A program made the translations under genes and the position numbers. This document shows positions 1 through 64,000 of a stretch of DNA of 64,000 nt, in pieces. The notes beneath the pieces were generated by a model. The model saw only the letters and a list, made by a program, of their open reading frames with translations, ran no database searches and was not told the origin of the DNA. The stretch covers positions 186,001-250,000 of the forward strand of contig NZ_CP068022.1 in assembly GCF_016695175.1 (NCBI RefSeq). Reading direction: 5' to 3'. Source of the DNA: Pseudoalteromonas sp. GCY. GTDB taxonomy: Bacteria; Pseudomonadota; Gammaproteobacteria; Enterobacterales; Alteromonadaceae. The first letter of the stretch is position 1, and each line of letters opens with the position of its first letter.

Positions 1-421
1 TACCACCACTGAAATTGCAGCTCACCTTAAAGTGGGCACCCATGGCTCAACCTATGGCGGTAATCCACTAGCCTGCGCGGTAGCGGAAGCTGCATTTGAC
101 ACAGTAAATACAGAATCGGTGTTAGCTGGCGTAAAAGCCAAAGAACAACTATTCAGAGATGGCCTAAATGCTATCAACGACAAATACAATGTATTTTCTG
201 AAGTTCGCGGTAAAGGTCTTCTTCTTGGTGCAGTACTCAATGACAAATTTGAAGGCCGTGCACGCGACTTTCTTGTAGCAAGTGCAGAGCACGGCTTAAT
301 GTCATTAGTTGCTGGCACTAACGTAGTTCGTTTTACACCTTCTCTTGTGATCACTGATGAAGAGATCCAACAAGGCCTAGCACGCTTTGAACAAGCAGTT
401 GCTGCAGTAGTAAACGGCTAA
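1..421 (+). CDS. astC: Acetylornithine/succinylornithine aminotransferase, C-terminal part
   Basis: This is the last ~139 codons of a class-III PLP-dependent aminotransferase; the reading frame is open from base 2, so the start and the PLP lysine lie upstream of the window. The visible part has the conserved [12 protein letters not shown] segment and the VRGKGLLLG segment of the small domain, both typical of the ArgD/AstC family. The enzyme transfers the amino group of N2-succinylornithine (or acetylornithine) to 2-oxoglutarate in the cytoplasm. AstA follows after 30 bases, so the catabolic AST role is likely, although in many gammaproteobacteria one protein serves both arginine synthesis and breakdown. 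Family is certain; ArgD versus AstC cannot be settled from this fragment. Confidence 0.9.
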
Positions 422-451
422 GGAGCTGGGGACCTCGGTCTCCTCTTTCTC

Positions 452-1477
452 ATGTTAGTATTAAGACCAATACAAAAAACTGACTTCGATGCGCTAAAAA
501 CCATAGCAGTTGAATCTGGCCATGGGTTTACCTCATTGCCAGTAGATGACGAATTGTTGTCTAATAAAATTAACCGCTCGGTTGAAAGCTTTGCAAAGTC
601 AGTGTCAAAACCATACGACGAAGGCTATTTATTCGTTCTTGAAGACACACAAACGGGCGAAATTATAGGCACCACTGCGATTGAAGCCGCGGTCGGTATG
701 TCTGTGCCTTTATATCACTATCATCTTGGTAAAACAGTACATCACTCAAGAACTTTGGGTGTCTATAATACCGTTGATATTCTGTCGATGTGTAACGACT
801 ACACAGGTAGCTCTGAGATCTGCACGCTATTTTTACGTGAAGGTCATCGTCAAGGGTTAGCTGGTCGCTTTCTTTCAAGAAGCCGTTTCTTATTTATGGC
901 AGAACATGCAGAACGCTTTAGCGATACCGTTATTGCAGAAATGCGTGGTGTAAGTGACGAACATGGCCATTCGCCGTTTTGGCAATGGCTGCAAGAACAC
1001 TTTTTTAGCATCGAATTTCCGCAAGCAGATCACTTGGTAGGTCTCGGGGACAAAGTTTTTATTTGTGAACTTATGCCCAAGTATCCCATCTATGCAAACC
1101 TACTAAGTCCAGAAGCACAAACTGTGATAGGTAAAGTGCACGAGAAAACCAAGCCTGCTTTGCGTTTGTTACAAAAAGAGGGGTTTGAACACCGTGGCTA
1201 TGTTGACTTGTTCGACGCAGGTCCAACGGTGGAAGCCAAACTCGACAACATTAGAACGGTTAGAGAGTCGTTTAAAGGTGAGGTTGAAATAGTCACTTCA
1301 CTACCAGACAAGCTCCCTAGTCTTGCTATTTCAAATGGTCGATTAGACGCGTTTAAAGCCACGTTTACCGATCAGGCTTATCTGTGCGAAGCAGAAGAAA
1401 AAATTCAGCTGACCGCAGAGGTAGCCAATGCGCTTGATGTCACTCAAGGTGAACTGATAAACGCATTTGAACTATAG
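452..1477 (+). CDS. astA: Arginine N-succinyltransferase
   Basis: A 341-residue protein, the usual AstA length. It begins MLVLRPIQKTDFDALK and carries the family's LFLREGHRQGLAGRFLSRSR and EMRG segments of the GNAT-like fold. It transfers succinyl from succinyl-CoA to the alpha-amino group of arginine, the first step of the ammonia-producing AST pathway. It sits 30 bases after the aminotransferase, so the two are probably cotranscribed. The succinylglutamate semialdehyde dehydrogenase gene astD, which I expect next in relatives, is not here: the following gene is the DUF1338 protein. Confidence 0.95.
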   Translation: MLVLRPIQKTDFDALKTIAVESGHGFTSLPVDDELLSNKINRSVESFAKSVSKPYDEGYLFVLEDTQTGEIIGTTAIEAAVGMSVPLYHYHLGKTVHHSRTLGVYNTVDILSMCNDYTGSSEICTLFLREGHRQGLAGRFLSRSRFLFMAEHAERFSDTVIAEMRGVSDEHGHSPFWQWLQEHFFSIEFPQADHLVGLGDKVFICELMPKYPIYANLLSPEAQTVIGKVHEKTKPALRLLQKEGFEHRGYVDLFDAGPTVEAKLDNIRTVRESFKGEVEIVTSLPDKLPSLAISNGRLDAFKATFTDQAYLCEAEEKIQLTAEVANALDVTQGELINAFEL

Positions 1478-1494
1478 ATTTCAATGTCGTGCTG

Positions 1495-1508
1495 ATACCA
1501 ATTGGTAT
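1495..1508. repeat. Perfect 14-bp palindrome ATACCAATTGGTAT
   Basis: A perfect palindrome between astA and the DUF1338 gene. Its halves match the terminal inverted repeats (ATACCAATT...AATTGGTAT) of the 162-bp element at 41384-41545, so it may be two element ends joined after loss of the middle. That origin is inference. Confidence 0.5.
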
Positions 1509-1553
1509 AAAGTTTAACAAGCTGTCACCAAGACAAAAAATTAGGAAACCATT

Positions 1554-2357
1554 ATGCACAACAACGTAGATACATTATTTGAACACCTGTGGGACAACTA
1601 CCTAGAAGTAACGCCTTCAGCAGTTAAAGTTCATGAACTACTCGGCTCAACGCAAAAAGACGACGTGATCAACGACCACATTGCATTGCGTACCTTTAAC
1701 ATCGAAAAAGTAGGCCTAGAAAAGCTCGCTGCGCATTTTAAAGCCGTAGGTTACACCGAGTGTGGCGAATACCATTTTGAAGCGAAAAAGCTATATGCAA
1801 AGCATTATGAACACCAAGATCCAACTAAACCAAAGGTGTTTATCTCTGAGCTGCTAGTTGAAAAATGTTCAGAAGAACTACAAGCTATCGTTAAAGACAT
1901 GGTTGAGCAAATCGACGAGTCAGCAGTAACAGCTAAAAACTTCCTGTATTCTGGCACCCACTGGCGTGTTTCTCACGAGACATACAAAAAGCTACTCGCT
2001 GAAAGCGAGTATGCCGCATGGATGTCTGCATGGGGCTACCGTGCAAACCACTTCACGGTAAGCATCAACTATCTGAAGAACTTCACCACAATTGAAGCTG
2101 TAAACCAAGCGCTCAAAGACAACGGTTTTGAACTAAACACCTCTGGCGGCGAAATCAAAGGCTCTCCAGAAGTGTTACTAGAGCAATCTTCAACGCTTGC
2201 TGATCACCAAATCGTGCAGTTTAAAGACGGTGAATTTAGCATTCCAAGCTGCTTCTATGAGTTTGCTTTGCGTTATACCAAACCTGACGGCGAGATCTAT
2301 ACTGGTTTTGTTGCAGCTTCTGCTGACAAAATCTTTGAAAGTACTAACGCAAGATAA
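1554..2357 (+). CDS. DUF1338 family protein (2-oxoadipate dioxygenase/decarboxylase-like)
   Basis: A 267-residue protein of the DUF1338 family. Family members of known function (YdcJ/HglS type) are Fe(II)-dependent enzymes that convert 2-oxoadipate to 2-hydroxyglutarate in lysine breakdown. Three candidate metal ligands of the vicinal-oxygen-chelate-like site are present: His42 in DHIALRTF, His166 in ANHFTVS and Glu236 in FYEFALRY. The protein is much shorter than YdcJ, so its substrate may differ. Its place after astC-astA suggests a role in amino acid breakdown. The start has the RBS TTAGGAAACC before ATG, and a terminator follows at 2403. Family call is firm; substrate is unknown. Confidence 0.8.
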   Translation: MHNNVDTLFEHLWDNYLEVTPSAVKVHELLGSTQKDDVINDHIALRTFNIEKVGLEKLAAHFKAVGYTECGEYHFEAKKLYAKHYEHQDPTKPKVFISELLVEKCSEELQAIVKDMVEQIDESAVTAKNFLYSGTHWRVSHETYKKLLAESEYAAWMSAWGYRANHFTVSINYLKNFTTIEAVNQALKDNGFELNTSGGEIKGSPEVLLEQSSTLADHQIVQFKDGEFSIPSCFYEFALRYTKPDGEIYTGFVAASADKIFESTNAR

Positions 2358-2402
2358 TCGCGTTTAAAATCAGTGCTTGCCTAAGCACTCTGCCCAAATT
2401 GT

Positions 2403-2426
2403 AAAGCAGCCATAAAGGCTGCTTTT
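2403..2426 (+). terminator. Rho-independent terminator after the ast/DUF1338 cluster
   Basis: AAAGCAGCC, loop ATAAA, GGCTGCTTT followed by T: a 9-bp perfect stem ending in a T-run. It lies between convergent genes and closes the plus-strand operon. Confidence 0.75.
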
Positions 2427-2436
2427 CTAGTTAATA

Positions 2437-3327
2437 TTAGCCACAACTCCAATCAAACTCGCGGTTTACCAAATCAAGCATACCTATCCCTCCGCCAAAG
2501 TTATGCCCACCTAAGATCTCTTCGAATTCGATGTAGTAAGGTGTAAGAAAATCTGGGATCCCTTGACCGTTTAAACTCGTCCCGCCTAAATGGTTTGGCG
2601 AAACACTCTCTAACCACTCAGGGTCGCCTTCGTACGGATCAATATAACCTGTATCTTCATATTCGCTGGGCGTCTTGCCCGCATTAGGATCACTAGGGTT
2701 GGCAACAAGCGCAATTGCACGGTTAAAACTCACTGCTTCAGGGGGAATTCCACCAAGCTCGCGATATATTTGGTACTCTTCAGCTGGCAAACTGAGATAC
2801 TGGGAATAGTTCATTTTCCAAAAGCAACTCGCCCCACCCTCGACTAGCCATTCTGGAGCACAAACATCATCTTCAAAATGCCGTTCAATAATAGTTGGCG
2901 GTGAACAGAGCTCGCCGTAAAACTCAGCTTCACTAAGCAGGAGCGTTGCGTAATAACAATCTAGCGTATCCGCTGCAAACTTACAGCTAGGATGAACCGT
3001 TTGCATCGCCTGCCAAAAGGGTTTGAATAGCGGTTCATCTGGCGACTGTTCAGCAAGTAACGCCTCTTCTAACCCTTCAATATATTCGGGTCCGCCATCA
3101 TTATGCTCAACCGCGATTGCAAAAAAGCTAACCGCATACGCATTCTCATCAGTGCGATAGCCCTCTGGCAATTTTAGTGTAAAGCTGTGCTTTAGCGGAT
3201 AACCTGTATGTGGATCAAGCGGCCATTGATTGGCTTTAATTCCGGGGGGCAAACCAAATACCCAGCCATCAAAGCGTGTTTTATCGTCAATGGATTGTTT
3301 CAATATTTCGATATTATAAGCATTCAT
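2437..3327 (-). CDS. Acidic protein of unknown function
   Basis: I do not recognise this 296-residue protein. It has no signal peptide or membrane segment, is rich in Asp, Glu, Pro and Gly, and ends in a glycine-rich stretch (GGHNFGGGIGMLDL) before FDWSCG. The start is well supported: AAGGAGATAGTA precedes the ATG. It is divergent from the FGE-fold lipoprotein at 3492, with a 164-bp AT-rich shared promoter region, and the large orphan protein at 4414 follows. This neighbourhood suggests an accessory function such as an immunity protein or chaperone for an effector, but nothing in its own sequence proves that. Confidence 0.6.
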   Translation of the reverse strand: MNAYNIEILKQSIDDKTRFDGWVFGLPPGIKANQWPLDPHTGYPLKHSFTLKLPEGYRTDENAYAVSFFAIAVEHNDGGPEYIEGLEEALLAEQSPDEPLFKPFWQAMQTVHPSCKFAADTLDCYYATLLLSEAEFYGELCSPPTIIERHFEDDVCAPEWLVEGGASCFWKMNYSQYLSLPAEEYQIYRELGGIPPEAVSFNRAIALVANPSDPNAGKTPSEYEDTGYIDPYEGDPEWLESVSPNHLGGTSLNGQGIPDFLTPYYIEFEEILGGHNFGGGIGMLDLVNREFDWSCG

Positions 3328-3491
3328 TACTATCTCCTTATTAAATAACGTTGCTTACTCATTAGCTAGTATAAAAGTATTAACACTAAAATTGAAATAA
3401 GTATTTAGATACTTATTTACTTAGAAAGATGCGGCTAAACAAGTTATGATAAATGTGTAAATAAAACTGATAGAAATACCGCAAAGATTAT

Positions 3492-4394
3492 ATGGATAGC
3501 ACACTTATGGACAAGATTGATCACCAGATATTAACCCCTTTAGCGACATTACTATGCTTGGTCATAAGCGGGTGTGACGACCTAGGCCAACAAATAGACG
3601 CGCTTACTGGCGAGCAAGACAAGCAAGTGCAAGCTCTTATTGAGCGCACAAAAGCCCAAATGGTATTTGTTGAAGGCGGCAGCTTTATGATGGGCGATGG
3701 CGGTGGCCCTAATAACTTGCCTTGGACCATAGCCCGCGACAATAAACCCGCTCATAAGGTGACCCTTACCAGCTATTCGATGGGGGCTTATGAGGTAAGC
3801 TATGGCGATTTTGATTTATACACCGCGGTAAACGACCTACCAAAAACCATGTGGACAAAATGGGATAAAGATGAAATTTGGCGTGCACCTGAATTCCCTG
3901 CTGGAGTAAGTTGGTATGGCGCAAAAAACTATTGTTTATGGCTCGCTGAGTTAACCCAGCTACCCTTTGATTTACCCACAGAAGCACAATGGGAATTTGC
4001 TGCACGAAACCGTGGTGAAAATATTTTGTTTGCCACCAATACCGGTATGCTTGAACTCGGTGTAAATTACTCTCTCGCCGAAGAGCCAGAGCCGCATATT
4101 AGTGGCACCTATCCCCCTAATCCATTGGGGTTTTATGATTTAAGCGGCAATATGATTGAATGGGTCAATGACTGGTGGGCTGAGGATTACTATCAACACT
4201 CCCCAGAGCAGGATCCTAAAGGGCCAAAAGAAGGCACAAAAAAGGTCATGCGAGGTGGCAGGTTTTTAGAGTCTCCCCGCGGTAGTAATGTATATACACG
4301 GCAAGAGTCAGATGAGCTTGATGAGGCGTATCGTGCTAAAGGATTTCGCTGCGCGCTTAATCAGTCGACAAAATTAAGTGTGCAACCAAACTAG
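3492..4394 (+). CDS. FGE/SUMF1-fold lipoprotein lacking the catalytic cysteine pair
   Basis: A 300-residue protein with a type-II signal peptide (hydrophobic run at residues 13-26, lipobox ISGC, lipidated Cys28) followed by a formylglycine-generating-enzyme-fold domain at about 57-290. Landmarks are GGSFMMGD, the P-E-WEFAAR block, SGNMIEWVNDWW, MRGGRF and the final GFRCAL. The cysteine pair that binds copper and oxidises sulfatases in true FGE is not in the expected region before GFRC, so sulfatase maturation is unlikely; such proteins are often binding or regulatory modules. ATG 3492 has a weak RBS and ATG 3507 is possible. It is convergent with the 967-residue orphan gene and shares a terminator with it. 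Confidence 0.8.
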   Translation: MDSTLMDKIDHQILTPLATLLCLVISGCDDLGQQIDALTGEQDKQVQALIERTKAQMVFVEGGSFMMGDGGGPNNLPWTIARDNKPAHKVTLTSYSMGAYEVSYGDFDLYTAVNDLPKTMWTKWDKDEIWRAPEFPAGVSWYGAKNYCLWLAELTQLPFDLPTEAQWEFAARNRGENILFATNTGMLELGVNYSLAEEPEPHISGTYPPNPLGFYDLSGNMIEWVNDWWAEDYYQHSPEQDPKGPKEGTKKVMRGGRFLESPRGSNVYTRQESDELDEAYRAKGFRCALNQSTKLSVQPN

Positions 4395-4405
4395 CTTGGT
4401 TGCAC
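4380..4405. terminator. Bidirectional terminator between convergent genes
   Basis: GTGCAACCAA, loop ACTAGC, TTGGTTGCAC: a 10-bp perfect stem that includes the stop codon of the lipoprotein gene and lies just before the stop of the minus-strand gene. There is no strong T-run on either side. Confidence 0.5.
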
Positions 4406-4413
4406 GTCTATAA

Positions 4414-7317
4414 TTAAGCCATTGCGATAAATGGAGTTGTATTAAGCATAGCTACTGCAACCGAACCGGAACGTGCTCTGCTTGGTAGTTTGCGTCGCCA
4501 TGCATCAAACTCACGCTGCTGAGCACCTTCTAAAATACTATTCAGCTGAGATAAGCCTTCTTCTCGGCTACATTTTTCGCCGCCCTCCCCCATATGCTGC
4601 AATACTTCATCTAGCTCTTCAGTGCAGAGAATATGCTTAAGTATGATAATAATCGCATTCTCGCGCTGCTCATTTAAGCCCGACCAGCTGTAGGCGTCTG
4701 AGTCTATAAGGCTGGCGAGGTTGGGATTCGCTAATAAGTTTAAAAAAGCTCCCTTGGACTCAGGTACCGTAAACTTAAGCATTTCTGGTGTTTGTTCAAC
4801 TCTCTGTATAATGGCCTTGGCTTGATCATGGATAAGCACTTTAGTTCGCCACCACTTATCAACCGAGTCAATCGTCCCACCAACAAACTCAGCAATATCT
4901 TTACCTGTTGCTATATGCATACCCACGGCTTTATACAGCACGTTAAATGCCAATGGCTGTATAAACTCAAGGTAATCATAATCATTATTTTTAAGCTGGT
5001 GATATACGAACTGGGCAAGCGTGACAATTTCATCTACACCTATCTCACAGACCAACTCTCCGCCAGCACCTACGCCCCAGATAAGTCCCAACTTCGCGCG
5101 AAGTATAAACCTTCCGTCTTCATAACCAATAAAACACCCGGCGTTTGCACCGGCGCCAAATGCGCCTTCTGCCTTTCCACCTAATTTAGCTAAATCACAA
5201 AAGCTAGATTTTCCGGATTTTTCTGGATTATCCCACTGCAAAGCACCAGTTAACTCACAGCCTGCGGATACCCCAGCAAATGCGCTGAGCTCACCTTTTA
5301 CAGGTTCAAACTTGCGATCAGCGCGGCTAAGTGCTTTTACTTGTTCAGGGGTTAATCCCTCAAGCATCATTTTACCTTGCTTTACTGTGCAGCCTACATT
5401 TGCCGCCGCTTGTAATTTCGCTCCTGCATAGCCAAAAAGGGCAATGGTCGCATTTAACCGGATCGCGCCTAAGTTTATCTCACGCTCTTTGGTCGTATTT
5501 TTAAGTGGCATCATAAACTTAAATTCATACCCCTTTTTATTAGGGTAGTAACCACTCATTGCAGCTTTTGCTTCACCAACTGCAAAATCGACTTTGCCAT
5601 CAGCTTGAAATGAAAAAACACCATCTTTTGGGCTAAAGTTTGCAGCAATGCCCGCACCATGGGTGTAGCGCATTAGTCGCGCCTCTGCACTGGCGTCAAA
5701 ATAGTCGCTTTTTTCAAACCTTTTTATCTTTAGATCTTTATTAAGCTCCCTAGCCCATTCGCCCCATATGGTTGTATACGTGTCGACAAGCTTCTTATCA
5801 TACTTAAAATTGACCTTTAGCTTACTCAAATCATTTTTAAGCGCTTTGTTCAGTTTTTTACGGTCTAAGTTGCCATTCGCATCGCTAAAACGGCGGCCGT
5901 TTCGAATGTCCGTATCAATTTTGTAGCGTCTAGTATGATTGGCGATTTTATCACTACGCACATAGGTATACTTTCGACCTTTAAAGCCAATGACTTCGGT
6001 AATTTTATTAGCGGTAGGGCCTGAAACAAGTGGTTTTAGGGTCTCGTTTAACGCCTTTTTTGCGTCAATTACTTTATCATCTTGTTTCGAGAGGTCTTGT
6101 TGTCCAGCCAGCGCTTGCTTTAGCTGCTCCATGGGAGGGTTAAGTACTTCCATTTCTTGCTCTAAAATATCGGCAAGTGACTGCGTGACCGCTATAAAGC
6201 TGTTATCTTCTGGAATATATATAAAATCAATAATTTCCAGTTGGTCTTCGGATTCTTCAACCGAAAAACTCACGGAGTGCGTCGCACCTCCGGCTTCAGC
6301 GGTTAATGTGTATTCCCCCGCCACAAGCGGTAGCGCCAACTCCCAATCGTAGCCTCTGTCTGGTAGATATTTGCCATTCACTTGCTCCAATATGGCTGAT
6401 TTTGAACCCGACGTTGGCCCTTTCCAGATTAGGTTAACGCTGTTGCTGTTATAAAATTGCCCTTTAACTAGTACGTCAAAGCCGGTATTCACCCTGACTT
6501 TATCACCCGCTTTGGGAGGATTTTTTATAGTAAACTGAGGATGGTTGAAACCATATATACGGCTTTCATTTGGTGTGCCTGTATACTGCTCGACAACACT
6601 CGCGGCAGTTTCTCCCGGCCCTAATACATGATTTGCAAAACGCCTTTTAGTGGCTTGGTTTTGCTCTAGTTTTACGATTTGCTTTGGATTTGGTTGACCA
6701 ATAATGACGGATGGCGCAATGGTATCTATGGGTTGTGCTGTACTTTCTAGCTTAGTGGGTGTTTTTTTAATGCCAGCGTTACTCTTACCCATTGACGGTC
6801 GCGTTGTACCTGCTCCTTCGCTACTATTGAAGCCCACACCATCATTTTTTGAGTAATCGCTTGTAGCAGCATATTTAGCTGCAGCACCTAAATGTGCACC
6901 GTTTTGGCTTAACTCTCCCGCCCCACCCGAGAAGCCTTTACTGCCACCAGAACCGAACTGACCTTCCACTTTAGCCTCAAGCGCTGACTTTTTAATAAAC
7001 GCAAAGATCTCCTTTATATTGCCTTGAGAAACCGTTTTGAGACGTTGTGCTTGGTTATTTGAAATAACGAGTAGTTGTCTATCGTCATGGTGATGAAGTC
7101 CACCATGCCAGTAACGAGCTTCTTTTGGGTCAATACGAATATAGTCAGTGTGATGGGGGTTAAGTGCTTTAAGAATGATGTTGGGCACTTTAGCCATCGG
7201 CAATCTGGTTGGTTGTGCCGAATTTTTTACGTCTGAATCTGACTGAAAAAGTAAATCATCGAATGTACCTTGCTGTGCGTCTTGCACAAGCGCAGGCCAT
7301 TTGTCAAAAGGCTTCAT
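4414..7317 (-). CDS. Large LysM-containing orphan protein, possible secreted effector
   Basis: A 967-residue protein when read from ATG 7317, chosen because AAGGAAGG lies 6 bases upstream; an upstream ATG at 7356 would add 13 residues. There is no N-terminal signal peptide. Residues below use the longer form. About 130-190 is Gly/Ser-rich linker; about 242-290 resembles a LysM module (HVLGPGET...YGFNHP...PKAGDKVRV); about 292-367 looks like a beta-sandwich; about 570-770 is rich in Gly and Ala with repeated cysteines (GCTV, AGCEL, AGCFIGYE) and a GLIWGVGAGGEL stretch that could insert in membranes. Large multidomain proteins without signal peptides next to small acidic and FGE-fold genes are typical of type VI or similar effector loci, but no vgrG, hcp or PAAR gene is seen. 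Function is unproven. Confidence 0.6.
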   Translation of the reverse strand: MKPFDKWPALVQDAQQGTFDDLLFQSDSDVKNSAQPTRLPMAKVPNIILKALNPHHTDYIRIDPKEARYWHGGLHHHDDRQLLVISNNQAQRLKTVSQGNIKEIFAFIKKSALEAKVEGQFGSGGSKGFSGGAGELSQNGAHLGAAAKYAATSDYSKNDGVGFNSSEGAGTTRPSMGKSNAGIKKTPTKLESTAQPIDTIAPSVIIGQPNPKQIVKLEQNQATKRRFANHVLGPGETAASVVEQYTGTPNESRIYGFNHPQFTIKNPPKAGDKVRVNTGFDVLVKGQFYNSNSVNLIWKGPTSGSKSAILEQVNGKYLPDRGYDWELALPLVAGEYTLTAEAGGATHSVSFSVEESEDQLEIIDFIYIPEDNSFIAVTQSLADILEQEMEVLNPPMEQLKQALAGQQDLSKQDDKVIDAKKALNETLKPLVSGPTANKITEVIGFKGRKYTYVRSDKIANHTRRYKIDTDIRNGRRFSDANGNLDRKKLNKALKNDLSKLKVNFKYDKKLVDTYTTIWGEWARELNKDLKIKRFEKSDYFDASAEARLMRYTHGAGIAANFSPKDGVFSFQADGKVDFAVGEAKAAMSGYYPNKKGYEFKFMMPLKNTTKEREINLGAIRLNATIALFGYAGAKLQAAANVGCTVKQGKMMLEGLTPEQVKALSRADRKFEPVKGELSAFAGVSAGCELTGALQWDNPEKSGKSSFCDLAKLGGKAEGAFGAGANAGCFIGYEDGRFILRAKLGLIWGVGAGGELVCEIGVDEIVTLAQFVYHQLKNNDYDYLEFIQPLAFNVLYKAVGMHIATGKDIAEFVGGTIDSVDKWWRTKVLIHDQAKAIIQRVEQTPEMLKFTVPESKGAFLNLLANPNLASLIDSDAYSWSGLNEQRENAIIIILKHILCTEELDEVLQHMGEGGEKCSREEGLSQLNSILEGAQQREFDAWRRKLPSRARSGSVAVAMLNTTPFIAMA

Positions 7318-7688
7318 GCCAATCCTTCCTTGTTTATTCCGGTTGTTCCTCATCAATGCAATTTGCTACTCATCAATGAGCGCGAGATATTATTCGGGGT
7401 AGATTTTATACTGATGGAGTCAGTTATTCAATCAAGGAAAAATTTTGCTATTTACCTGTTCTAAATGATGAGAAATTTTTAACGCCGTTAGCGCCTGATT
7501 AGCTCCCTCAAATTAGGGAAGTGTAAGACAAAATGGTATGACATATCATTGTCAAAAAGTCCCTGTAGAGTTTAAGCTAGGTTACTCTAACACGCTCAAA
7601 AGTTAGTTGGTGCGGTAATATTTTCGCGTTGAAAAGCACTTTGACAGCAACAGGGCCAACTTAACCAAAGGCGATTAAAGGAGTTAGC
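7318..7688. other. Intergenic region with a dispersed repeat copy
   Basis: A 371-bp gap between the large orphan gene and ppk2, which are divergent. No convincing ORF was seen. Its middle holds a degenerate copy of the repeat described at 7438-7539. The rest should contain both promoters; the ppk2 start is preceded by AAAGGAGTTAGC. Confidence 0.5.
7438..7539. repeat. Degenerate copy of a dispersed intergenic repeat
   Basis: Compared with 41446-41545, this stretch shares AAAAATTTTGCTATTTA, TGTTCTAAAT, GAAATTTTTAACGC and GTTAGCG in the same order and spacing, and ends AAAATGGTAT where the other copy ends CAAATTGGTAT. The left part is diverged and its terminal repeat is not clear. No coding capacity. 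Confidence 0.7.
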
Positions 7689-8519
7689 ATGACCAGTTAT
7701 GTATCAGAAATAAAGGCGCTGAATCGCGGACTAAGTGTTAAGCCTCCCATGACACACCCCGCTATTGATTCAAAAAAACACTACAAAAGCGAGTTAAAGT
7801 ACTGGCAAACCCAACTATTACATGTGCAACAAGCCTATTTTCATCAAGGGAAGCGCGCTATTTTAGTGTTTGAAGGCTGGGATGCGGCTGGTAAAGGAGG
7901 CGCTATTCGCCGCATGACAGAAAAACTCGATCCGCGTGGCGTTAAGGTCTACCCAATCGCAAAACCAACGCCCGAGGAACAAGGCCGGCATTACCTATAC
8001 CGTTTTCAAACGAAGTTACCACCTCGGGGCACTATGACTATTTTCGACCGTTCATACTACGGCCGAGTGTTGGTAGAACGGGTTGAAGCATTTGCTAGTG
8101 AGCAAGAGTGGCGCCGCGCCTATCAAGAAATCAATGAATTTGAGCGTCTGCTGACAGATGATAACGTCCGCATTGTTAAGCTATTTTTACACATTAGCGA
8201 AGACGAACAGCTCAAACGCTTTACAGAGCGTTTAAATAATCCGTATAAGCGCTGGAAACTAACGGAAGAAGATATTCGCAACCGCCAAAAGCGACAAGAT
8301 TATGAGCAAGCAATTGATGATATGTTTGCTAAAACCGATACCAATTTAGCGGGATGGCATTTGATCCTCGCGGAACATAAATGGTATGCCCGCGTACAAG
8401 TGATGAAAACCATTGTCGAAGCGTTAAGCACGGGGGTTGATATTAGTCCCCCACCTATCGATAAAGCCGTTGTAAAACTGGCAAAATCTCAATTGGGTAT
8501 TGTTCAAAGGGAGGACTAA
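7689..8519 (+). CDS. ppk2: Polyphosphate kinase 2 family protein
   Basis: A 276-residue single-domain PPK2. The P-loop is GWDAAGKG at 63-70 and the Walker B-like catalytic block FDRSYYGR is at 119-126. The lid region carries RLNNPYKRWKLTEEDIRNR, and HLILAEHKWYARVQVMKTI is near the C-terminus. PPK2 enzymes move phosphate between polyphosphate and nucleotides, mostly making NDPs or NTPs from polyphosphate; the subclass (ADP, GDP or AMP preference) cannot be told by eye. Three bases separate it from the DUF2252 gene, so the two form an operon. The start has the clear RBS AAAGGAGTTAGC. Confidence 0.92.
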   Translation: MTSYVSEIKALNRGLSVKPPMTHPAIDSKKHYKSELKYWQTQLLHVQQAYFHQGKRAILVFEGWDAAGKGGAIRRMTEKLDPRGVKVYPIAKPTPEEQGRHYLYRFQTKLPPRGTMTIFDRSYYGRVLVERVEAFASEQEWRRAYQEINEFERLLTDDNVRIVKLFLHISEDEQLKRFTERLNNPYKRWKLTEEDIRNRQKRQDYEQAIDDMFAKTDTNLAGWHLILAEHKWYARVQVMKTIVEALSTGVDISPPPIDKAVVKLAKSQLGIVQRED

Positions 8520-8522
8520 TCC

Positions 8523-9836
8523 ATGAATCGTCACGACTATCTTGCATCTTACTTTAATGAGCGTGAAGGCATTCACGTAAGCAATGAGTGCAGTAAATTC
8601 GACAAAATGAGACTCAGTCCATTTCGGTTCTTCCGTGGTAGTGCCGCGCTTATGTATAAGGACTTACTGGAGCAACAACTGCAGTTACCTGAAGCGGCCA
8701 CCAGCCTGCCACTCACCTACGTAATGGGCGATTGTCATACGGGCAATTTTGGCTTTCATAGTGAAGAAGGCAGCCACGGCGATACCCTAATCTTTGAACC
8801 TAATGACTTCGATGATGCCTGCGTCGGACACGCTGTGTGGGACCTGTTTCGCTTTTTAGTGAGTTTACCGCTTACCCAACTAGAAGGTGGGCGTATTCAA
8901 GAGCAAGCACAGGATATTAAAGACCGAAGTAAACCTTTGGTAAGTAAAGAGCTGGTTGCCCAAGCACAATTGGACTTTTTACACAGCTACCTAAAAGCCT
9001 GTCAGTTGTCGCTGGAACATAAGGTCGATAGCAACACAGGCTTAACCGAGTTTGATAATAACCATATATTGCATAAACGATGGCAAAAAGGGTTGCAAAG
9101 AATGGCGGGTGGCGCCGCGTTTACGATTAAAAGTACACTTGCTAAGGAAATCGACCTCAGCATTAAGCCGCTACGTTTTCGCGAAGACAAACTGAAGTTT
9201 AAGCAACTTGATCCCGATTTAAAAGAAAACCTTATTCATCACTTTGCGCCCTATGTTGATGACGAAATTTTAGATTGTGTTGAGCGTATCGACCAAGGCA
9301 CAGGCTCACTGCATCTGAGCAGATACTACTTGTTGGTTGGCCCAAACGTACAAAAGCCCACTAAAGATATTCTGCCGCTATGTCACATTGTGGAGGTAAA
9401 ACAACAGCAACTCGCTTCGCCTCTTGCTTACTTTGCAAATTTAAGCCCTGTGAATCGCTTAGATCCCGCACACTTAACCGTCAACAGTCAAAGAAAAATG
9501 CAGCGCCGTACCGATCTCATTTTAGATAATGCATTGTGGCAAGGCAGCCATTGGCTGGTACGCTCGCGCCATCATGCTCGCGTTGGTATAGACCCAGAAG
9601 ACATCACCATTGGTAAGCGTGCAGCGACTAAGTCGGGCTTTAGCCAATATGCAGAAGCATGCGGTGAAGCCCTTGCCCTTTCACATATGCGAGCAGATAG
9701 ACGATCCTTACAATTTCAAGAGGATGCAGTAGCCATTTTGCCTAGTCTCATCGATGAATTGGTCAAATCGGCCAGTCATTACAGCGAGCAAGTCGTAGCC
9801 GATTGGCGTTGGTTTTGCGAGCTATCCCAGAGCTAA
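8523..9836 (+). CDS. DUF2252 family protein, kinase-like fold
   Basis: A 437-residue DUF2252 protein. It carries the family's aminoglycoside-phosphotransferase-like signature: FRFFRGSAALMY at 35-46, GDCHTGNFG at 69-77 (the HGD-like catalytic loop), then NDFDDA at 94-99 and VWDLFR. A later HHARVGIDPEDI and the C-terminal ALALSHMRADR segment are also typical. The substrate is not known for the family. It is translated 3 bases after ppk2 (RBS GGGAGGACTAATCC), suggesting a joint role in polyphosphate or phosphoryl metabolism. Its last 4 bases overlap the convergent rnz gene. Confidence 0.88.
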   Translation: MNRHDYLASYFNEREGIHVSNECSKFDKMRLSPFRFFRGSAALMYKDLLEQQLQLPEAATSLPLTYVMGDCHTGNFGFHSEEGSHGDTLIFEPNDFDDACVGHAVWDLFRFLVSLPLTQLEGGRIQEQAQDIKDRSKPLVSKELVAQAQLDFLHSYLKACQLSLEHKVDSNTGLTEFDNNHILHKRWQKGLQRMAGGAAFTIKSTLAKEIDLSIKPLRFREDKLKFKQLDPDLKENLIHHFAPYVDDEILDCVERIDQGTGSLHLSRYYLLVGPNVQKPTKDILPLCHIVEVKQQQLASPLAYFANLSPVNRLDPAHLTVNSQRKMQRRTDLILDNALWQGSHWLVRSRHHARVGIDPEDITIGKRAATKSGFSQYAEACGEALALSHMRADRRSLQFQEDAVAILPSLIDELVKSASHYSEQVVADWRWFCELSQS

Positions 9837-10786
9837 GCGGTTGCGCACTCAACTTGCTTTTGCTTTGGAATGTCTACAATCAGACCATCCTCTGCGATGA
9901 TGAGTGCATTGCTAAAGTGCAACTTGGCCTCTTCAATAAGAGGCTGGAGCATGCCCTCGCCATGATAGCGCACGCTAAAATGAGTGAGCGCGAGTATGGG
10001 CACTTGATGTAATTGTGCAAATTGAGCGATGCGCTTAGCATCGCTATGCCCTGTATGAAATCCCACTTTATGAAGATCTGCAGCGGTAAAGGTAGCTTCA
10101 TGAACAAGCAAATCGACCCCTTTTATCATCTGCGATAGCAAGCCGGGCTTTTCGTTATCACCACAAATTATTGCAACTCGAGGTTGCCAACTATAAAAAC
10201 TGTAGTCATCCGAGGTTAAAAGTCGGCCTTGGTATTCCACGTCTTGGCCCTTTTGCAACAGGTTGTAGTGGCCGCCAGACGCAATGCCATCTTGCTGAAG
10301 TTTGTCTATTTTTAACTTGCGAGGAATGCACTTTTCCGTGAGTTTATAGCCAACACTGGGCACTCTGTGTTGTAGCGCTATGGTTTCGATATCGCAACAT
10401 TCAAGCTGTAACTTATCGTTTATTTCTTCAAGGGCGATGGTGATTAAGTCAAAACTCAACCTCACCTCTGTCAGTGTAAAACAGCTTTGCACAAACTGAA
10501 TAACGGCCCTCGGCGCAATTAATTTTAGCGGCGCTTTGCGAGAGTTTAACGCCATGGATGAAATGAGTCCGGGTAATCCATAGCAATGATCCCCGTGAAG
10601 ATGGGTAATACAAATAGCTTCGAGATGATATAGGGTTAACTCACTGTGCAACAGCGCATGCTGGGTCGCTTCGGCGCAGTCAATTAGTACCCAGGCTTTG
10701 GTATTTTCAAAGCTTACTGCCGCTGCCGACATATTACGTTGCTTAGATGGGCTACCTGAAGAAGTGCCAAGAAAATGTACTTTCAC
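9833..10786 (-). CDS. rnz: Ribonuclease Z
   Basis: A 317-residue metallo-beta-lactamase-fold nuclease of the RNase Z/ElaC short form. It starts MKVHFLGTSSGSP, and the HxHxDH zinc motif THLHGDHCYGLPG supplies His62, His64, Asp66 and His67. Further ligands sit in LVHEATF and in the later HTGHSDAKRIAQFA and LTHFSVRY blocks. It trims the 3' trailer of tRNA precursors in the cytoplasm. Length agrees with the family. It converges on the DUF2252 gene with a 4-base overlap and seems to be transcribed alone. Confidence 0.93.
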   Translation of the reverse strand: MKVHFLGTSSGSPSKQRNMSAAAVSFENTKAWVLIDCAEATQHALLHSELTLYHLEAICITHLHGDHCYGLPGLISSMALNSRKAPLKLIAPRAVIQFVQSCFTLTEVRLSFDLITIALEEINDKLQLECCDIETIALQHRVPSVGYKLTEKCIPRKLKIDKLQQDGIASGGHYNLLQKGQDVEYQGRLLTSDDYSFYSWQPRVAIICGDNEKPGLLSQMIKGVDLLVHEATFTAADLHKVGFHTGHSDAKRIAQFAQLHQVPILALTHFSVRYHGEGMLQPLIEEAKLHFSNALIIAEDGLIVDIPKQKQVECATA

Positions 10787-10889
10787 GCCAAAACCGTTTA
10801 CTTTTTAAGTGGGTATATCATTGTAACGAATAAATAACGTAATAGCGAAGCGCGCGTGCTCGCCTTGCAACGTAATCTCTAAGGAGAAG

Positions 10890-11429
10890 ATGATGAATTT
10901 GATACCTTCGGACAGCATGATCTTAGTGATCGATATTCAAGAAAAATTTCGTCCTCATATTGAGGTATTTGGCGATATCGAGCGCCAAGTAACCACCCTA
11001 CTACAAGCTGCAGAACATTTGACTGTTCCTGCACTGATTTTTGAGCAATATCCCAAAGGGCTTGGCCATACAGCACCGAGTTTACTTGAATTTAATCTTC
11101 CGGTTATCGAAAAAACCGCGTTTAGTGCCTACCACGTTGAATCTTGCAAGCAAGCTATTCAAGAATATAAACGCGACACCATAGTCGTGGTTGGCCTCGA
11201 AAGTCATATCTGTGTACAACAAACCGTCAATGACCTGCTTGCGGACAATTTCAACGTTGTGATAGTTGCCGATGGTATTTGCTCACGTAATCCAAAACAC
11301 ACAGATTGGGCGCTACTACAGATGCAGGCAGATGGCGCACGCTTTTTGGCTTTAGAGTCTATTTTATTTCAGTGGCTAAAATCGGCCAAGAATGAGCAAT
11401 TTAAGGCAATTTCAGCGTTAGTTAAGTGA
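10890..11429 (+). CDS. Isochorismatase-family (cysteine) hydrolase
   Basis: A 179-residue single-domain isochorismatase-fold hydrolase. The Asp-Lys-Cys triad of the nicotinamidase-like group is visible: Asp15 in LVIDIQEKF, Lys75 in EKTAFSA and Cys108 in GLESHICVQQT. The cis-peptide-like VVGLESHICV block is intact. The substrate is unknown; small amides or related metabolites are usual for the group. The start at 10890 has AAGGAG close upstream; a second ATG follows directly. Nearest neighbours are rnz (divergent) and a DUF3081 gene 44 bases downstream. Confidence 0.88.
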   Translation: MMNLIPSDSMILVIDIQEKFRPHIEVFGDIERQVTTLLQAAEHLTVPALIFEQYPKGLGHTAPSLLEFNLPVIEKTAFSAYHVESCKQAIQEYKRDTIVVVGLESHICVQQTVNDLLADNFNVVIVADGICSRNPKHTDWALLQMQADGARFLALESILFQWLKSAKNEQFKAISALVK

Positions 11430-11473
11430 TCGGCTATCACAGTGAAAGCGTATTCCAAGTATCGAGGTGAACA

Positions 11474-11737
11474 ATGAAAAATGAATTAGATAGCAAGTTC
11501 TTGTTAACGGTGTTCGAGCATATTCAAAAGCACGGTGAAGTAACTGAAGAAGGTAAACGCTATGAGGGCATAGTGGCCTATTCAGATCCAGATGGTTACA
11601 CCATATACCTGCAAGGCAGTGGCGTGTTACTGCGCTCTGGGTTTCATAATACTTATCACTTGGATTATGAACAAGATAAGCACAAAGACGACTTTATTAA
11701 GAAGCTAGATTACATTTTTAAAGAGGCGAATGAGTAG
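11474..11737 (+). CDS. Small DUF3081-like protein
   Basis: An 87-residue cytoplasmic protein that resembles the DUF3081 family, small proteins of marine gammaproteobacteria, by its pattern FLLTVFEHIQKHGE, SDPDGYTIYL and FHNTYHLDY. No catalytic motif is seen and the function is unknown. The RBS GAGGTGAACA precedes the ATG. It overlaps the next gene by 8 bases, so it starts a three-gene translationally coupled operon that ends in the photolyase. Confidence 0.75.
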   Translation: MKNELDSKFLLTVFEHIQKHGEVTEEGKRYEGIVAYSDPDGYTIYLQGSGVLLRSGFHNTYHLDYEQDKHKDDFIKKLDYIFKEANE

Positions 11738-12059
11738 CTTATATCCAAATACCAACCGAGGACGTCGCGTTAGACGTCCCCACCCTGAAAGCAAACAAAC
11801 CCGCGCATATGTAAGTAAGGTCGTCGAAGCGCTCAGGGAAAATCCAAATAAACTCAATATAATCAAACAGAACTGCGATGAATTTCGCCAACAGCGCTTT
11901 TTAAAACGTGGCTTTTTGCTCGCCATCGAACGCTTTGATTGGGTGTTTGCGGTGGACGATGACGTAGAGCGAATATGCCAGCAGATCCTCGCCGACGACT
12001 ACATAGGCAAACGCCTACGCCGTTACCCTTTATTGTTTAAGGGGGTGTTAGATGATTAA
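11730..12059 (+). CDS. Small basic protein of unknown function
   Basis: A 109-residue protein I cannot assign. It is basic at the N-terminus (RGRRVRRPHPESKQTR) and mostly helical after that, with a C-terminal RLRRYPLLFKGVLDD. No signal peptide. It has the RBS AAAGAGGCGA and overlaps both neighbours by 8 bases, so translation is coupled with the DUF3081 gene and the photolyase. The basic tail could bind nucleic acid, but that is only a guess. Confidence 0.7.
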   Translation: MSSLYPNTNRGRRVRRPHPESKQTRAYVSKVVEALRENPNKLNIIKQNCDEFRQQRFLKRGFLLAIERFDWVFAVDDDVERICQQILADDYIGKRLRRYPLLFKGVLDD

Positions 12060-13530
12060 TCTCGTTTGGCTCAAACGTGACTTAAGAGTGTTCGACCATA
12101 AACCACTTTACGAAGCGTGTAATAATGGCAGACCAACACTGATTTTGTATGTTATTGAGCCCGAATATTGGCAACTCCCCGATACCAGCGAAAGACAATT
12201 TCAATTTGTGAAAGAGTCGCTTCTAAGCCTTGCTGAGCAGCTGCAGCTTTTAGGTGGCACACTGACGGTTCGTCAGGGCGATATCATTGAAATACTTGAA
12301 AAGATACATCAGCACATCGCGATCGCAACCCTTTACTGCCATCAAGAAACGGGGAATACATGGACATTTGAGCGCGATTTGCGTGTTATTGCCTGGTGCA
12401 AAGAAAGACACGTATCGTATGAAGAGTATCGCCAACAAGCCGTATTTAGGGGAAAAGTTAATCGTGATAAGTGGCAACAGCAAGCCGAAGACTGGCTGCA
12501 AAGCGACTGTCTACCAGCTCCTTCAAAAATCAATCCTCTGCTGCAACAGCATAGTGGCATTACACTTTTAAATGACTACCCAGGGAATGACAGCAACTCA
12601 GCGCCAAAGCCACAATTAGGTGGACTCAAAGCCGCGCAGCAAACCCTGAATAGCTTTTTTAATCATAGGATAGACAACTACCTGTTTGGTATATCGAGCC
12701 CGGTAAAAGCCGTAACCAGTAGCTCTAGACTCAGTCCATATTTGGCCTATGGCGTGCTAAGCCTCAGGGATGTTTTACAACAAACTCTTGCAATAAATGT
12801 TGACTCAAAACGCAATAAGAGCGGTTTTTTATCACGGCTTTACTGGCATAGCCACTTTGTGCAAAAGCTCGAATCAGAGCCGCTTTATGCAGAGCGTGCT
12901 GTGCATGCATCCTTAATTGATATGCGTGCAAGTGAATTTAATCCGCAACGTTTTGAACTTTGGGCTCACGGCAACACAGGTGTTCCCTTTATTGACGCCT
13001 GTATGCGAATGCTGATCACCACAGGCTGGATAAACTTTCGCATGCGCGCCATGTTGATGGCGTTTTCAAGCTATCATCTATGGCTGGATTGGCAAAGGCC
13101 TGCCGCAAGACTTGCCACTCTATTTGTCGATTATGAACCTGGGATCCACTATCCTCAGGTACAAATGCAGTCAGGCACCACTGGGATAAATCCGTTTCGC
13201 ATCTATAACCCCATAACTCAGGGGCAAAAATATGATCCAGAAGGTCAATTCATTCGCCGCTACATTCCTGAGCTTAATCACGTTCCAACGCATTACTTAC
13301 ATACACCTTGGTTTTATACCGGCTTAAAAGAAGACCAATATCAACGCCCAGCCATATTACCCGATGACGCAGCAAAAATAGCCCGTGAAAAAATCTCCGC
13401 ATTTTATAAACAACATCTAGATAAAGATGAAACAGGCAGAGTGCTTCACACTCACGCTTCAAGGCGTCGCTCAAGTCGTGGGCGCAAAAAACAAGCAAGT
13501 TCTGATAAAAATCAGCTTAAGCTATTCTAA
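12052..13530 (+). CDS. Cryptochrome/deoxyribodipyrimidine photolyase family protein
   Basis: A 492-residue flavoprotein of the photolyase/cryptochrome family. The N-terminal alpha/beta antenna domain begins LVWLKRDLRVFDHKPL. The C-terminal FAD domain carries SSRLSPYLAYGVLSLRDV, RLYWHSHF, HGNTGVPFIDACMRML, GWINFRMRAMLMAF and the IYNPITQGQKYDPEGQFIRRYIPEL block. It uses blue light and FADH- to repair UV-made pyrimidine dimers, or acts as a light sensor. The basic tail (HASRRRSSRGRKK) may aid DNA binding. The lack of an obvious CPD class I signature makes the exact subclass uncertain. It is the last gene of a coupled operon. Confidence 0.88.
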   Translation: MINLVWLKRDLRVFDHKPLYEACNNGRPTLILYVIEPEYWQLPDTSERQFQFVKESLLSLAEQLQLLGGTLTVRQGDIIEILEKIHQHIAIATLYCHQETGNTWTFERDLRVIAWCKERHVSYEEYRQQAVFRGKVNRDKWQQQAEDWLQSDCLPAPSKINPLLQQHSGITLLNDYPGNDSNSAPKPQLGGLKAAQQTLNSFFNHRIDNYLFGISSPVKAVTSSSRLSPYLAYGVLSLRDVLQQTLAINVDSKRNKSGFLSRLYWHSHFVQKLESEPLYAERAVHASLIDMRASEFNPQRFELWAHGNTGVPFIDACMRMLITTGWINFRMRAMLMAFSSYHLWLDWQRPAARLATLFVDYEPGIHYPQVQMQSGTTGINPFRIYNPITQGQKYDPEGQFIRRYIPELNHVPTHYLHTPWFYTGLKEDQYQRPAILPDDAAKIAREKISAFYKQHLDKDETGRVLHTHASRRRSSRGRKKQASSDKNQLKLF

Positions 13531-13654
13531 CTGATCCGTTTTTGCACAATGTTCCGCCTTTCACCCTAAAAAGAGGACAAATAGCCGCTTAAGCATGACC
13601 TCATGTAAAAAAAATGCTAAGGTTGCGCCATTTTTTGGAACTGAGAATTTAGCT

Positions 13655-15259
13655 ATGTCAAATGCTGTAGAGACGCAAGCTGATAGTCAGAACCAACAGG
13701 GGCAAAAAGGAGGATTATTTAATCGCTTCTTGGCAACTGTTGAGTTCTTAGGGAATATGCTTCCCCACCCTATTACTTTGTTTGCAATGTTTTGTATCGC
13801 CATCGTGTTATTTAGTGGTATTGCCGATTGGATGGGTCTATCTGCCATCGATCCTCGCCCAGAAGGCTCCGCAGGTCGCGACCCCGACGGTGTTATTGAA
13901 GTCGTAAGCTTGATGAGTGCTGAGGGTCTGCAACGCATTGTGACTGGTCTTGTGACTAACTTTACTGGCTTTGCACCACTTGGCACTGTACTTGTTGCAT
14001 TACTAGGGGTTAGTGTTGCAGAACACTCAGGCATGCTGTCCGCAGCAATGCGCGGCATGGTAATGGGCGCTTCAAAACGCCTTGTTACCTTTATGATTGT
14101 ATTTGCTGCTATCTTGTCTAACACCGCATCAGAACTTGGCTACGTTGTACTTATTCCGCTTGCCGCAATGATTTTCCATAGCCTTGGTAGACACCCACTT
14201 GCCGGCTTAGCCGCTGCATTTGCTGGCGTATCTGGTGGCTACAGCGCAAACCTGTTACTTGGCACCATAGATCCGCTATTAGCTGGTATTACGACTCCCG
14301 CGGCGCAGATGATTGACCCAACTTACCAAGTAGGACCTGAAGCGAACTGGTACTTCATGATGATTTCAGTATTCCTAATTGCCATCGTGGGAACCTTAGT
14401 CACTGAGAAAATCGTAGAGCCACGTTTAGGAAAATACGACCCTAAAGAAGCCAGCGTTGATTTGAGTGAAAACAATATTGAGAAACTTTCGGCAAAAGAA
14501 AAGTCAGGCCTCAAATGGGCGGGTGTATCACTACTCGTAGTAAGCATTCTACTTGCCTTAACCATAGTGCCTGAAGATGGCATTTTACGTCACCCGGTAA
14601 CAGGCGAAGTGGCAGGCTCACCATTCCTAAAAGGGATCGTGGTATTTATCTTTGTAACCTTTGCTATTCCGGGTTTTGTATACGGCCGTGTGGTTGGCAC
14701 CATGAAAAATGACCGCGATATTATTGATGCAATGAGTAAAAGCATGAGCTCTATGGGCATGTATATCGTGTTGGTATTCTTTGCCGCTCAGTTTGTTGCA
14801 TTCTTTAAATGGACAAACCTAGGTACTATCCTTGCGATAAATGGCGCAGCACTATTACAGGCGCTAAACCTAACTGGCCCTGAAGTATTCGTACTGTTTA
14901 TATTCATGTGTGCACTCGTGAACCTAAGCCTTGGTTCATCATCAGCTCAATGGGCTGTCACTGCACCGATATTTGTTCCAATGCTAATGCTTATCGGCTA
15001 TGCGCCAGAAACCATTCAAGCAGCGTACCGAATTGGAGATTCAGTTACTAACCTTATCACCCCGATGATGAGTTACTTTGGTTTGATATTAGCGGTTGCG
15101 ACGAAATACAAAAAAGACATGGGTATAGGTACTCTAGTGGCAACGATGTTGCCGTACAGTATGTTCTTCTTTATCGGCTGGGTAGCACTATTCTACGTGT
15201 GGGTATTTGGCTTTGGTCTACCAGTTGGACCTAACTCTCCTATCTACTACAATCCGTAG
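13655..15259 (+). CDS. AbgT-family transporter
   Basis: A polytopic inner-membrane protein of the AbgT family, 534 residues from ATG 13655. That start gives the usual MSNAVET N-terminus; an in-frame ATG at 13595 would add 20 unusual residues. Family blocks are NMLPHPITLF, VTNFTGFAPLGTVLVALLGVSVAEHSG, SNTASELGYVVLIPLAA, GGYSANLLLGTIDPLLAG, NLSLGSSSAQWAVTAPIFVPM and DSVTNLITPMMSYFGL. E. coli AbgT imports p-aminobenzoyl-glutamate, while other members were described as proton-driven exporters of sulfonamides, so direction and substrate are open. A strong terminator follows. Confidence 0.92.
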   Translation: MSNAVETQADSQNQQGQKGGLFNRFLATVEFLGNMLPHPITLFAMFCIAIVLFSGIADWMGLSAIDPRPEGSAGRDPDGVIEVVSLMSAEGLQRIVTGLVTNFTGFAPLGTVLVALLGVSVAEHSGMLSAAMRGMVMGASKRLVTFMIVFAAILSNTASELGYVVLIPLAAMIFHSLGRHPLAGLAAAFAGVSGGYSANLLLGTIDPLLAGITTPAAQMIDPTYQVGPEANWYFMMISVFLIAIVGTLVTEKIVEPRLGKYDPKEASVDLSENNIEKLSAKEKSGLKWAGVSLLVVSILLALTIVPEDGILRHPVTGEVAGSPFLKGIVVFIFVTFAIPGFVYGRVVGTMKNDRDIIDAMSKSMSSMGMYIVLVFFAAQFVAFFKWTNLGTILAINGAALLQALNLTGPEVFVLFIFMCALVNLSLGSSSAQWAVTAPIFVPMLMLIGYAPETIQAAYRIGDSVTNLITPMMSYFGLILAVATKYKKDMGIGTLVATMLPYSMFFFIGWVALFYVWVFGFGLPVGPNSPIYYNP

Positions 15260-15281
15260 CTAATACTTTAAAATTATCTAA

Positions 15282-15307
15282 ATGCCAGCATTTGCTGGCA
15301 TTTTTAT
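15282..15307 (+). terminator. Rho-independent terminator after the AbgT gene
   Basis: ATGCCAGCA, loop TT, TGCTGGCAT and then TTTTATTT: a 9-bp perfect stem with a T-run, 22 bases after the stop codon. Confidence 0.85.
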
Positions 15308-15371
15308 TTGTGAAAACCTCAACCCTCACCTAAGGTTGAATAGGAGACAGCGAAGAAGGAGCCGATTTTGG

Positions 15372-15404
15372 ATACCAATAACATTGCAATTATTACATTG
15401 GTAT
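15372..15404. repeat. Inverted repeat with ATACCAAT ends
   Basis: ATACCAAT at 15372-15379 and ATTGGTAT at 15397-15404, separated by 17 AT-rich bases. The ends are the same as the termini of the repeat at 41384-41545, so this may be a shortened relic of that element. Confidence 0.4.
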
Positions 15405-15481
15405 TAAACTAACTTCACGTGATCACTGTTATTTTATGCCCTGTTCCTGAGTGATAAACGTGACCTAACATTAGGTGAATT

Positions 15482-16099
15482 ATGTATACACTCTTTTACT
15501 ACCCACAAAGTGCGAGCCTTGCGCCTCATATTTTATTAGAACTCATTGGTGAGCCTTATCAACTTGAACTGGTGGATATCAAAAAAAATGCCAACCGTAG
15601 TGCACAATACTTAACACTAAGCCCTGCCGGACAAGTACCAGCCCTCGTTGACGACGACTTTACCTTATTTGAAAGCGCTGCAATTTCTCAGTACCTTGCT
15701 GAAAAGCACATCGACAAGCAACTCATCCCAACTGAGCTAAAACTAAAATCACAGTGCCTGCAATGGATGCATTTTATGAGCGCTTCTATTCACAGCGACT
15801 TATTGATGTACACCTACCCAGAACGACACACCCAAAGTGCTTTGATGTATGACGACCTTATTCGCTCGCAGCAAGGCCGACTAGAAGAAGGGTTTGGTAT
15901 TATTGATACGTTACTTGCAGATAATCATTACCTGTTTGCAAATCAATTTACGCTGTGCGACAGCTATTTATTTATGCTTTGTGAGCGTGCGAAGACATTT
16001 TTAGAAAAAACGCCTTCGCTTAAGAATTTACGCCGCTATTATCGCCAAATTGCGGCAACACCAGCTATTAGCAAAGCCTTAGAAATGGCTGAGTTTTAG
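15482..16099 (+). CDS. Glutathione S-transferase family protein
   Basis: A 205-residue two-domain GST-fold protein. The thioredoxin-like N-terminal domain starts MYTLFYYPQSASL, where Ser could be the catalytic residue, and includes PAGQVPALVDDDFTLFESAAISQYL, the cis-Pro and Glu-Ser glutathione-binding block. The all-helical C-terminal domain has FTLCDSYLFML (N-capping box). It is cytoplasmic and probably detoxifies electrophiles or reduces peroxides; the substrate is not evident. Its stop overlaps the convergent YdcZ-type gene by 4 bases. Confidence 0.88.
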   Translation: MYTLFYYPQSASLAPHILLELIGEPYQLELVDIKKNANRSAQYLTLSPAGQVPALVDDDFTLFESAAISQYLAEKHIDKQLIPTELKLKSQCLQWMHFMSASIHSDLLMYTYPERHTQSALMYDDLIRSQQGRLEEGFGIIDTLLADNHYLFANQFTLCDSYLFMLCERAKTFLEKTPSLKNLRRYYRQIAATPAISKALEMAEF

Positions 16100-16551
16100 C
16101 CTGAACGATTAACGTTAATAAGTACAATACCGGTCAGCACAGCAATCACGCCCACGACTTTTTGCAGGTTAATAGGTGTATGAGGTACACCAAAAAGGCC
16201 AAGCTGACCGATCACCATGGCTACCACCATTTGACCACACAAGTAATAAGCCATTAGGTTACCTATGCCCATTTTAGGAATTAAGAAATAACATAATCCT
16301 ACCCCAGTTGCACTTAGTACCCCGCCTAAACACCACAAGTACCAAGGCACGGCTTTTAGCTCTGAGGTTGCTGGTAGCACGTTATCAGAAACCCGAAAGG
16401 CAATAAAGGCATAGAATGCGCTGACGGTAAACGCCACTCCAGCTGCCAATATCGGACTTTTTAATAAACCGCCAAGTTGTGCATTCATGCTTGCTTGCAC
16501 CGCAATTGCACCACCTGCAAAAACTGCTAATATGGCAAAAATCATAGTCAC
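16096..16551 (-). CDS. DMT-family membrane protein, YdcZ (DUF606) type
   Basis: A 151-residue membrane protein with about five hydrophobic helices, half the size of a full EamA transporter. The N-terminal GGAIAVQASMNAQLGGLLKSP segment and the central LGGVLSATGVGLCYFLIPKMGIG segment match the DUF606/YdcZ group, thought to work as dimers. The substrate is unknown. Its start overlaps the nitroreductase stop by 4 bases (ATGA type), so it is the last gene of a regulator-nitroreductase-transporter operon. Confidence 0.82.
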   Translation of the reverse strand: MTMIFAILAVFAGGAIAVQASMNAQLGGLLKSPILAAGVAFTVSAFYAFIAFRVSDNVLPATSELKAVPWYLWCLGGVLSATGVGLCYFLIPKMGIGNLMAYYLCGQMVVAMVIGQLGLFGVPHTPINLQKVVGVIAVLTGIVLINVNRSG

Positions 16552-17183
16552 ACCTCAATATGCAGCAAGTCTCTCGATTTCCTTACTTTGCTTGTATTCG
16601 CGTTCACATCCGTACTGTCACGAATGCCAATTGGCGCAATTAATACCGTGCGTAAGTTTAAGGATGAAAGACCCAACACGTCATCGTAGGCAACCTTATC
16701 GATACCGGTCATCGGACAAACATCAATTTCCATACTGGCAGCTACCAGCAGTAATGTACCGAGGGCCAAGTGAGCCTGCTCAGAACACCAGCTATATTGA
16801 GACGCACAGTCCATGGTGTGTAGCGCATCTTTCATACCCAATTCCATCTGTGCATAGATAAGCTCATCAAGGTTTCGATTCGCCTTAAAGTCTTGAATGT
16901 AGCGCTCTACTTGGCTATCAATAGGTGACATATCCGCAGCAAAAACTAATAGATGACTATTATCAAGCACTTTTTGTTGTCCATACGAATGCGGTAGTAA
17001 TGCTTTTTTTATCGATTGCTTGGATATTTGAATAATCTTATAAGGCTGTAAGCCAAAAGCTGAAGCACTCAACCCCGTCAGTTCGATTAACTTATCGACT
17101 TTGTCCTGAGCAATGGTTTGCTCAGAAAATTTGCGGACGGCGTAGCGCCAATTCAATAACGATTCTAGTTGTGATGTATTCAT
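16548..17183 (-). CDS. NAD(P)H-dependent nitroreductase family protein
   Basis: A 211-residue FMN-dependent nitroreductase-fold protein of the NfsB type. RYAVRKFSEQTI near residue 13 binds the FMN phosphate, SASAFGLQPYKIIQIS is the usual second block, and ALGTLLLVAASMEIDVCPMTGID near 140-165 is the third. It probably reduces quinones, nitro compounds or enones in the cytoplasm with NAD(P)H. The Crp-family regulator lies 60 bases upstream on the same strand and a YdcZ-type membrane protein overlaps its end. This suggests a small stress-responsive operon. Confidence 0.88.
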   Translation of the reverse strand: MNTSQLESLLNWRYAVRKFSEQTIAQDKVDKLIELTGLSASAFGLQPYKIIQISKQSIKKALLPHSYGQQKVLDNSHLLVFAADMSPIDSQVERYIQDFKANRNLDELIYAQMELGMKDALHTMDCASQYSWCSEQAHLALGTLLLVAASMEIDVCPMTGIDKVAYDDVLGLSSLNLRTVLIAPIGIRDSTDVNANTSKVRKSRDLLHIEV

Positions 17184-17238
17184 AAGTTGCTCTCCATTAT
17201 GTGTGAGGCAACTTTAACAAGGTGAAGAGCTTGGCTCA

Positions 17239-17252
17239 TTTACCTATGTAAA
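17239..17252. promoter_or_regulatory. Candidate operator TTTAC-CTAT-GTAAA upstream of the nitroreductase
   Basis: A 5+5-bp inverted repeat at the end of the regulator gene and about 56 bp upstream of the nitroreductase start. It could be bound by the Crp-family regulator just upstream. Inference from position and symmetry only. Confidence 0.35.
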
Positions 17253-17843
17253 CGAACCTGAATTTTTTAACGATTTTCTTATTCGACTTAACTGAGTAGG
17301 AGTGATCCCAAGATGTGATGCTAAATGGTATTGTGGTACACGCTCAGCAAGTTCTGGCTGCTCTTTTAAAAATGCGAGATAGCGCTCCGTGGCATCTAAT
17401 TGCACCATATAAAGCTCTCGTTTATCCTTTTCTAACAACCAGTTTTTCTCAAGATACAGTATTTGAAATCGCATTAATTCAGGATTATCCATCAGTAGTG
17501 CTCTAAACTGTTTAAAATTGATTAGGACTACCTGTGATGTTTCAAGCGCTTGGATCCCTTGATTGGCAGGCTCTTGGCGATGTAGCGCACGCATTACACC
17601 AGGAAATTCCCCCGCCACAAAAAAACGCTTATTGTATTCCTGCCCAGCAGCATTGGTGTTTACTAATCTAACTAACCCTTGATGTAAAAATGCAAAAGTA
17701 GTCAGATACTCTCCTTCTTTGTAAAGCCACTCATCTTTCGCGAGTAATTTGATGCTGGTGATCGCAGCAATAGCGGACCAGGTTTCTTGAGAAAGCGGGT
17801 AATAGGCGTCTACCGCTTGTTTTAATCTTGTTAGTGCATCCAT
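17244..17843 (-). CDS. Crp/Fnr-family transcriptional regulator
   Basis: A 199-residue regulator. Residues ~20-125 form a cyclic-nucleotide-binding-type beta-roll (WLYKEGEYLTTFAFLHQGLVRL, FFVAGEFPG), and the C-terminal helix-turn-helix is YHLASHLGITPTQLSRIRKSL. The phosphate-binding motif that marks genuine cAMP binders (RxS/T in the cassette) is not clear, and no Fnr-type iron-sulfur cysteines are present, so the signal is unknown. It heads an operon with a nitroreductase and a YdcZ-type protein and probably controls it. It is divergent from the zapE-like gene. Confidence 0.88.
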   Translation of the reverse strand: MDALTRLKQAVDAYYPLSQETWSAIAAITSIKLLAKDEWLYKEGEYLTTFAFLHQGLVRLVNTNAAGQEYNKRFFVAGEFPGVMRALHRQEPANQGIQALETSQVVLINFKQFRALLMDNPELMRFQILYLEKNWLLEKDKRELYMVQLDATERYLAFLKEQPELAERVPQYHLASHLGITPTQLSRIRKSLKNSGSFT

Positions 17844-17896
17844 GAGTTCTAGCTTTATGATATTATTCGGATTAACTATTCCTATTTGCAGTGTCT

Positions 17897-18979
17897 ATGT
17901 CAATCTCTAGCCATTACCAAGCACAAATTGAATGTGGAAATCTTACTCCTGACGCAGCGCAGCAAGCTGCAATTTCAGCCTTAGATGCCCTTTCTCATTC
18001 ACTCGCTTGTGGTCACTCGAATAAAGGCATCTATTTTTATGGCCCAGTTGGTCGTGGCAAGACGATGCTGATGGATTGGTTTTATGAATTCACTGACGTC
18101 ACAGATAAAACTCGCCTACACTTTCATCATTTTATGCAACAGGTACATAAAGAGCTCAATCAAATTCAAGGTGTGAGAGATCCTTTAAAGCGGATCGCCC
18201 AAAACTGGGCTGAGCACACTTCTCTACTGTGCTTTGATGAATTTTTTGTCACTGATATCGGTGATGCCATCATCATGGCGAGATTGTTTGAAGCCCTTTT
18301 TGAAGCTGGCGTAACCTTAGTTGCAACCTCTAATTGTCACCCAACGGAATTATACAAAGATGGATTACACAGAGACCGCTTTGAACCAACCATCCACCTG
18401 CTCATGCGCCATTGTGAAGTTATATCTGTGTGTGGTGAGACGGATCATCGATTTAGTAAAGGAACAACGGCAAACCACTACTTCGTCAACGATAAACAAG
18501 CGTTTTGGGACGCTTTTACTAATGCAGGTGGCATATTCAAACCGGGAGTCCTTGAGGTTAATCATCGTCTAATTAACGTGCTTGGCGAAAATGAAAGCGT
18601 CGTATGTTTTGATTTTATGGAGATCTGCTCAAGCCCTCGCGCTACCAATGACTATATTGAGCTTGCACAGCAATTTAGCTGTATTTTTATCTCTGAGTTA
18701 CCGCTACTTGGTGTTACTCCAGAGAATAAAGATGTAGCACAAGGAACTGAGGAAGGCTATATCCGCCCGAATAACACAATGCAACCTAGGATTGGCGACG
18801 ATGAGGCCAGACGACTGATTGCGATTATCGATGAATGTTACGAAGCCAAAGTACTGGTTGTTTTTTTGGCAGATGCGCCCATAGCGCAAATCTACCAAGG
18901 AGAGCAGCTGGCATTTGCTTTCGCTCGCTGCATTAGTCGAGTGACAGAAATGCAAAGTTGGTCTCTTAGCGCCTGCTGA
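17897..18979 (+). CDS. zapE: ZapE/AFG1-type AAA+ ATPase
   Basis: An AFG1-like ATPase of about 360 residues. Visible motifs are Walker A GPVGRGKT, Walker B LLCFDEF, sensor-1 region LVATSNCHP and the arginine-rich DGLHRDRFEPTI segment typical of ZapE. In E. coli, ZapE destabilises FtsZ polymers and acts in cell division under stress. I chose ATG 17897 over GTG 17891; neither has a clear RBS. In relatives the standard zapE is usually near rplM-rpsI, and those genes are not here, so this may be a second copy. A weak hairpin lies after the stop. Confidence 0.85.
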   Translation: MSISSHYQAQIECGNLTPDAAQQAAISALDALSHSLACGHSNKGIYFYGPVGRGKTMLMDWFYEFTDVTDKTRLHFHHFMQQVHKELNQIQGVRDPLKRIAQNWAEHTSLLCFDEFFVTDIGDAIIMARLFEALFEAGVTLVATSNCHPTELYKDGLHRDRFEPTIHLLMRHCEVISVCGETDHRFSKGTTANHYFVNDKQAFWDAFTNAGGIFKPGVLEVNHRLINVLGENESVVCFDFMEICSSPRATNDYIELAQQFSCIFISELPLLGVTPENKDVAQGTEEGYIRPNNTMQPRIGDDEARRLIAIIDECYEAKVLVVFLADAPIAQIYQGEQLAFAFARCISRVTEMQSWSLSAC

Positions 18980-19056
18980 GCTTACAATTTTTCTAATTGT
19001 ATAAATTACAACCGAATGCTAACCTGTCGCAAATAATAATAAAAAAGGATGTTTCT

Positions 19057-19101
19057 ATGAAAAAGTCTCCCTTGTCAGAGAATACTGGTGACAATGACTA
19101 A
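19057..19101 (+). CDS. 14-codon small ORF overlapping the broken GNAT gene
   Basis: ATG 19057 has the best RBS of the region (AAAAAAGGATGTTTCT). It encodes only 14 codons and ends TAA inside the ATGACTAA that also contains the GNAT start codon at 19094. It may be a leader peptide that couples translation, or the original gene start separated by a frameshift. Expression is unproven. Confidence 0.35.
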   Translation: MKKSPLSENTGDND

Positions 19102-19582
19102 TCAACAAAAACAATCTCAGCCTTTTATTCCCGACTCTTTTGTATCACCAAAAAGGGTTAGCACATCGCATTTTTCTTTTACCATGCTAGGTGAACAAGT
19201 TGCGACAGTAGATTATGAGCTGGTGATGGCTAATCAAGCACGTTTGCAAGGCATATTCGGTCCGAATTCAGACTGGCCGAAAGCTTCTATGACTTTTGAG
19301 AAAAACATTGCGAGTTTAGCCACCCACAAGGAAGAATTTATGTCGTGAGCGGCATTTGCTTATGCGGTTTACACCAGAGACAGTGAAAAGTATATCGGTT
19401 GTGTCTATATCGATCCGCCACAATCTTCAGATTTTGATTGTGATGTCTATCTATGGATAGGAGCAGAAGATATCGCATTAGATAACCTACTCTATCAAAC
19501 AATTACTCATTGGTTAAAAACGGCATGGCCATTTTCTAAACTTGCATTTCCCGGTCGAAACGTTGCATTTAATACAGAGTAA
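19088..19582 (+). pseudogene. GNAT N-acetyltransferase interrupted by an in-frame TGA
   Basis: One continuous frame of 165 codons is broken only by TGA at 19346-19348. The part before it (FIPDSFVSPKRV, FGPNSDWPKASMTFEKNIASL, HKEEF) and the part after it (AFAYAVYTRD, YIGCVYIDPP, DVYLWI) together match one family of small acetyltransferases, and no frame change is needed. Most simply, a TGG (Trp) or similar codon mutated to TGA. Translation would start at ATG 19094 or GTG 19088. The truncated 86-residue product would lack the acetyl-CoA site. A sequencing error cannot be excluded. Confidence 0.7.
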
Positions 19583-19608
19583 AAAACAATAAATTAAGGA
19601 AAATCATA

Positions 19609-20040
19609 ATGAAAGTTCGATATGCACTGCTGCCCCTCATGCTGGTTTCAAGTCTTTGCTCCGCAGATACACTGAGCGACAAGGTCAATGCTTACTTCGA
19701 GGCACAAAAAGCCGTTGAACACCAATATTCAAAAGAGTCTGATGTTACTCACCTACTTACGCTTTTAACGCCAGACGCCTCATTCGAGCACCCTCGCTTT
19801 AATGCCGTATTGTCAAAAGAAGAGTATAAGAAAGGCTTACTCAGCTATCTAGGCCAATACGGAAAATGCGATATCGAAGTCACAAACATCATTGAAGGCC
19901 TTAATGTGGTGACCGTTGAGTATCTACATCCTTGCGTTGATCAGCAAGGTAACACGGATGAAAAAGAAAATAAGCAAAAGCTTATGACACTGTTTGAGTT
20001 TAGCGGCGAAAAAATAAAGCGTATTCGCCACTATTTTTAA
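19609..20040 (+). CDS. Exported NTF2/SnoaL-like protein
   Basis: A 143-residue protein with a Sec signal peptide (MKVRYALLPLMLVSSLCSA, cleavage before DTLSDK). The mature part, with YFEAQKAVEHQYSKESDVTHLLTLLTPDASFEHPRFN and a C-terminal FEFSGEKIKRIRHYF, fits the cone-shaped NTF2-like/SnoaL fold. It is periplasmic. No catalytic assignment is possible. The RBS TTAAGGAAAATCATA is good. A hairpin that could end transcription on both strands lies at 20061. Confidence 0.75.
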   Translation: MKVRYALLPLMLVSSLCSADTLSDKVNAYFEAQKAVEHQYSKESDVTHLLTLLTPDASFEHPRFNAVLSKEEYKKGLLSYLGQYGKCDIEVTNIIEGLNVVTVEYLHPCVDQQGNTDEKENKQKLMTLFEFSGEKIKRIRHYF

Positions 20041-20060
20041 GTGGCAATAAATACTCAAAA

Positions 20061-20093
20061 AATAGACCACATGGATTACCTAAGTGGCCTATT
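20061..20093. terminator. Putative bidirectional terminator
   Basis: AATAGACCAC and GTGGCCTATT pair with one G-T, with a 13-base loop, between convergent genes. T-rich flanks are weak. Confidence 0.45.
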
Positions 20094-20108
20094 TACGCAT
20101 TTTGATTA

Positions 20109-21305
20109 TCACTCACCAAGTAATTTAGTTAGCCGCTCTTTACGAGCAACAAAGACATCGTAGCCACCATCACCCTTCGTTGATAATGCCAGCGCTTTGT
20201 TTACTTGCTCTAAAGATGCTTGGTATTGTTTGTCGGTTTCATAGCCATATGCTAAGCCGTTGTAGGCATCTGCATTATTTGGATAGCGTGAAACGCCAAA
20301 CTTAAACAACTTAATTGCTTCTTTCACGTTACCCATACTTACGTGGTAATAGCCAAGTTCTCTGATCACGGCTTCCTGTGGCTCAAAAACCTCGCCATAT
20401 TGAGCAGACAGTTGTTGATAATACTTAGTAATAGAGCTCAATTCACCAGTATAAGCACGCGCAGGCATTCGGGTTGACAAAAACAGCTTTTGATACGCGC
20501 TAAAAATACCAGCTGCAGACACAAGTCCATGAGGAACATTGTCGTAAGCCTCGCTGAAAAAGCGCAAATCATGTGGTTGATTTTCAGCTAAAAAGCGCGC
20601 CATATCGTCGTATCTTTCGCGCATCACGCCGCCTTCCTCGCCAATTGTGATATATAGAAAGTTATCTAACTGCTTAGTTTTGGAAATAAACGCTTTAGTA
20701 CTCTTTGCTGTCGCGCCAAAGTTCCACCATACCGCTGGACTATAAGCAATATGCGCTTGAAATAGCTCGGGCTTTGCCTGCAAAGCATAAAGAGCAAAAG
20801 TACCCGCTGCAGAAGCACCTGCAATGACTTTAAAATCATGAGTGCGATAGGTCTGGTTCACATAAGGAATAAGCTCAGTCTCAATAAACTCTAAAAACTT
20901 GGGTGCCCCGCCGCCAATATCCATAGGTCCTGCAGGCTCTTTATTCTTAGTTGGATAAAGATCTCTTAACCTGTCTGTATTTTCGATCGCAACAATAATA
21001 ACTTCAGGTGCCGCAGAAACGTTTGCTCCTTGCAAACGCTCAAGTACTGCGGTCATCAACGGGAGGTTGCCTTTACCATCAAGGCGATAAATCACAGGGT
21101 ATTTTTTATTGGGGTTGGTGTGATAACTTTTGGGTAGTTGAATTGTAAAAGCTCTCTTTTCATCAAGCACTTTTGACATCAAGGTTTTTGTTTGTTGCTC
21201 ATATTCTTGTTTTGTCTTTTCTTCGGACTCTGCCATCGCTGCTCCCGAAAAGAAAGCCGCTAAAGTCACAGCAAACAAGCACTGAACTGCCTTACCAATT
21301 CTCAT
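20109..21305 (-). CDS. Secreted esterase (IroE/Fes-type alpha/beta hydrolase) with TPR tail
   Basis: A 398-residue exported protein with a signal peptide ending near GAAMA at residue 25. Residues ~45-275 are an alpha/beta hydrolase of the esterase-D/siderophore-esterase type: RAFTIQLPKSYHTNPNKKYPVIYRLDG, then the nucleophile elbow GASAAG, AYSPAVWW, and a likely catalytic His in NVPHGLV. Residues ~300-398 have TPR-like repeats (REAIKLFKFGVSRYPNNADAYNGLAYGY type). It probably cleaves an ester in the periplasm; the substrate is unknown. It stands alone, convergent with the NTF2-like gene. Confidence 0.82.
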   Translation of the reverse strand: MRIGKAVQCLFAVTLAAFFSGAAMAESEEKTKQEYEQQTKTLMSKVLDEKRAFTIQLPKSYHTNPNKKYPVIYRLDGKGNLPLMTAVLERLQGANVSAAPEVIIVAIENTDRLRDLYPTKNKEPAGPMDIGGGAPKFLEFIETELIPYVNQTYRTHDFKVIAGASAAGTFALYALQAKPELFQAHIAYSPAVWWNFGATAKSTKAFISKTKQLDNFLYITIGEEGGVMRERYDDMARFLAENQPHDLRFFSEAYDNVPHGLVSAAGIFSAYQKLFLSTRMPARAYTGELSSITKYYQQLSAQYGEVFEPQEAVIRELGYYHVSMGNVKEAIKLFKFGVSRYPNNADAYNGLAYGYETDKQYQASLEQVNKALALSTKGDGGYDVFVARKERLTKLLGE

Positions 21306-21422
21306 TATTATTATTCCATTTATTTGATTTCACTAACAAAGCTAGCATAATGGTTCAGGAATTGATAGCACCACATGTCCCTCTTTTTGCTAGCTTACTT
21401 TTTAGATAGTCAGCGCATACAC

Positions 21423-21779
21423 TTAAACGGAGAAATACAGCAAAGCGGCAATCGCAAAGAAAACCACCCAAGAAAGATGTATAGCGCGTGAAGCAATAAG
21501 TGCAATCAAACCGCTGATAAAAAACGTGCCAGACATGACATATAACACCTGTTCTCCGTCCATTTGCCGATAGAACATTAATAACATCGCAGCTATTCCC
21601 CACCACGCGATGGTGGTAAGGTGCCATGCAAATCGCAACGTGCGTTTGGTAAACCAGTCACTACCAAACAGATGAGGCAGATTGTCTCTTTTAAAAAGGC
21701 GGATCAATATGTATTTTTCACCCAGTACAGAATGAACTAGCCCAATCAAAAACAACAATAACGCTGCTGCAATTATCAT
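21423..21779 (-). CDS. Small inner-membrane protein of unknown function
   Basis: A 118-residue protein with four hydrophobic segments: about residues 2-18, 50-68, 76-94 and 100-117. HSVLGEKYIL near the start and the TLRFAWHLTTIAWWG helix include His and Trp residues that could bind a cofactor. I do not recognise a function. It lies 55 bases downstream of the S41 peptidase on the same strand, so cotranscription is possible. Confidence 0.65.
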   Translation of the reverse strand: MIIAAALLLFLIGLVHSVLGEKYILIRLFKRDNLPHLFGSDWFTKRTLRFAWHLTTIAWWGIAAMLLMFYRQMDGEQVLYVMSGTFFISGLIALIASRAIHLSWVVFFAIAALLYFSV

Positions 21780-21834
21780 TTATGCCACTTCCTTTTTATG
21801 ATTTGACTTAAAAAACGCTCAACTAACGCGATGG

Positions 21835-23622
21835 TTACTTAACTAAACCATCGACGTTTTTATCCAATACACTATAAATGGCCTTAATAGCGGGATCGAC
21901 ACCATTGAAGTAGCTTGTAGAGTCTAGCAATACCGGCATATGTGGTGCAATCCAAATTCGGTGATCTTCTGCGCGAGAAGTTTGATGAAACTGCGACGAA
22001 ACGAGTCCAAACACTCCACTGAACGGTAAACGAAACCTTCCAGCTTCACCAATATGGTTTGGTCGAGAGCCACTTGGTTCTCCAACCAATATTGCATTAG
22101 TAAAACTATCAATATTGGTTAAGAGGTTTTGCGCTGCTGAAAAGGTATTACGTCCCATCACTACAAATAACTTGCCTGCTGGCTTTGCCGCTTCAAAATA
22201 AATAAGTGCCTTTAGTAATGGTGGTAAGATGGATCCATTGCCACCACTATTGTGTCGTAAATCCAGCACCAAGTGATTTACTTCACCGCGTTTTATTGTC
22301 TCTATCAACTCCGCACTAAATTGCGCTAGCGACTGCGTTTTCATCTGTGCAACGGCATTAAATTGTACGTACAAAACTCCATTGCTTTTGTCCACTTCGT
22401 ACCAATAAGGTTTGGTGACACTTTGCAGATATTGTGGGCTTTTTTGATGATTATCCGGCAAAGTCGGAAAACCGCGAAATTCGAATGATTGGCCACTAAG
22501 GCGAATGGTCTTTTGCATGCTCTGTGTATTTTCTACCGTGATAGACACCTCATTTGACGCATCGCTCAACTCTAGTCCAGCGAGTACTTCAGGCATTGCG
22601 AGATAATAAGGCGCAAGCCACAGCTGCTGCATTTCATTATCTCGCGGGTTAATCTCGGCAACTTTCGCCATTGCTTCTGCGGTTGGTGTTTGCCCAAAGG
22701 CTGTGACTTTATAGCCGATTAAATCACTAAACTCAGCTTCGGCATCAACGATGTAAAGGCCATCGCTAAAGGCATAAAACTGCACAGGCAAACGAGTGAA
22801 ATTCCCTTTTTCTCCGAAAGTCGGCACGATAAAGTTATGCCCGTTACCAAGCGCGCCTATTATTCGCATCATACCAAAAACAATTTGCTGATCAGTTAAC
22901 TTGGGTATATCTGAGCGCAAATTATTTGCCAACGTAATTAAATCCGGGTTGTTACTTGCCTGTTCGTTAACATGCAACCGCTTAATTTCTGAGAGTAAGA
23001 AATCTAAATCCGCATTCCACTGCTGATCCCGAGTGAGCGAAGTATCTTTATAGTTACCTGTAAGACGCTGAAATTGCATATTATCTTTGATGGAGTCGAA
23101 AACACTTTTATTTGCTAAGCTACTGCGTTCGTCGTACCGCGCTGACAAAGACTTACTCAGCCACTCATTAGCTTTATCTACTTTTCCCAGTGCGGCATAC
23201 GCACCTGCAATCTTTATCATAATGTCATTTGAGGGGCGCGAACCGGTAGGTACATTGGTTAGGTTTACACCCAGTGACAACGCCTTTTTCAGCGCAATGA
23301 TAGCTTGCTCATAATGCCCTAATTGTATTTGCGTTAATCCCAATAGATACCAAGTGTCTCCGTCATCTTGATACGACTTAGTAAGCTTTTGCAGTTGTGG
23401 TAACGCCTGCTGCCAATGTTTGCTACGTACCAACGCTAGTGCGTTGATCCGTGTATTTAGGTAATCAACTGGGGATTTGACATTTAATTGCTGTGCAACA
23501 TGCGCTTGTTCGCTCGTTGATGTCAGCACCCGAATAGGTTCAGCCTTTGCAGGCTGCGCGATAATCAAACTACTAAAAGTCAGGCAAGTGGCCACATGAG
23601 TGAGAAAACTTGAATACATCAT
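21835..23622 (-). CDS. Exported S41-family peptidase with TPR domain
   Basis: A 595-residue protein with a signal peptide (cleavage near AKA at ~27). Residues ~50-170 are TPR-like (WLLGLTQIQLGHYEQAIIALKKAL and similar), and the C-terminal half is an S41/tail-specific-protease domain. The conserved DLRHNSGGNG block and the nucleophile region VVMGRNTFSAAQN (likely Ser in TFSAAQN) are intact, followed by EPSGSRPNHIGE. It is likely a periplasmic peptidase or peptide-binding relative; the substrate is not evident. The AraC-type regulator is directly upstream on the same strand. Confidence 0.82.
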   Translation of the reverse strand: MMYSSFLTHVATCLTFSSLIIAQPAKAEPIRVLTSTSEQAHVAQQLNVKSPVDYLNTRINALALVRSKHWQQALPQLQKLTKSYQDDGDTWYLLGLTQIQLGHYEQAIIALKKALSLGVNLTNVPTGSRPSNDIMIKIAGAYAALGKVDKANEWLSKSLSARYDERSSLANKSVFDSIKDNMQFQRLTGNYKDTSLTRDQQWNADLDFLLSEIKRLHVNEQASNNPDLITLANNLRSDIPKLTDQQIVFGMMRIIGALGNGHNFIVPTFGEKGNFTRLPVQFYAFSDGLYIVDAEAEFSDLIGYKVTAFGQTPTAEAMAKVAEINPRDNEMQQLWLAPYYLAMPEVLAGLELSDASNEVSITVENTQSMQKTIRLSGQSFEFRGFPTLPDNHQKSPQYLQSVTKPYWYEVDKSNGVLYVQFNAVAQMKTQSLAQFSAELIETIKRGEVNHLVLDLRHNSGGNGSILPPLLKALIYFEAAKPAGKLFVVMGRNTFSAAQNLLTNIDSFTNAILVGEPSGSRPNHIGEAGRFRLPFSGVFGLVSSQFHQTSRAEDHRIWIAPHMPVLLDSTSYFNGVDPAIKAIYSVLDKNVDGLVK

Positions 23623-23753
23623 CTTTATCCTTGTTATCGATTTAACCCCAGATTACCTATAATGACTTTATATGGCGTGCAATATCAGGATTTTGTACTT
23701 CTACAACTTTTAAAAAACACTCAGAATTAAGGCTAAACAATTGTTTAATATAC

Positions 23754-24791
23754 TTATATTAATTTTGAAAATTGACTTGAAGTGTAACCCGTTTGCTTTT
23801 TAAAAACACTGTTAAACGAGGATTTTGAGTTAAACCCAGCGTTCATTGCGAGCACTAACAAGTTGGGCGTTGATTGCTTTTCGCGTTGTAGTTGCTGTTT
23901 TACCTCATCGACCCGCAGGCTATTGATATACTCATTAAAGTTGTAACCACCACAAGTATTGATGGCCCATGAGATATCCTTTACCCCAATTCCAATAACC
24001 TCAGCAACATCGTGGATCGTCAGGCGTGGCTGGCGATATAAATAGTGCTGCATAATCGTGTTATGAATTGCATTGAATATCTCGGTTGGATCTTCTGACT
24101 GTTTATCCACCTCATTGAACGTTATTTCTTGAGCTTGGGTTATGGAATCTTCGAGGTGTGGTTGGTTATGTACTTTGGCAACTAGGTAAAGATTAATTGC
24201 AAGTAACCAAACTAAGTCAATAAAATACCAGAGTGCTTTAGTGCTGATGTCGTTGTATGTTTGCATATTGAGTCTAACCAAATCCACCAGAGCAAAGATC
24301 ACAAACAAGACAACCGTTGTTCTGATCCACTGTAAATCGCGCGTATTGACGTCCGCTCTGATCTCCGCGGATGCTCGCTGGTAAAGACCAATAAGTTGCA
24401 CCGTAAAAGCAAAATAAATCAACTGACTGACAGTACCAAGCGCAATCACAAGCTGGGTGTATTCAGTAAATGGAAGCGCCAGCAAAACAGGTAAGAAATG
24501 GACTAACCTTCGCTCTTGCTTATGTTGATTGGCATTAAGTAGATTTTTAAACAGAAAATAGACTAAAGGCCCAGTAGCTAGGGTAAATACAGGCGTGATA
24601 AGTAAATAGCTTCTAGCCCCTAACGCTTCTTCAGCAAAGTTGGTTGCCATCAGCACACATTGAAATAACAAATAAATGACGAGCATTCGTGCGCGTGGTT
24701 GATTGACAAAAATTAATATTGCGAGGAAATAAGCCCCAAGAGAGACGATTTGGATTACGTTAACTGGAACAATGTGAAATGACTGAAGCAC
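23754..24791 (-). CDS. Membrane-bound AraC-family transcriptional regulator
   Basis: A 345-residue protein. The N-terminal ~210 residues have about seven hydrophobic helices (sensor part), and the C-terminal ~110 residues are an AraC-type double helix-turn-helix: RLTIHDVAEVIGIGVKDISWAINTCGG, FNEYINSLRVDEVKQQL, AMNAGFNSKSSFNSVFKKQTGYTSSQF. This 7TM-AraC arrangement is common in marine bacteria. It is likely to sense a ligand in the membrane and control adjacent genes, such as the S41 peptidase 131 bases downstream. The signal is unknown. Confidence 0.85.
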   Translation of the reverse strand: MLQSFHIVPVNVIQIVSLGAYFLAILIFVNQPRARMLVIYLLFQCVLMATNFAEEALGARSYLLITPVFTLATGPLVYFLFKNLLNANQHKQERRLVHFLPVLLALPFTEYTQLVIALGTVSQLIYFAFTVQLIGLYQRASAEIRADVNTRDLQWIRTTVVLFVIFALVDLVRLNMQTYNDISTKALWYFIDLVWLLAINLYLVAKVHNQPHLEDSITQAQEITFNEVDKQSEDPTEIFNAIHNTIMQHYLYRQPRLTIHDVAEVIGIGVKDISWAINTCGGYNFNEYINSLRVDEVKQQLQREKQSTPNLLVLAMNAGFNSKSSFNSVFKKQTGYTSSQFSKLI

Positions 24792-24846
24792 AAGCCGTAT
24801 TTTTATAATTATTTTTCGCTATTGTACGCCACATTGGCTAAAAACA

Positions 24847-24874
24847 ACAACGCCAGCATGCTAGCTGGCGTTGT
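24847..24874 (-). terminator. Rho-independent terminator after rhlE
   Basis: ACAACGCCAGC, loop ATGCTA, GCTGGCGTTGT: an 11-bp perfect stem. Read on the minus strand it is followed by TTTTTAGCC, so it ends rhlE. Confidence 0.75.
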
Positions 24875-24895
24875 AAATAAAGCAAAAAAACAATT

Positions 24896-26179
24896 TTACT
24901 TCTTATTTTGCTGCTTACGTACGTTTGCAATACGAGAGCGGTTTTTTAATCTTGCTTCTGCACTTGCTTGATTCGAAGGCTTATTCACCCGCGCCTTACG
25001 ACGTTGATGCGCTGGTTTCTTCTGGATAGTTTCAACCAGTCTTTCACGGTTTGCTACTTCGTAGCCCGGCAGATAATAGCGCGAAATTTGCTGCTCGATT
25101 AACTGTTCAATATGAATAAGATCAGATTCTTCTTCTCGGCTTACAAAGGTGATCGCATAACCAAACTGACCTGCACGACCAGTTCTTCCGATGCGGTGAA
25201 CATAATCTTCGGCAAGATAAGGCACATCGTAGTTAACCACGCGTGGCAGGCCAACGATATCCAATCCGCGAGCTGCGACTTCGGTTGCAACCATAACCCG
25301 TACTTTGCCTTCGGTGAACTCTCTTAAAGCGCGACGACGAGCGCCTTGAGTTTTGTCGCCATGACATACATTTGCATCTATACCATCAAGCTTTAGCTCT
25401 TCAACTAGCTTGTCTGCGGTTTCTTTCATATTGACGAACACTAGCACTTGTTGCCAATTTTTGGTCCCGATCAGCTCAGACAGTAACTCGCGCTTACGCT
25501 CTTCTTTAACTGGATAAACAACGTGGCGAACCGTGTCGGCTGTACTATTTTCTGGCGTCGCTTGGATTAACTTAGGGTGATCCAACACTTGTTTCGCGAA
25601 CTGTTTCATTGCCGACGGGAAAGTTGCAGAAAACAACAATAGCTGCTTTTGCTTATCCACCAGCTCAATGATTTTTTGCATGTCGGTGATAAAGCCCATA
25701 TCTAACATGCGGTCAGCTTCGTCTAACACTAAGTGTTTAACGTTACTCAACGTGACATTACCTAAGCGGATGTGATCTAACAAGCGTCCAGGGGTCGCCA
25801 CTAAAATATCCACGCCCTGCTTCAAGCGCTCAGCTTGGCCATTGGCGTTAACCCCGCCAAACAGTGCCTGCACCTTTAAGTCTGTGTACTTTGCAAATGT
25901 CGCACAGTTGTTAGCGATCTGCTCAGCAAGCTCACGCGTTGGCGCCAAAATCAACGCTCTTGGCGTCGACTGCGCTTCAGCCTCAAGCAATTTTTGGATG
26001 ATAGGTAATGCAAAAGCTGCGGTTTTCCCTGTTCCAGTTTGCGCTGTTGCGAGCACATCACTACCTTGACGGACAGCTGGGATAGCCGCCTGTTGAATTG
26101 GCGTTAATGTATGAAAATTGACGTCTTGCAGCGCATCTAAAAGAGGCTGTGCGAAACTAAATGAAGAAAACGTTGCCAT
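24896..26179 (-). CDS. rhlE: DEAD-box RNA helicase, RhlE type
   Basis: A 427-residue ATP-dependent RNA helicase. Motifs in order: Q motif FHTLTPIQQAAIP, motif I AQTGTGKT, Ia PTRELAEQI, Ib ATPGRLLD, II DEAD, III FSATF, IV VFVNMKETAD, V VATEVAARGLDI and VI HRIGRTGRAG. A basic C-terminal tail (AHQRRKARVNKPSNQ, RSRIANVRKQQNKK) is typical of RhlE and binds RNA. It acts in ribosome assembly and RNA turnover, especially in the cold. A weak 6-bp hairpin (26189-26209) lies in its 5' leader. Confidence 0.9.
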   Translation of the reverse strand: MATFSSFSFAQPLLDALQDVNFHTLTPIQQAAIPAVRQGSDVLATAQTGTGKTAAFALPIIQKLLEAEAQSTPRALILAPTRELAEQIANNCATFAKYTDLKVQALFGGVNANGQAERLKQGVDILVATPGRLLDHIRLGNVTLSNVKHLVLDEADRMLDMGFITDMQKIIELVDKQKQLLLFSATFPSAMKQFAKQVLDHPKLIQATPENSTADTVRHVVYPVKEERKRELLSELIGTKNWQQVLVFVNMKETADKLVEELKLDGIDANVCHGDKTQGARRRALREFTEGKVRVMVATEVAARGLDIVGLPRVVNYDVPYLAEDYVHRIGRTGRAGQFGYAITFVSREEESDLIHIEQLIEQQISRYYLPGYEVANRERLVETIQKKPAHQRRKARVNKPSNQASAEARLKNRSRIANVRKQQNKK

Positions 26180-26234
26180 AATAACCTACGACCGAGTCAA
26201 AAACGGTCGCAGATTATAAATGACAAACTGACTT

Positions 26235-27149
26235 TTAACAAAACTTAAGCAAGGTTTCGTCAATTAATTTTGGTGTCGAGCCAACAAAGTCAGTTTCTTT
26301 TAACTGAGAAAGGAGTTCAATCCCCTCTTTTTGCTGTACTTGCGACAGTGGCACATAAGGTAATCTAAATACCGGTTTGACTGCGCCAGTCATAATCAAA
26401 GCCGAATTGATAGCAATTGGATTTGGTTCGCAGAAGAGCCAGTTCATTAACGGTTGCAATGACTGATTAAGCGCTTGGTTAGGCGTGTCCATCAATTGTC
26501 TGAATAAGCCCGGAATGATGTTTGAAGCAACAGAAATAACGCCATGAGATTGGCTGTTATGGCGGCTATCGTGGGCTTGATCATCGTTACCTGACCAACA
26601 CGCAATGCCTTTCGCTTCATAGTGCGCGATACGCTCATCACCCGCACATTCTTTCATACCAACAAAATGCTTGTGGCTGGCCAGCGGCTCAATGATATCA
26701 GGCGTAATGTCCTGTCCCGTTCTGCCAGGCACGTTGTAAATAAAGCCAGGACCGATTTCTAATACTTCTTTCAAGTGTGCCTTCACACCCGCAATTGAGG
26801 TTTTGCCATAATACGGGTTTATTTGTAGTGCACAGTGCATACCTGATGCAAACCCATATTCAGTCGCTTTTTTTGCTTCTCTGGTGTTATTGCTGCCGGT
26901 GTTACCAACAATCAGCAATTTATCGCCAAACTTATTCGCCGAATGGGCAATGAGCATTAAGTGCTCTTCCCAATTCATCAGTTGGCCTTCACCTGTGGTG
27001 CCACCTACAACAATACCATCGACACCGCCTGCAATTTGCGCTTCGACTAGCTTGTCGTAAGTATCTAAGTCAATTTCACCCGCCATTGTGTAAGGGGTTT
27101 TAATAGCGGTAATTAAGCTTGCTTTTTTTATTGATTGGATCTGATGCAT
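26235..27149 (-). CDS. dapA: 4-Hydroxy-tetrahydrodipicolinate synthase, plant-like type
   Basis: A 304-residue class-I aldolase from ATG 27149; 22 upstream residues of a longer ORF do not fit the family. Catalytic residues are visible: Lys166 (VGMKECAG) forms the Schiff base with pyruvate, Tyr138 (FIYNVPGRTG), Thr51-Thr52 (GGTTGEGQLM) and Tyr113-Tyr114 (NPYYGKTS). It condenses pyruvate and aspartate semialdehyde in lysine/DAP synthesis. The blocks TAIKTPY, VGGTTGEGQLMNWEEH, VGNTGSNNTREA, INPYYGKTS and WLFCEPNPIA look like the chloroplast enzyme rather than E. coli DapA. It may be a second copy. rhlE follows 55 bases downstream. Confidence 0.88.
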   Translation of the reverse strand: MHQIQSIKKASLITAIKTPYTMAGEIDLDTYDKLVEAQIAGGVDGIVVGGTTGEGQLMNWEEHLMLIAHSANKFGDKLLIVGNTGSNNTREAKKATEYGFASGMHCALQINPYYGKTSIAGVKAHLKEVLEIGPGFIYNVPGRTGQDITPDIIEPLASHKHFVGMKECAGDERIAHYEAKGIACWSGNDDQAHDSRHNSQSHGVISVASNIIPGLFRQLMDTPNQALNQSLQPLMNWLFCEPNPIAINSALIMTGAVKPVFRLPYVPLSQVQQKEGIELLSQLKETDFVGSTPKLIDETLLKFC

Positions 27150-27323
27150 GGTCTTTCTATTACTCTTCCAGTTGACAGCCATTTTTACCATAAATCTGAC
27201 TGAGATCCGACCCATAAACCTAAGGAAATCGGTTAAATCTAATGAAATTTAACTTTAGTGCTTGTTATTTGCGTAAAGATCCAGCAAAATCCAAAACACT
27301 GTATATTTATCCAGTTTAATTTT

Positions 27324-27977
27324 ATGGGACTGACACATTTTCTAAATACGCACTTTTATACCACTTTGGAGCTGAGCAGCAGCTTAAAGATACCTGAAGA
27401 ACAGCTCTTAGAATGGCAACAAATGAGCCTATTCCCAAATCCGAGTTATAGTATTCAAAATCAAATTAAGTGTAGTTCGTACTTTGGCCTGTACGAATGT
27501 GAAGAATATACTGATTTTTATGCCCGAGGCCTACTAAATTGGGGGCAACTTTTACTTAAACATAAAGTCGATCAATCAAGTAGTGCATTTGAGTTATTTC
27601 AACAGCGTTACTGTGAAGCACTTGCGAAATGTATTGAAAAAGGCTTTTACACCGAAGATCCAAGCTTTAGTGATGACCTTACGGAGCATGTACAACAAGT
27701 TTGGCAACAGTTTTTATGTGGCAAGTATGGTGTGATCAGCCAAAATGGTCTCATAGAGGAAGCGCTTTATATTGACCTAGGGCGCGCGATTATCGACGAT
27801 ATAACAGAAGCAAGAACCGCCAGTAGTATTGCCCCAGAGCAACGTAGTCAAGTACACTGCGCCATGAAGCTACTAAACAAAGCACTAGCAGCCAATACTC
27901 AGGCTGAGCAAACAGAGTCGCTACGCACTCGATACATTGACCAATTGATTAGTAAGTACGACTTATCAATCAAATAA
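27324..27977 (+). CDS. DUF6058-like protein
   Basis: A 217-residue cytoplasmic protein read from ATG 27324 (MGLTHFLNTHFYTT); a GTG at 27258 would add 22 residues that look non-coding. The N-terminal helix-turn-helix-like LELSSSLKIPEEQLLEWQQMSLFPNPSY, followed by YECEEYTDFYARGLLNWGQLLL, resembles the DUF6058 family. No enzyme motif is visible. It is divergent from dapA. A weak stem-loop (27984-28010) lies between it and the convergent small gene. Confidence 0.65.
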   Translation: MGLTHFLNTHFYTTLELSSSLKIPEEQLLEWQQMSLFPNPSYSIQNQIKCSSYFGLYECEEYTDFYARGLLNWGQLLLKHKVDQSSSAFELFQQRYCEALAKCIEKGFYTEDPSFSDDLTEHVQQVWQQFLCGKYGVISQNGLIEEALYIDLGRAIIDDITEARTASSIAPEQRSQVHCAMKLLNKALAANTQAEQTESLRTRYIDQLISKYDLSIK

Positions 27978-28023
27978 TCTGCTGTCTGGCGCACAATAGT
28001 TCTGCCAGACAATCTATGTGTAT

Positions 28024-28278
28024 TTATATTTGCTGTTCGATGTGCGCACGAATTATCTCAAATGCTTTTAAGACCTTTAACTGATCTTTACATAAGCTGT
28101 CGTACCAAGCATCGAACAGTTCATCATCTTGCTCACTGAGCGTTTGATACTGTGCCAGTAGTGTCACTATGTCACTATGTGTGCAAGAGAGTGTGTCTAA
28201 CTCTTGCTGTAACGCGCTATCATCGCTGCTGTGAAGCTTAGCCAAAATTGAGTTATCTAACTCAGCATGTTTATCCAT
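28024..28278 (-). CDS. Small helical protein of unknown function
   Basis: An 84-residue acidic, mostly helical protein with no signal peptide; two Cys are present. I do not recognise it. Start ATG 28278 has only a weak RBS (AGAGCATTTATT). It faces the DUF6058-like gene convergently. Confidence 0.5.
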   Translation of the reverse strand: MDKHAELDNSILAKLHSSDDSALQQELDTLSCTHSDIVTLLAQYQTLSEQDDELFDAWYDSLCKDQLKVLKAFEIIRAHIEQQI

Positions 28279-28735
28279 AATAAATGCTCTATATCTGTAT
28301 TGCGTTAGCGAAGAAAGTACTTTCGCGAACGTACTAGGTTTTAATTATTTGCTAGGCCTCTCTCATTTAGTGAAGGTTATTAACCGTTAAGCCAGCCTCA
28401 ATTGGAACTCACTCTTTTATCTCATATCTATCAAACCAACAGGCTTACATCGATAGCTATATTCCAAAAAAGTCTATTCGCTACTATTCCGGTTAGGTGT
28501 CAACACTAATATGACTACTTGAGAAACTATCTAGAACTAGTTATATCAGGCAATTTTAAGGAAAGTAAGCCCCTTTTAATCAACTGCTCAAGATGCATTC
28601 AGTTTAGTTCCGCATGCGTCGACAAATTAGGCGTATCGCACTAAATAGCGGCAACGACAAATTAGTTGTTGAGAATAGTTTTTATTTGATTTATATTGAT
28701 ACAATATAACAACACATTATTTAGGAGTCGTTGTC
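28279..28735. other. 457-bp intergenic region ahead of L31B
   Basis: No convincing ORF or RNA gene seen. It holds an imperfect inverted repeat at 28303-28331 (with the perfect core GAAAGTACTTTC at 28313-28324) and the palindrome at 28691-28709 close to the L31B start. The rest is unassigned. Confidence 0.5.
28691..28709. promoter_or_regulatory. Candidate Zur-type operator upstream of L31B-L36B
   Basis: TTATATTGATACAATATAA is a palindrome of two 8-bp arms around 3 bases, 27 bp before the L31B start. Genes for zinc-free ribosomal paralogues are classic Zur targets, so a zinc-responsive operator is likely from context. The spacing is looser than the usual Zur box, so the regulator assignment is tentative. 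Confidence 0.5.
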
Positions 28736-28993
28736 GTGAAACCCAATATCCACCCTGATTATCAACTTGTTGCCTTCCATGATACATCGGTTGATAAGTA
28801 CTTTATCGTCGGTTCAACCATTAAATCGGACAGAACCGTTGAATTAGATGGTAAGACTTACCCTTACTTCCCAATTGATGTCTCTAGCGCGTCTCACCCT
28901 TTCTACACAGGTAAACAGAAGTTGGTGGCAAGTGATGGTCGTGTTGCACAATTTAACCGCCGCTTTAAAAACCTTGCGACTAAAAAAGGATAA
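28736..28993 (+). CDS. rpmE2: 50S ribosomal protein L31, type B (zinc-free)
   Basis: An 85-residue L31 paralogue. It has the type-B pattern [48 protein letters not shown], and lacks the CxxC zinc ligands of the normal protein. Under zinc shortage it replaces L31 in the ribosome and so frees zinc. Start codon at 28736 is GTG, with RBS TTTAGGAGTCG. It is followed 5 bases later by the L36B gene. Confidence 0.93.
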
Positions 28994-28998
28994 ACCAG

Positions 28999-29136
28999 AT
29001 GAAAGTACTGAGCTCACTCAAAAGCGCCAAAAATAGACCTGGGTGCCAAGTTGTAAAAAGACGTGGTCGGGTTTATGTAATTTGTAAATCTAATCCGCGA
29101 TTTAAAGCGGTTCAAGGTAAGAAAAAGAAACGTTAA
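28999..29136 (+). CDS. rpmJ2: 50S ribosomal protein L36, type B
   Basis: A 45-residue L36 paralogue ([34 protein letters not shown]) with the lysine-rich tail KKKKR. The normal zinc ligand set is reduced: only two Cys are present. It starts 5 bases after the L31B stop and is translated with it. Identification is by the family pattern. Confidence 0.93.
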
Positions 29137-29153
29137 AAGTCAAAATAAGAAGG

Positions 29154-29180
29154 TTAAAGGTGGGCATTGCCCACCTTTAA
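29154..29180. terminator. Bidirectional rho-independent terminator
   Basis: TTAAAGGTGGGC, loop ATT, GCCCACCTTTAA: a perfect 12-bp stem between the L36B gene and the convergent metallopeptidase gene. Confidence 0.75.
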
Positions 29181-29191
29181 TAGATATAGCG

Positions 29192-31267
29192 CTAGTCTTT
29201 TGCTTCCCACAATGAGAATTCGCCTAGTTGAATTAGGCGTCCGCTAGCGCCACCAATTCCACCGCCCTCACGGGTATGCTCTAGTTCCAAGCGATACTGG
29301 GTATACGCATTTGGACTCTTGATAGCAAAGCTATAATATTCCATCGTATTAGGTAATTCGCTGAACTGTTGAGTATCTAGCGTAATCCAATTAGTGCCGT
29401 CATTTGAGCCCTGTAACTGCCAAGCATTAGGAAAGCGATGAGGGTTGTCTCCCGCTGTCGCTAATGAGTAGTATTTTGCTGTTTTAGCGCTGTCGAAGAC
29501 ATAGTTAACATGGGCCTTATCAACCTGTTTTATCGGCAACAAGTCAGGCGCATATTGTGCAAGCCAAGCAGGCGCTTCCAACACCACATTAAATTTAGAG
29601 GTAATATTTCGGTCATTGAGCTTATCTGCCCCCTCATTAAAAGGCACAAGTGCAGTTCCGTTTGTTGTTACCTGAGTGCTAGTCGGTGCAAAGTTCTGAT
29701 AGCCAAGTGGTACTGGTGGTAACTTACCGACACTTGCTAGGTAGACTTGGTACTCTTCAAATACCGCATTAATCCCACGCTGTTCGCCAAATATGGATTT
29801 AAAGGCTTTGTCTAAACTCCACGCTTCAAGCGTTTTTGCCGCCGCATTAAACTTGCGAATAAAGTCCGTGTTACGATGACTGTTTTCTACCCACTCAAAG
29901 AAGAATGCGGTTTGATCGTAAGCATCAACATTGTAGTGTTCCATCCAACGAACTCCACCACGTCTATGTTCTAAATAACCAGCATCAATTCGAATAAAGT
30001 TAGCCAGCGCTTCAAGATAGGTATGATAATCCGTGCCAGGACGATATTCTCCTTCAGCCGGAACATTATTGTATCCATGAGTCAGCTCATGCCACAGCAC
30101 GCCGATTACTTCGTTACGGATAGCCTCATCTCCAAGACCTTCTAGGTTAGCGATATGCTTAACATCGAATCTAAGCTCCATAAACTTACCTTCGCCTGCC
30201 TTTGATGCAGGCGCATCAAAGTCACCCGTGATAAAAGTAACATGCTCAAAAACGTTGATTTCGGTTACATTATTAAACAAACGCTTGGCAATCTTCAAAG
30301 AGATCTCATGAATAAGGGCATTTAGGTCTGGGACTGCACGTTCAAGCGCCAGCTGTCCGGGATGCTCAGGTAATTCCTTTTTCACTTCAATTATAGGCTC
30401 TGGAAACCCTGCCCATGGCGAGGCTGGATCCCACACACGGATAAAGTCTTGTTGAACTAATGTCGCTTCCCCTTTGTCGTTACTCGCAACCAGCGTAATG
30501 GTTTTCGGCCCTAACGCTTCAAACTTAACCAGTGGATTTTGCTCTGTACTTGTCGCAGGGGTGCCACTTTCAAAAGTCCATTGCCAATTAGTCGGGTTAA
30601 CTAACGACTCATCTCTAAAAACAATATACTCAGAGACTTCTGGTGTTGTGTTTGTGGCACTAAACGAGACGATAGGAATATCCGATACTGTTTTGATTTC
30701 GAGCTCCGCTAGTTGCGTAATATCAGCACCATAGCTATCCGTACCACCATGTACTAAATCAAACTTGAAGTAGCGATACTTTTCGCCGCTTTCGGCCAAT
30801 TCAAAATTGCGAGTCAGTCCTCGAGCAGAGAATACTTCCCCCGCTCTTGAGTCCAGCTCAACCCATTCTGATTTATCATTTGAGCCATATACAACCCACT
30901 GTTTTGGATCTCGGTTCGCTTCGTCGTTTGCTGACGTAAAGCTATATTCCCTAAGTTCAATCTCTGTCGCCGCTTTAAACACTACAGTGACGTTTGGCGC
31001 AAAAGCGAGGAATTTTGTACTCGTGTTAGCGTCGATAAGTTTGTCGACACTTTCACCTGCGGGAGAAGCCTGTACACCATCCGCTAAAATAGCCTCTATC
31101 TCAACTCCAGTATCTGAGGTGATATTACGCAATGCGCCAGAGTCTGGCTGACCGGATGATTGAGTTTGTTCAGGCTTGTCACGTTCAACAAATTCAGAAC
31201 CATCATTACAGCCAACTAGTGTCGCAGCGACGGCCATTGCCACTGCTGATAGCATTAATTTTCTCAT
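29192..31267 (-). CDS. Lipoprotein metallopeptidase of the basic-secretory-protein type, with discoidin domains
   Basis: A 691-residue lipoprotein (lipobox LVGC, Cys20). Domains in order: F5/8C (discoidin)-like at ~45-195, PKD-like beta-sandwich at ~200-275, peptidase at ~285-520 and a second discoidin-like domain at ~535-690. The peptidase holds LWHELTHGY, giving the HExxH zinc motif at 393-397, then EALANFIRIDAG and TAFFFEWVEN, as in the peptidase family of plants and bacteria (PF04450). Discoidin domains often bind glycans or surfaces. The receptor gene ends 17 bases upstream on the same strand, so they form an operon. Substrate unknown; glycoprotein is the best guess. RBS AAGGGTAACGAA precedes the ATG. 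Confidence 0.82.
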   Translation of the reverse strand: MRKLMLSAVAMAVAATLVGCNDGSEFVERDKPEQTQSSGQPDSGALRNITSDTGVEIEAILADGVQASPAGESVDKLIDANTSTKFLAFAPNVTVVFKAATEIELREYSFTSANDEANRDPKQWVVYGSNDKSEWVELDSRAGEVFSARGLTRNFELAESGEKYRYFKFDLVHGGTDSYGADITQLAELEIKTVSDIPIVSFSATNTTPEVSEYIVFRDESLVNPTNWQWTFESGTPATSTEQNPLVKFEALGPKTITLVASNDKGEATLVQQDFIRVWDPASPWAGFPEPIIEVKKELPEHPGQLALERAVPDLNALIHEISLKIAKRLFNNVTEINVFEHVTFITGDFDAPASKAGEGKFMELRFDVKHIANLEGLGDEAIRNEVIGVLWHELTHGYNNVPAEGEYRPGTDYHTYLEALANFIRIDAGYLEHRRGGVRWMEHYNVDAYDQTAFFFEWVENSHRNTDFIRKFNAAAKTLEAWSLDKAFKSIFGEQRGINAVFEEYQVYLASVGKLPPVPLGYQNFAPTSTQVTTNGTALVPFNEGADKLNDRNITSKFNVVLEAPAWLAQYAPDLLPIKQVDKAHVNYVFDSAKTAKYYSLATAGDNPHRFPNAWQLQGSNDGTNWITLDTQQFSELPNTMEYYSFAIKSPNAYTQYRLELEHTREGGGIGGASGRLIQLGEFSLWEAKD

Positions 31268-31284
31268 TTCGTTACCCTTTATTA

Positions 31285-34113
31285 TTAAAATTGGTAGTTA
31301 ACTTTTAGTAAGAACTCGCGCCCGTTCGTGTCATAATTACCCGCTTTATAGAATGGGTAACTTCTAAACGAGTCGTCTTGAGGCGGCATCGCATTTAATA
31401 AGTTTTGTACCGTAAACATCACTCGCGTGTTGTCATTGATATAATGACCAATGGTTAGGTTATGCTTTATCCATGCGGGTAACTTTTCTCTTTGACCAAA
31501 ATCAGCACCGTTCCAATTTTTTCCTTTATAATTTACCTGCCATGAAATTGCGGTCTTTTCCAGTTGCCAAGTCAGGTTAAAAGACGCCATATCTTTGAAG
31601 TTATAGTTATCTTGACTGTCTAACACGTCTTCAAGCGGATCTTCGGGACGAAGCTTTTCTTTTTTCTTTAAAACATGGCTGTAATCAAGCTTATAAATGA
31701 ACTCGCCAAGCTCTGACTCAAACGTGCCCTTCACACCAAAGTTGACGCCGCCATGCTGCCTTTCCGCGGCGTTTATATAACCTTCTCTGATAATGGCTGC
31801 GGTGTACGGTAACCCTTTTTTCGTGTTCCCTAACCAGTCGGTTGCCAGACCATCTTGGTCAAATCGCTGTACTCTGTCTTGCATATTGGCGCATTTAGCA
31901 GAAGACGAATCAATTAGGCCGTTTTCACACTTCCAGACATTATCAAGAATTTCGCCAGACCCAAGTCGAGTAATTTTGTCTTTTAAGACAATGTCATAAA
32001 CATCAACATTGAATGACAGCTCAGGGGAGTACTCATACACAAGACCGAACGTTAATGAATGACCAGACTCTTCTTTTAAAGTTGGATCGCCTGCCGAGAT
32101 TGTCTCAAAGTCAGCATCTAGCTTTGGCTCATTGCTATTTGTTGTGTCTAAGTCTGCACAGCTGATAGTTAATGCATCAGCATTATATTGAGCGGGATCC
32201 CCTGTGGTTTGAAAACGTAGGCAAGCATCTGCAATCACTCTGTCCGAGCCTCGTCCAAAGTTACCAGCAAACCCTTGATATACTGAACTCATGCTAGGAC
32301 CACGGAACGTTGTTCCATACGCACTTCTTAGCATCAGCGCGTCAGTGGGAGAGTATTTAAAACCAATTTGATAAGTGAATGCCCCACCAACATCAGAAAT
32401 ATCATCATAGTGGTCATAACGCAGCGCTATTTCACTAGAGATCTGTTCAGTAATAGGGATCATAAATTCTGTCGCCGCAGCATAACGGTTACGTTCACCA
32501 TCGGTGATAACACCAGTTAGACCGACAAATTCTTTATTTAGTATTCTGCTATCTGGCGTCGCTCTCGTCCCTTCTTTCATCAGCTCAATATATGCGGCAA
32601 AAGACACAAATCCAGCTGGCAATTCAAATAAATCCCCGGACAGATCTGCGGTTAGAGTTTCATTAAACGATAAGCCATCGTAGGTTGCCCAATCAGCCAT
32701 GTTATACATATTGTCTTGGGTCAGAGGCGCAAAAAAAGCTTGGTAATTTGGACGGTAAATCGGCATGCCATCAACCTCTCCCAACTTAGGTCCTTTTAGC
32801 CAGTTATTTCCTTCAACCGTGTGATGCAAGTACCTATCAGAGAAATCGTATTGTGAACGGCTGAAGCCAACGGAGTAATAGTAATCTGCTATCTCCCCTT
32901 CAAGACCAAAACTAAATGAATAAGATTTATCATCGTATACCCGACCTAAGCCATCATTTGTATATTCTGAGTCATTCACTATCCGCCACATATACTTAAC
33001 TGGAGCGCCGTAGCCACCAGCTTTATTTTTGATATCAGGATCCCAAAACATGGATCCGTGAATTGACTCTGCATGAGCAAAGAAGAATGGATTTCGTGCC
33101 CCTTTCTTTTCTTGATCGATATAAAATCCGTTAACAAAAAAGCTGTGTTCGTCGTTGATGCTGTACACCGAATTGATATACAAACTCATGGTTTCAACTT
33201 GGTTACGTAGCAAATTGTTGCCGGTTTCATCCCACCCACAGCTTAGGCCGTAATCATTGCGGCTAATAAAGTGCTGAACCGCAGTCGGGTGTGGATTGTC
33301 ATCTGTGTTGCAGTACTGCGCCGAATATTGATTTTTGAACTCGGTGTTCTCAGCCCATACGGTAATTGAACGATTGAGCTCTCGTTTATTTGTTGGGTCT
33401 GGGTTATCCCAAACACTGTCATGAAAAGGTCTGTCGGCACCAGTTAGCGCTTCTTCCGTCTTGTATTCTAGCGAGTAGTCAAACGTAAAGTCGTCTTGTT
33501 CAAAACCACCAACAAACGACAAGCCTTTTTTATCACCCGTACCATAGGTATCCTGACCGTAGAATGCTTCAACGACATGCTCGTCCATACCTTTTTTGGT
33601 AATAATATTAACTACCCCAGCCATTGCGTCAGAACCGTAGATTGCAGAGCCGCCGCCCGATTGAATATCGATGCGCTCCACCATCGCCGTTGGCAACATA
33701 TCGAGATTAACAAAATTGGTTTGGCCACCGTAAGGCATTGGGTAATAAGCCAAGCGCTTGCCATTAACAAGAATAAGTGTGTATTCAGGTCCAACGCCTA
33801 ACAGGTTTAACTCTTTGGCGCCGGGCGTATAGGAGCCAGTTTCTACTTCGCCGAGAACGGCGCCACTGGCGGCGGAAATACTACTCAGTGCATCATACAC
33901 TGTGTTAAAGCCACTTCTGACCATATCAGCGGAAGAGAGACTTTGAACATTGGTAACACCTTCAATGGCGATACGTTTAATACGAGATCCTGTCACCTCA
34001 ACACGTTCTATTTCTTCTGCTTGTTCATCTGTTGCGGCTGTTACTGAGTTAGTTGTTACCGCCGCAAGAACAGCGGCGGCAATCAGGCTATGTTTATACA
34101 TTATTGTTGTCAT
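31285..34113 (-). CDS. TonB-dependent outer-membrane receptor
   Basis: A 942-residue receptor. The signal peptide ends near SVTAA; the plug follows (IERVEVTGSRIKRIAIEGV, VNGKRLAYYPMP, ERIDIQSGGGSAIYGSDAMAGVVNIITKK), then a ~800-residue beta-barrel ending REFLLKVNYQF, with the C-terminal aromatic expected for outer-membrane insertion. It imports a ligand using TonB energy. The ligand is unknown; proximity to two secreted peptidases and LacI-type operators suggests a peptide or glycan product. Two GGAACGTTCC sites lie 20-107 bp upstream. ATG at 34113 or at 34101 could be used. Confidence 0.92.
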   Translation of the reverse strand: MTTIMYKHSLIAAAVLAAVTTNSVTAATDEQAEEIERVEVTGSRIKRIAIEGVTNVQSLSSADMVRSGFNTVYDALSSISAASGAVLGEVETGSYTPGAKELNLLGVGPEYTLILVNGKRLAYYPMPYGGQTNFVNLDMLPTAMVERIDIQSGGGSAIYGSDAMAGVVNIITKKGMDEHVVEAFYGQDTYGTGDKKGLSFVGGFEQDDFTFDYSLEYKTEEALTGADRPFHDSVWDNPDPTNKRELNRSITVWAENTEFKNQYSAQYCNTDDNPHPTAVQHFISRNDYGLSCGWDETGNNLLRNQVETMSLYINSVYSINDEHSFFVNGFYIDQEKKGARNPFFFAHAESIHGSMFWDPDIKNKAGGYGAPVKYMWRIVNDSEYTNDGLGRVYDDKSYSFSFGLEGEIADYYYSVGFSRSQYDFSDRYLHHTVEGNNWLKGPKLGEVDGMPIYRPNYQAFFAPLTQDNMYNMADWATYDGLSFNETLTADLSGDLFELPAGFVSFAAYIELMKEGTRATPDSRILNKEFVGLTGVITDGERNRYAAATEFMIPITEQISSEIALRYDHYDDISDVGGAFTYQIGFKYSPTDALMLRSAYGTTFRGPSMSSVYQGFAGNFGRGSDRVIADACLRFQTTGDPAQYNADALTISCADLDTTNSNEPKLDADFETISAGDPTLKEESGHSLTFGLVYEYSPELSFNVDVYDIVLKDKITRLGSGEILDNVWKCENGLIDSSSAKCANMQDRVQRFDQDGLATDWLGNTKKGLPYTAAIIREGYINAAERQHGGVNFGVKGTFESELGEFIYKLDYSHVLKKKEKLRPEDPLEDVLDSQDNYNFKDMASFNLTWQLEKTAISWQVNYKGKNWNGADFGQREKLPAWIKHNLTIGHYINDNTRVMFTVQNLLNAMPPQDDSFRSYPFYKAGNYDTNGREFLLKVNYQF

Positions 34114-34132
34114 AAGACCCCCATGATTAAAA

Positions 34133-34142
34133 GGAACGTTCC
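34133..34142. promoter_or_regulatory. LacI-type operator GGAACGTTCC, proximal copy
   Basis: A 10-bp perfect palindrome with the central CG of LacI-family operators, 20 bp upstream of the receptor start. It is followed by AATT, as in the second copy 77 bp further upstream. The regulator is not encoded in the window. Confidence 0.65.
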
Positions 34143-34209
34143 AATTTTATTCTTGAAATTTTTTTCACCTTTAGCAAAACCAACAAAGCATCAGGCAGAC
34201 ACTTAAAAA

Positions 34210-34219
34210 GGAACGTTCC
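34210..34219. promoter_or_regulatory. LacI-type operator GGAACGTTCC, distal copy
   Basis: Identical to the site at 34133, with the same AAAAGG and CCAATT flanks, 77 bp away. The spacing would allow cooperative binding or looping. Identity is inferred from symmetry and repetition. Confidence 0.65.
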
Positions 34220-34308
34220 AATTATGAGCAATAAAACAAGTCTGTCAACAAATTCTGTACATTTACAGCACAGTGATGACAAATTGTAACCATCTAGTTC
34301 TTGCTAGT

Positions 34309-35757
34309 TCATTGCAATTTCTTGGTATTTAGCTCACTTTGATAACGAGACCAGAGCTTATCAAGGGACTCTCCAGTAACTGATTTTATTGCATCTTCAA
34401 ATGACCAATCTTCTATTTCTACCGCAGTTTGATTAAAACGATAGGCAAAATCTGGATGAGACTCAGCGAGCCATGCGAGAAAGAAACCTGTATTTGTGTA
34501 TCCGCCAACCCAAGAATCCGACGGCTTAGGTGAACGGGTTTTATGGAATCCTGCTTGAATGCGAATGAGATCCGCCATTCCTTCAATAAATGCATGTACA
34601 TCGGGTTCAGAATAACTTCTCTCTTTTGGAAATAGCTGATATCCATGGGTAAGTTCGTGCCAGAGCACACCAAGGAGTTCATATTCCACTTGCTCATCTG
34701 GTTGTGCGGCCAGTTTTTCGGTGATGTACTTTGAGCTAAACACAATTTCCATATTTGTTTCGTCTCCAGAGCGATACGCTATTGTGTCCATCCATTTTAG
34801 CCTAAATGTGACTTGCTCAAACTCTGGCAGCTCTGCAAAGTGTTTGTACAACCTTGGGGCCAGTTGGCGAGTTACGTCATCCACCGTACTGGCTATATCA
34901 GGAAATAGCGCTTGCAGGCGTTTCGACCCTGCCGACTCAGTATCTTCAATAACCACTTTGACCTTTGGCGGCTCAAAGCCTTTCCAAGGGTGAGTTGGAT
35001 CGTATATTTTTAAATAGTTCGCACGGGTTTTAAGGTCGGAGCCATGCGCATTTTTAGTCATTAGAGTAACATCGTAGTTACCAGGCTTATCATAAACTAC
35101 TTCAACACTTTTTGTGGTTGGCAGCATTGCTTTGCCCTCAACCTTCCAATTCAGTGCTGTTGGTGAGTTTTCAGATATCGACTGCAGAGAAATTGACTCA
35201 TTAAGCTTGGCAACCGTTTTATCTGCAGTAAAGTTCGCCAGTGGTAAACTTGTTTGTGCATAGAGCGCCAGATCAGCGATTTGCAAAAAGCGGTCGCCCC
35301 ACTGCGTTTTACCTTCTTGTGCTACGGTAAAGCGCACGTACCTCGCATCCGTTGTTTTGGGTAGATCGAAAGCGAGCGTTTCACCCCGCCTTGAAAATAC
35401 GATATTGTTGCGTTTATCAGCCTCTTGCCACACCTTGCCATCTTTAGATATGGCTACAGTCCAATGCTTTGGATCTCGGGCGGGGGCATCTTGCGCTGAA
35501 GTGAGACGATACTGTCTAAGCGCTTTTACGCCTTTCAGATCAAATACAATCTCAGCGCTGGATTGCTTAGATAAGAATTTGCTTTTTAGCGACCTATCAA
35601 CAAGTTGCTCTATCCCCTCTCCTTGGGTTTGCTCCTTTACGTCACTCGTTATAGAAAATGCATCGCGTTCGGTGATGTCGTAGAGCGCATTGGTATTCGC
35701 CAACGAGGAGCCACAAAATGAAAGTAAAATTAAACTAGCTAATGAGGAGGTTTTCAT
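34309..35757 (-). CDS. Secreted metallopeptidase of the basic-secretory-protein type (paralogue)
   Basis: A 482-residue protein from ATG 35757, supported by GGGAAATTTCG and a signal peptide ending near SSLAN (~residue 21); an upstream TTG at 35781 is less likely. Order: discoidin-like (~22-170), PKD-like (~172-250), peptidase (~255-480). The zinc motif is HELTH at 367-371, then EGMADLIRIQAG and TGFFLAWLAESHP, all parallel to the larger protein at 29192. It lacks the second discoidin domain and the lipid anchor, so it is likely free in the periplasm or medium. A near-match operator (GGATCGTTCC) sits 32 bp upstream, linking it to the receptor's regulon. Confidence 0.82.
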   Translation of the reverse strand: MKTSSLASLILLSFCGSSLANTNALYDITERDAFSITSDVKEQTQGEGIEQLVDRSLKSKFLSKQSSAEIVFDLKGVKALRQYRLTSAQDAPARDPKHWTVAISKDGKVWQEADKRNNIVFSRRGETLAFDLPKTTDARYVRFTVAQEGKTQWGDRFLQIADLALYAQTSLPLANFTADKTVAKLNESISLQSISENSPTALNWKVEGKAMLPTTKSVEVVYDKPGNYDVTLMTKNAHGSDLKTRANYLKIYDPTHPWKGFEPPKVKVVIEDTESAGSKRLQALFPDIASTVDDVTRQLAPRLYKHFAELPEFEQVTFRLKWMDTIAYRSGDETNMEIVFSSKYITEKLAAQPDEQVEYELLGVLWHELTHGYQLFPKERSYSEPDVHAFIEGMADLIRIQAGFHKTRSPKPSDSWVGGYTNTGFFLAWLAESHPDFAYRFNQTAVEIEDWSFEDAIKSVTGESLDKLWSRYQSELNTKKLQ

Positions 35758-35788
35758 CGAAATTTCCCAGATTAAAAACAAACATACT

Positions 35789-35798
35789 GGATCGTTCC
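35789..35798. promoter_or_regulatory. Near-match LacI-type operator GGATCGTTCC
   Basis: One mismatch to GGAACGTTCC, with the same CCAATT right flank, 32 bp upstream of the second peptidase gene. Probably the same regulator as at 34133 and 34210. Confidence 0.5.
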
Positions 35799-36034
35799 AA
35801 TTGATAATGCAACTTCTTTTGAGCAGATTTTTACGTAATTTCTAAATGCAGAAGAGGATATCGCTATTTCACCGCTTTTGGATCTTATGAAGAGCTAACG
35901 AGCCTGAAAGATCAAGCCACGGCTCGCTAGTATTTTGTCATGCTCAACTAAAGCCAAGACAGATGAGCAAAGCCGCTGTGATAGAACAAGGAATAACCAC
36001 AGCGATAGGATAAGTTAACTATTCGAATCTCAGG

Positions 36035-36430
36035 TTAACTACCAAATAGTAATTCCCAAAAGCTCGGTGGCTCGTGTAGTTTGTGGTATTGTTTTCTCAG
36101 CTCATCAATTTTTAAAAGCATTTCACGGGCTTTCTCAACTCTTCCCGAGTCTACTTCATAGCTCGCTTTAGTAATGGTTTCGAGTACTTTATTCAAGCCT
36201 TCAACTGACTCGGCAGACACCTCTTGCTTAAACTGAAATTGCTTACTTTCATTAACGAGTGTAGTCAGCTCGGTTAAGTGCGCCTGCATTTCTTGAGCAG
36301 ATTGCGCTTTCATAGCCTGCTTATAAATATGACCCATTTCCTTCATGGTTTTATTCAGTTCGCTTGACTCATGCGCAACCCCTGACATCGAAAACAACAA
36401 CACGAATATAAATACGATTTTTCTCATCAA
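36035..36430 (-). CDS. cybC: Periplasmic cytochrome b562
   Basis: A 131-residue protein with a signal peptide (MRKIVFIFVLLFSMSGVAH) and a four-helix-bundle pattern like cytochrome b562. The heme ligands are visible: the Met in LNKTMKEMG near the mature N-terminus and the His in LRKQYHKL near the C-terminus, in the same places as Met7 and His102 of E. coli. It carries b-type heme and probably transfers electrons in the periplasm; the physiological partner is unknown in any species. It is isolated, with no linked redox gene. Confidence 0.82.
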   Translation of the reverse strand: MMRKIVFIFVLLFSMSGVAHESSELNKTMKEMGHIYKQAMKAQSAQEMQAHLTELTTLVNESKQFQFKQEVSAESVEGLNKVLETITKASYEVDSGRVEKAREMLLKIDELRKQYHKLHEPPSFWELLFGS

Positions 36431-36628
36431 AGTCCCCTTACTCTTTGCGCGCTAGTATAAAGCAATTAACGTATGAGCTAAATTCAATGCTATGAAAAAT
36501 ATGCTGATTCCGAATAGCATTCAAAAAACAGGCAGATAGCGCAACGATTCTAGCGTAAACTATACTCATAACTAATGACGTCGCGTATTTAGCAGCACAC
36601 TTTTTGAATATCAAAAATATTGAGACTT

Positions 36629-37690
36629 ATGATCCGAAAATTGTTGTTCATCTTTTTATTTTTATCGCCGATGGCCGCGCTATCTGCACAACGATTCAAC
36701 GTTCAATTTGTAAACCCCGGCTTTGCAACAAAGAATCCTACAGGGGACTTTTGGTATAACGTCAGCAACGTGATGACTGCGGCCGCTAATAACATGAATA
36801 TTTCCCTCAAAATTAGTTATGCGCAGCGCAACCATATTTTGATGAAATCGCTCGTAGATCAAGCCTTGAAAAGTGATGCTGATTACCTTGTGCTGGTTAA
36901 CGAAAAGTCGAGTGTCGTTCCCTATTTGTTAAACACCAAAGCCACCAACATTAAGATTATTTTCTTGCTCAACGGACCGACCAAAACAGAGGAAGTGGCT
37001 TTGTTAAAGGCAGGACACCAAATTATTGGCACCATTGAGCCAGACAATTTCCAAGCCGGTTTTAAATTAATGCATCAACTTGCGCGAAAAGCGCTTAGGT
37101 CCTCCAATCCATCGCAACATGTATTAGCTTTACTAGGTGACATGGCGACGACTGCGGCATTAGACCGACAAAAAGGCATGCGCGCTTATCTTGAGCACCA
37201 TACAGAGCTAGAATTAATCGCAGAGGCAAATTGTCAATGGTCTCAGAATGAAGCTTATCGCCTCACTAAAGCGTGGTTACAGCGAGATCCCGCAATCACA
37301 ACAGTTTGGGCTGCCAATGATCCTATTGCTTATGGCGCATTACTCGCTGCTAAAGAGTTAAACCGTAAGATCGTCATAGGAGGGATTAATTGGGATGAAG
37401 ATATTGCACCTAAGTTAGATGTTTCGATTGGAGGGCATGTATTGCTTGGGGCCTATACCTTAGCTCGACTAGCACAATATCATAGAGACTTCACACCGAT
37501 AGACAGCGTGACCTTGTCTATTTTCGAATCGCTGGATGACGCTCACTTACCTTTGTATCATGCCATACATGGAAACTTTCCTGAACACCTGGACTTTTTA
37601 CGTTACATTAACGATCCAGCGCAATTTACCATTACAGAACTAACTCACTCACTTAATAAAAATAACCACAATAATAATGTAAAGAATTGA
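36629..37690 (+). CDS. Periplasmic sugar-binding-type (LacI-like) protein, orphan
   Basis: A 353-residue exported protein from ATG 36629 (signal peptide to about SAQ); an upstream TTG at 36620 is less likely. The mature part has the two-lobe type-1 periplasmic binding fold: FWYNVSNVMTAAANNMNI, VDQALKSDADYLVLVNE, GDMATTAALDRQKGMRAYL and TVWAANDPIAYGALLAAKE. No permease or ATPase is adjacent, so it may feed a signal to a membrane sensor encoded elsewhere or serve a distant ABC transporter. The ligand is probably a sugar or related small molecule. Confidence 0.8.
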   Translation: MIRKLLFIFLFLSPMAALSAQRFNVQFVNPGFATKNPTGDFWYNVSNVMTAAANNMNISLKISYAQRNHILMKSLVDQALKSDADYLVLVNEKSSVVPYLLNTKATNIKIIFLLNGPTKTEEVALLKAGHQIIGTIEPDNFQAGFKLMHQLARKALRSSNPSQHVLALLGDMATTAALDRQKGMRAYLEHHTELELIAEANCQWSQNEAYRLTKAWLQRDPAITTVWAANDPIAYGALLAAKELNRKIVIGGINWDEDIAPKLDVSIGGHVLLGAYTLARLAQYHRDFTPIDSVTLSIFESLDDAHLPLYHAIHGNFPEHLDFLRYINDPAQFTITELTHSLNKNNHNNNVKN

Positions 37691-37832
37691 GAATTTAAGA
37701 AAGATTAATTAATGCATTAAACAAAACCCAGAAAGATAATGCAATTTAAACTTGTCTAATCTTTATACATTGACAGCGATGTCAACACCTGTTTTAGTAA
37801 CAAACGTAAACAACATGTAAAACAGGTGAAAT

Positions 37833-39476
37833 ATGAAAAACAGTAATACAGTAGTAAAACTTCTTAAGCTTTCGACCCTTAGCGCCTGCGTTTGTGCAAG
37901 CCTTTCAGTTGCTCACGCAGATACACAGCGTGTTATCGTCACGTTAAAAGACAGCGCAACACCAAATGTTCTGCCAGTGCGCTTAAATCAAGCAGAAACG
38001 GCGCAGTTTAAAGCGCAGGCTTTGTCTGAAGCTGCCTACTCCACCTTGGGTACTGCTGCAGTTAACACATTGCCAAGCATTAATGCATATGTCGCCGAAG
38101 TTTCTTCTGCGCAAATGCAACAACTACAAGCAAGCGGTAATATTGCACACGTAGAAGTTGACCCTAAACGCTATTTGCCAAGTGTAAAAACTTCAGCAAT
38201 TGATTTACTCGCTGAAACAACACCTTACGGCATTAGTATGGTGCAGGCTAACCAAGTATCTGATGGCTACAGCGGCAGCCGTAAAGTCTGTATTATGGAT
38301 ACAGGTTATACGCTAGGTCACCAAGACTTACCTAGCACAGGCGTTACTGGTAATGACGGCTACGGTAACTACGACACAGGTGTGTGGAGTAACGATGGTA
38401 ACGGCCACGGAACACATGTGGCCGGCACAATCGCCGCTTTAGGTGGTAATGGTACAGGTGTGGTCGGGGTAAATCCATCAGGGCAACTAGGTCTTCATAT
38501 TGTTAAAGTGTTTAATGACCAAGGCCGCTGGGCATATGGTTCTGATCTCATTAAAGCAATTGAACAGTGTGAGCAGGCTGGCGCCAATGTAACCAGCATG
38601 AGTTTAGGTGGCAGCGGCAGCTCTACGGCAGAACGAAGCGCATTTGAGCAGAGTTATCAGCGTGGCATGCTACATATCGCAGCCGCAGGCAACGCGGGTA
38701 ATAGCTCGTTAAGCTACCCAGCATCGTATAATGCAGTTGTATCTGTGGCGGCGGTCGATAGCTCTGAGTCAAAAGCCTCTTTCTCTCAATACAACAGCCA
38801 AGTAGAAATTGCAGGTCCGGGTGTTGGTGTAAACTCAACATGGAATAATGGCGCGTATCGCAGTATTAGTGGGACTTCAATGGCAACACCGCATGTCTCC
38901 GGTGTCGCGGCATTAGTGTGGAGCCACTTCCCGCAATGTACTGCTCAGCAAATTCGCCAAGTGTTGAATACAACAGCAAAAGATAAAGGCCAAGCAGGTC
39001 GTGATACTTCTTACGGCTATGGTATTGTGCAAGCAAAAGCGGCGGTTGATTATCTAACAAATAATGGTTGTGATACTTCAGGTGCAGTCAATGCAAACTT
39101 TAACTTCAGCGTGTCCGGCCTAACTGCGACATTTAACAACCAATCAACAGCAGGTAGTTATCAGTGGGAATTTGGTGACGGTGCAACAAGCTCACAAACT
39201 AACCCATCACACACCTACGCGAGTGCTGGTACATATCAAGTGACACTCACTGTGACAGCTTCAAATAACAGAACTGCTTCTAAGACACTGGCAGTTACCG
39301 TTAGTGATGCACCAGCTGGGTGTAATGGTATCCAAGAATGGAGTGCAACTAAGTTCTACAATACGGGCGACCGGGTTTCGTTCAAAGGCTTTGAATACCG
39401 TGCTACGTACTGGTCACAAGGCGCAAGCCCAGAGATCTACTCAAACGTTTGGACTAAAGTCGCGCAATGTAAGTAA
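37833..39476 (+). CDS. Secreted subtilisin-like serine protease with PKD and chitin-binding domains
   Basis: A 547-residue secreted protease. Order: signal peptide (to ~AHA, residue 29), inhibitor-I9 propeptide (~30-110), S8 catalytic domain (~125-410), PKD domain (~413-490) and a CBM5/12-type domain (~495-547, IQEWSATKFYNTGDRVSFKGFEY). The triad is Asp156 (CIMDTGY), His192 (GHGTHVAGT) and Ser349 (GTSMATPHVSG). The chitin-binding domain suggests it attacks protein in chitinous material such as crustacean shell. The gene is alone; the RBS is AACAGGTGAAAT. Confidence 0.93.
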   Translation: MKNSNTVVKLLKLSTLSACVCASLSVAHADTQRVIVTLKDSATPNVLPVRLNQAETAQFKAQALSEAAYSTLGTAAVNTLPSINAYVAEVSSAQMQQLQASGNIAHVEVDPKRYLPSVKTSAIDLLAETTPYGISMVQANQVSDGYSGSRKVCIMDTGYTLGHQDLPSTGVTGNDGYGNYDTGVWSNDGNGHGTHVAGTIAALGGNGTGVVGVNPSGQLGLHIVKVFNDQGRWAYGSDLIKAIEQCEQAGANVTSMSLGGSGSSTAERSAFEQSYQRGMLHIAAAGNAGNSSLSYPASYNAVVSVAAVDSSESKASFSQYNSQVEIAGPGVGVNSTWNNGAYRSISGTSMATPHVSGVAALVWSHFPQCTAQQIRQVLNTTAKDKGQAGRDTSYGYGIVQAKAAVDYLTNNGCDTSGAVNANFNFSVSGLTATFNNQSTAGSYQWEFGDGATSSQTNPSHTYASAGTYQVTLTVTASNNRTASKTLAVTVSDAPAGCNGIQEWSATKFYNTGDRVSFKGFEYRATYWSQGASPEIYSNVWTKVAQCK

Positions 39477-39490
39477 GTTAGTCATTTTAA

Positions 39491-39508
39491 GTGGCGCTTA
39501 AGCGCCAC
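39491..39508. terminator. Palindromic terminator shared by convergent genes
   Basis: GTGGCGCTTAAGCGCCAC, an 18-bp perfect palindrome 14 bases after the protease stop. It contains the stop codon and last codons of the minus-strand transporter gene. T-rich tails are short on both sides. Confidence 0.55.
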
Positions 39509-40328
39509 TATTTAATGCTAGCATTGCACTACAACACAAAATAACAGTGATCATAAGCCATTCTTTTGTTGAAATTGCCTCTTTAAAAAACCACATCCCA
39601 AGCATACTCGCGCTGACTATGCCAATGGCTCTTTTCAATCCTTCAACAAGCCCCGGCTGAATTTCGGTTAACGCCTGCATTTGAAAGATAACAGCGACAG
39701 CGAATACCACTGAAGAAATAGCCCAGAGTAACCAATGTGCGCGGAAATTTTGATTTTTAAACTGTGGTCGTAACAAGATTAGATTAACAAAAAATACCAT
39801 AAAGGTTAGAAACCCAGCATGAAAAGAGAGCGAGCTGTATTGCAAAGCCTGTTTATCGAACACGATACAAAGCCCCCAGCAAAAAGAGGTGATTGCAACT
39901 TGTTTTGCACCAGGCTCTTGAAAAGAGAATCTGCCTCCTTGCAACAAAAACGAAGCGAGAACAATCGCAGCGATCAGCATTGACTGCAGTGTAGTTAAAG
40001 GCTCTCCAAGCAGCAGCCAAGCGAATACGCCTGCAAGTGCTGGTGTGATGGATAACAGAGGCAGGATCACCGCCATTCGTCCGAGCGCAAGCGCCTGAAT
40101 AAAGTTTACGCTACCAATTGCAGCCAAAATTCCACTAGCTATCGCAGGCACTAGATAAGCAGAACTTGGGAGTTGTTTGTCAACAACCAACCAATAGCCT
40201 ATGTATGCAGGTAAGACTAGCAGACTAAATATCACCGACATTTGCGCGGCTGAATAATGGCTCGCTAGCCTTTTTCGTAAAAAATCAAATACAGCCCAAT
40301 TTAACGCACTGAATAAGGCTATGACCAT
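39498..40328 (-). CDS. EamA/DMT-family transporter
   Basis: A 276-residue membrane protein with about ten hydrophobic helices in two EamA halves (N-terminal MVIALFSALNWAVFDFLRKRL; second half from about residue 140). GSVNFIQALALGRMAVILPLLSITPAL and EIQPGLVEGLKRAIGIVSASMLGMWFFKEAI are the two typical GxxxA/FxxE segments. It is probably a metabolite exporter. The kinase-fold gene lies 3 bases upstream, so the two are cotranscribed. Its stop codon is embedded in a palindromic terminator. Confidence 0.87.
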   Translation of the reverse strand: MVIALFSALNWAVFDFLRKRLASHYSAAQMSVIFSLLVLPAYIGYWLVVDKQLPSSAYLVPAIASGILAAIGSVNFIQALALGRMAVILPLLSITPALAGVFAWLLLGEPLTTLQSMLIAAIVLASFLLQGGRFSFQEPGAKQVAITSFCWGLCIVFDKQALQYSSLSFHAGFLTFMVFFVNLILLRPQFKNQNFRAHWLLWAISSVVFAVAVIFQMQALTEIQPGLVEGLKRAIGIVSASMLGMWFFKEAISTKEWLMITVILCCSAMLALNSGA

Positions 40329-40331
40329 TTA

Positions 40332-41270
40332 TTATCCCTGTTGTAATGCAATTTCCGTTTGAAATTTCATGTAATCATTGATTTTTACATGGTCCGGTTT
40401 CCATCCCAACAGAAAACGATAAAAGTCAGCCCACACTACAGGCCACAACGACTCCCACTCAGAAAGGATCTGAGCGATATCAATAGAGGCTGCTTTGCCT
40501 AATAATTCTATTCTCAACATATCTAAATACAACTTGAGATACTCGTCGGCATGCAGGAGCTGTTCTTTTTCGTCTAATACAGACGTAATAAACAGCATTA
40601 AGTCTGACACACCAATACCCTTTCCGACATACTGAAAATCGAATCCCAGTGCTTGGTCGCCATTAAAGGCAAAATTAGCAAGCTTGGCGTCGCCATGGAT
40701 CCAAGTATGCCAATGGCTATTCTTGATACGATCTCGCAATCGCGGTGCCGCTTGTTTAATGCTACTGTGCTGCATTCGCTCAAGCTCATCTGGTCGTGTA
40801 TCCAGATGCCAATAGTTTCCTTGCTCCCACACATGTTCTGCAGGGCTTTGTAAAAAGTGAGCATGGAATTTAGCTAACCACCCTATCACCGCTAATATTT
40901 GTGACTCGGACGGGTTAGCAGTTTGCGAAAAACCTTGAGTTGAGAAGTCTCTAAAGACGATGTAGTCCATCCCTTCACTCACCCCTTCTCCTAAATAGCT
41001 AGGTGTATTGCAAGGTGAAAGTAACTCGCATGCATGATGTTTGTAAAAATGACGTTCTACTTGATAAGACTTAGCTTTACGCGCAAGCGCTACTGAAGAT
41101 TGTGCAATCCGCCGATGTGCAATGTCATTAGGCACTTTAGTGCGCTTAATTGCAAGCTTCCCAGCATCATGATTGATAAATAACATATCACCACAACCGC
41201 TCCATAATTGTTGCTCTTGCTGTGTTGACATAGGCGCAGAAATTACATCGCTTGGAATACTTATTTTCAC
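40332..41270 (-). CDS. Phosphotransferase-family protein (APH/choline-kinase fold)
   Basis: A 312-residue kinase-fold protein. The catalytic loop WIHGDAKLANFAF (HGD with downstream Asn) and the following GFDFQYVGKGIGVSDLMLF (DFG-like metal site) are typical of aminoglycoside phosphotransferase and choline kinase relatives. The N-lobe holds LAIKRTKVP (possible ATP lysine). The substrate is unknown. It is followed 3 bases later by a DMT transporter, so the pair may modify and export a small molecule. Confidence 0.82.
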   Translation of the reverse strand: MKISIPSDVISAPMSTQQEQQLWSGCGDMLFINHDAGKLAIKRTKVPNDIAHRRIAQSSVALARKAKSYQVERHFYKHHACELLSPCNTPSYLGEGVSEGMDYIVFRDFSTQGFSQTANPSESQILAVIGWLAKFHAHFLQSPAEHVWEQGNYWHLDTRPDELERMQHSSIKQAAPRLRDRIKNSHWHTWIHGDAKLANFAFNGDQALGFDFQYVGKGIGVSDLMLFITSVLDEKEQLLHADEYLKLYLDMLRIELLGKAASIDIAQILSEWESLWPVVWADFYRFLLGWKPDHVKINDYMKFQTEIALQQG

Positions 41271-41383
41271 TGTGTTACACCTTTTTGTTATTTAACCTGG
41301 GAGATGTTCAATAAATAGCCAATTTTTTTATTGTATAACTCAGGTTACTTAAACACAGTACAACCCTTTACTTACTATTACGA

Positions 41384-41545
41384 ATACCAATTTGCTTAAT
41401 TAAGTGATCTATTTTGAGGCGAGAAAATCTTGTCGATAACTAGGCAAAAATTTTGCTATTTAGTTGTTCTAAATAAGAAATTTTTAACGCTGTTAGCGTC
41501 AGATATGCGCCATCAAATTGAGCAAGTATTAGGACAAATTGGTAT
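41384..41545. repeat. 162-bp dispersed repeat with terminal inverted repeats
   Basis: An element bounded by ATACCAATTTG at the left and CAAATTGGTAT at the right, perfect 11-bp inverted ends. The interior shares several exact blocks with 7438-7539 (AAAAATTTTGCTATTTA, TGTTCTAAAT, GAAATTTTTAACGC). It has no coding capacity, so it looks like a non-autonomous MITE-like repeat or an intergenic repeat with a role as RNA. No transposase is in the window. Confidence 0.7.
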
Positions 41546-41610
41546 AATAAGCAAACCGTTATACAGTGCTCGATAATTATAGCTGGTGTTATTATCTTTA
41601 CCCAACATGA

Positions 41611-41642
41611 AAAAGCCCTTAACCAATTGGTTAAGGGCTTTT
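41611..41642 (-). terminator. Strong terminator after fadE
   Basis: AAAAGCCCTTAACC, loop AATT, GGTTAAGGGCTTTT: a 14-bp perfect stem with T-runs on both strands, 29 bases after the fadE stop. Confidence 0.85.
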
Positions 41643-41670
41643 ACTTTTACAGAAAAGTTATCTGTTTAAC

Positions 41671-43926
41671 TTACTCATTCACGGCTTGCTTGACTGTTTC
41701 TTTCGCGCTTTGTTCATCTAACAAGTTTAAATCGAAGTCGAACTCATCCACTCGGATTGCTTTTTCACGCTTGCGGTTGTAATCAACCAGTTTTGCGTAC
41801 TCTTCTTCGTTGATAAGGTTACCAACGAGTGCATTATCTAATGTTTGCTCGAAACGAACACCAGGTTGGATCTCGCGCTTGCGAACTGCTTTTTTAACTT
41901 TGGCAAGCAGGTCAAGGCAACCCATCTTAGCTTTATATGCTTGCTCATTGATATCATGACCATCACCTGCGGTAGGCTTCACAAGATGAGTAAGCTGCGC
42001 TTTAATTGGCGTATCCATTTGCGCTGCGGCGGCCAACTCTCTGATCATATCATCATTAATTTTAGGCATTTGTTTGCCACTAAACTGCATCGTGATCACA
42101 CGCATAAATTTACGAGTACCACTTGCCGGGAAGTTATCTAAGAATTTATGTAGCGCTTCTTCTGCACTGATAAGTGCATGCCTTGTCGCATAATGGAAAT
42201 AAGGTGCTGCTTGCTCACGCTCTGCTACCGCCACTTTTTGCTCATAGTACTTGATTGAAGCCATCGCTGCATACAAGTGACTCATTACATCACCAAGGCG
42301 TGCTGACAGCATTTCTGCTTGTTTCAGTTTTCCACCTAGTACGAGCAATGAAAAGTCTGCGTATACCGCAAGCTTAGCTGCTAATCTATGCGCGGCTTTT
42401 TCATACGCACGCACTTCAGGTAATGGTGATTTTGCATCAGCAGTAAAAGGCATTAGGCCATATTTGAAAGCACGTAAGCTGTTGCCAACGCTATAGCTAA
42501 CTGTTTTTGTCAAAATACCTCGGAATTTACTGTCGGCATCTTTCTCTTCGCTGTGAATAGACTCAACCATCGACTGTAGATATGGGTGACAGCGCATTAC
42601 ACCTTGACCAAAGATCATCAAGTTACGCGTCAGGATGTTTGCACCTTCTACGGTAATCGCTATTGGCTGGGCAACATAACCGCTTGCAAGGGTATTCTGA
42701 GGACCATTTTGAATAGCCTTACCTGCTAGAATATCCATCGCAGAGTCCAATACGTCACGACCAGTTTCTGTCATGTGGTATTTTGCAATTGCTGTTACTA
42801 CCGATGGCTTAAGACCCATACCTAAACCTTCTGTTGTTAATACCCGCATCGCCTCTTGCATGTACGCTTTACCTGCAATATCTGCAAGCTTTTCTTGAAT
42901 ACCTTCAAACTGACCGATCGAGAGACCAAATTGCTCACGTACCGCAGCATATTCAGATGCCGATTTCAGTGCTACTTGGCTAGTTGATACACCTAGCGCT
43001 GGTAATGAAATACCACGTCCAGCACCTAAGCAACTTACCAACATCTGCCAGCCGCGACCGATATTCTTCTGGCCACCAATAATAAAGTCCATTGGGATAA
43101 AGACTTTTTCACCACGCGTCGTGCCATTATAGAAGCGTATCCCCATAGGGTCATGGCGGTTACCAAGTTGTACACCCGGATGGTCATGTGGAATTAACGC
43201 ACAGGTGATCCCTAGTTCTTTCTTACCGCCTAGTAACCCCTCAGGATCTAATACTTTAAAGGCTAAACCGAGTACGGTCGCAATCGGCGCAAGCGTGATG
43301 TAGCGTTTGTCCCATGTTACTTCAAGACCAAGTACTTCTTCACCGTTGTACATGCCTTTTTTAACAATACCTTGATCCGGAATACCACCGGCATCGGAAC
43401 CAGCTTCAGGGCTTGTTAGCGCGAAACACGGAATATCACGACCGTTTGCTAAACGAGGAAGGTAGTGCGCTTGCTGCTCTTTAGTACCATAATGTAACAA
43501 TAACTCACCCGGACCTAGTGAATTAGGAACCATCACCGTTACCGCTACTGCAGAGGATTTAGTCGCAATCGTACCTACAATCGTTGAGTTTGCATAAGGG
43601 CTAAACTCTAGACCGCCGTATTCTTTTGGAATGATCAAAGAGAAAAATCTCTCTTTTTTCAAAAATTCAAGCACATGCTCTGGCAGGTGTTTGCCATTTT
43701 GAATTTCCGAGTCATCGATCATACCCATTAATTCTTTAACTGGACCTTCTAAAAAGGCTTGCTCTTCTGCACTTAGCTTAGCTTCAGGTACAGCACGAAG
43801 CGCCGAAAAGTCAGGCTTACCTTGATAAATTGACCCTTCTAACCAAACATCACCGGCATCTAATGCTTCTTGTTCTGTGATTGAAATGCTTGGGAGGATC
43901 TTTCTTAAATTCGTTCTTAGGCTCAT
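41671..43926 (-). CDS. fadE: Acyl-CoA dehydrogenase, FadE type
   Basis: A 751-residue FadE-type acyl-CoA dehydrogenase, slightly shorter than E. coli FadE. FAD-site segments include IIPKEYGGLEFSPYANSTIVGTIATKSSA, CFALTSPEAGSDAGGIPDQG, KRYITLAPIATVLGLA, and the catalytic-base region PIAITVEGANILTRNLMIFGQG; the C-terminal ~250 residues match the DUF1974 extension. It makes trans-2-enoyl-CoA in the first beta-oxidation step, with FAD, at the inner membrane. A FadR-like operator at 43931-43947 overlaps its SD region, so fatty acids probably induce it. Confidence 0.94.
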   Translation of the reverse strand: MSLRTNLRKILPSISITEQEALDAGDVWLEGSIYQGKPDFSALRAVPEAKLSAEEQAFLEGPVKELMGMIDDSEIQNGKHLPEHVLEFLKKERFFSLIIPKEYGGLEFSPYANSTIVGTIATKSSAVAVTVMVPNSLGPGELLLHYGTKEQQAHYLPRLANGRDIPCFALTSPEAGSDAGGIPDQGIVKKGMYNGEEVLGLEVTWDKRYITLAPIATVLGLAFKVLDPEGLLGGKKELGITCALIPHDHPGVQLGNRHDPMGIRFYNGTTRGEKVFIPMDFIIGGQKNIGRGWQMLVSCLGAGRGISLPALGVSTSQVALKSASEYAAVREQFGLSIGQFEGIQEKLADIAGKAYMQEAMRVLTTEGLGMGLKPSVVTAIAKYHMTETGRDVLDSAMDILAGKAIQNGPQNTLASGYVAQPIAITVEGANILTRNLMIFGQGVMRCHPYLQSMVESIHSEEKDADSKFRGILTKTVSYSVGNSLRAFKYGLMPFTADAKSPLPEVRAYEKAAHRLAAKLAVYADFSLLVLGGKLKQAEMLSARLGDVMSHLYAAMASIKYYEQKVAVAEREQAAPYFHYATRHALISAEEALHKFLDNFPASGTRKFMRVITMQFSGKQMPKINDDMIRELAAAAQMDTPIKAQLTHLVKPTAGDGHDINEQAYKAKMGCLDLLAKVKKAVRKREIQPGVRFEQTLDNALVGNLINEEEYAKLVDYNRKREKAIRVDEFDFDLNLLDEQSAKETVKQAVNE

Positions 43927-43930
43927 AATT

Positions 43931-43947
43931 AACTCATCCGACCAGAT
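43931..43947. promoter_or_regulatory. FadR-like operator at the fadE start
   Basis: AACTCATCCGACCAGAT matches AACTGGTCNGACCAGTT at 13 of 16 defined positions. It ends 4 bases before the fadE start codon and covers the SD-like GGATGAG on the minus strand, so bound FadR would block expression. Support comes from position and from a stronger site at 48221. Confidence 0.6.
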
Positions 43948-44064
43948 AGATATACCTACATTACGGCATAAAAATTCGTTTAGATCAATTACTCTACTTA
44001 ACTTTTTAACGGCTTTTTTACTGAGTTATCGAGTGATTAATATAAATGACTGCGAAATTAATGG

Positions 44065-44078
44065 CTTACAGCTGTAAG
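44065..44078. other. 14-bp palindrome CTTACAGCTGTAAG
   Basis: A perfect palindrome 139 bp upstream of fadE and 127 bp after the ybaK start side of the gap. It might be an operator; no regulator is suggested. Confidence 0.3.
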
Positions 44079-44204
44079 TCGAAAAAAGTAAATTACTGTT
44101 CTTAGGGGGGAAAATAGGAGTGAACGAGGAGCTTTGACAGCCTTAGCAGTTCTAGACTGACATTTTATCTATAATCAAGATGGTTTTTAAAACCAGCACT
44201 GCCA

Positions 44205-44663
44205 TTAAAACAGTGCGATTTTTGCTTTACATAGCTGTTCTATCGTAGCAGGTGAAACAACGACTTCAACTCCCCGTTTGCCTGCACTAACATAAATTTG
44301 CTCATATGCTAAAGCACTCTCGTGAAGTAACGTGGGCAGCTGTTTTTTCTGCGCAAACGGGCTTATACCACCTATTAAATAACCGGTTACCTTTTGCGCG
44401 TTCTGTTGATCTGCAAGCTGTGCTTTTTTCCCCTTACACGCTTTAGCAAAGGCTTTTAAATCCACTTGTTGCGTCGCTGGAGAAACGGCTACATGCAATT
44501 TACCATCAACGTCAATCAGCAGGGTTTTGAACACTTTTTCTCGGTCTAGGTTTAGCTTTTTCGCCGCTTCATTAGCAAAGTCGTGATCGTTAGGGTCATG
44601 CTCAAATTGCAGCACTTGGAACGCCACTTTCGCCTTTTTAAGTAGGTTAATTGCAGGTGTCAT
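44205..44663 (-). CDS. ybaK: Cys-tRNA(Pro) deacylase YbaK
   Basis: A 152-residue YbaK/EbsC-type editing protein. It has the N-terminal ATPAINLLKKAKVAF-type start, KTLLIDVDGKLHVAVSP, the conserved lysine in KVFKTLL and the GYLIGGISPFAQKKQLP block, plus GKRGVEVVVSP. It removes cysteine wrongly attached to tRNA-Pro in the cytoplasm. The length is standard. It is a single gene on the minus strand, between fadE and dnaJ. Confidence 0.92.
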   Translation of the reverse strand: MTPAINLLKKAKVAFQVLQFEHDPNDHDFANEAAKKLNLDREKVFKTLLIDVDGKLHVAVSPATQQVDLKAFAKACKGKKAQLADQQNAQKVTGYLIGGISPFAQKKQLPTLLHESALAYEQIYVSAGKRGVEVVVSPATIEQLCKAKIALF

Positions 44664-44760
44664 TACAAACTCCTTTTAAGCAGATGTTGATTTCTGTTAT
44701 ACCAAGAAACAAACGCTTATGCTATCGCCTTACGATAAGAGCTATCATCCGTCAAAACAA

Positions 44761-44787
44761 AAATGCCCGCTATCGTAGCGGGCATTT
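44761..44787 (-). terminator. Terminator after dnaJ
   Basis: AAATGCCCGCTA, loop TCG, TAGCGGGCATTT: a 12-bp perfect stem 14 bases after the dnaJ stop, with A/T-rich flanks suited to either strand. Confidence 0.8.
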
Positions 44788-44801
44788 TCAATAAGCTTAA
44801 G

Positions 44802-45938
44802 TTACTTAGTTAAGTCATCAAAGAACTTCTTAACGCCGTCAAAAAAGCCTTGTGCCTTAGGACGGTTCTTACCGTTGTTTTCACCCATAGACTCTTCAAA
44901 CTCTTGCAGAAGCTCTTTTTGACGCTCGTTTAAGTTTACTGGCGTCTCAAGGACAACTTTACAAATTAAGTCGCCTACCGCACCGCTACGCACAGATTTC
45001 ACGCCTTTACCACGCATACGGAACATTTTACCCGTTTGACTTTCCGATGGAATCTTCAGTTTTGCGCGGCCATCTAGGGTCGGCACTTCAATCTCACCAC
45101 CGAGTGCTGCCGTTGTAAAGCTAATTGGCACTTCACAGTACAAGTTGTTGCCGTCACGTACGAAGATTGGGTGCTCTTTTACACTCACTTGTACGTACAG
45201 GTCGCCGGCTGGAGCACCATGCGCACCCGCTTCACCTTCGCCAGACAAACGTACTCTATCACCCGTATCAACCCCTGCTGGGATCTTAACGTTAAGTGTC
45301 TTCGTTTTCTCCACACGGCCTTGTCCGTGACAGCTGTTACATGGATCTGAAATGATCTGACCTGTGCCCTGACAAGTTGGACAAGTTTGCTGTACAGCAA
45401 AGAAACCTTGGCGCATTTGTACTTGACCTGCACCATGACAGGTTGTACAAGTTTTAGGCTTAGAACCTGCTTTCGCACCACTACCATCACATGGTTTACA
45501 GCTCACCCAAGTTGGTACTTGGATATCAACCTGCTTACCACGTACCGCTTCTTCAAGGCTTAACTCAAGGTTATATCTTAAATCCGCGCCACGCTGTTGT
45601 CTTGATTGACGACGGCCACCACCGCCACCAAAGATATCACCGAATACGTCCCCAAAAATATCGCCGAAGTCGCCAGCGCCGCCAAATCCACCATGACCAG
45701 CACCACCACCTTGTTCGAAAGCTGCATGGCCGTATTGATCATACATCTGGCGTTTTTGACTATCAGTCAATATCTCGTAAGCTTCTTTTACTTCTTTGAA
45801 TTTCGCTTCGAGTTCGGTGTTACCTGCAGTACGATCTGGGTGATATTTCATTGCAAGACGTTTATACGCCTTTTTAATGTCACGTTCACTGGCGTCTCTT
45901 GCAACACCTAATACTTCATAATAGTCAGGTTTAGACAT
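44802..45938 (-). CDS. dnaJ: Chaperone protein DnaJ
   Basis: A 378-residue full-length DnaJ from ATG 45938 ([12 protein letters not shown]); 14 residues of a longer frame are not expected. The J-domain has the HPD motif in MKYHPDR. A G/F-rich linker ([15 protein letters not shown]) follows, then four zinc-binding repeats [24 protein letters not shown] and CNSCHGQG, then the client-binding domains. It stimulates DnaK ATPase. It is downstream of dnaK and is expected to share its heat-shock promoter. Confidence 0.97.
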
Positions 45939-46042
45939 TTTTATCACACTACTCTTTCTTGGCAACTTATGTCGTTGCAAACTCTGCTGAGTTCTGTCGC
46001 TCGCAAATTAATGCCAGACAACAGTCTAATTTATAAACACGT

Positions 46043-46075
46043 AGGGCGCGACAAGCCATACAGCCAGCGCGCCCT
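46043..46075 (-). other. Hairpin in the dnaK-dnaJ gap
   Basis: AGGGCGCG and CGCGCCCT pair over 8 bp with a 17-base loop, just downstream of dnaK. It may protect the dnaK mRNA end or partly terminate transcription before dnaJ. No T-run on the minus strand, so full termination is unlikely. Confidence 0.4.
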
Positions 46076-46091
46076 CCTTCAAGACCTACAA

Positions 46092-48014
46092 TTACTTGTC
46101 GTCTTTAACTTCTTCAAATTCAGCGTCAACTACGTCGTCGTCTTTTTTCGCTGAACCTTGTTGGGCACCTGCGTCACCGCCTGCTTGTTGAGCTTGCGCT
46201 TTAGCTTGAGCGATTTCCATTAGCTTTTGCGATTTCTCTGCAAGTGCTTGTGTCTTAGCTTCGATTTCGTCTTTGCTATCGCTCTTAATTGCTGTTTCTA
46301 GCTCGCCAAGTGCAGCTTCAATTGCTGTCTTGTCGTCAGCTGGAAGGTCGTCACCCGCTTCTTCTACTTGCTTGCGTGTAGCATGAACAAGTGCATCAGC
46401 TTGGTTACGAACGCCAACTAGCTCTTCAAACTTCTTATCTTCTTCGGCGTTTGCTTCCGCATCACGTACCATTTTTTCTACTTCTTCATCGCTTAGACCT
46501 GAAGAAGCTTGGATTGTGATCTTCTGCTCTTTACCTGTGTCTTTGTCTTTCGCAGACACGTGTAAGATACCATCAGCATCCACATCAAAGGTAACTTCGA
46601 TTTGTGGCACACCGCGCTGCGCTGGGCGGATACCTTCTAGGTTGAATTGACCTAGAGATTTGTTATCGCTTGAACGCTTACGCTCACCCTGTAGTACGTG
46701 AATTGTTACTGCAGACTGATTGTCTTCTGCTGTTGAGAAAGTTTGCGACTTCTTAGTAGGGATAGTCGTGTTTTTCTCGATTAACGCAGTCATTACTTGA
46801 CCCATAGTCTCAATACCTAGAGACAGAGGACAAACGTCAAGTAATAGTACGTCTTTCACGTCACCCGCAAGTACACCACCTTGAACCGCAGCACCAACTG
46901 CTACCGCTTCATCAGGGTTAACGTCTTTACGTGGCTCTTTGCCAAAGAATTCAGCTACTGTTTTCTGTACCAGTGGCATACGTGTTTGACCACCAACTAG
47001 GATGATGTCATTTACGTCGCTTACAGAAAGGTCTGCATCAGCAAGTGCACGTTTTAGCGGCTCGATTGATTGCGCAACTAAGTCTTCAACTAGTGACTCA
47101 AGTTTTGCACGAGTTAGCTTAACGTTCATGTGCTTAGGACCTGTTGCATCAGCAGTAACGTAAGGTAGATTTACCTCAGTTTGCTGTGCTGAAGACAGCT
47201 CGATTTTCGCTTTCTCAGCCGCTTCTTTAACACGCTGCATCGCTAGCGGGTCAGTTTTTAGGTCGATGCCTTGGTCTTTCTTAAATTCTGCAACTAGGTA
47301 GTTGATAACGCGGTTATCAAAGTCTTCACCACCTAGGTGAGTGTCACCGTTGGTTGCTAGTACTTCAAAGGTGTGCTCGCCTTCAACTTCATCAATCTCG
47401 ATGATTGAGATATCGAATGTACCACCACCTAAGTCGTATACTGCAACAACGTTGTCGCCTTGCTTTTTATCCATGCCGTAAGCAAGTGCTGCTGCTGTTG
47501 GTTCATTGATAATACGCTTAACTTCAAGACCTGCGATACGACCAGCATCTTTTGTTGCTTGACGCTGTGAATCGTTGAAATATGCAGGAACTGTGATAAC
47601 AGCTTCTGTTACTGGTTCACCAAGAAAGTCTTCAGCTGTTTTCTTCATTTTCTTAAGAACTTCAGCTGAGATCTGAGGTGCAGCTCTTTTCTCACCACGT
47701 ACTTCAACCCAAGCGTCACCGTTGTCCGCTTTTACGATGTTGAAAGGCATGATGCTAAGGTCACGCTGTACTTCTTCATCTTCAAAACGACGACCAATTA
47801 GACGCTTAATCGCGTAAAGTGTATTTTTAGGGTTAGTCACGGCCTGGCGTTTTGCTGGCTGACCGACTAGTGTTTCACCATCATCTGTAAATGCAATAAC
47901 AGAAGGAGTTGTGCGGTCGCCCTCAGCATTTTCAATAACGCGCGGCTTGTCACCATCAAGTACCGCTACGCAAGAGTTAGTAGTACCTAAATCGATTCCA
48001 ATAATTTTACCCAT
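46092..48014 (-). CDS. dnaK: Molecular chaperone DnaK (Hsp70)
   Basis: A 640-residue Hsp70. The N-terminal ATPase signature is [17 protein letters not shown], with the other family blocks [17 protein letters not shown] and [14 protein letters not shown]. The linker [17 protein letters not shown] leads to the substrate-binding domain, and the acidic tail ends [11 protein letters not shown]. It folds and refolds proteins with DnaJ and GrpE; grpE is not in the window. A heat-shock-type promoter lies upstream (48061-48089). Confidence 0.98.
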
Positions 48015-48060
48015 GAATCATCTCCGACTTCAAAATTCGTTGTTCAGTTAGTTGTTTTGA

Positions 48061-48089
48061 TAAATAAGGTCACCGATTTGTAATTCAAG
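48061..48089 (-). promoter_or_regulatory. Candidate sigma-32 heat-shock promoter of dnaK
   Basis: On the minus strand CTTGAAT is followed, after 13 bases, by CCTTATTTA, close to the sigma-32 pattern CTTGAAA-N13-CCCCATNTA. It lies 47-75 bp upstream of the dnaK start, a normal distance. The match at -10 is partial. Confidence 0.6.
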
Positions 48090-48214
48090 CGTCACAACTA
48101 AAAAAAAATGAAAAAAATTGAATTTTTTTTGCTTTTCGAACGTTTCGATCAAAAAAGCACCATTAATTGCTTATTTTGAAACAAGTGAAGAAGAAAATAC
48201 GATGTATTTGACGC

Positions 48215-48242
48215 TTGATTACCTGGTTAGACCAGTTATGCT
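48215..48242 (+). promoter_or_regulatory. Sigma-70-type promoter of the thioesterase gene
   Basis: TTGATT, 16-base spacer, TATGCT. The FadR-like operator fills the spacer, as expected for direct repression. The start codon follows at 48262, or 48277. Confidence 0.5.
48221..48237. promoter_or_regulatory. FadR-like operator of the thioesterase gene
   Basis: ACCTGGTTAGACCAGTT matches AACTGGTCNGACCAGTT at 14 of 16 defined positions and sits in the promoter spacer. Together with the fadE site it suggests a FadR regulon. Confidence 0.65.
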
Positions 48243-48261
48243 AAATGCAACATAATAAATA

Positions 48262-49071
48262 ATGAGAAATGACAACATGACATTTGATGAAATTATTCAG
48301 TCGGAGCATTTACAGCAAGCGCAAACACAAATGACGTTTCCTGCAAGTTGGTGTCAAGGCCGTACTGCGTTTGGAGGATTATCTGCAGCGATAGCGGTAC
48401 AAAGTATGAAGCATCAACTGACAGAGCCTCGTCGACTGCTCTCCGTGAGCGTAAATTTTGTCGGACCACTGCTAGAAGGCGCACCATTTACAGTTGCAAC
48501 AACCATTTTGCGTAGCGGCAAAAATGCAACCCAAATGCAAACCCAACTGATCCAGTCAGGTGAGGTTTGTCTTATTGCTATCGGGTGCTTTGGCAAGGAT
48601 AGAGCATCCGCTATCCAAGTTGCAAATGCGGATAGCCCTACTCTTTCAGGTGTTAATCCAAAGGCAGTTCTTCCATACCAAGAAGGTGTGATGCCTGCAT
48701 TTTTCCAACATGTCGCGCTCAATGCCCAGCAAGGGGCTTTGCCATTTTCAGGCGCACCATCTTCAAATCTGGGTGGCTGGATGCGATTTAAATCACAAAC
48801 TACATCGGTAAATGAACTACATACACTAGCTCTTGCTGATTCATGGCCGCCAACCTTACTCCAGATGTGTAAAGCGCCAAGCCCCGCCAGCAGTATGTCT
48901 TGGTACATAGAATTTTTGTGTGAAATTTCACTCGACTCAGAGTCTTGGCTGGGCTTTGAAGCCGTGACCCACCATAGCCAAAATGGTTATGGTATTGAAG
49001 ATGCTAAAATTTGGTCACAAAATGGCAAGCTGCTCGCCCTAAGCCGCCAAACCGTCGCGGTATTTGATTAA
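48262..49071 (+). CDS. Acyl-CoA thioesterase (TesB-like double hotdog)
   Basis: A 269-residue protein that fits the TesB/type-II thioesterase pattern: an N-terminal hotdog half beginning HLQQAQTQMTFPASWCQGRTAFGGLSAA, and a second half with AVTHHSQNGYGIEDAKIWSQNGKLLALSRQT. The RTAFGG loop and DAKIWSQNGKLLA strand are family features. It would hydrolyse acyl-CoAs to free acid and CoA in the cytoplasm. ATG 48277 (MTFDEI) is an alternative start. The FadR-like operator upstream suggests induction together with beta-oxidation. It is divergent from dnaK. Confidence 0.82.
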   Translation: MRNDNMTFDEIIQSEHLQQAQTQMTFPASWCQGRTAFGGLSAAIAVQSMKHQLTEPRRLLSVSVNFVGPLLEGAPFTVATTILRSGKNATQMQTQLIQSGEVCLIAIGCFGKDRASAIQVANADSPTLSGVNPKAVLPYQEGVMPAFFQHVALNAQQGALPFSGAPSSNLGGWMRFKSQTTSVNELHTLALADSWPPTLLQMCKAPSPASSMSWYIEFLCEISLDSESWLGFEAVTHHSQNGYGIEDAKIWSQNGKLLALSRQTVAVFD

Positions 49072-49131
49072 CATTGATAAATTTGGGCGCATCAAGCAAA
49101 CTAGCATAAAAGGAAATCAACGGATTTTTGT

Positions 49132-50325
49132 GTGATTACAGCTTGCCCTGAATGCGATACGCTTGTTGAAATAGACGCTATCGAGTCCCAAAAGCGTGCG
49201 GTGTGCCCAAACTGTCGGTGCGTGTTGTGTCATGTACAAGGACACCAAAACCAATTAGTACAAGCCTTCAGCTTTTCTGCGTTACTATTTTTATTCGCAA
49301 GCTTATTTCCAGACTTTATTTCCTACACACAACACGGTATCACTCAAGTTGTGAGCCTCTGGCAAGCGCTCATATTGTTAGCTGAACATTACAGCTATTT
49401 TCTAGCTGGATTATTTGCCTTCACTATTTTAGTTATGCCTGTTGCCGTATGCTCGTTGCTACTACTTGCACACACCGAGTATTGGCAAATCATCAATGCG
49501 CACAATGCCCGCCATTTAGCAAAATTACTTTCAGCACTGAAACCGCTTAATCTCACAGATATATTTTTAGTGGCCGTGCTCGTGAGCGCTTTTAAATTAA
49601 TGTCTTTCGCTGAATTGGAGATGGGTCTTGGGTTTTGGGCCTATATTTTGTTCGTTTTGTGTTTTATTGAAGCCCTCTCACTTTTTGATCACGAGTACAT
49701 GTGGCGTAATCAGGCTCAATGTAATCGTCACTTGGTCGAGCCAAAAAATTTATCTTCCACGCTAAAACGTTGCAAAGTTTGTGGCTTTTTGGGTGAAGGT
49801 GAAAAGTGTCAGCGCTGCTACGCCAAACTAAAATACCGAAAGTCTCAATCAACGCAAAAAAGCTTAGCTTGGATGCTCACCAGCGTCGTGCTACTTGTAC
49901 CTGCTAATTTTCTACCCATCATGGATACCATTAGTCTCGGGCTCCATACGCCTGCGACGATTTTTTCAGGCGTTCAAGTGCTTTGGGAAGCCGGTTCTTA
50001 TCCCGTAGCAACACTTATTTTTCTCGCAAGTATATGTATTCCTATCGCAAAAGCGTTACTATTGAGTTACTTACTTGTACGAGTTAAAAAACCCAAAGAC
50101 CCAATCACAGCAACAAAAGTGTACCGCTTGCTCGAATTCATTGGCCGTTGGTCCATGATTGATGTGTTTGTTGTGATTATCTTAGTATCTCTGGTGCAGC
50201 TCGGTACGGTGCTAAATGTCGAACCGGAAATTGGTATCGTGTTTTTTACTTTGATGGTGCTTTGCCAAATCGCAGCCGTTAATAGTTTTGATCCAAGATT
50301 ATTGTGGGATAAAAATAATCAATGA
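49132..50325 (+). CDS. pqiA: Intermembrane transport protein PqiA
   Basis: A 397-residue inner-membrane protein with two PqiA repeats and about eight membrane helices. Each half starts with a zinc ribbon: CPECD...CPNC at residues ~5-27 and CKVCG...CQRC near residue 215. It starts at GTG 49132. PqiA is the inner-membrane part of the PqiABC lipid-transport bridge. Its stop overlaps pqiB by 4 bases. The upstream gap to the thioesterase is only 60 bases, so shared transcription is possible. Confidence 0.93.
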   Translation: MITACPECDTLVEIDAIESQKRAVCPNCRCVLCHVQGHQNQLVQAFSFSALLFLFASLFPDFISYTQHGITQVVSLWQALILLAEHYSYFLAGLFAFTILVMPVAVCSLLLLAHTEYWQIINAHNARHLAKLLSALKPLNLTDIFLVAVLVSAFKLMSFAELEMGLGFWAYILFVLCFIEALSLFDHEYMWRNQAQCNRHLVEPKNLSSTLKRCKVCGFLGEGEKCQRCYAKLKYRKSQSTQKSLAWMLTSVVLLVPANFLPIMDTISLGLHTPATIFSGVQVLWEAGSYPVATLIFLASICIPIAKALLLSYLLVRVKKPKDPITATKVYRLLEFIGRWSMIDVFVVIILVSLVQLGTVLNVEPEIGIVFFTLMVLCQIAAVNSFDPRLLWDKNNQ

Positions 50326-51977
50326 CTACTCAAGCTGATATAGAAGACAAACCAAAGTTTTCAGTGATATGGATTATTCCAATTATCGCGTTGCTCATCA
50401 CAGGCTGGATGTTATATCAACATCAGGCAAATAAAGGCCACACTATTTTTATAAAAATGACTGACGCAGATGGCATTATTGCCGGCAAAACTGAAGTGAG
50501 AGTAAAAAGCGTTAAGGTCGGGTTAGTCGAGTCATTAAAGCTTGAGTTAGCGCAAAATGCAGTGATTGCAAAAGTTAGGATTTTACAACCCTACCGTGAT
50601 TTATTGGCTGAAGACTCTTCTTTTTGGGTAGTAAAACCTAGAATTGATGAATCCGGCATCTCAGGCATGAATACGCTACTCTCTGGAGTATATATAGAGC
50701 TCTCCCCTGGTGATGCAAAAACACGTTCGAGCATATTCACCTTAATGGATGAACCTGCATTAATTGGCTCAGAGGTGCAAGGAAAGCGCTACCAACTCGT
50801 GGCTTCAGATGCTGAAGTATTAGACGTTGGCTCCAGTATTTTTTTCCGCAATTATAAAGTGGGTCAGGTTGAGTCTGCGCACTTTAGTGTCGAAAGCTTA
50901 AAAATGGAATATGGTATTTTTATCTATTCGCCATACGATACCCTTATCACAGACAACGCTATTTTCTGGATTAGTTCCGGCATTGATTTTAAACTATCAA
51001 CGGAAGGTGTTGAAGTGTCGACAGGATCGCTAGCAAAGATGATCAAGGGCGGGATTTCTGTTGACTATCCACCAACTATGCCAAGCGGCACTGCGGCGCT
51101 CGAAAACAAAACCTACGCCTTACACAAAAACTTTGCAATGGCTTTAGAGCAACGTTTTGATCACTTTGATTACTATCTCATTGAGTTTGAGCAATCAATT
51201 CGAGGACTTCGAGCTGGCGCACCAATTGAATATAGAGGTATGCGAATTGGTACGATAGAGCAAGTTCCTGCGACTGGTGTTAGCGACGATAGACCTTTAT
51301 ACTTTCAACAAAATAACACTTCTGTGCCTGTATTGGTTAAAATTGAGTACGGCCGCATTTACGAAGATGCACAGCTTGCACAAACATATTGGTCAGAAAA
51401 TATAGACAAATGGATTAGCAGCGGCCTTAGAGCGTCACTAAAAAGTGGCAATTTGTTAACAGGTGCGGTATATATAGAGTTAGACTTTTATCCAAGTGCA
51501 GAAGTCGTTAGTTCAAACAAAACGACTATTTATCCAGTATTACCTAGCGTTCCGAGCGGTATTACAGCACTTTCTGAACAGGTCACAAGCTTACTGAACA
51601 AGTTAAATGGGTTACCTCTTGAAACAACTGTTAAGGAACTAGAAGGTGCCCTTCAGCAACACAGGTTACTAGCAATGGAAATGAATCAACTCGTAGAGTC
51701 TATCAATAATAACAATATAACAGACAAGGTTGGCGGTAATTTAACGAGCTTAAAAGATACGTTAAGCCAGCTCACATCAAGCTTGAAGCAATTTGAGCAA
51801 ACCATGACTCAGTACCAAAAAGGTTCAGGTGTTATGGATCAACTTAGTAATACCCTTGAAGAACTTGAAAGTTTGTCAAATCGCTTAAAGCCTATTTCTA
51901 AAGGGTTGAATGAGCAACCGAATATGCTTATTTTCAATAAAGAGAGCGGTACAGATCCACTCCCAAGGAAAAAATAG
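50322..51977 (+). CDS. pqiB: Intermembrane transport protein PqiB, MCE domains
   Basis: A 551-residue protein with one N-terminal membrane helix (VIWIIPIIALLITGWMLY) and three MCE repeats, starting about residues 40, 160 and 285. The typical 'G-I-x-x-G-x-x-x-V-x-x-x-x-V-x-x-G' pattern is seen in GIIAGKTEVRVKSVKVG. A long coiled-coil C-terminus (~430-530) completes the tube that spans the periplasm. It binds lipids and bridges the two membranes. It overlaps pqiA by 4 bases; pqiC follows directly. Confidence 0.93.
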   Translation: MTTQADIEDKPKFSVIWIIPIIALLITGWMLYQHQANKGHTIFIKMTDADGIIAGKTEVRVKSVKVGLVESLKLELAQNAVIAKVRILQPYRDLLAEDSSFWVVKPRIDESGISGMNTLLSGVYIELSPGDAKTRSSIFTLMDEPALIGSEVQGKRYQLVASDAEVLDVGSSIFFRNYKVGQVESAHFSVESLKMEYGIFIYSPYDTLITDNAIFWISSGIDFKLSTEGVEVSTGSLAKMIKGGISVDYPPTMPSGTAALENKTYALHKNFAMALEQRFDHFDYYLIEFEQSIRGLRAGAPIEYRGMRIGTIEQVPATGVSDDRPLYFQQNNTSVPVLVKIEYGRIYEDAQLAQTYWSENIDKWISSGLRASLKSGNLLTGAVYIELDFYPSAEVVSSNKTTIYPVLPSVPSGITALSEQVTSLLNKLNGLPLETTVKELEGALQQHRLLAMEMNQLVESINNNNITDKVGGNLTSLKDTLSQLTSSLKQFEQTMTQYQKGSGVMDQLSNTLEELESLSNRLKPISKGLNEQPNMLIFNKESGTDPLPRKK

Positions 51978-52556
51978 ATGAAGACTGGCTTAGCGACATT
52001 TTTGCTTTTATTTTGTTTAACGGGCTGTATAACGAATCCATCGCAGCCGGTTAGTTATTATCAGTTAGAAGCAAAGAGTGTCGCTGACGAAAAGCTAGTT
52101 GAGCTCAATCACGTTCTCTTGGTTGATAAAGTGCAGTTGATTGAATTGTTTGATCAGCAAGCTTTAGTGCAATATCAACCAGAGAACAAAGTAAATATCG
52201 CTAATTTTCATTTTTGGGCTCAGCCACCTTCCGATATGCTGACTTGGAATTTAGTAAACGCGTTAAATGCAACCAATAAAACCACTGCAATTAAAAGCGA
52301 TAAGGTTTATCGCAACACGCAAGAACATCAACGCCTCGTTGTAGAAATTAACGAGTTTGCAGGGCACTTTGAAAAAGGCGCTGTGATGAGTGGGACTTGG
52401 TATCTTTACCAATACAAAGAAGGGAGCTATCAACTAACTCAAGTGCAACCATTCCAATTTGAAACAACGCTTGAGCAGGATGGCTTTAGTGCTCTTGTAT
52501 CTGCACATCAAAAAAACTTTAACCAACTAACTGCACAAATAAGTCTGCATTTATAG
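51978..52556 (+). CDS. pqiC: PqiC outer-membrane lipoprotein
   Basis: A 192-residue ABC-transporter-auxiliary-type lipoprotein (lipobox LTGC near residue 17). It starts with the base directly after pqiB's stop. The YYQLEAKSVADEKLVELNHVLLVDKVQL segment matches the family. It caps PqiB at the outer membrane. The complete pqiABC operon is therefore present. It overlaps the convergent acetyltransferase gene by 6 bases. Confidence 0.9.
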   Translation: MKTGLATFLLLFCLTGCITNPSQPVSYYQLEAKSVADEKLVELNHVLLVDKVQLIELFDQQALVQYQPENKVNIANFHFWAQPPSDMLTWNLVNALNATNKTTAIKSDKVYRNTQEHQRLVVEINEFAGHFEKGAVMSGTWYLYQYKEGSYQLTQVQPFQFETTLEQDGFSALVSAHQKNFNQLTAQISLHL

Positions 52557-53060
52557 TTGGCACTCAAACACCACTACAGGTGTTAAGTCATTATCAATTA
52601 TTATTTTACCAATACGACTAAATCCCACTTTGCTAAGTAGGTTAATGCTGTTACGGTTACTTTCTAATGTAATAGCACCTAACTTGGTGTAGCTTTGTTC
52701 TAATTTAGCATATTCCATAAGTAACCTAACAGCCTCAGCCGCATAGCCTTTTCCGGTAAACTCATCTAAAAGCGCATAACCTAAGTCTGGAATATTAAAA
52801 AAAGGCCTTTGATATAAGCCACACAACCCAATACTAGTATTGCTGCTTGCTTCTACAACAATGTAAGCTGCTGGCTTACCAATTTGATAGGGAATAAGGT
52901 AAGCTTGCTCGATATGCTCCTCAGCTTGTTGTTGCGTTTGTATGCCTTTATCGCGGATGTTATCGATAAAGCTTTTTTGATTCAAAAGCCTGAGTAAGAA
53001 GCCGGCATCATTTAAAGTTGCTTTCCTTAAAAAGATCCGTTCTCCCGTCGCTATCGTCAT
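52551..53060 (-). CDS. GNAT-family N-acetyltransferase
   Basis: A 169-residue acetyltransferase from ATG 53060, chosen because the strong SD GGAGGCAGA precedes it; an ATG at 53093 lies upstream. The fold has GERIFLRKATLNDAGFLLRLLN, YIVVEASSNTSIGLCGLYQRP, the acetyl-CoA loop (GKGYAAEAVRLLMEYA) and IGKIIIDNDLTPVVVFE. It resembles RimJ/RimL-like enzymes that acetylate protein or small-molecule amines. It is convergent with pqiC. Confidence 0.9.
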   Translation of the reverse strand: MTIATGERIFLRKATLNDAGFLLRLLNQKSFIDNIRDKGIQTQQQAEEHIEQAYLIPYQIGKPAAYIVVEASSNTSIGLCGLYQRPFFNIPDLGYALLDEFTGKGYAAEAVRLLMEYAKLEQSYTKLGAITLESNRNSINLLSKVGFSRIGKIIIDNDLTPVVVFECQL

Positions 53061-53123
53061 TCTGCCTCCAAAAATATCATAATTAACTTCCATAGGAACT
53101 TTAGCATTTACATAAGCGAATAA

Positions 53124-53154
53124 AAAAGCTGGGAAACAAATTTGCCCAGCTTTT
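53124..53154 (-). terminator. Terminator after the M16 peptidase gene
   Basis: AAAAGCTGGG and CCCAGCTTTT pair with an 11-base loop, 25 bases beyond the M16 stop. On the minus strand it runs into TTTTTTA. Confidence 0.8.
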
Positions 53155-53178
53155 AATTGCTACTGAAATACCGGCAGG

Positions 53179-56064
53179 TTACTGTTGGAACTTGACGTTT
53201 TTATACATTTGCTCAACTGAGTCTAGCTTAGTTTGCTTCGGTAAATCTGCAAACGGCTCAGCTTGGAACTTAGCACCGCGTAATTGAATATTTAATCTAG
53301 CAGCATCGGTGTTCATTACAGTTTGCTGATAGTACGCTTTAATATCTTCTAATGTGACCGCTTTAACTGCAGCGATTAACTTAGCTTCGGAGTCAAACGC
53401 CATATTTTCTTTGAACCAATCGCCTATTAATGGTTGTAGTTCTTCAGAAAGGTTTTTTGGCTCTTCGGTTAATGAGACTAACACTGCATTTTTTAACTGC
53501 TCAAACGTTGCCCCGTCTAACGCGGCTAAGTCTTTAGCGTATTCATCTTTATACGCGTCAAAGCGAGCTTGCATGCTTTTAGCATCTTTTACCGGTGTTT
53601 GAATATAGAAGCCTAGCGCTGAATATTCGTCAATAGCGACACTCGTTGCACCAACCGCATACGCTAGCTGCTCTTCGGTTCTCAGACGTTCAAATGCCGC
53701 CGTTCTTAAGTGCCCTTGAAGCACCATCGCCGCCGCCTTTTGCGCATAGCCTTTGATTGGGTGCACTGCAAAATCGATCACAGCAACATCGGCAACATCA
53801 ATGTCTTGCTGCCATACAAGTGTCTGCTTTTGCTCTGGTTGCCAATATTTAGCACGTGCGTACTCAGTCACTTTTTGGCGTTTGGGCAGCGCATTGTCGA
53901 GCGTCTCTTTTACTGTTTGCAAATCGGCTTTGTCGTAGTTGCCATAGGCAAAAACACGAACTTGGTTATTCGTCAGAATTTGATCTTGCACTTTATCTAA
54001 GTCGGCCAGAGTCAAAGATTTAGCTGCTGATATCAATGCAGAATCATCATAACTTCCTGAACGGATAAGTTTTTGATAAACACCGAAAGCTTGTCTGAAT
54101 GGGAATTCTTTTTCTTGGTTTTTAATGCCACGTACGTAACGATCAATGGCTTGGTCAAATGATCGTTTATTCGTTTCTATACGTACGCCAGAGAGCGCAT
54201 CCTTTATCAATAAAGCTTGCTTATCAGTAAAACCTGAAATATCTAGCATTATCCCATTTGCAGGAGTCAGCCCAAGATGCATACCCGCTATGCTCGCTTC
54301 TGTCATTAACTTTGCTTTATCCAAGCGGTATAAGTCAGCCCAAATCGACAGTGCAACCTCAGTTTTGATGTCTTTTAATGCACTTGGGTTATTGACGTAA
54401 ATTTTCAGACTACCTTTAGGCTGTTGGTAGAAACGCTCACTCGCAGCATGCCAAACCGTTACGCCATCAGCATCAATAACCTTCTGAACGCCCTTTTTCG
54501 CATCATCCGCAGATGTTTTCAGTGCGAAGTTTTCAGGTAGCAAGGTATTTACACTAGGAAGTGCTAAATCGAAATTTGCTTCTTCTTTCCATTTATCAAA
54601 ATCACTACGCTTTAAGTCTACAATCTGATATTCACCATCATAGAAGTGTAGTTTTGCATCAGTAGGTTCACCTTTACTGATATACCATACCCGCATTTGC
54701 TCAGGTGTTAATTGCTTCAAGACGGCCTTAACAGCATCAGCATCAAACTGCGCATAGTAGTAGCTCGCATTGATAGCGTGGTTCATTGGGTAATGCTGCA
54801 TGCTATCCGCAAGGTTACTGACGTAACCAAACTCATCGCCTTTTTCTAAAAATCTAAATTGATTATTTAGCGACGTTTGGATTTCCTTGAAGTAACGGCT
54901 ATCGACGCCTTTATCACGGATCATATCGATATAATCAAGTACCGTACCTGTAATTAACTCGCGTTGCTTTAAGCCCTCATCGGTTAACTGAATATCAATC
55001 TGCAATGTCCCGTAGTTGCCATAACTATTTGGTGTCGCGAATGCACTTAACGATGAGATTAAGCCTTTATCTTTTAGTACTTGAGCAGGGCTGCCAGCCA
55101 TTTCATTACTTAGAAGGTATGTAATGAAATAATTCGGTTTAACCGCAAACGCGCTTGAGTTGTTCTTGATAGTGAAATCAAGCTGCAACGTTTTTACGTC
55201 TTCGTTTGGTTTATAATGGACTAATTTTTGCCCAACGTTATCGAAGTTAAGCGATTGTTTAACCTCTGGCTTCTCGATGTTTTTATTCTTAATTGTCGTG
55301 AAGTGCTTTTTCGCTTTTGCCACCATCTGCTCAATCGGCTCGTTAGAAATCATGGCTAACTTCATGATATTCGCAGAGTAGTACTTATCATAAAAAGCAA
55401 CGGTCTCTTGATGTAGTTTGCTACCTTCTTTATCACCTAACGTTTCTAAGTTACCAATAAGAAAGCGGTTAGCTGGATGTTCTCCCATCATGTTTCGTGC
55501 AAGTTTAAATTGACCAAAAAAGTCCATTTCACGACGCATAGACCACTCTGCGTTTACTGCGTTTTTTTCTTTTTCTGTGTACTCAGGGTAAAGCTTTGGA
55601 GATTTAAAGAAATCAGAGAATCTGTCTAACGCCTCGTCATAGGCATCGTTGTTCACTTTGAACATATAATTAGTAATATCCAGCCAAGTGTAAGCATTGT
55701 GTGCTCCACCGTTTTTGGTCATGAACTCAGAATAACCTTTGCTATCTGGATACTTTTCTGTACCAAGGAATAACATATGCTCAAGATAGTGCGCCATCCC
55801 CTGCTGAGACATAGGATCGTGTAGTAGACCAACGCCAACACTCAGCGCTGCCGCTGATTTCGATACAGAAGGATCTGATACCAAAATGACTTCAATGCCA
55901 TTTTCCAAGGTTAACGTTTGATATTGTCTATCATCATTAGGACTTACAACCAGTTGCTCTGAAAGAAGATTCTCAGTCGTGTCTGAATAATTGAGTGAAG
56001 AAGTTGTACCACATCCAGTCAAAACTGCTAAGGTAAGTGTGCTAATTGCGAATAGCTTTTTCAT
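53179..56064 (-). CDS. M16-family (insulinase-like) zinc peptidase, lipoprotein
   Basis: A 961-residue peptidase of the pitrilysin/insulin-degrading type. The start at 56064 gives a clean lipoprotein signal (MKKLFAISTLTLAVLTGCG; Cys18). The inverted zinc motif HYLEH is at 92-96 (in MAHYLEHMLFLGTEKYP), with the distal Glu in NAVNAEWSMRRE. Three further M16 domains follow, including a C-terminal ARLNIQLRG. It degrades peptides in the periplasm, tethered by its lipid. Frame residues before M25 of the longer ORF are unlikely to be translated. Confidence 0.93.
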   Translation of the reverse strand: MKKLFAISTLTLAVLTGCGTTSSLNYSDTTENLLSEQLVVSPNDDRQYQTLTLENGIEVILVSDPSVSKSAAALSVGVGLLHDPMSQQGMAHYLEHMLFLGTEKYPDSKGYSEFMTKNGGAHNAYTWLDITNYMFKVNNDAYDEALDRFSDFFKSPKLYPEYTEKEKNAVNAEWSMRREMDFFGQFKLARNMMGEHPANRFLIGNLETLGDKEGSKLHQETVAFYDKYYSANIMKLAMISNEPIEQMVAKAKKHFTTIKNKNIEKPEVKQSLNFDNVGQKLVHYKPNEDVKTLQLDFTIKNNSSAFAVKPNYFITYLLSNEMAGSPAQVLKDKGLISSLSAFATPNSYGNYGTLQIDIQLTDEGLKQRELITGTVLDYIDMIRDKGVDSRYFKEIQTSLNNQFRFLEKGDEFGYVSNLADSMQHYPMNHAINASYYYAQFDADAVKAVLKQLTPEQMRVWYISKGEPTDAKLHFYDGEYQIVDLKRSDFDKWKEEANFDLALPSVNTLLPENFALKTSADDAKKGVQKVIDADGVTVWHAASERFYQQPKGSLKIYVNNPSALKDIKTEVALSIWADLYRLDKAKLMTEASIAGMHLGLTPANGIMLDISGFTDKQALLIKDALSGVRIETNKRSFDQAIDRYVRGIKNQEKEFPFRQAFGVYQKLIRSGSYDDSALISAAKSLTLADLDKVQDQILTNNQVRVFAYGNYDKADLQTVKETLDNALPKRQKVTEYARAKYWQPEQKQTLVWQQDIDVADVAVIDFAVHPIKGYAQKAAAMVLQGHLRTAAFERLRTEEQLAYAVGATSVAIDEYSALGFYIQTPVKDAKSMQARFDAYKDEYAKDLAALDGATFEQLKNAVLVSLTEEPKNLSEELQPLIGDWFKENMAFDSEAKLIAAVKAVTLEDIKAYYQQTVMNTDAARLNIQLRGAKFQAEPFADLPKQTKLDSVEQMYKNVKFQQ

Positions 56065-56181
56065 AAAACAATCCATTATTGTGATAATTACTTTTTGGAA
56101 CCAGACTATCATCGTCATTCGACTAAGCTTTTGCAATATAGAAATTTTTTGTTTTGTAACACTTCGTAAACTGAGGAACCT

Positions 56182-56604
56182 ATGCCAACATCCATTTATC
56201 TACTGCTCGCCGCGCTATTTTTACAAACTCTGCTGACCTTAGTCATTATGGTCATTATGGGTAAACGTCGATTTAAAGCTGCACGAGAGAAACAGATCCA
56301 GTTTGATCAGTTCAAAACCATGGCGCTGGACAATGCGCCTGAAGAGGTCATTCTGGCATCCAGAAACTTTACTAATCAATTCGAAATTCCCGTGTTGTTT
56401 TTTGTTGTTTCTCTTGCCGCACTCGCAATGAAACTCGTCACTTTGTGGTTCAGTATCTTCGCCCTACTGTTTGTAATTAGTCGTATTGTACATGCCTATG
56501 TTCATATCGGTAGTAATCATGTTAGAACGCGTTTTCGCCTCTACCTTGCTGGTTGCGCCTTCATTGTATTGCAGTGGTCCACGTTAATTTTAACACTTAT
56601 ATAA
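56182..56604 (+). CDS. MAPEG-family membrane protein
   Basis: A 140-residue inner-membrane protein with four helices. The NQFEIPVLFFVV segment and the SRIVHAYVHIGSNHVRTRFRLYLAG segment are MAPEG signatures (eicosanoid/glutathione-metabolism fold). Bacterial members may be glutathione-dependent peroxidases or transferases, but the substrate is unknown. It is divergent from the M16 gene with a 117-bp gap. Confidence 0.87.
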   Translation: MPTSIYLLLAALFLQTLLTLVIMVIMGKRRFKAAREKQIQFDQFKTMALDNAPEEVILASRNFTNQFEIPVLFFVVSLAALAMKLVTLWFSIFALLFVISRIVHAYVHIGSNHVRTRFRLYLAGCAFIVLQWSTLILTLI

Positions 56605-56706
56605 CCAAATATAATAAAAACACCATCCGTTTTAGCTAATTGTTCTTTAATCTCTGACTCAATTTGTTAGCATGGCGATGGCAAAAAGAACAACAGGGGC
56701 ACATAG

Positions 56707-56898
56707 ATGAAACAGGATAATGATATCTGCGATTTTGGACTTCATGCAGGAGAGCCATACTCCACGCTGCCAGCGAGCTTTTTAAACTGGATGATAGAAA
56801 CAGACCATGCAAAATGTGAGTTAGCAAAGTTTGAACTGGACAGAAGAGTATCCGCGGTGGCACAAAACGCCAGAAAATATAGCAATTTTGAGTGTTAG
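56707..56898 (+). CDS. Small ExoX-C/DUF3820-like protein
   Basis: A 63-residue protein whose centre (FGLHAGEPYSTLPASFLNWMI and KFELDRR) resembles the short FGKxxG...LPxxYLxW module seen at the C-terminus of exodeoxyribonuclease X and in DUF3820. The glycine and Trp of that module are kept. A role with nucleic acids is possible. The SD AGGGGCACATAG supports the start. Confidence 0.6.
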   Translation: MKQDNDICDFGLHAGEPYSTLPASFLNWMIETDHAKCELAKFELDRRVSAVAQNARKYSNFEC

Positions 56899-56961
56899 CA
56901 CTATTAAAATAATTATAATGTTCTAGAATACGCGCATAATTTATCAAATAGCTTCTAAATT

Positions 56962-58551
56962 ATGCGCAACTTACTTATTTTTTCAACGGCTTTGCTATTA
57001 TCAGCATGCCACTTTTCCTCCCCTAAGCAGTCGCAACAAGCAGAATACTTAACCGTATTACACACCAACGATAATCATGGTCGTTTTTGGCAAAATGAAA
57101 AAGGTGAATATGGTATGGCTGCCAGAAAAACCTTAATTGACCAATTAAAAAGTGATGCCGAAAAAGCTGGACATGCCGTTATATTGCTTTCTGGAGGCGA
57201 TATAAACACGGGTGTACCGGAATCTGATTTACAGTTTGCCGAACCTGATTTTAAAGGAATGAGTAAACTCGGTTATGATGCCATGGCAATTGGTAACCAT
57301 GAATTTGACAACACTCGGGATGTACTAGCCAAACAAATTGAGTGGGCAAACTTCCCAGTACTGTCAGCAAATATTCTTGATAATACAAATCAAATGCCAG
57401 CATACGAGCCTTACACAATTATTGAGCGTGCAGGATTGACCATAGCTGTGCTTGGACTTACGACAATTGATACTGTTAAGATTGCCAATCCAAAACATGT
57501 TCATGGCCTTACTTTTATTGAGCCTTTAGCAGCCACAGAAAACTGGGTTCCTAAGATCAAAGCCAAATATCAGCCAGATATGATGATTGCTGTCACACAC
57601 ATGGGTCACTATCACGGTGCCAATCATGGGATCAATGCACCTGGTGATGTAACGCTCGCGCGCCAACTCCCGACAGGCATGCTTGACTTGATAGTCGGTG
57701 GACACTCTCAAGAGCCGGTCTGTGTCAACGACAATGGTAACGAGGATACCGCTTTCGCTCCTGGCAAAGCATGTAAGCCAGATAATCAAAACGGTGTTTG
57801 GATTATGCAAGCACATGAATGGGGTAAGTATGTGGGTAAAGCCGTTTTTAGACTAGATGGTGATACCAAAACTTTGATTAGCTACAACTTAATCCCAGTA
57901 AACTTAAAAGATAAAGCCGGCTCTGTGATTGGTGAAACAATTCAAGAAGACCCGCAAATGCTTGCTTTTTTAAAGCCTTTTCAAGAAAAAGGACAAGCTC
58001 AAATTGCTGGTGCTGTGGGATATGTTGATAGTTTCTTAGATGGGCGTCGCAGTACGGTTAGATTTAAGCAAAGCAACCTTGCAGATCTTATCATTAACGC
58101 GCAAATGGCGGCTGTTGAAGCTGACTTTGGCATTATCAGCGGTGGCGGGATCCGAGATAGTATTGAGCAAGGTGATGTCAGCTACAAAGATGTGCTAAAA
58201 GTTCACCCATTTAAAAATCGTATTACTTATATAGACTGGAAGGCCAGCGACCTAATTGATTACTTAAACATTGTCACTAAGTTCCCACCCGACTCTGGTG
58301 CTTACTTACAGTTCCACCATATTACGTTTGATATCAAAAACGATAAGGTAACCAATGTTCGCATAGCGGGCGAGCCATTAACTGACGGTAAGACCTACCG
58401 CATGAGTGTGAATAGTTATAACGCATCTGGTGGTGACGGCTATCCAAAAATTAACCATCTTCCCGAATATACCGCTACAGATCTAACTGATGCACAGGTC
58501 TTAAAAGATTATTTCCAAAAGAATAGTCCAATAAAGGCAGTGGATTTATAA
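56962..58551 (+). CDS. ushA: UshA-like 5'-nucleotidase/UDP-sugar hydrolase, lipoprotein
   Basis: A 529-residue lipoprotein with a lipobox LSAC (Cys16). It has the metallophosphoesterase motifs LHTNDNHGRF, GGDINTG, AIGNHEFD, VTHMGHY and GGHSQEP, then the C-terminal nucleotide-binding domain (LADLIINAQMAAVEADFGIISGGGIRDSIEQG). It hydrolyses nucleotides and UDP-sugars to nucleoside and phosphate outside the inner membrane. Unlike E. coli UshA it is lipid-anchored. A hairpin follows at 58562. It is 2.1 kb from a secreted S1/P1 nuclease, so nucleic-acid scavenging is likely. Confidence 0.9.
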   Translation: MRNLLIFSTALLLSACHFSSPKQSQQAEYLTVLHTNDNHGRFWQNEKGEYGMAARKTLIDQLKSDAEKAGHAVILLSGGDINTGVPESDLQFAEPDFKGMSKLGYDAMAIGNHEFDNTRDVLAKQIEWANFPVLSANILDNTNQMPAYEPYTIIERAGLTIAVLGLTTIDTVKIANPKHVHGLTFIEPLAATENWVPKIKAKYQPDMMIAVTHMGHYHGANHGINAPGDVTLARQLPTGMLDLIVGGHSQEPVCVNDNGNEDTAFAPGKACKPDNQNGVWIMQAHEWGKYVGKAVFRLDGDTKTLISYNLIPVNLKDKAGSVIGETIQEDPQMLAFLKPFQEKGQAQIAGAVGYVDSFLDGRRSTVRFKQSNLADLIINAQMAAVEADFGIISGGGIRDSIEQGDVSYKDVLKVHPFKNRITYIDWKASDLIDYLNIVTKFPPDSGAYLQFHHITFDIKNDKVTNVRIAGEPLTDGKTYRMSVNSYNASGGDGYPKINHLPEYTATDLTDAQVLKDYFQKNSPIKAVDL

Positions 58552-58561
58552 AAAGGCAATC

Positions 58562-58592
58562 CTGTAAAGCGGTGTGACTCACCGCTTTACAG
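58562..58592. terminator. Putative bidirectional terminator
   Basis: CTGTAAAGCGGTG, loop TGACT, CACCGCTTTACAG: a perfect 13-bp stem between convergent genes. No T-run follows on either strand, so it may act mainly as an mRNA end stabiliser. Confidence 0.6.
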
Positions 58593-58601
58593 AAGCCCAT
58601 T

Positions 58602-59528
58602 CTATTTACCAATAATATCAATATCAGACTTTTTCACTCCACTCAGTCCGTAGCTATGTAATTTAGAACGAGACCCTTCTCCGTGTGCTTTTGGTGGATA
58701 AAACAACACCTTTTTCTCTGGGAATGCTTCTAACACCTCATCTAGCGCAGCTCTAATTTCACTTAATGTTTTTTCTAAACTATTCGTGAAATTTGGCCGT
58801 TTTCTTATAGTATGACCAAGCTCAACTAAACGGTAAAAGTATTTATCAGCGAGTTCCAACAACTCTTTTGGCATCTCTTTGTTTTGATTGAGAACAGTAT
58901 CGGGATTTACATCGCAAAACTCAACAAGCGCTAAATAGAAGCATAATGGTTTGTTGGCAAGCTGGACACTTACTAGTTTGTCTCTATTCGTAGTTACTGT
59001 TTTCGAATACAAATCAATAACAAGCTTAAATTCAGGTAACTTTTCTAGCGTTTGGTTTGAACTTACCCTAGCCTCAATACCTTTTCTTCTCACCCAGTTG
59101 AACACCGCAACGCCGATAAACGCCATAACCAGAGGAAAAATATAGGCTGATTTTGGTTTGGTGTCATCTAGCGAAACCGCTACATAGAAGTTTCTGTGCG
59201 GCGCAGATAATGTTAGTACCTCACTTTTTTCACCCTGCCCTGCTCCAGACGTATTAATGTCAAGAACAGTTAAACGGGCATCTTGAGCGTCTAACACAGT
59301 ATTGAGTGAGTTTATATATTCTCTTAACTCAGTTTCATTACCTGCATAATGTAAAAAAGTATCTGCGACAGGTAAACGATTCATATCAATAGCAACGCGA
59401 AGCGCAACCGCTTCTTTTTGTTGCTTCAAAACCCGCTTAGTTTCAATACTTTGAGAAATGTAGAAAATGCCGCTAAACAACAGTGCCAAAGCAATAAAAA
59501 CGGATATATTACGCTGGCTAACTTCCAT
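58602..59528 (-). CDS. Two-helix membrane protein, possible signal transducer
   Basis: A 308-residue protein from ATG 59528 (SD CGGAGAAGAAG; a longer frame adds 12 residues). A hydrophobic helix near residues 8-27 and a second near 130-147 enclose a ~100-residue periplasmic region. The C-terminal ~150 residues are cytoplasmic; the pattern KLVIDLYSKTVTT...LANKPLCFYLALVEF and the terminal KSDIDIIGK recall a winged-helix DNA-binding domain of the ToxR/OmpR type, but this is a weak resemblance. Its start overlaps the end of the upstream periplasmic-protein gene by 11 bases, so they are translationally coupled. Confidence 0.65.
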   Translation of the reverse strand: MEVSQRNISVFIALALLFSGIFYISQSIETKRVLKQQKEAVALRVAIDMNRLPVADTFLHYAGNETELREYINSLNTVLDAQDARLTVLDINTSGAGQGEKSEVLTLSAPHRNFYVAVSLDDTKPKSAYIFPLVMAFIGVAVFNWVRRKGIEARVSSNQTLEKLPEFKLVIDLYSKTVTTNRDKLVSVQLANKPLCFYLALVEFCDVNPDTVLNQNKEMPKELLELADKYFYRLVELGHTIRKRPNFTNSLEKTLSEIRAALDEVLEAFPEKKVLFYPPKAHGEGSRSKLHSYGLSGVKKSDIDIIGK

Positions 59529-60414
59529 CTTCTTCTCCGATAAAGCCATAAGGTAAGGCTTCACATTGCCAGTATCTATCTACTTTATCAAAGTAACTAG
59601 ATGTTCTTAATTGAGCCACCTGGTTAATAATTCCCTGCATTGCACAAGCTAAATCAGTGTTATTGTTGTTCATTTTTAAATACCATTTACTGCCACTAAC
59701 ATTATTTGCAATTGGCGTAATGTAATTCTTCGAAAACCGCTGCTCATCTTCTTCGGACCAATAAGAAGCAATAATATCAACCTCGCCAGCAGCTAACCGA
59801 TCGCGGAGCGCTTGATGCGAGCTTAAATAGGTAATATCGAGCGCATTGATATCGATATCTAGCTCTTTAAACGCACTTTTTGGTAATATGTGGCCAGAGC
59901 GACTTGTTGGATAGTCAAGCAAACCTATTTTTTTATCTAAGAAATACGATTTAGATAATTTAGGTTTTTCTGTGTTTGAGATAAAAAAGGCGGAATAAGC
60001 CGGATACCCGATAACAGGCTTATAACTATGCGTTGATTCAGCCATCAAAGCCGACATGATGTTGTCTTTCGTTAAAATAAGATCGGCGATCCCCTTTGCA
60101 AGAAACTCTATTTGCTCAGCGAGACTTCCTCCCCAATACACTTTCACCTGCCCATATTGCCTAGTGACCACTTCATCTTCACACGCTCTAACTAATACGT
60201 CTAACGCGAGACTTTTAATCGGGACATGTATTTTTAACGTGTTGATATTAGACACTGAACGTGTTTTGCATGTATTTGAGTACTGGACGACGGGATCAAG
60301 AATGAGCGGCTTTGCCGATATTAATCGAGCCCCTAAAATCCAGCACAATAATGCGCTTATAAACAACAAAGATACAATTGTTGATTTACCAGTCAAAATG
60401 TTACTATGTATCAC
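59518..60414 (-). CDS. Periplasmic type-2 substrate-binding-like protein
   Basis: A 298-residue protein with an N-terminal hydrophobic anchor or signal (VSLLFISALLCWILGARL). The mature part fits a periplasmic-binding type-2 fold of the PhnD/TRAP/ABC kind: KIHVPIKSLALDVLVRACED, GGSLAEQIEFLAKGIADLILT, GYPAYSAFFISNTE, GLLDYPTSRSGHILPKSAFKELDID, DRLAAGEVDIIASYW. No transporter gene is near. It is coupled to the membrane protein at 58602, so I infer that it is a ligand-sensing partner rather than an uptake protein. The ligand is unknown. Confidence 0.65.
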   Translation of the reverse strand: MIHSNILTGKSTIVSLLFISALLCWILGARLISAKPLILDPVVQYSNTCKTRSVSNINTLKIHVPIKSLALDVLVRACEDEVVTRQYGQVKVYWGGSLAEQIEFLAKGIADLILTKDNIMSALMAESTHSYKPVIGYPAYSAFFISNTEKPKLSKSYFLDKKIGLLDYPTSRSGHILPKSAFKELDIDINALDITYLSSHQALRDRLAAGEVDIIASYWSEEDEQRFSKNYITPIANNVSGSKWYLKMNNNNTDLACAMQGIINQVAQLRTSSYFDKVDRYWQCEALPYGFIGEEDGS

Positions 60415-60633
60415 TAATTAGCATAACCTATCCTTTCTTGACCGCTATTAGATCAATTTTCTTTACTCATTGCAATAGGTAATTTTACTAATAACTCGTA
60501 ACATAATGAATTTATTACTTTATTGACAAGAAATTATGAATCTTATTGAGTCCTTTTATTTTGTTGAAAAATACGGACAATTGGCCTCACTTTTCGGATG
60601 GGAAGATTGTTCCCTTTTCTACAAGAGATACAA

Positions 60634-61494
60634 ATGTTACGTAAAAGCTTGTCATTACTTTTCGCTGTGGGGATGACTATAACGACGTCAAGTGCGCACG
60701 CTTGGGGTCAAAATGGTCATAGGATCATTGGTGAATTGGCTGAAACACATTTAACCGAGCAGACTCGCGTTGCGATTCAACCTTTATTAGAAGGCGACTC
60801 TCTGGCTGAAATTTCGAATTGGGCAGATGAGATGCGTTCGGATCCAAGCACATTTTGGCGTAAACAATCTGCGAAGTGGCATTACATCAATATCGACAAC
60901 CCAAAAGCAATGCACGAGCATGTTCATGCCGATTTGAATGACAAAGAAAAAGTAAAACACATCCTAGATGGCATCTACTACTCCATTAATACGCTAAAAT
61001 CAGAATCTAAATCAATTGATGAAAAGCGTTTTGCATTTCGTTTCCTAGTTCACCTTGTAGGTGACAGCCATCAACCGTTTCACGCAGGTCGCGCCAAAGA
61101 CCGTGGCGGTAACATGATTAAAGTAAAGTTTTTTGGCAGTGATTCAAACTTACACAGCACTTGGGACACCAAATTAATCGAAAATGAGAATCTTTCATTT
61201 ACCGAATTTACACGTTTTATTCAAACCACAAATAATGAAATAATTGCTGAATACTTAGACAGCTCGCCAGCAGATTGGTTGCTTGAATCAAATAATATTG
61301 CTGAAAAAGTTTATAACAGCAATGAAACTGAAATAAGTTACGGTTACATTTATAAATATATGCCAACAATTAAATTTAGGCTGCAACAAGGTGGCATTAG
61401 ATTAGCTGGCTTATTAAACCAAATTTTCGATCCTAATTCTAAACCGCTGGTTTCATCACTGAAGTCAGCAAATAAAATAACAGTTAACCATTAG
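60634..61494 (+). CDS. Secreted S1/P1-type nuclease
   Basis: A 286-residue zinc nuclease from ATG 60634 (RBS AAGAGATACAA; an upstream frame start is not expected). The signal peptide is cut after AHA, leaving Trp as the first mature residue, as needed for the zinc cluster. Ligands of the three-zinc site are present: WGQNGH, NWADEMR, WHYINI, HLVGDSHQPFH and HSTWDTKL. It degrades single-stranded DNA and RNA and removes 3'-phosphates, outside the cell or in the periplasm. An Oar-like TonB receptor gene starts 34 bases downstream. Confidence 0.93.
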   Translation: MLRKSLSLLFAVGMTITTSSAHAWGQNGHRIIGELAETHLTEQTRVAIQPLLEGDSLAEISNWADEMRSDPSTFWRKQSAKWHYINIDNPKAMHEHVHADLNDKEKVKHILDGIYYSINTLKSESKSIDEKRFAFRFLVHLVGDSHQPFHAGRAKDRGGNMIKVKFFGSDSNLHSTWDTKLIENENLSFTEFTRFIQTTNNEIIAEYLDSSPADWLLESNNIAEKVYNSNETEISYGYIYKYMPTIKFRLQQGGIRLAGLLNQIFDPNSKPLVSSLKSANKITVNH

Positions 61495-61528
61495 TTTAAA
61501 ATAACCTACTAACACGGGAAACAACATA

Positions 61529-64000
61529 ATGAAAATCCAACTTCGCAAAAATGCACTTACGCTTGCTATCGCTGCAAGTTTAGGCATGAGTGGCATGGCG
61601 GTTGCGGCAGATACATCTTCGTCTATCAAAGGACAGATTGTAGGACCTCAAGGTAATCCAGCTGCAGACACTAAGATTATCATCGTTCACGAACCGACAG
61701 GTACACGCCGCGTTGTTACAACAAACGACACTGGTACGTACAACGCATCAGGTCTTCGCGTTGGTGGTCCATACACCATCACTATCGACTCAAACAAATT
61801 CCGTGACGCTGAGCTGCGTAACGTTTACCTATCACTAGGTGAAGCACAAAAGATCGACCAGCAGCTAAGCGAATTGCAGATGGAGTCTATCGTAGTTACT
61901 GGTACTCCAGTACTATTTAACTCCTCTGCAAACGACACTTATTACGGTGCAGATGCAATCAAGAGCACGCCTAGTATCAACCGTGATATTAAAGACGTAG
62001 TAAGAAACAACCCGCTTGTTGTTATCCAGCCAGGTAACGACAGTGCGATGACAATCGCAGGCTCAAACCCGCGAACAAACTCTATTACAGTTGATGGTAT
62101 TCCGCTAAACGATGACTTCGGTCTCAACTCTGGTGGTTACCCAACACAGCGTAACCCATTCCCTCTAGACGCACTTGACCAAGTAACAGTTCAAGTAGCA
62201 CCAACAAATGCTAAATCAAGTGGCTTTACTGGTGGTAACGTTGATGCGGTATTTAAGTCTGGTACTAACGAAATCACTGGTAGCGTTTTCTATGAGAAAA
62301 TGACTGACAGCTGGGCAGGTACACCTAAAAACGAAGGTAAAGAAGTTCCACTAGAGTTTGAAGAAGAGAACTACGGCTTCTCAATCGGAGCGCCTCTTAT
62401 TGAAAACAAACTATTCTTCTTCGGTGCATACGAGAAGTATGAATCTCCTCAATCAATTGAGTGGGGCCCAGCGGGATCTGGTATTGGTGCAAATGAAACT
62501 AACATCACACAAAACGACTTAGCAGCAGTACGCAAAATTGCTTCTGAAGTATATGGTGTTGATAACATTGGTGGTGCAGACACACAACCACAACTAGAAG
62601 ATGAAAAATATATCATCAAACTAGATTGGAATATCAATGACTATCACCGAGCAAACTTCGTATATATGTTCAATGAAGGTAACCGCACAAACAACATGAC
62701 TCAAAGCTCAAACGAGCTACGCTTGAGTACTCATTGGTACAATAAATCAGAGAAGCTAAATAACTTCAGCTCAACACTATATTCGGACTGGACGGATGAT
62801 TTCTCAACACAAATCAGTCTCACAAGCAAGTCCGTTGAAACTGGCCAGATTTCACTTGATAGCGCTTTAGGTCTAGGTGATATTAAAATATCTAATATTG
62901 ATGTGGACGGAGATGGAACAAAAGGTGATATTAGCTTTGGTTCAGATGAAAGCCGTCATTCAAATTCACTAGAGAACGACCTAACAACATTCAAGTTTGA
63001 CGGTACTTACCTACTTGACGAACATACACTAGAGTTCGGTATTAAGTATGACATTCTAGACGTTGAAAACCTTTATCTAGATGGTTCTAAAGGTGTTGTC
63101 GAGTTTGACAGTCTTGAAGACTTTGCTGGACGCCAAGTAAAAGATTATTCATATTCGAATGGTGTAGGTAATGATCCAAGTAAAGTCGCAGCTGCGTTCA
63201 AACGTAAAGACCTAGCTTTATACGTGAATGACCGTTGGGACTTCAGCGATGAACTAGCGTTTAGCTTTGGTCTTCGTTACGAGCGTTTAGGCTCTGACGA
63301 CAAGCCCGCTTTCAACGAGGAATTATTTCAAAGTACAGGTTATGACAACACTTATAACCTAGACGGCGCTGACATTTGGTTGCCTCGTGCAGGTTTTACT
63401 TATTACATGAACGAAGACGTAACTATCCGTGGTAGCGTAGGTCGTTATGCTGGAGGTAATCCTAACGTTTGGATATCTAACTCATATTCAAATGACGGTA
63501 TAAGCCGACAAGACTTTGGTAAAAAGGATTTTGTAGCACCGAATAACATCCTAAACAATATTTTACCTGAAGCAATTGATGGTATAAACCAAGCTAATAA
63601 CGGTTCAGTTTCAAACTTTATCGATCCTAACTTCGACATTCCATCACAGTGGACATATATGCTAAATGCAGATGTAACACTTGATATCCCAGGTCTTGGT
63701 GACGGATTCGCTTGGACAACGACAGCAATCTTCACTGATAAAGAAAATACTGCAGAGTGGGTAAATGCTCGACTTCTTAATGGTGCAAATCGTCTAGATG
63801 CTGAAGTGAACTCTACAATTGATGGGGAGCTTCCGTTCTATAACACAAAAGAACTGGATATTATGCTCACTAATGCAGACGAAAATGGCCGCTCAATTAT
63901 CTTAAGTACAGGTCTTTCTAAAGAGTGGGACAATGGCATTAAGTTTGATATGTCTTACACTCATCAAGATATCACCGAAGGTAACCCTGGTGGTTCTTCT
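61529..64000 (+). CDS. Oar-like TonB-dependent receptor, N-terminal part
   Basis: The frame is open from ATG 61529 (RBS CGGGAAACAACATA) to the window end, so at least 824 residues; the C-terminus is missing. A signal peptide ends near residue 27 (AVAA). Residues ~33-105 form a carboxypeptidase-regulatory-like Ig domain (SIKGQIVGPQGNPA), then a plug (ESIVVTGTP) and beta-barrel with SIGAP, LRYERLG and DDFSTQISLTSKS segments. Oar-type receptors import large or varied substrates. The substrate is unknown; its place right after a secreted nuclease suggests an oligonucleotide or nucleotide, which is inference. Translation of the whole window part shows no stop. Confidence 0.9.
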   Translation, partial: MKIQLRKNALTLAIAASLGMSGMAVAADTSSSIKGQIVGPQGNPAADTKIIIVHEPTGTRRVVTTNDTGTYNASGLRVGGPYTITIDSNKFRDAELRNVYLSLGEAQKIDQQLSELQMESIVVTGTPVLFNSSANDTYYGADAIKSTPSINRDIKDVVRNNPLVVIQPGNDSAMTIAGSNPRTNSITVDGIPLNDDFGLNSGGYPTQRNPFPLDALDQVTVQVAPTNAKSSGFTGGNVDAVFKSGTNEITGSVFYEKMTDSWAGTPKNEGKEVPLEFEEENYGFSIGAPLIENKLFFFGAYEKYESPQSIEWGPAGSGIGANETNITQNDLAAVRKIASEVYGVDNIGGADTQPQLEDEKYIIKLDWNINDYHRANFVYMFNEGNRTNNMTQSSNELRLSTHWYNKSEKLNNFSSTLYSDWTDDFSTQISLTSKSVETGQISLDSALGLGDIKISNIDVDGDGTKGDISFGSDESRHSNSLENDLTTFKFDGTYLLDEHTLEFGIKYDILDVENLYLDGSKGVVEFDSLEDFAGRQVKDYSYSNGVGNDPSKVAAAFKRKDLALYVNDRWDFSDELAFSFGLRYERLGSDDKPAFNEELFQSTGYDNTYNLDGADIWLPRAGFTYYMNEDVTIRGSVGRYAGGNPNVWISNSYSNDGISRQDFGKKDFVAPNNILNNILPEAIDGINQANNGSVSNFIDPNFDIPSQWTYMLNADVTLDIPGLGDGFAWTTTAIFTDKENTAEWVNARLLNGANRLDAEVNSTIDGELPFYNTKELDIMLTNADENGRSIILSTGLSKEWDNGIKFDMSYTHQDITEGNPGGSS

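Follow-up and report, generated by a model that had tools for sequence, protein, structure and literature searches.

What does a TonB-dependent receptor import when the genes on either side of it encode peptidase-like proteins? The available text of a survey of marine Gammaproteobacteria describes genomic context as rarely informative for receptors that lie apart from carbohydrate-active enzyme genes (PMC8371827), and no such gene adjoins the receptor gene considered here. It belongs to a trio in Pseudoalteromonas sp. GCY, analyzed in a window of 64,000 nucleotides (the whole stretch of DNA under analysis), in which BSP2, the receptor and BSP1 follow one another in that order on the minus strand, at 29192–35757 (Table 1). 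An initial annotation had read the trio as a route for surface binding, cleavage and import of a protein or glycoprotein fragment; this outline is reasonable, and the trio proves to be conserved and the predicted fold metallopeptidase-like, but the substrate was too broadly drawn, as the operators point to mannosylated glycoprotein. BSP1 and BSP2 are probably peptidases directed at mannose that belong to an alpha-mannoside regulon of LacI type (ManR-like) and feed glycopeptides to the receptor. The analysis suggests that a marine bacterium may cut mannose-decorated proteins outside the cell and import the pieces, and through the operator a substrate class can be linked to a receptor that has no carbohydrate-active enzyme gene beside it.

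Architecture of the locus

Both flanking genes had been credited with one architecture, and Pfam gives the order discoidin(CBM32)-PKD-BSP for each. BSP2 matches F5_F8_type_C at 44–154, PKD at about 172–248 and BSP at 264–472 (123 bits; cut-off 23.8), with module bounds at about 24–170 (discoidin), about 172–250 (PKD) and 255–482 (BSP). BSP1 matches F5_F8_type_C at 71–177, PKD_4 at 216–277 slightly below the cut-off (26.2 vs. 27 bits), and BSP at 294–506 with 80.1 bits (cut-off 23.8), the curated PF04450 cut-off being exceeded by both proteins. The extra discoidin domain proposed for BSP1 is borne out by a C-terminal Pfam match at 595–643, weak at 26.5 bits against a cut-off of 27.8, together with an alignment to the C-terminal discoidin of P0032. 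BSP1 carries the lipobox LVGC, recognized by eye, and BSP2 carries none, in keeping with the proposal of one lipoprotein and one freely secreted protein; however, the split is not a fixed feature, because among 32 BSP2 homologues there are 8 that conform to a simple lipobox pattern.

All three open reading frames lie where the initial annotation had put them. BSP2 starts at the ATG at 35757 (the mechanical open reading frame begins at a TTG, at 35781), and 17 bp separate the receptor stop from the BSP1 start. Pfam recognizes a Plug and a TonB barrel domain in the receptor, whose orthologues, 57–100% identical to it, occur in 16 of 108 Pseudoalteromonas genomes, that of the strain among them. 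All 21 of its NCBIfam matches lie below cut-off, so the receptor itself does not disclose its ligand. The SusC signature TIGR04057 reaches 14.6 bits against a cut-off of 46.2, and a Pfam scan of 17 window genes brought up no SusD domain; on these searches the locus does not show the SusC/RagA-type receptor and SusD partner of a Sus-type polysaccharide utilization locus (PUL). Promoter-like sites in the region number 9 (12.4 in shuffles) and terminator-like hairpins 8 (6.2 in shuffles). A gene 2 kb away encodes a secreted S8 subtilase that carries PKD and CBM5/12 domains.

Table 1. Positions of genes and putative control signals of the locus in the window.
Feature	Position	Strand	Remarks
O1, TTGGAACGATCCAG	35787-35800	-	Operator immediately 5′ of BSP2
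BSP2	34309-35757	-	Signal peptide, discoidin, PKD, BSP; from Pfam, alignments, AF2 models and fold comparison
Promoter-like TTGACA-16-CATAAT	34221-34248	-	11/12 matches; putative for the receptor-BSP1 transcript; consensus match only
O2, TTGGAACGTTCCTT	34208-34221	-	Operator touching the -10 hexamer of the region's best promoter-like site
O3, TTGGAACGTTCCTT	34131-34144	-	Operator 5′ of the receptor start
TonB-dependent receptor	31285-34113	-	942 aa; Plug and barrel; from Pfam and orthologues
BSP1	29192-31267	-	Lipoprotein; discoidin, PKD, BSP, C-terminal discoidin; from Pfam and alignment
Terminator-like hairpin	29154-29180	-	12 pairs; directly 3′ of BSP1; consensus match only

The BSP domain

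The BSP domain is a predicted zinc metallopeptidase, presumably gluzincin-type and of clan MA. The HExxH motif (HELTH at 367–371 in BSP2) and a downstream Glu, corresponding to H367, E368, H371 and E392, do not vary in any of 17 aligned rows, one of them BSP1, or in any of the 32 rows of a second alignment. Because fold searches with whole models listed matches to the discoidin part only, the BSP domain of BSP2 was modeled alone (AF2), and in fold comparison this isolated model resembles zinc peptidases, that is, a zincin-like fold, with weak support from Foldseek alone. HELTH therefore lies, as had been supposed, in a metallopeptidase-like predicted structure. The top Foldseek rows for the domain include the metalloprotease of a toxin, which was left out of the comparison. 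The PDB holds no significant sequence relative of the BSP2 peptidase domain (FANCL, at E 0.42, was dropped), and NCBIfam assigns BSP1 to no family and gives BSP2 just a distant match under cut-off.

BSP proteins (PF04450) have appeared in print mainly as plant defense proteins of unclear mechanism; the bacterial data point to a single substrate class, mannosylated protein. The plant PR-17/PRp27 proteins are not known to carry CBM32 or PKD modules. In the available text on them, what they share with BSP1 and BSP2 is a secreted, HExxH-bearing domain of the same Pfam family, and no substrate is named for them (PMC9322406, PMC11327054); PR17 appears as a putative aminopeptidase that is poorly characterized (PMC11327054). 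Cleavage of casein and gelatin by barley Hv-PR17 went undetected, which has been read as a hint at specific peptides or small molecules, and PRp27 stands outside the MEROPS metalloproteases, as far as the accessible part of that source goes (PMC9322406). Such data would suit a BSP domain that is no longer a peptidase here and acts as a glycan hydrolase or a binding scaffold for mannosylated ligands; we consider this highly improbable, given the invariant HExxH and Glu in the 32 rows and the likeness of the domain model to zinc peptidases.

The operator and its proposed regulon

On the best reading of the sequences, the trio belongs to a LacI-type mannoside regulon (we take ManR of Shewanella to be of this type), with a LacI protein of the strain as candidate regulator. 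Three near-identical copies of the operator, TTGGAACGTTCCAA, lie 5′ of BSP2 and the receptor, with TTGGAACGTTCC at 34133–34144 and 34210–34221 and TTGGAACGATCC at 35789–35800. The suggestion that these genes share operators held up: O1 precedes BSP2, O2 and O3 precede the receptor, and the 5.47-Mb genome has no exact TTGGAACGWTCC site besides these three. With up to two mismatches, the 14-base palindrome occurs in the window at O1–O3 only, for which reason an AraC-type gene (23754–24791) and a binding-protein-like gene (36620–37690) were dropped as possible regulators or partners.

Elsewhere in the genome the same operator precedes an operon of a GH92 alpha-mannosidase followed by a BSP gene, an AGE/PfkB/MFS set and a second TonB receptor, and three of the strain's four BSP genes lie behind such operators. 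One palindromic operator is thus common to receptor, hydrolase, permease, isomerase and kinase genes, as in a LacI-type mannoside regulon. Seven further genome sites with at most two mismatches were taken as background, a reversed-pattern control yielding 26 places; five are inside open reading frames, one is 108 bp 5′ of a presumably aminotransferase-like gene and one 62 bp 5′ of what we take to be a sugar-type regulator look-alike. A LacI gene is linked to regulon genes, with the operator in the upstream region, at five loci of relatives (L108, L109, L123, L125, and L187). The recognition helix SKSTVSLVL is common to these linked proteins and the strain's own LacI candidate, which is encoded at C1:692816-693838, is widespread and is unlinked to the locus, and differs from that of the six other LacI proteins of the strain. 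Operators per genome (one mismatch) number 3.3 with GH92/BSP against 0.95 without, and the reversed pattern 2.0 against 2.1, phylogeny being uncontrolled in both comparisons.

Because the operator is common to an alpha-mannosidase and sugar catabolic set, a mannosylated glycoprotein is a better candidate substrate than mucin, collagen or an unspecified protein.

Distribution and linkage to GH92

Searches for the three-gene set in other genomes returned a conserved set: in Thalassotalea and one Pseudoalteromonas, the trio stands in a single cluster with GH92, AGE, PfkB, MFS and a LacI gene. BSP matches occur in 41 of 108 Pseudoalteromonas genomes, and GH92 is present in all 41. Of 34 Bacteroidota loci, 22 have GH92 next to BSP or joined with it in one protein, and the existence of GH92-BSP fusion proteins argues for peptide and mannose in one substrate. 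An order-wide sample of 394 genomes contained six BSP matches, five above cut-off; the four full-length proteins (in G000, G064, G530, and G562) were accompanied by GH92, the partial or weak ones (G305, G392) were not, and 14 of 18 GH92 genomes had no BSP. The family search gave a match in 8 of 147 genomes, one of them (G003) to the discoidin only; the follow-up covered those other than G003 and G029, and GH92 was absent from stretch L114 of G073.

These data weigh on the proposal that the locus serves general scavenging of protein or glycoprotein (mucin, collagen or other matrix proteins), with mannose incidental and discoidins that bind galactose-type or other glycans. The PKD-like domains do match collagenase PKD, and the nearby subtilase would suit such a role, but operators common to GH92, AGE, PfkB and MFS genes, GH92 in each of the 41 BSP-bearing Pseudoalteromonas genomes and the GH92-BSP fusions make it distinctly unlikely.

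The discoidin modules

In fold and nearest relatives, the discoidins of BSP1 and BSP2 are CBM32. Their nearest PDB match is a CBM32 solved with mannoimidazole, from Neobacillus novalis GH92 (7nsn; PMC10167667, available text), nearest in both sequence and fold and with three ligand residues kept; that module sits on a mannosidase, whereas those here sit on peptidase-like proteins. Of its ligand residues E105, F122, D148, and R152, the E, D and R recur in 35 of 36 rows and the F in 7 of 36, in a comparison that contained no control CBM32 with a different specificity. When the BSP1 discoidin region was searched against proteins 0.55–1.75 times its length, a range that leaves out longer GH92 proteins, nine proteins came up, eight of them BSP proteins and one lectin-like.

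Proposed pathway and known systems

The trio would form the outer branch of the regulon. The CBM32-like discoidins of the lipoprotein BSP1 and the secreted BSP2 would dock on glycoprotein mannose, the docked zinc peptidases would cut the polypeptide, and oligomannosides or mannosylated glycopeptides would reach the periplasm through the receptor. There, sugar and peptide may be trimmed by the GH92 alpha-mannosidase under the same control and by a third BSP peptidase, one that has no CBM. The MFS permease would then admit mannose, the AGE-family enzyme convert it to fructose and the PfkB kinase phosphorylate it. When inducer is lacking, a LacI-family repressor would keep the operators closed, O2 touching the receptor's putative -10 hexamer.

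The concern that related loci might already have an assigned substrate was half justified. The Shewanella mannoside (“Man”) pathway has dedicated regulators (manR-I and manR-II), omp-Man as its outer-membrane receptor, and manP, manI and manK, and so parallels the mannoside receptor, permease, isomerase and kinase proposed here (PMC2996990), and ManR figures as a LacI-family regulator for mannose and mannosides in the accessible part of PMC4052901; but the word “peptidase” occurs 0 times in the main text of PMC2996990, whereas peptidase-like genes are present here. In the Gpd complex of Capnocytophaga canimorsus, which deglycosylates N-glycoproteins, per the available text, surface lipoproteins bind glycoprotein, import is TonB-type, and periplasmic exoglycosidases include alpha-mannosidases; there, however, an endo-glucosaminidase frees the glycan (PMC3128124), whereas the surface parts here are peptidase-like and the Pfam scan of regulon genes showed no endoglycosidase or PNGase. 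The Bacteroides N-glycan and alpha-mannoside loci, as far as the accessible text describes them, have GH92 alpha-mannosidases of the nearest solved clade, including BT3965 from a PUL of unknown function, but are Sus-type (PMC9522356, PMC5930347), in contrast to the sub-cut-off SusC signature and common LacI-type operator here. No report linking BSP peptidases to a TonB receptor or GH92 system was found in the open-licence literature, covered in part through the best-ranked matches only.

BT3965, the nearest solved GH92, is given as an alpha-1,4-mannosidase, a linkage mainly of fungal walls (PMC5930347, available text), and GH92 clusters of marine Alteromonadaceae have been read as targeting alpha-mannan (PMC8371827, available text). 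An algal or fungal alpha-mannan system, in which the peptidases only loosen wall mannoprotein and pure oligosaccharide is imported, is nevertheless unlikely: the regulon operators in front of most of the strain's BSP genes and the fused BSP-GH92 proteins tell against it, and no endo-mannanase was recognized among the genes scanned with Pfam.

Beyond the mannose-directed peptidases proposed for this strain, it is conceivable, though we hold it tentatively, that the BSP family as a whole consists of glycoprotein-directed metallopeptidases needing or preferring mannosylated substrates, and that marine bacteria have joined them to a TonB receptor to eat glycopeptides peptide-first, without an endoglycosidase. 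Such a preference would explain the failure of plant PR-17 on casein and gelatin.

The BSP2-receptor-BSP1 operon

The initial annotation had placed three genes in this region, and all three open reading frames (ORFs) were found there, on the minus strand: BSP1 and BSP2, encoding predicted zinc peptidases with a BSP domain (PF04450), and a TonB-dependent receptor gene between them (see table). The common architecture claimed for the two BSP proteins was borne out, as was the description of BSP1 as a lipoprotein with an extra discoidin (CBM32) domain, its lipobox being recognized by eye. The receptor gene ends 17 bp before the start of BSP1; promoter-like and terminator-like sites in the region are no commoner than in shuffled sequence. 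The closest named protein is from Pseudoalteromonas piscicida (95% identity). The genome comprises two replicons, C1 (1.29 Mb) and C2 (4.18 Mb). It has four BSP genes: besides BSP1 and BSP2 of the window, C1 carries BSP3 and C2 carries BSP4.

Features of the operon, its putative regulon and related loci
Feature	Location	Strand	Remarks
BSP2	35757-34309	-	ORF; discoidin, PKD-like and BSP domains
TonB receptor	34113-31285	-	ORF
BSP1	31267-29192	-	ORF; discoidin, PKD-like and BSP domains, further C-terminal discoidin
Promoter-like site TTGACA-16-CATAAT	34221-34248		consensus match; best of region; -10 hexamer touched by operator O2
Terminator-like hairpin	29154-29180		consensus match; 3' of BSP1
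TTGGAACGTTCCAA-like site			before GH92 > BSP3
TTGGAACGTTCCAA-like site			between divergent AGE > PfkB genes and MFS permease gene
TTGGAACGTTCCAA-like site	C1		12-25 bp before start codon of second TonB receptor
Second TonB receptor	L038 3580-6405 = G000:C1:533580-536405 (this genome)	-	operator 12-25 bp 5' of start codon
LacI candidate	C1:692816-693838		sole LacI of this genome with SKSTVSLVL
GH92-BSP fusion	L160:7676-10711		Bacteroidota
GH92-BSP fusion	L181:6338-9400		Bacteroidota
BSP-GH92 fusion	L164:9941-13546		Bacteroidota
Two small ORFs	28738-29137	+	directly downstream of BSP1
Peripla_BP_4 gene	36620-37690	+	periplasmic sugar-binding-protein-like domain
S8 subtilase	37833-39476	+	secreted; PKD and CBM5/12 module

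A shared operator and its candidate regulator

Exact copies of TTGGAACGWTCC occur three times in the genome, every one within the operon. The palindrome TTGGAACGTTCCAA was found with up to two mismatches at 13 places (26 for a reversed-pattern control), three of which are the operators O1, upstream of BSP2, and O2 and O3, upstream of the receptor gene. Three others lie outside the window, directly upstream of fitting genes for an α-mannosidase (GH92), putatively sugar-metabolizing proteins (AGE, PfkB), a permease (MFS) and a second TonB receptor; since, of the remaining seven, five fall within ORFs and two precede genes with no apparent connection, six of the eight places upstream of a gene belong to the mannose/BSP set. 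BSP4 may belong to the regulon as a weaker member, because two operators with three mismatches (L037 9087 and 9167) directly precede its apparent true start codon, at places like those in BSP4-type Pseudoalteromonas loci, 14 of 18 of which carried one or two upstream operators with two mismatches when scanned (operators listed for L136-L152 except L140 and L150, and for L159, L174, and L176).

Scanning at up to two mismatches gave 71 sites in 19 stretches of this genus and related ones, compared with 0-8 for any one of 40 palindromes whose half-sites had been permuted as a control. The 71 are not independent, because several of the stretches are closely related to the window. Thalassotalea marina (L125) offers the clearest example: within 21 kb, four exact 14-base sites precede GH92/LacI, BSP2, the receptor, and the second receptor. 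No such operator precedes any BSP gene in the 15 Bacteroidota loci scanned, so the operator switch is particular to Gammaproteobacteria.

In the GH92 clusters of relatives described in the next section, the LacI genes encode the recognition-helix sequence SKSTVSLVL, which recurs in only one of this strain's seven LacI proteins. A regulatory role for this candidate is inferred, because its gene is unlinked to the operon, with no operator nearby, and 95 of 108 Pseudoalteromonas genomes encode proteins like it.

Conservation of the gene set and association with GH92

The three-gene set is present in T. marina, beside LacI, two GH92 genes, MFS, PfkB, and AGE, and in 12 Pseudoalteromonas stretches (L095-L106, from 12 of 16 genomes with a receptor orthologue); 11 of these preserve the order BSP2 > receptor > BSP1, and L106 has receptor > BSP1 > BSP2. 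In the genome containing L106 (G205), that stretch and L187, which overlaps it, bring together AGE, PfkB, GH92, LacI, a second receptor, a further BSP gene, MFS, receptor, BSP1, and BSP2. An 874-aa BSP protein of this cluster (L106:2741-5365, minus strand) has three discoidin matches as well as PKD matches. Bowmanella (L123) has a row of LacI, two GH92 genes, MFS, PfkB, AGE, and a BSP2 relative; a Bowmanella relative of the second TonB receptor (75% identity) adjoins the GH92 cluster there.

Among 108 Pseudoalteromonas genomes, GH92 was detected in 45 (strict protein search, E ≤ 1e-100), BSP in 41 (profile search; 40 above the Pfam cut-off, the match in G207 being weak and partial), and both in 40 (Fisher p 7e-23, by a test that ignores kinship among genomes); five had a strict GH92 match and no BSP. 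The single BSP genome lacking a strict match, G205, holds a GH92 of another subfamily, so all 41 carry some GH92; because the strict search missed that gene, other GH92 genes may likewise be present in some of the 63 genomes without a strict match. BSP genes too short to hold CBM32 besides the BSP domain (251-279 aa as open frames) lie next to GH92 in 30 of 30 cases. An order-wide sample of 394 genomes gave six BSP and 18 GH92 matches, with GH92 in all four genomes with full-length BSP and in neither of the two with weak or partial matches.

BSP alignment recovered 72 named loci, 37 of them grouped as Bacteroidota; in 22 of the 34 of these with a called BSP ORF, GH92 is the next same-strand gene or lies within the same ORF (background among ORFs at least four genes away, 1/213). 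Three ORFs of Bacteroidota assemblies join both domains in one protein, in either order. GH92 lies within the stretch in two of five other gammaproteobacterial loci and in none of 28 Pseudoalteromonas loci, where the link runs through the operator and genome-level presence.

Proposed mechanism and relation to known systems

BSP1 and BSP2 would dock on a mannosylated protein and cleave its peptide chain, the receptor would import glycopeptides or oligomannosides, and GH92 and BSP3 would trim these in the periplasm. Mannose would then be taken up by the MFS permease, isomerized by the AGE protein and phosphorylated by the PfkB protein, roles suggested by family membership and by the Shewanella precedent (PMC2996990); a LacI-type repressor would control the whole set. 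The nearest solved relatives of the GH92 enzyme are BT3965 and BT3130, then 7zgm. BT3965 is α-1,4 and BT3130 likely α-1,3, and 7zgm is cited in a plant N-glycan breakdown paper that describes an α-1,3 GH92. The locus number of BT3965 is close to that of Bacteroides thetaiotaomicron BT_3960, a putative calpain-like protease enriched in outer-membrane vesicles (PMC6222051).

Systems already known include mannoside pathways with an outer-membrane receptor (PMC2996990) and complexes for consuming glycoproteins that use a TonB transporter (PMC3128124). Among the matches listed from the open-licence literature, no report of BSP peptidases within such a system was found, and the one bacterial BSP mention met concerns a chitin degrader, whose protein carries CBM5/12 (PMC8802321). 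What the present locus chiefly offers is a substrate class for the BSP family that can be put to the test.

Other genes in the window

No ABC transporter domain was found among the scanned genes neighboring the Peripla_BP_4 gene. The S8 subtilase has no operator link. The two small ORFs, preceded by a palindromic AT-rich site, resemble ribosomal protein paralogues (type B L31, and L36) and may be zinc-starvation copies.
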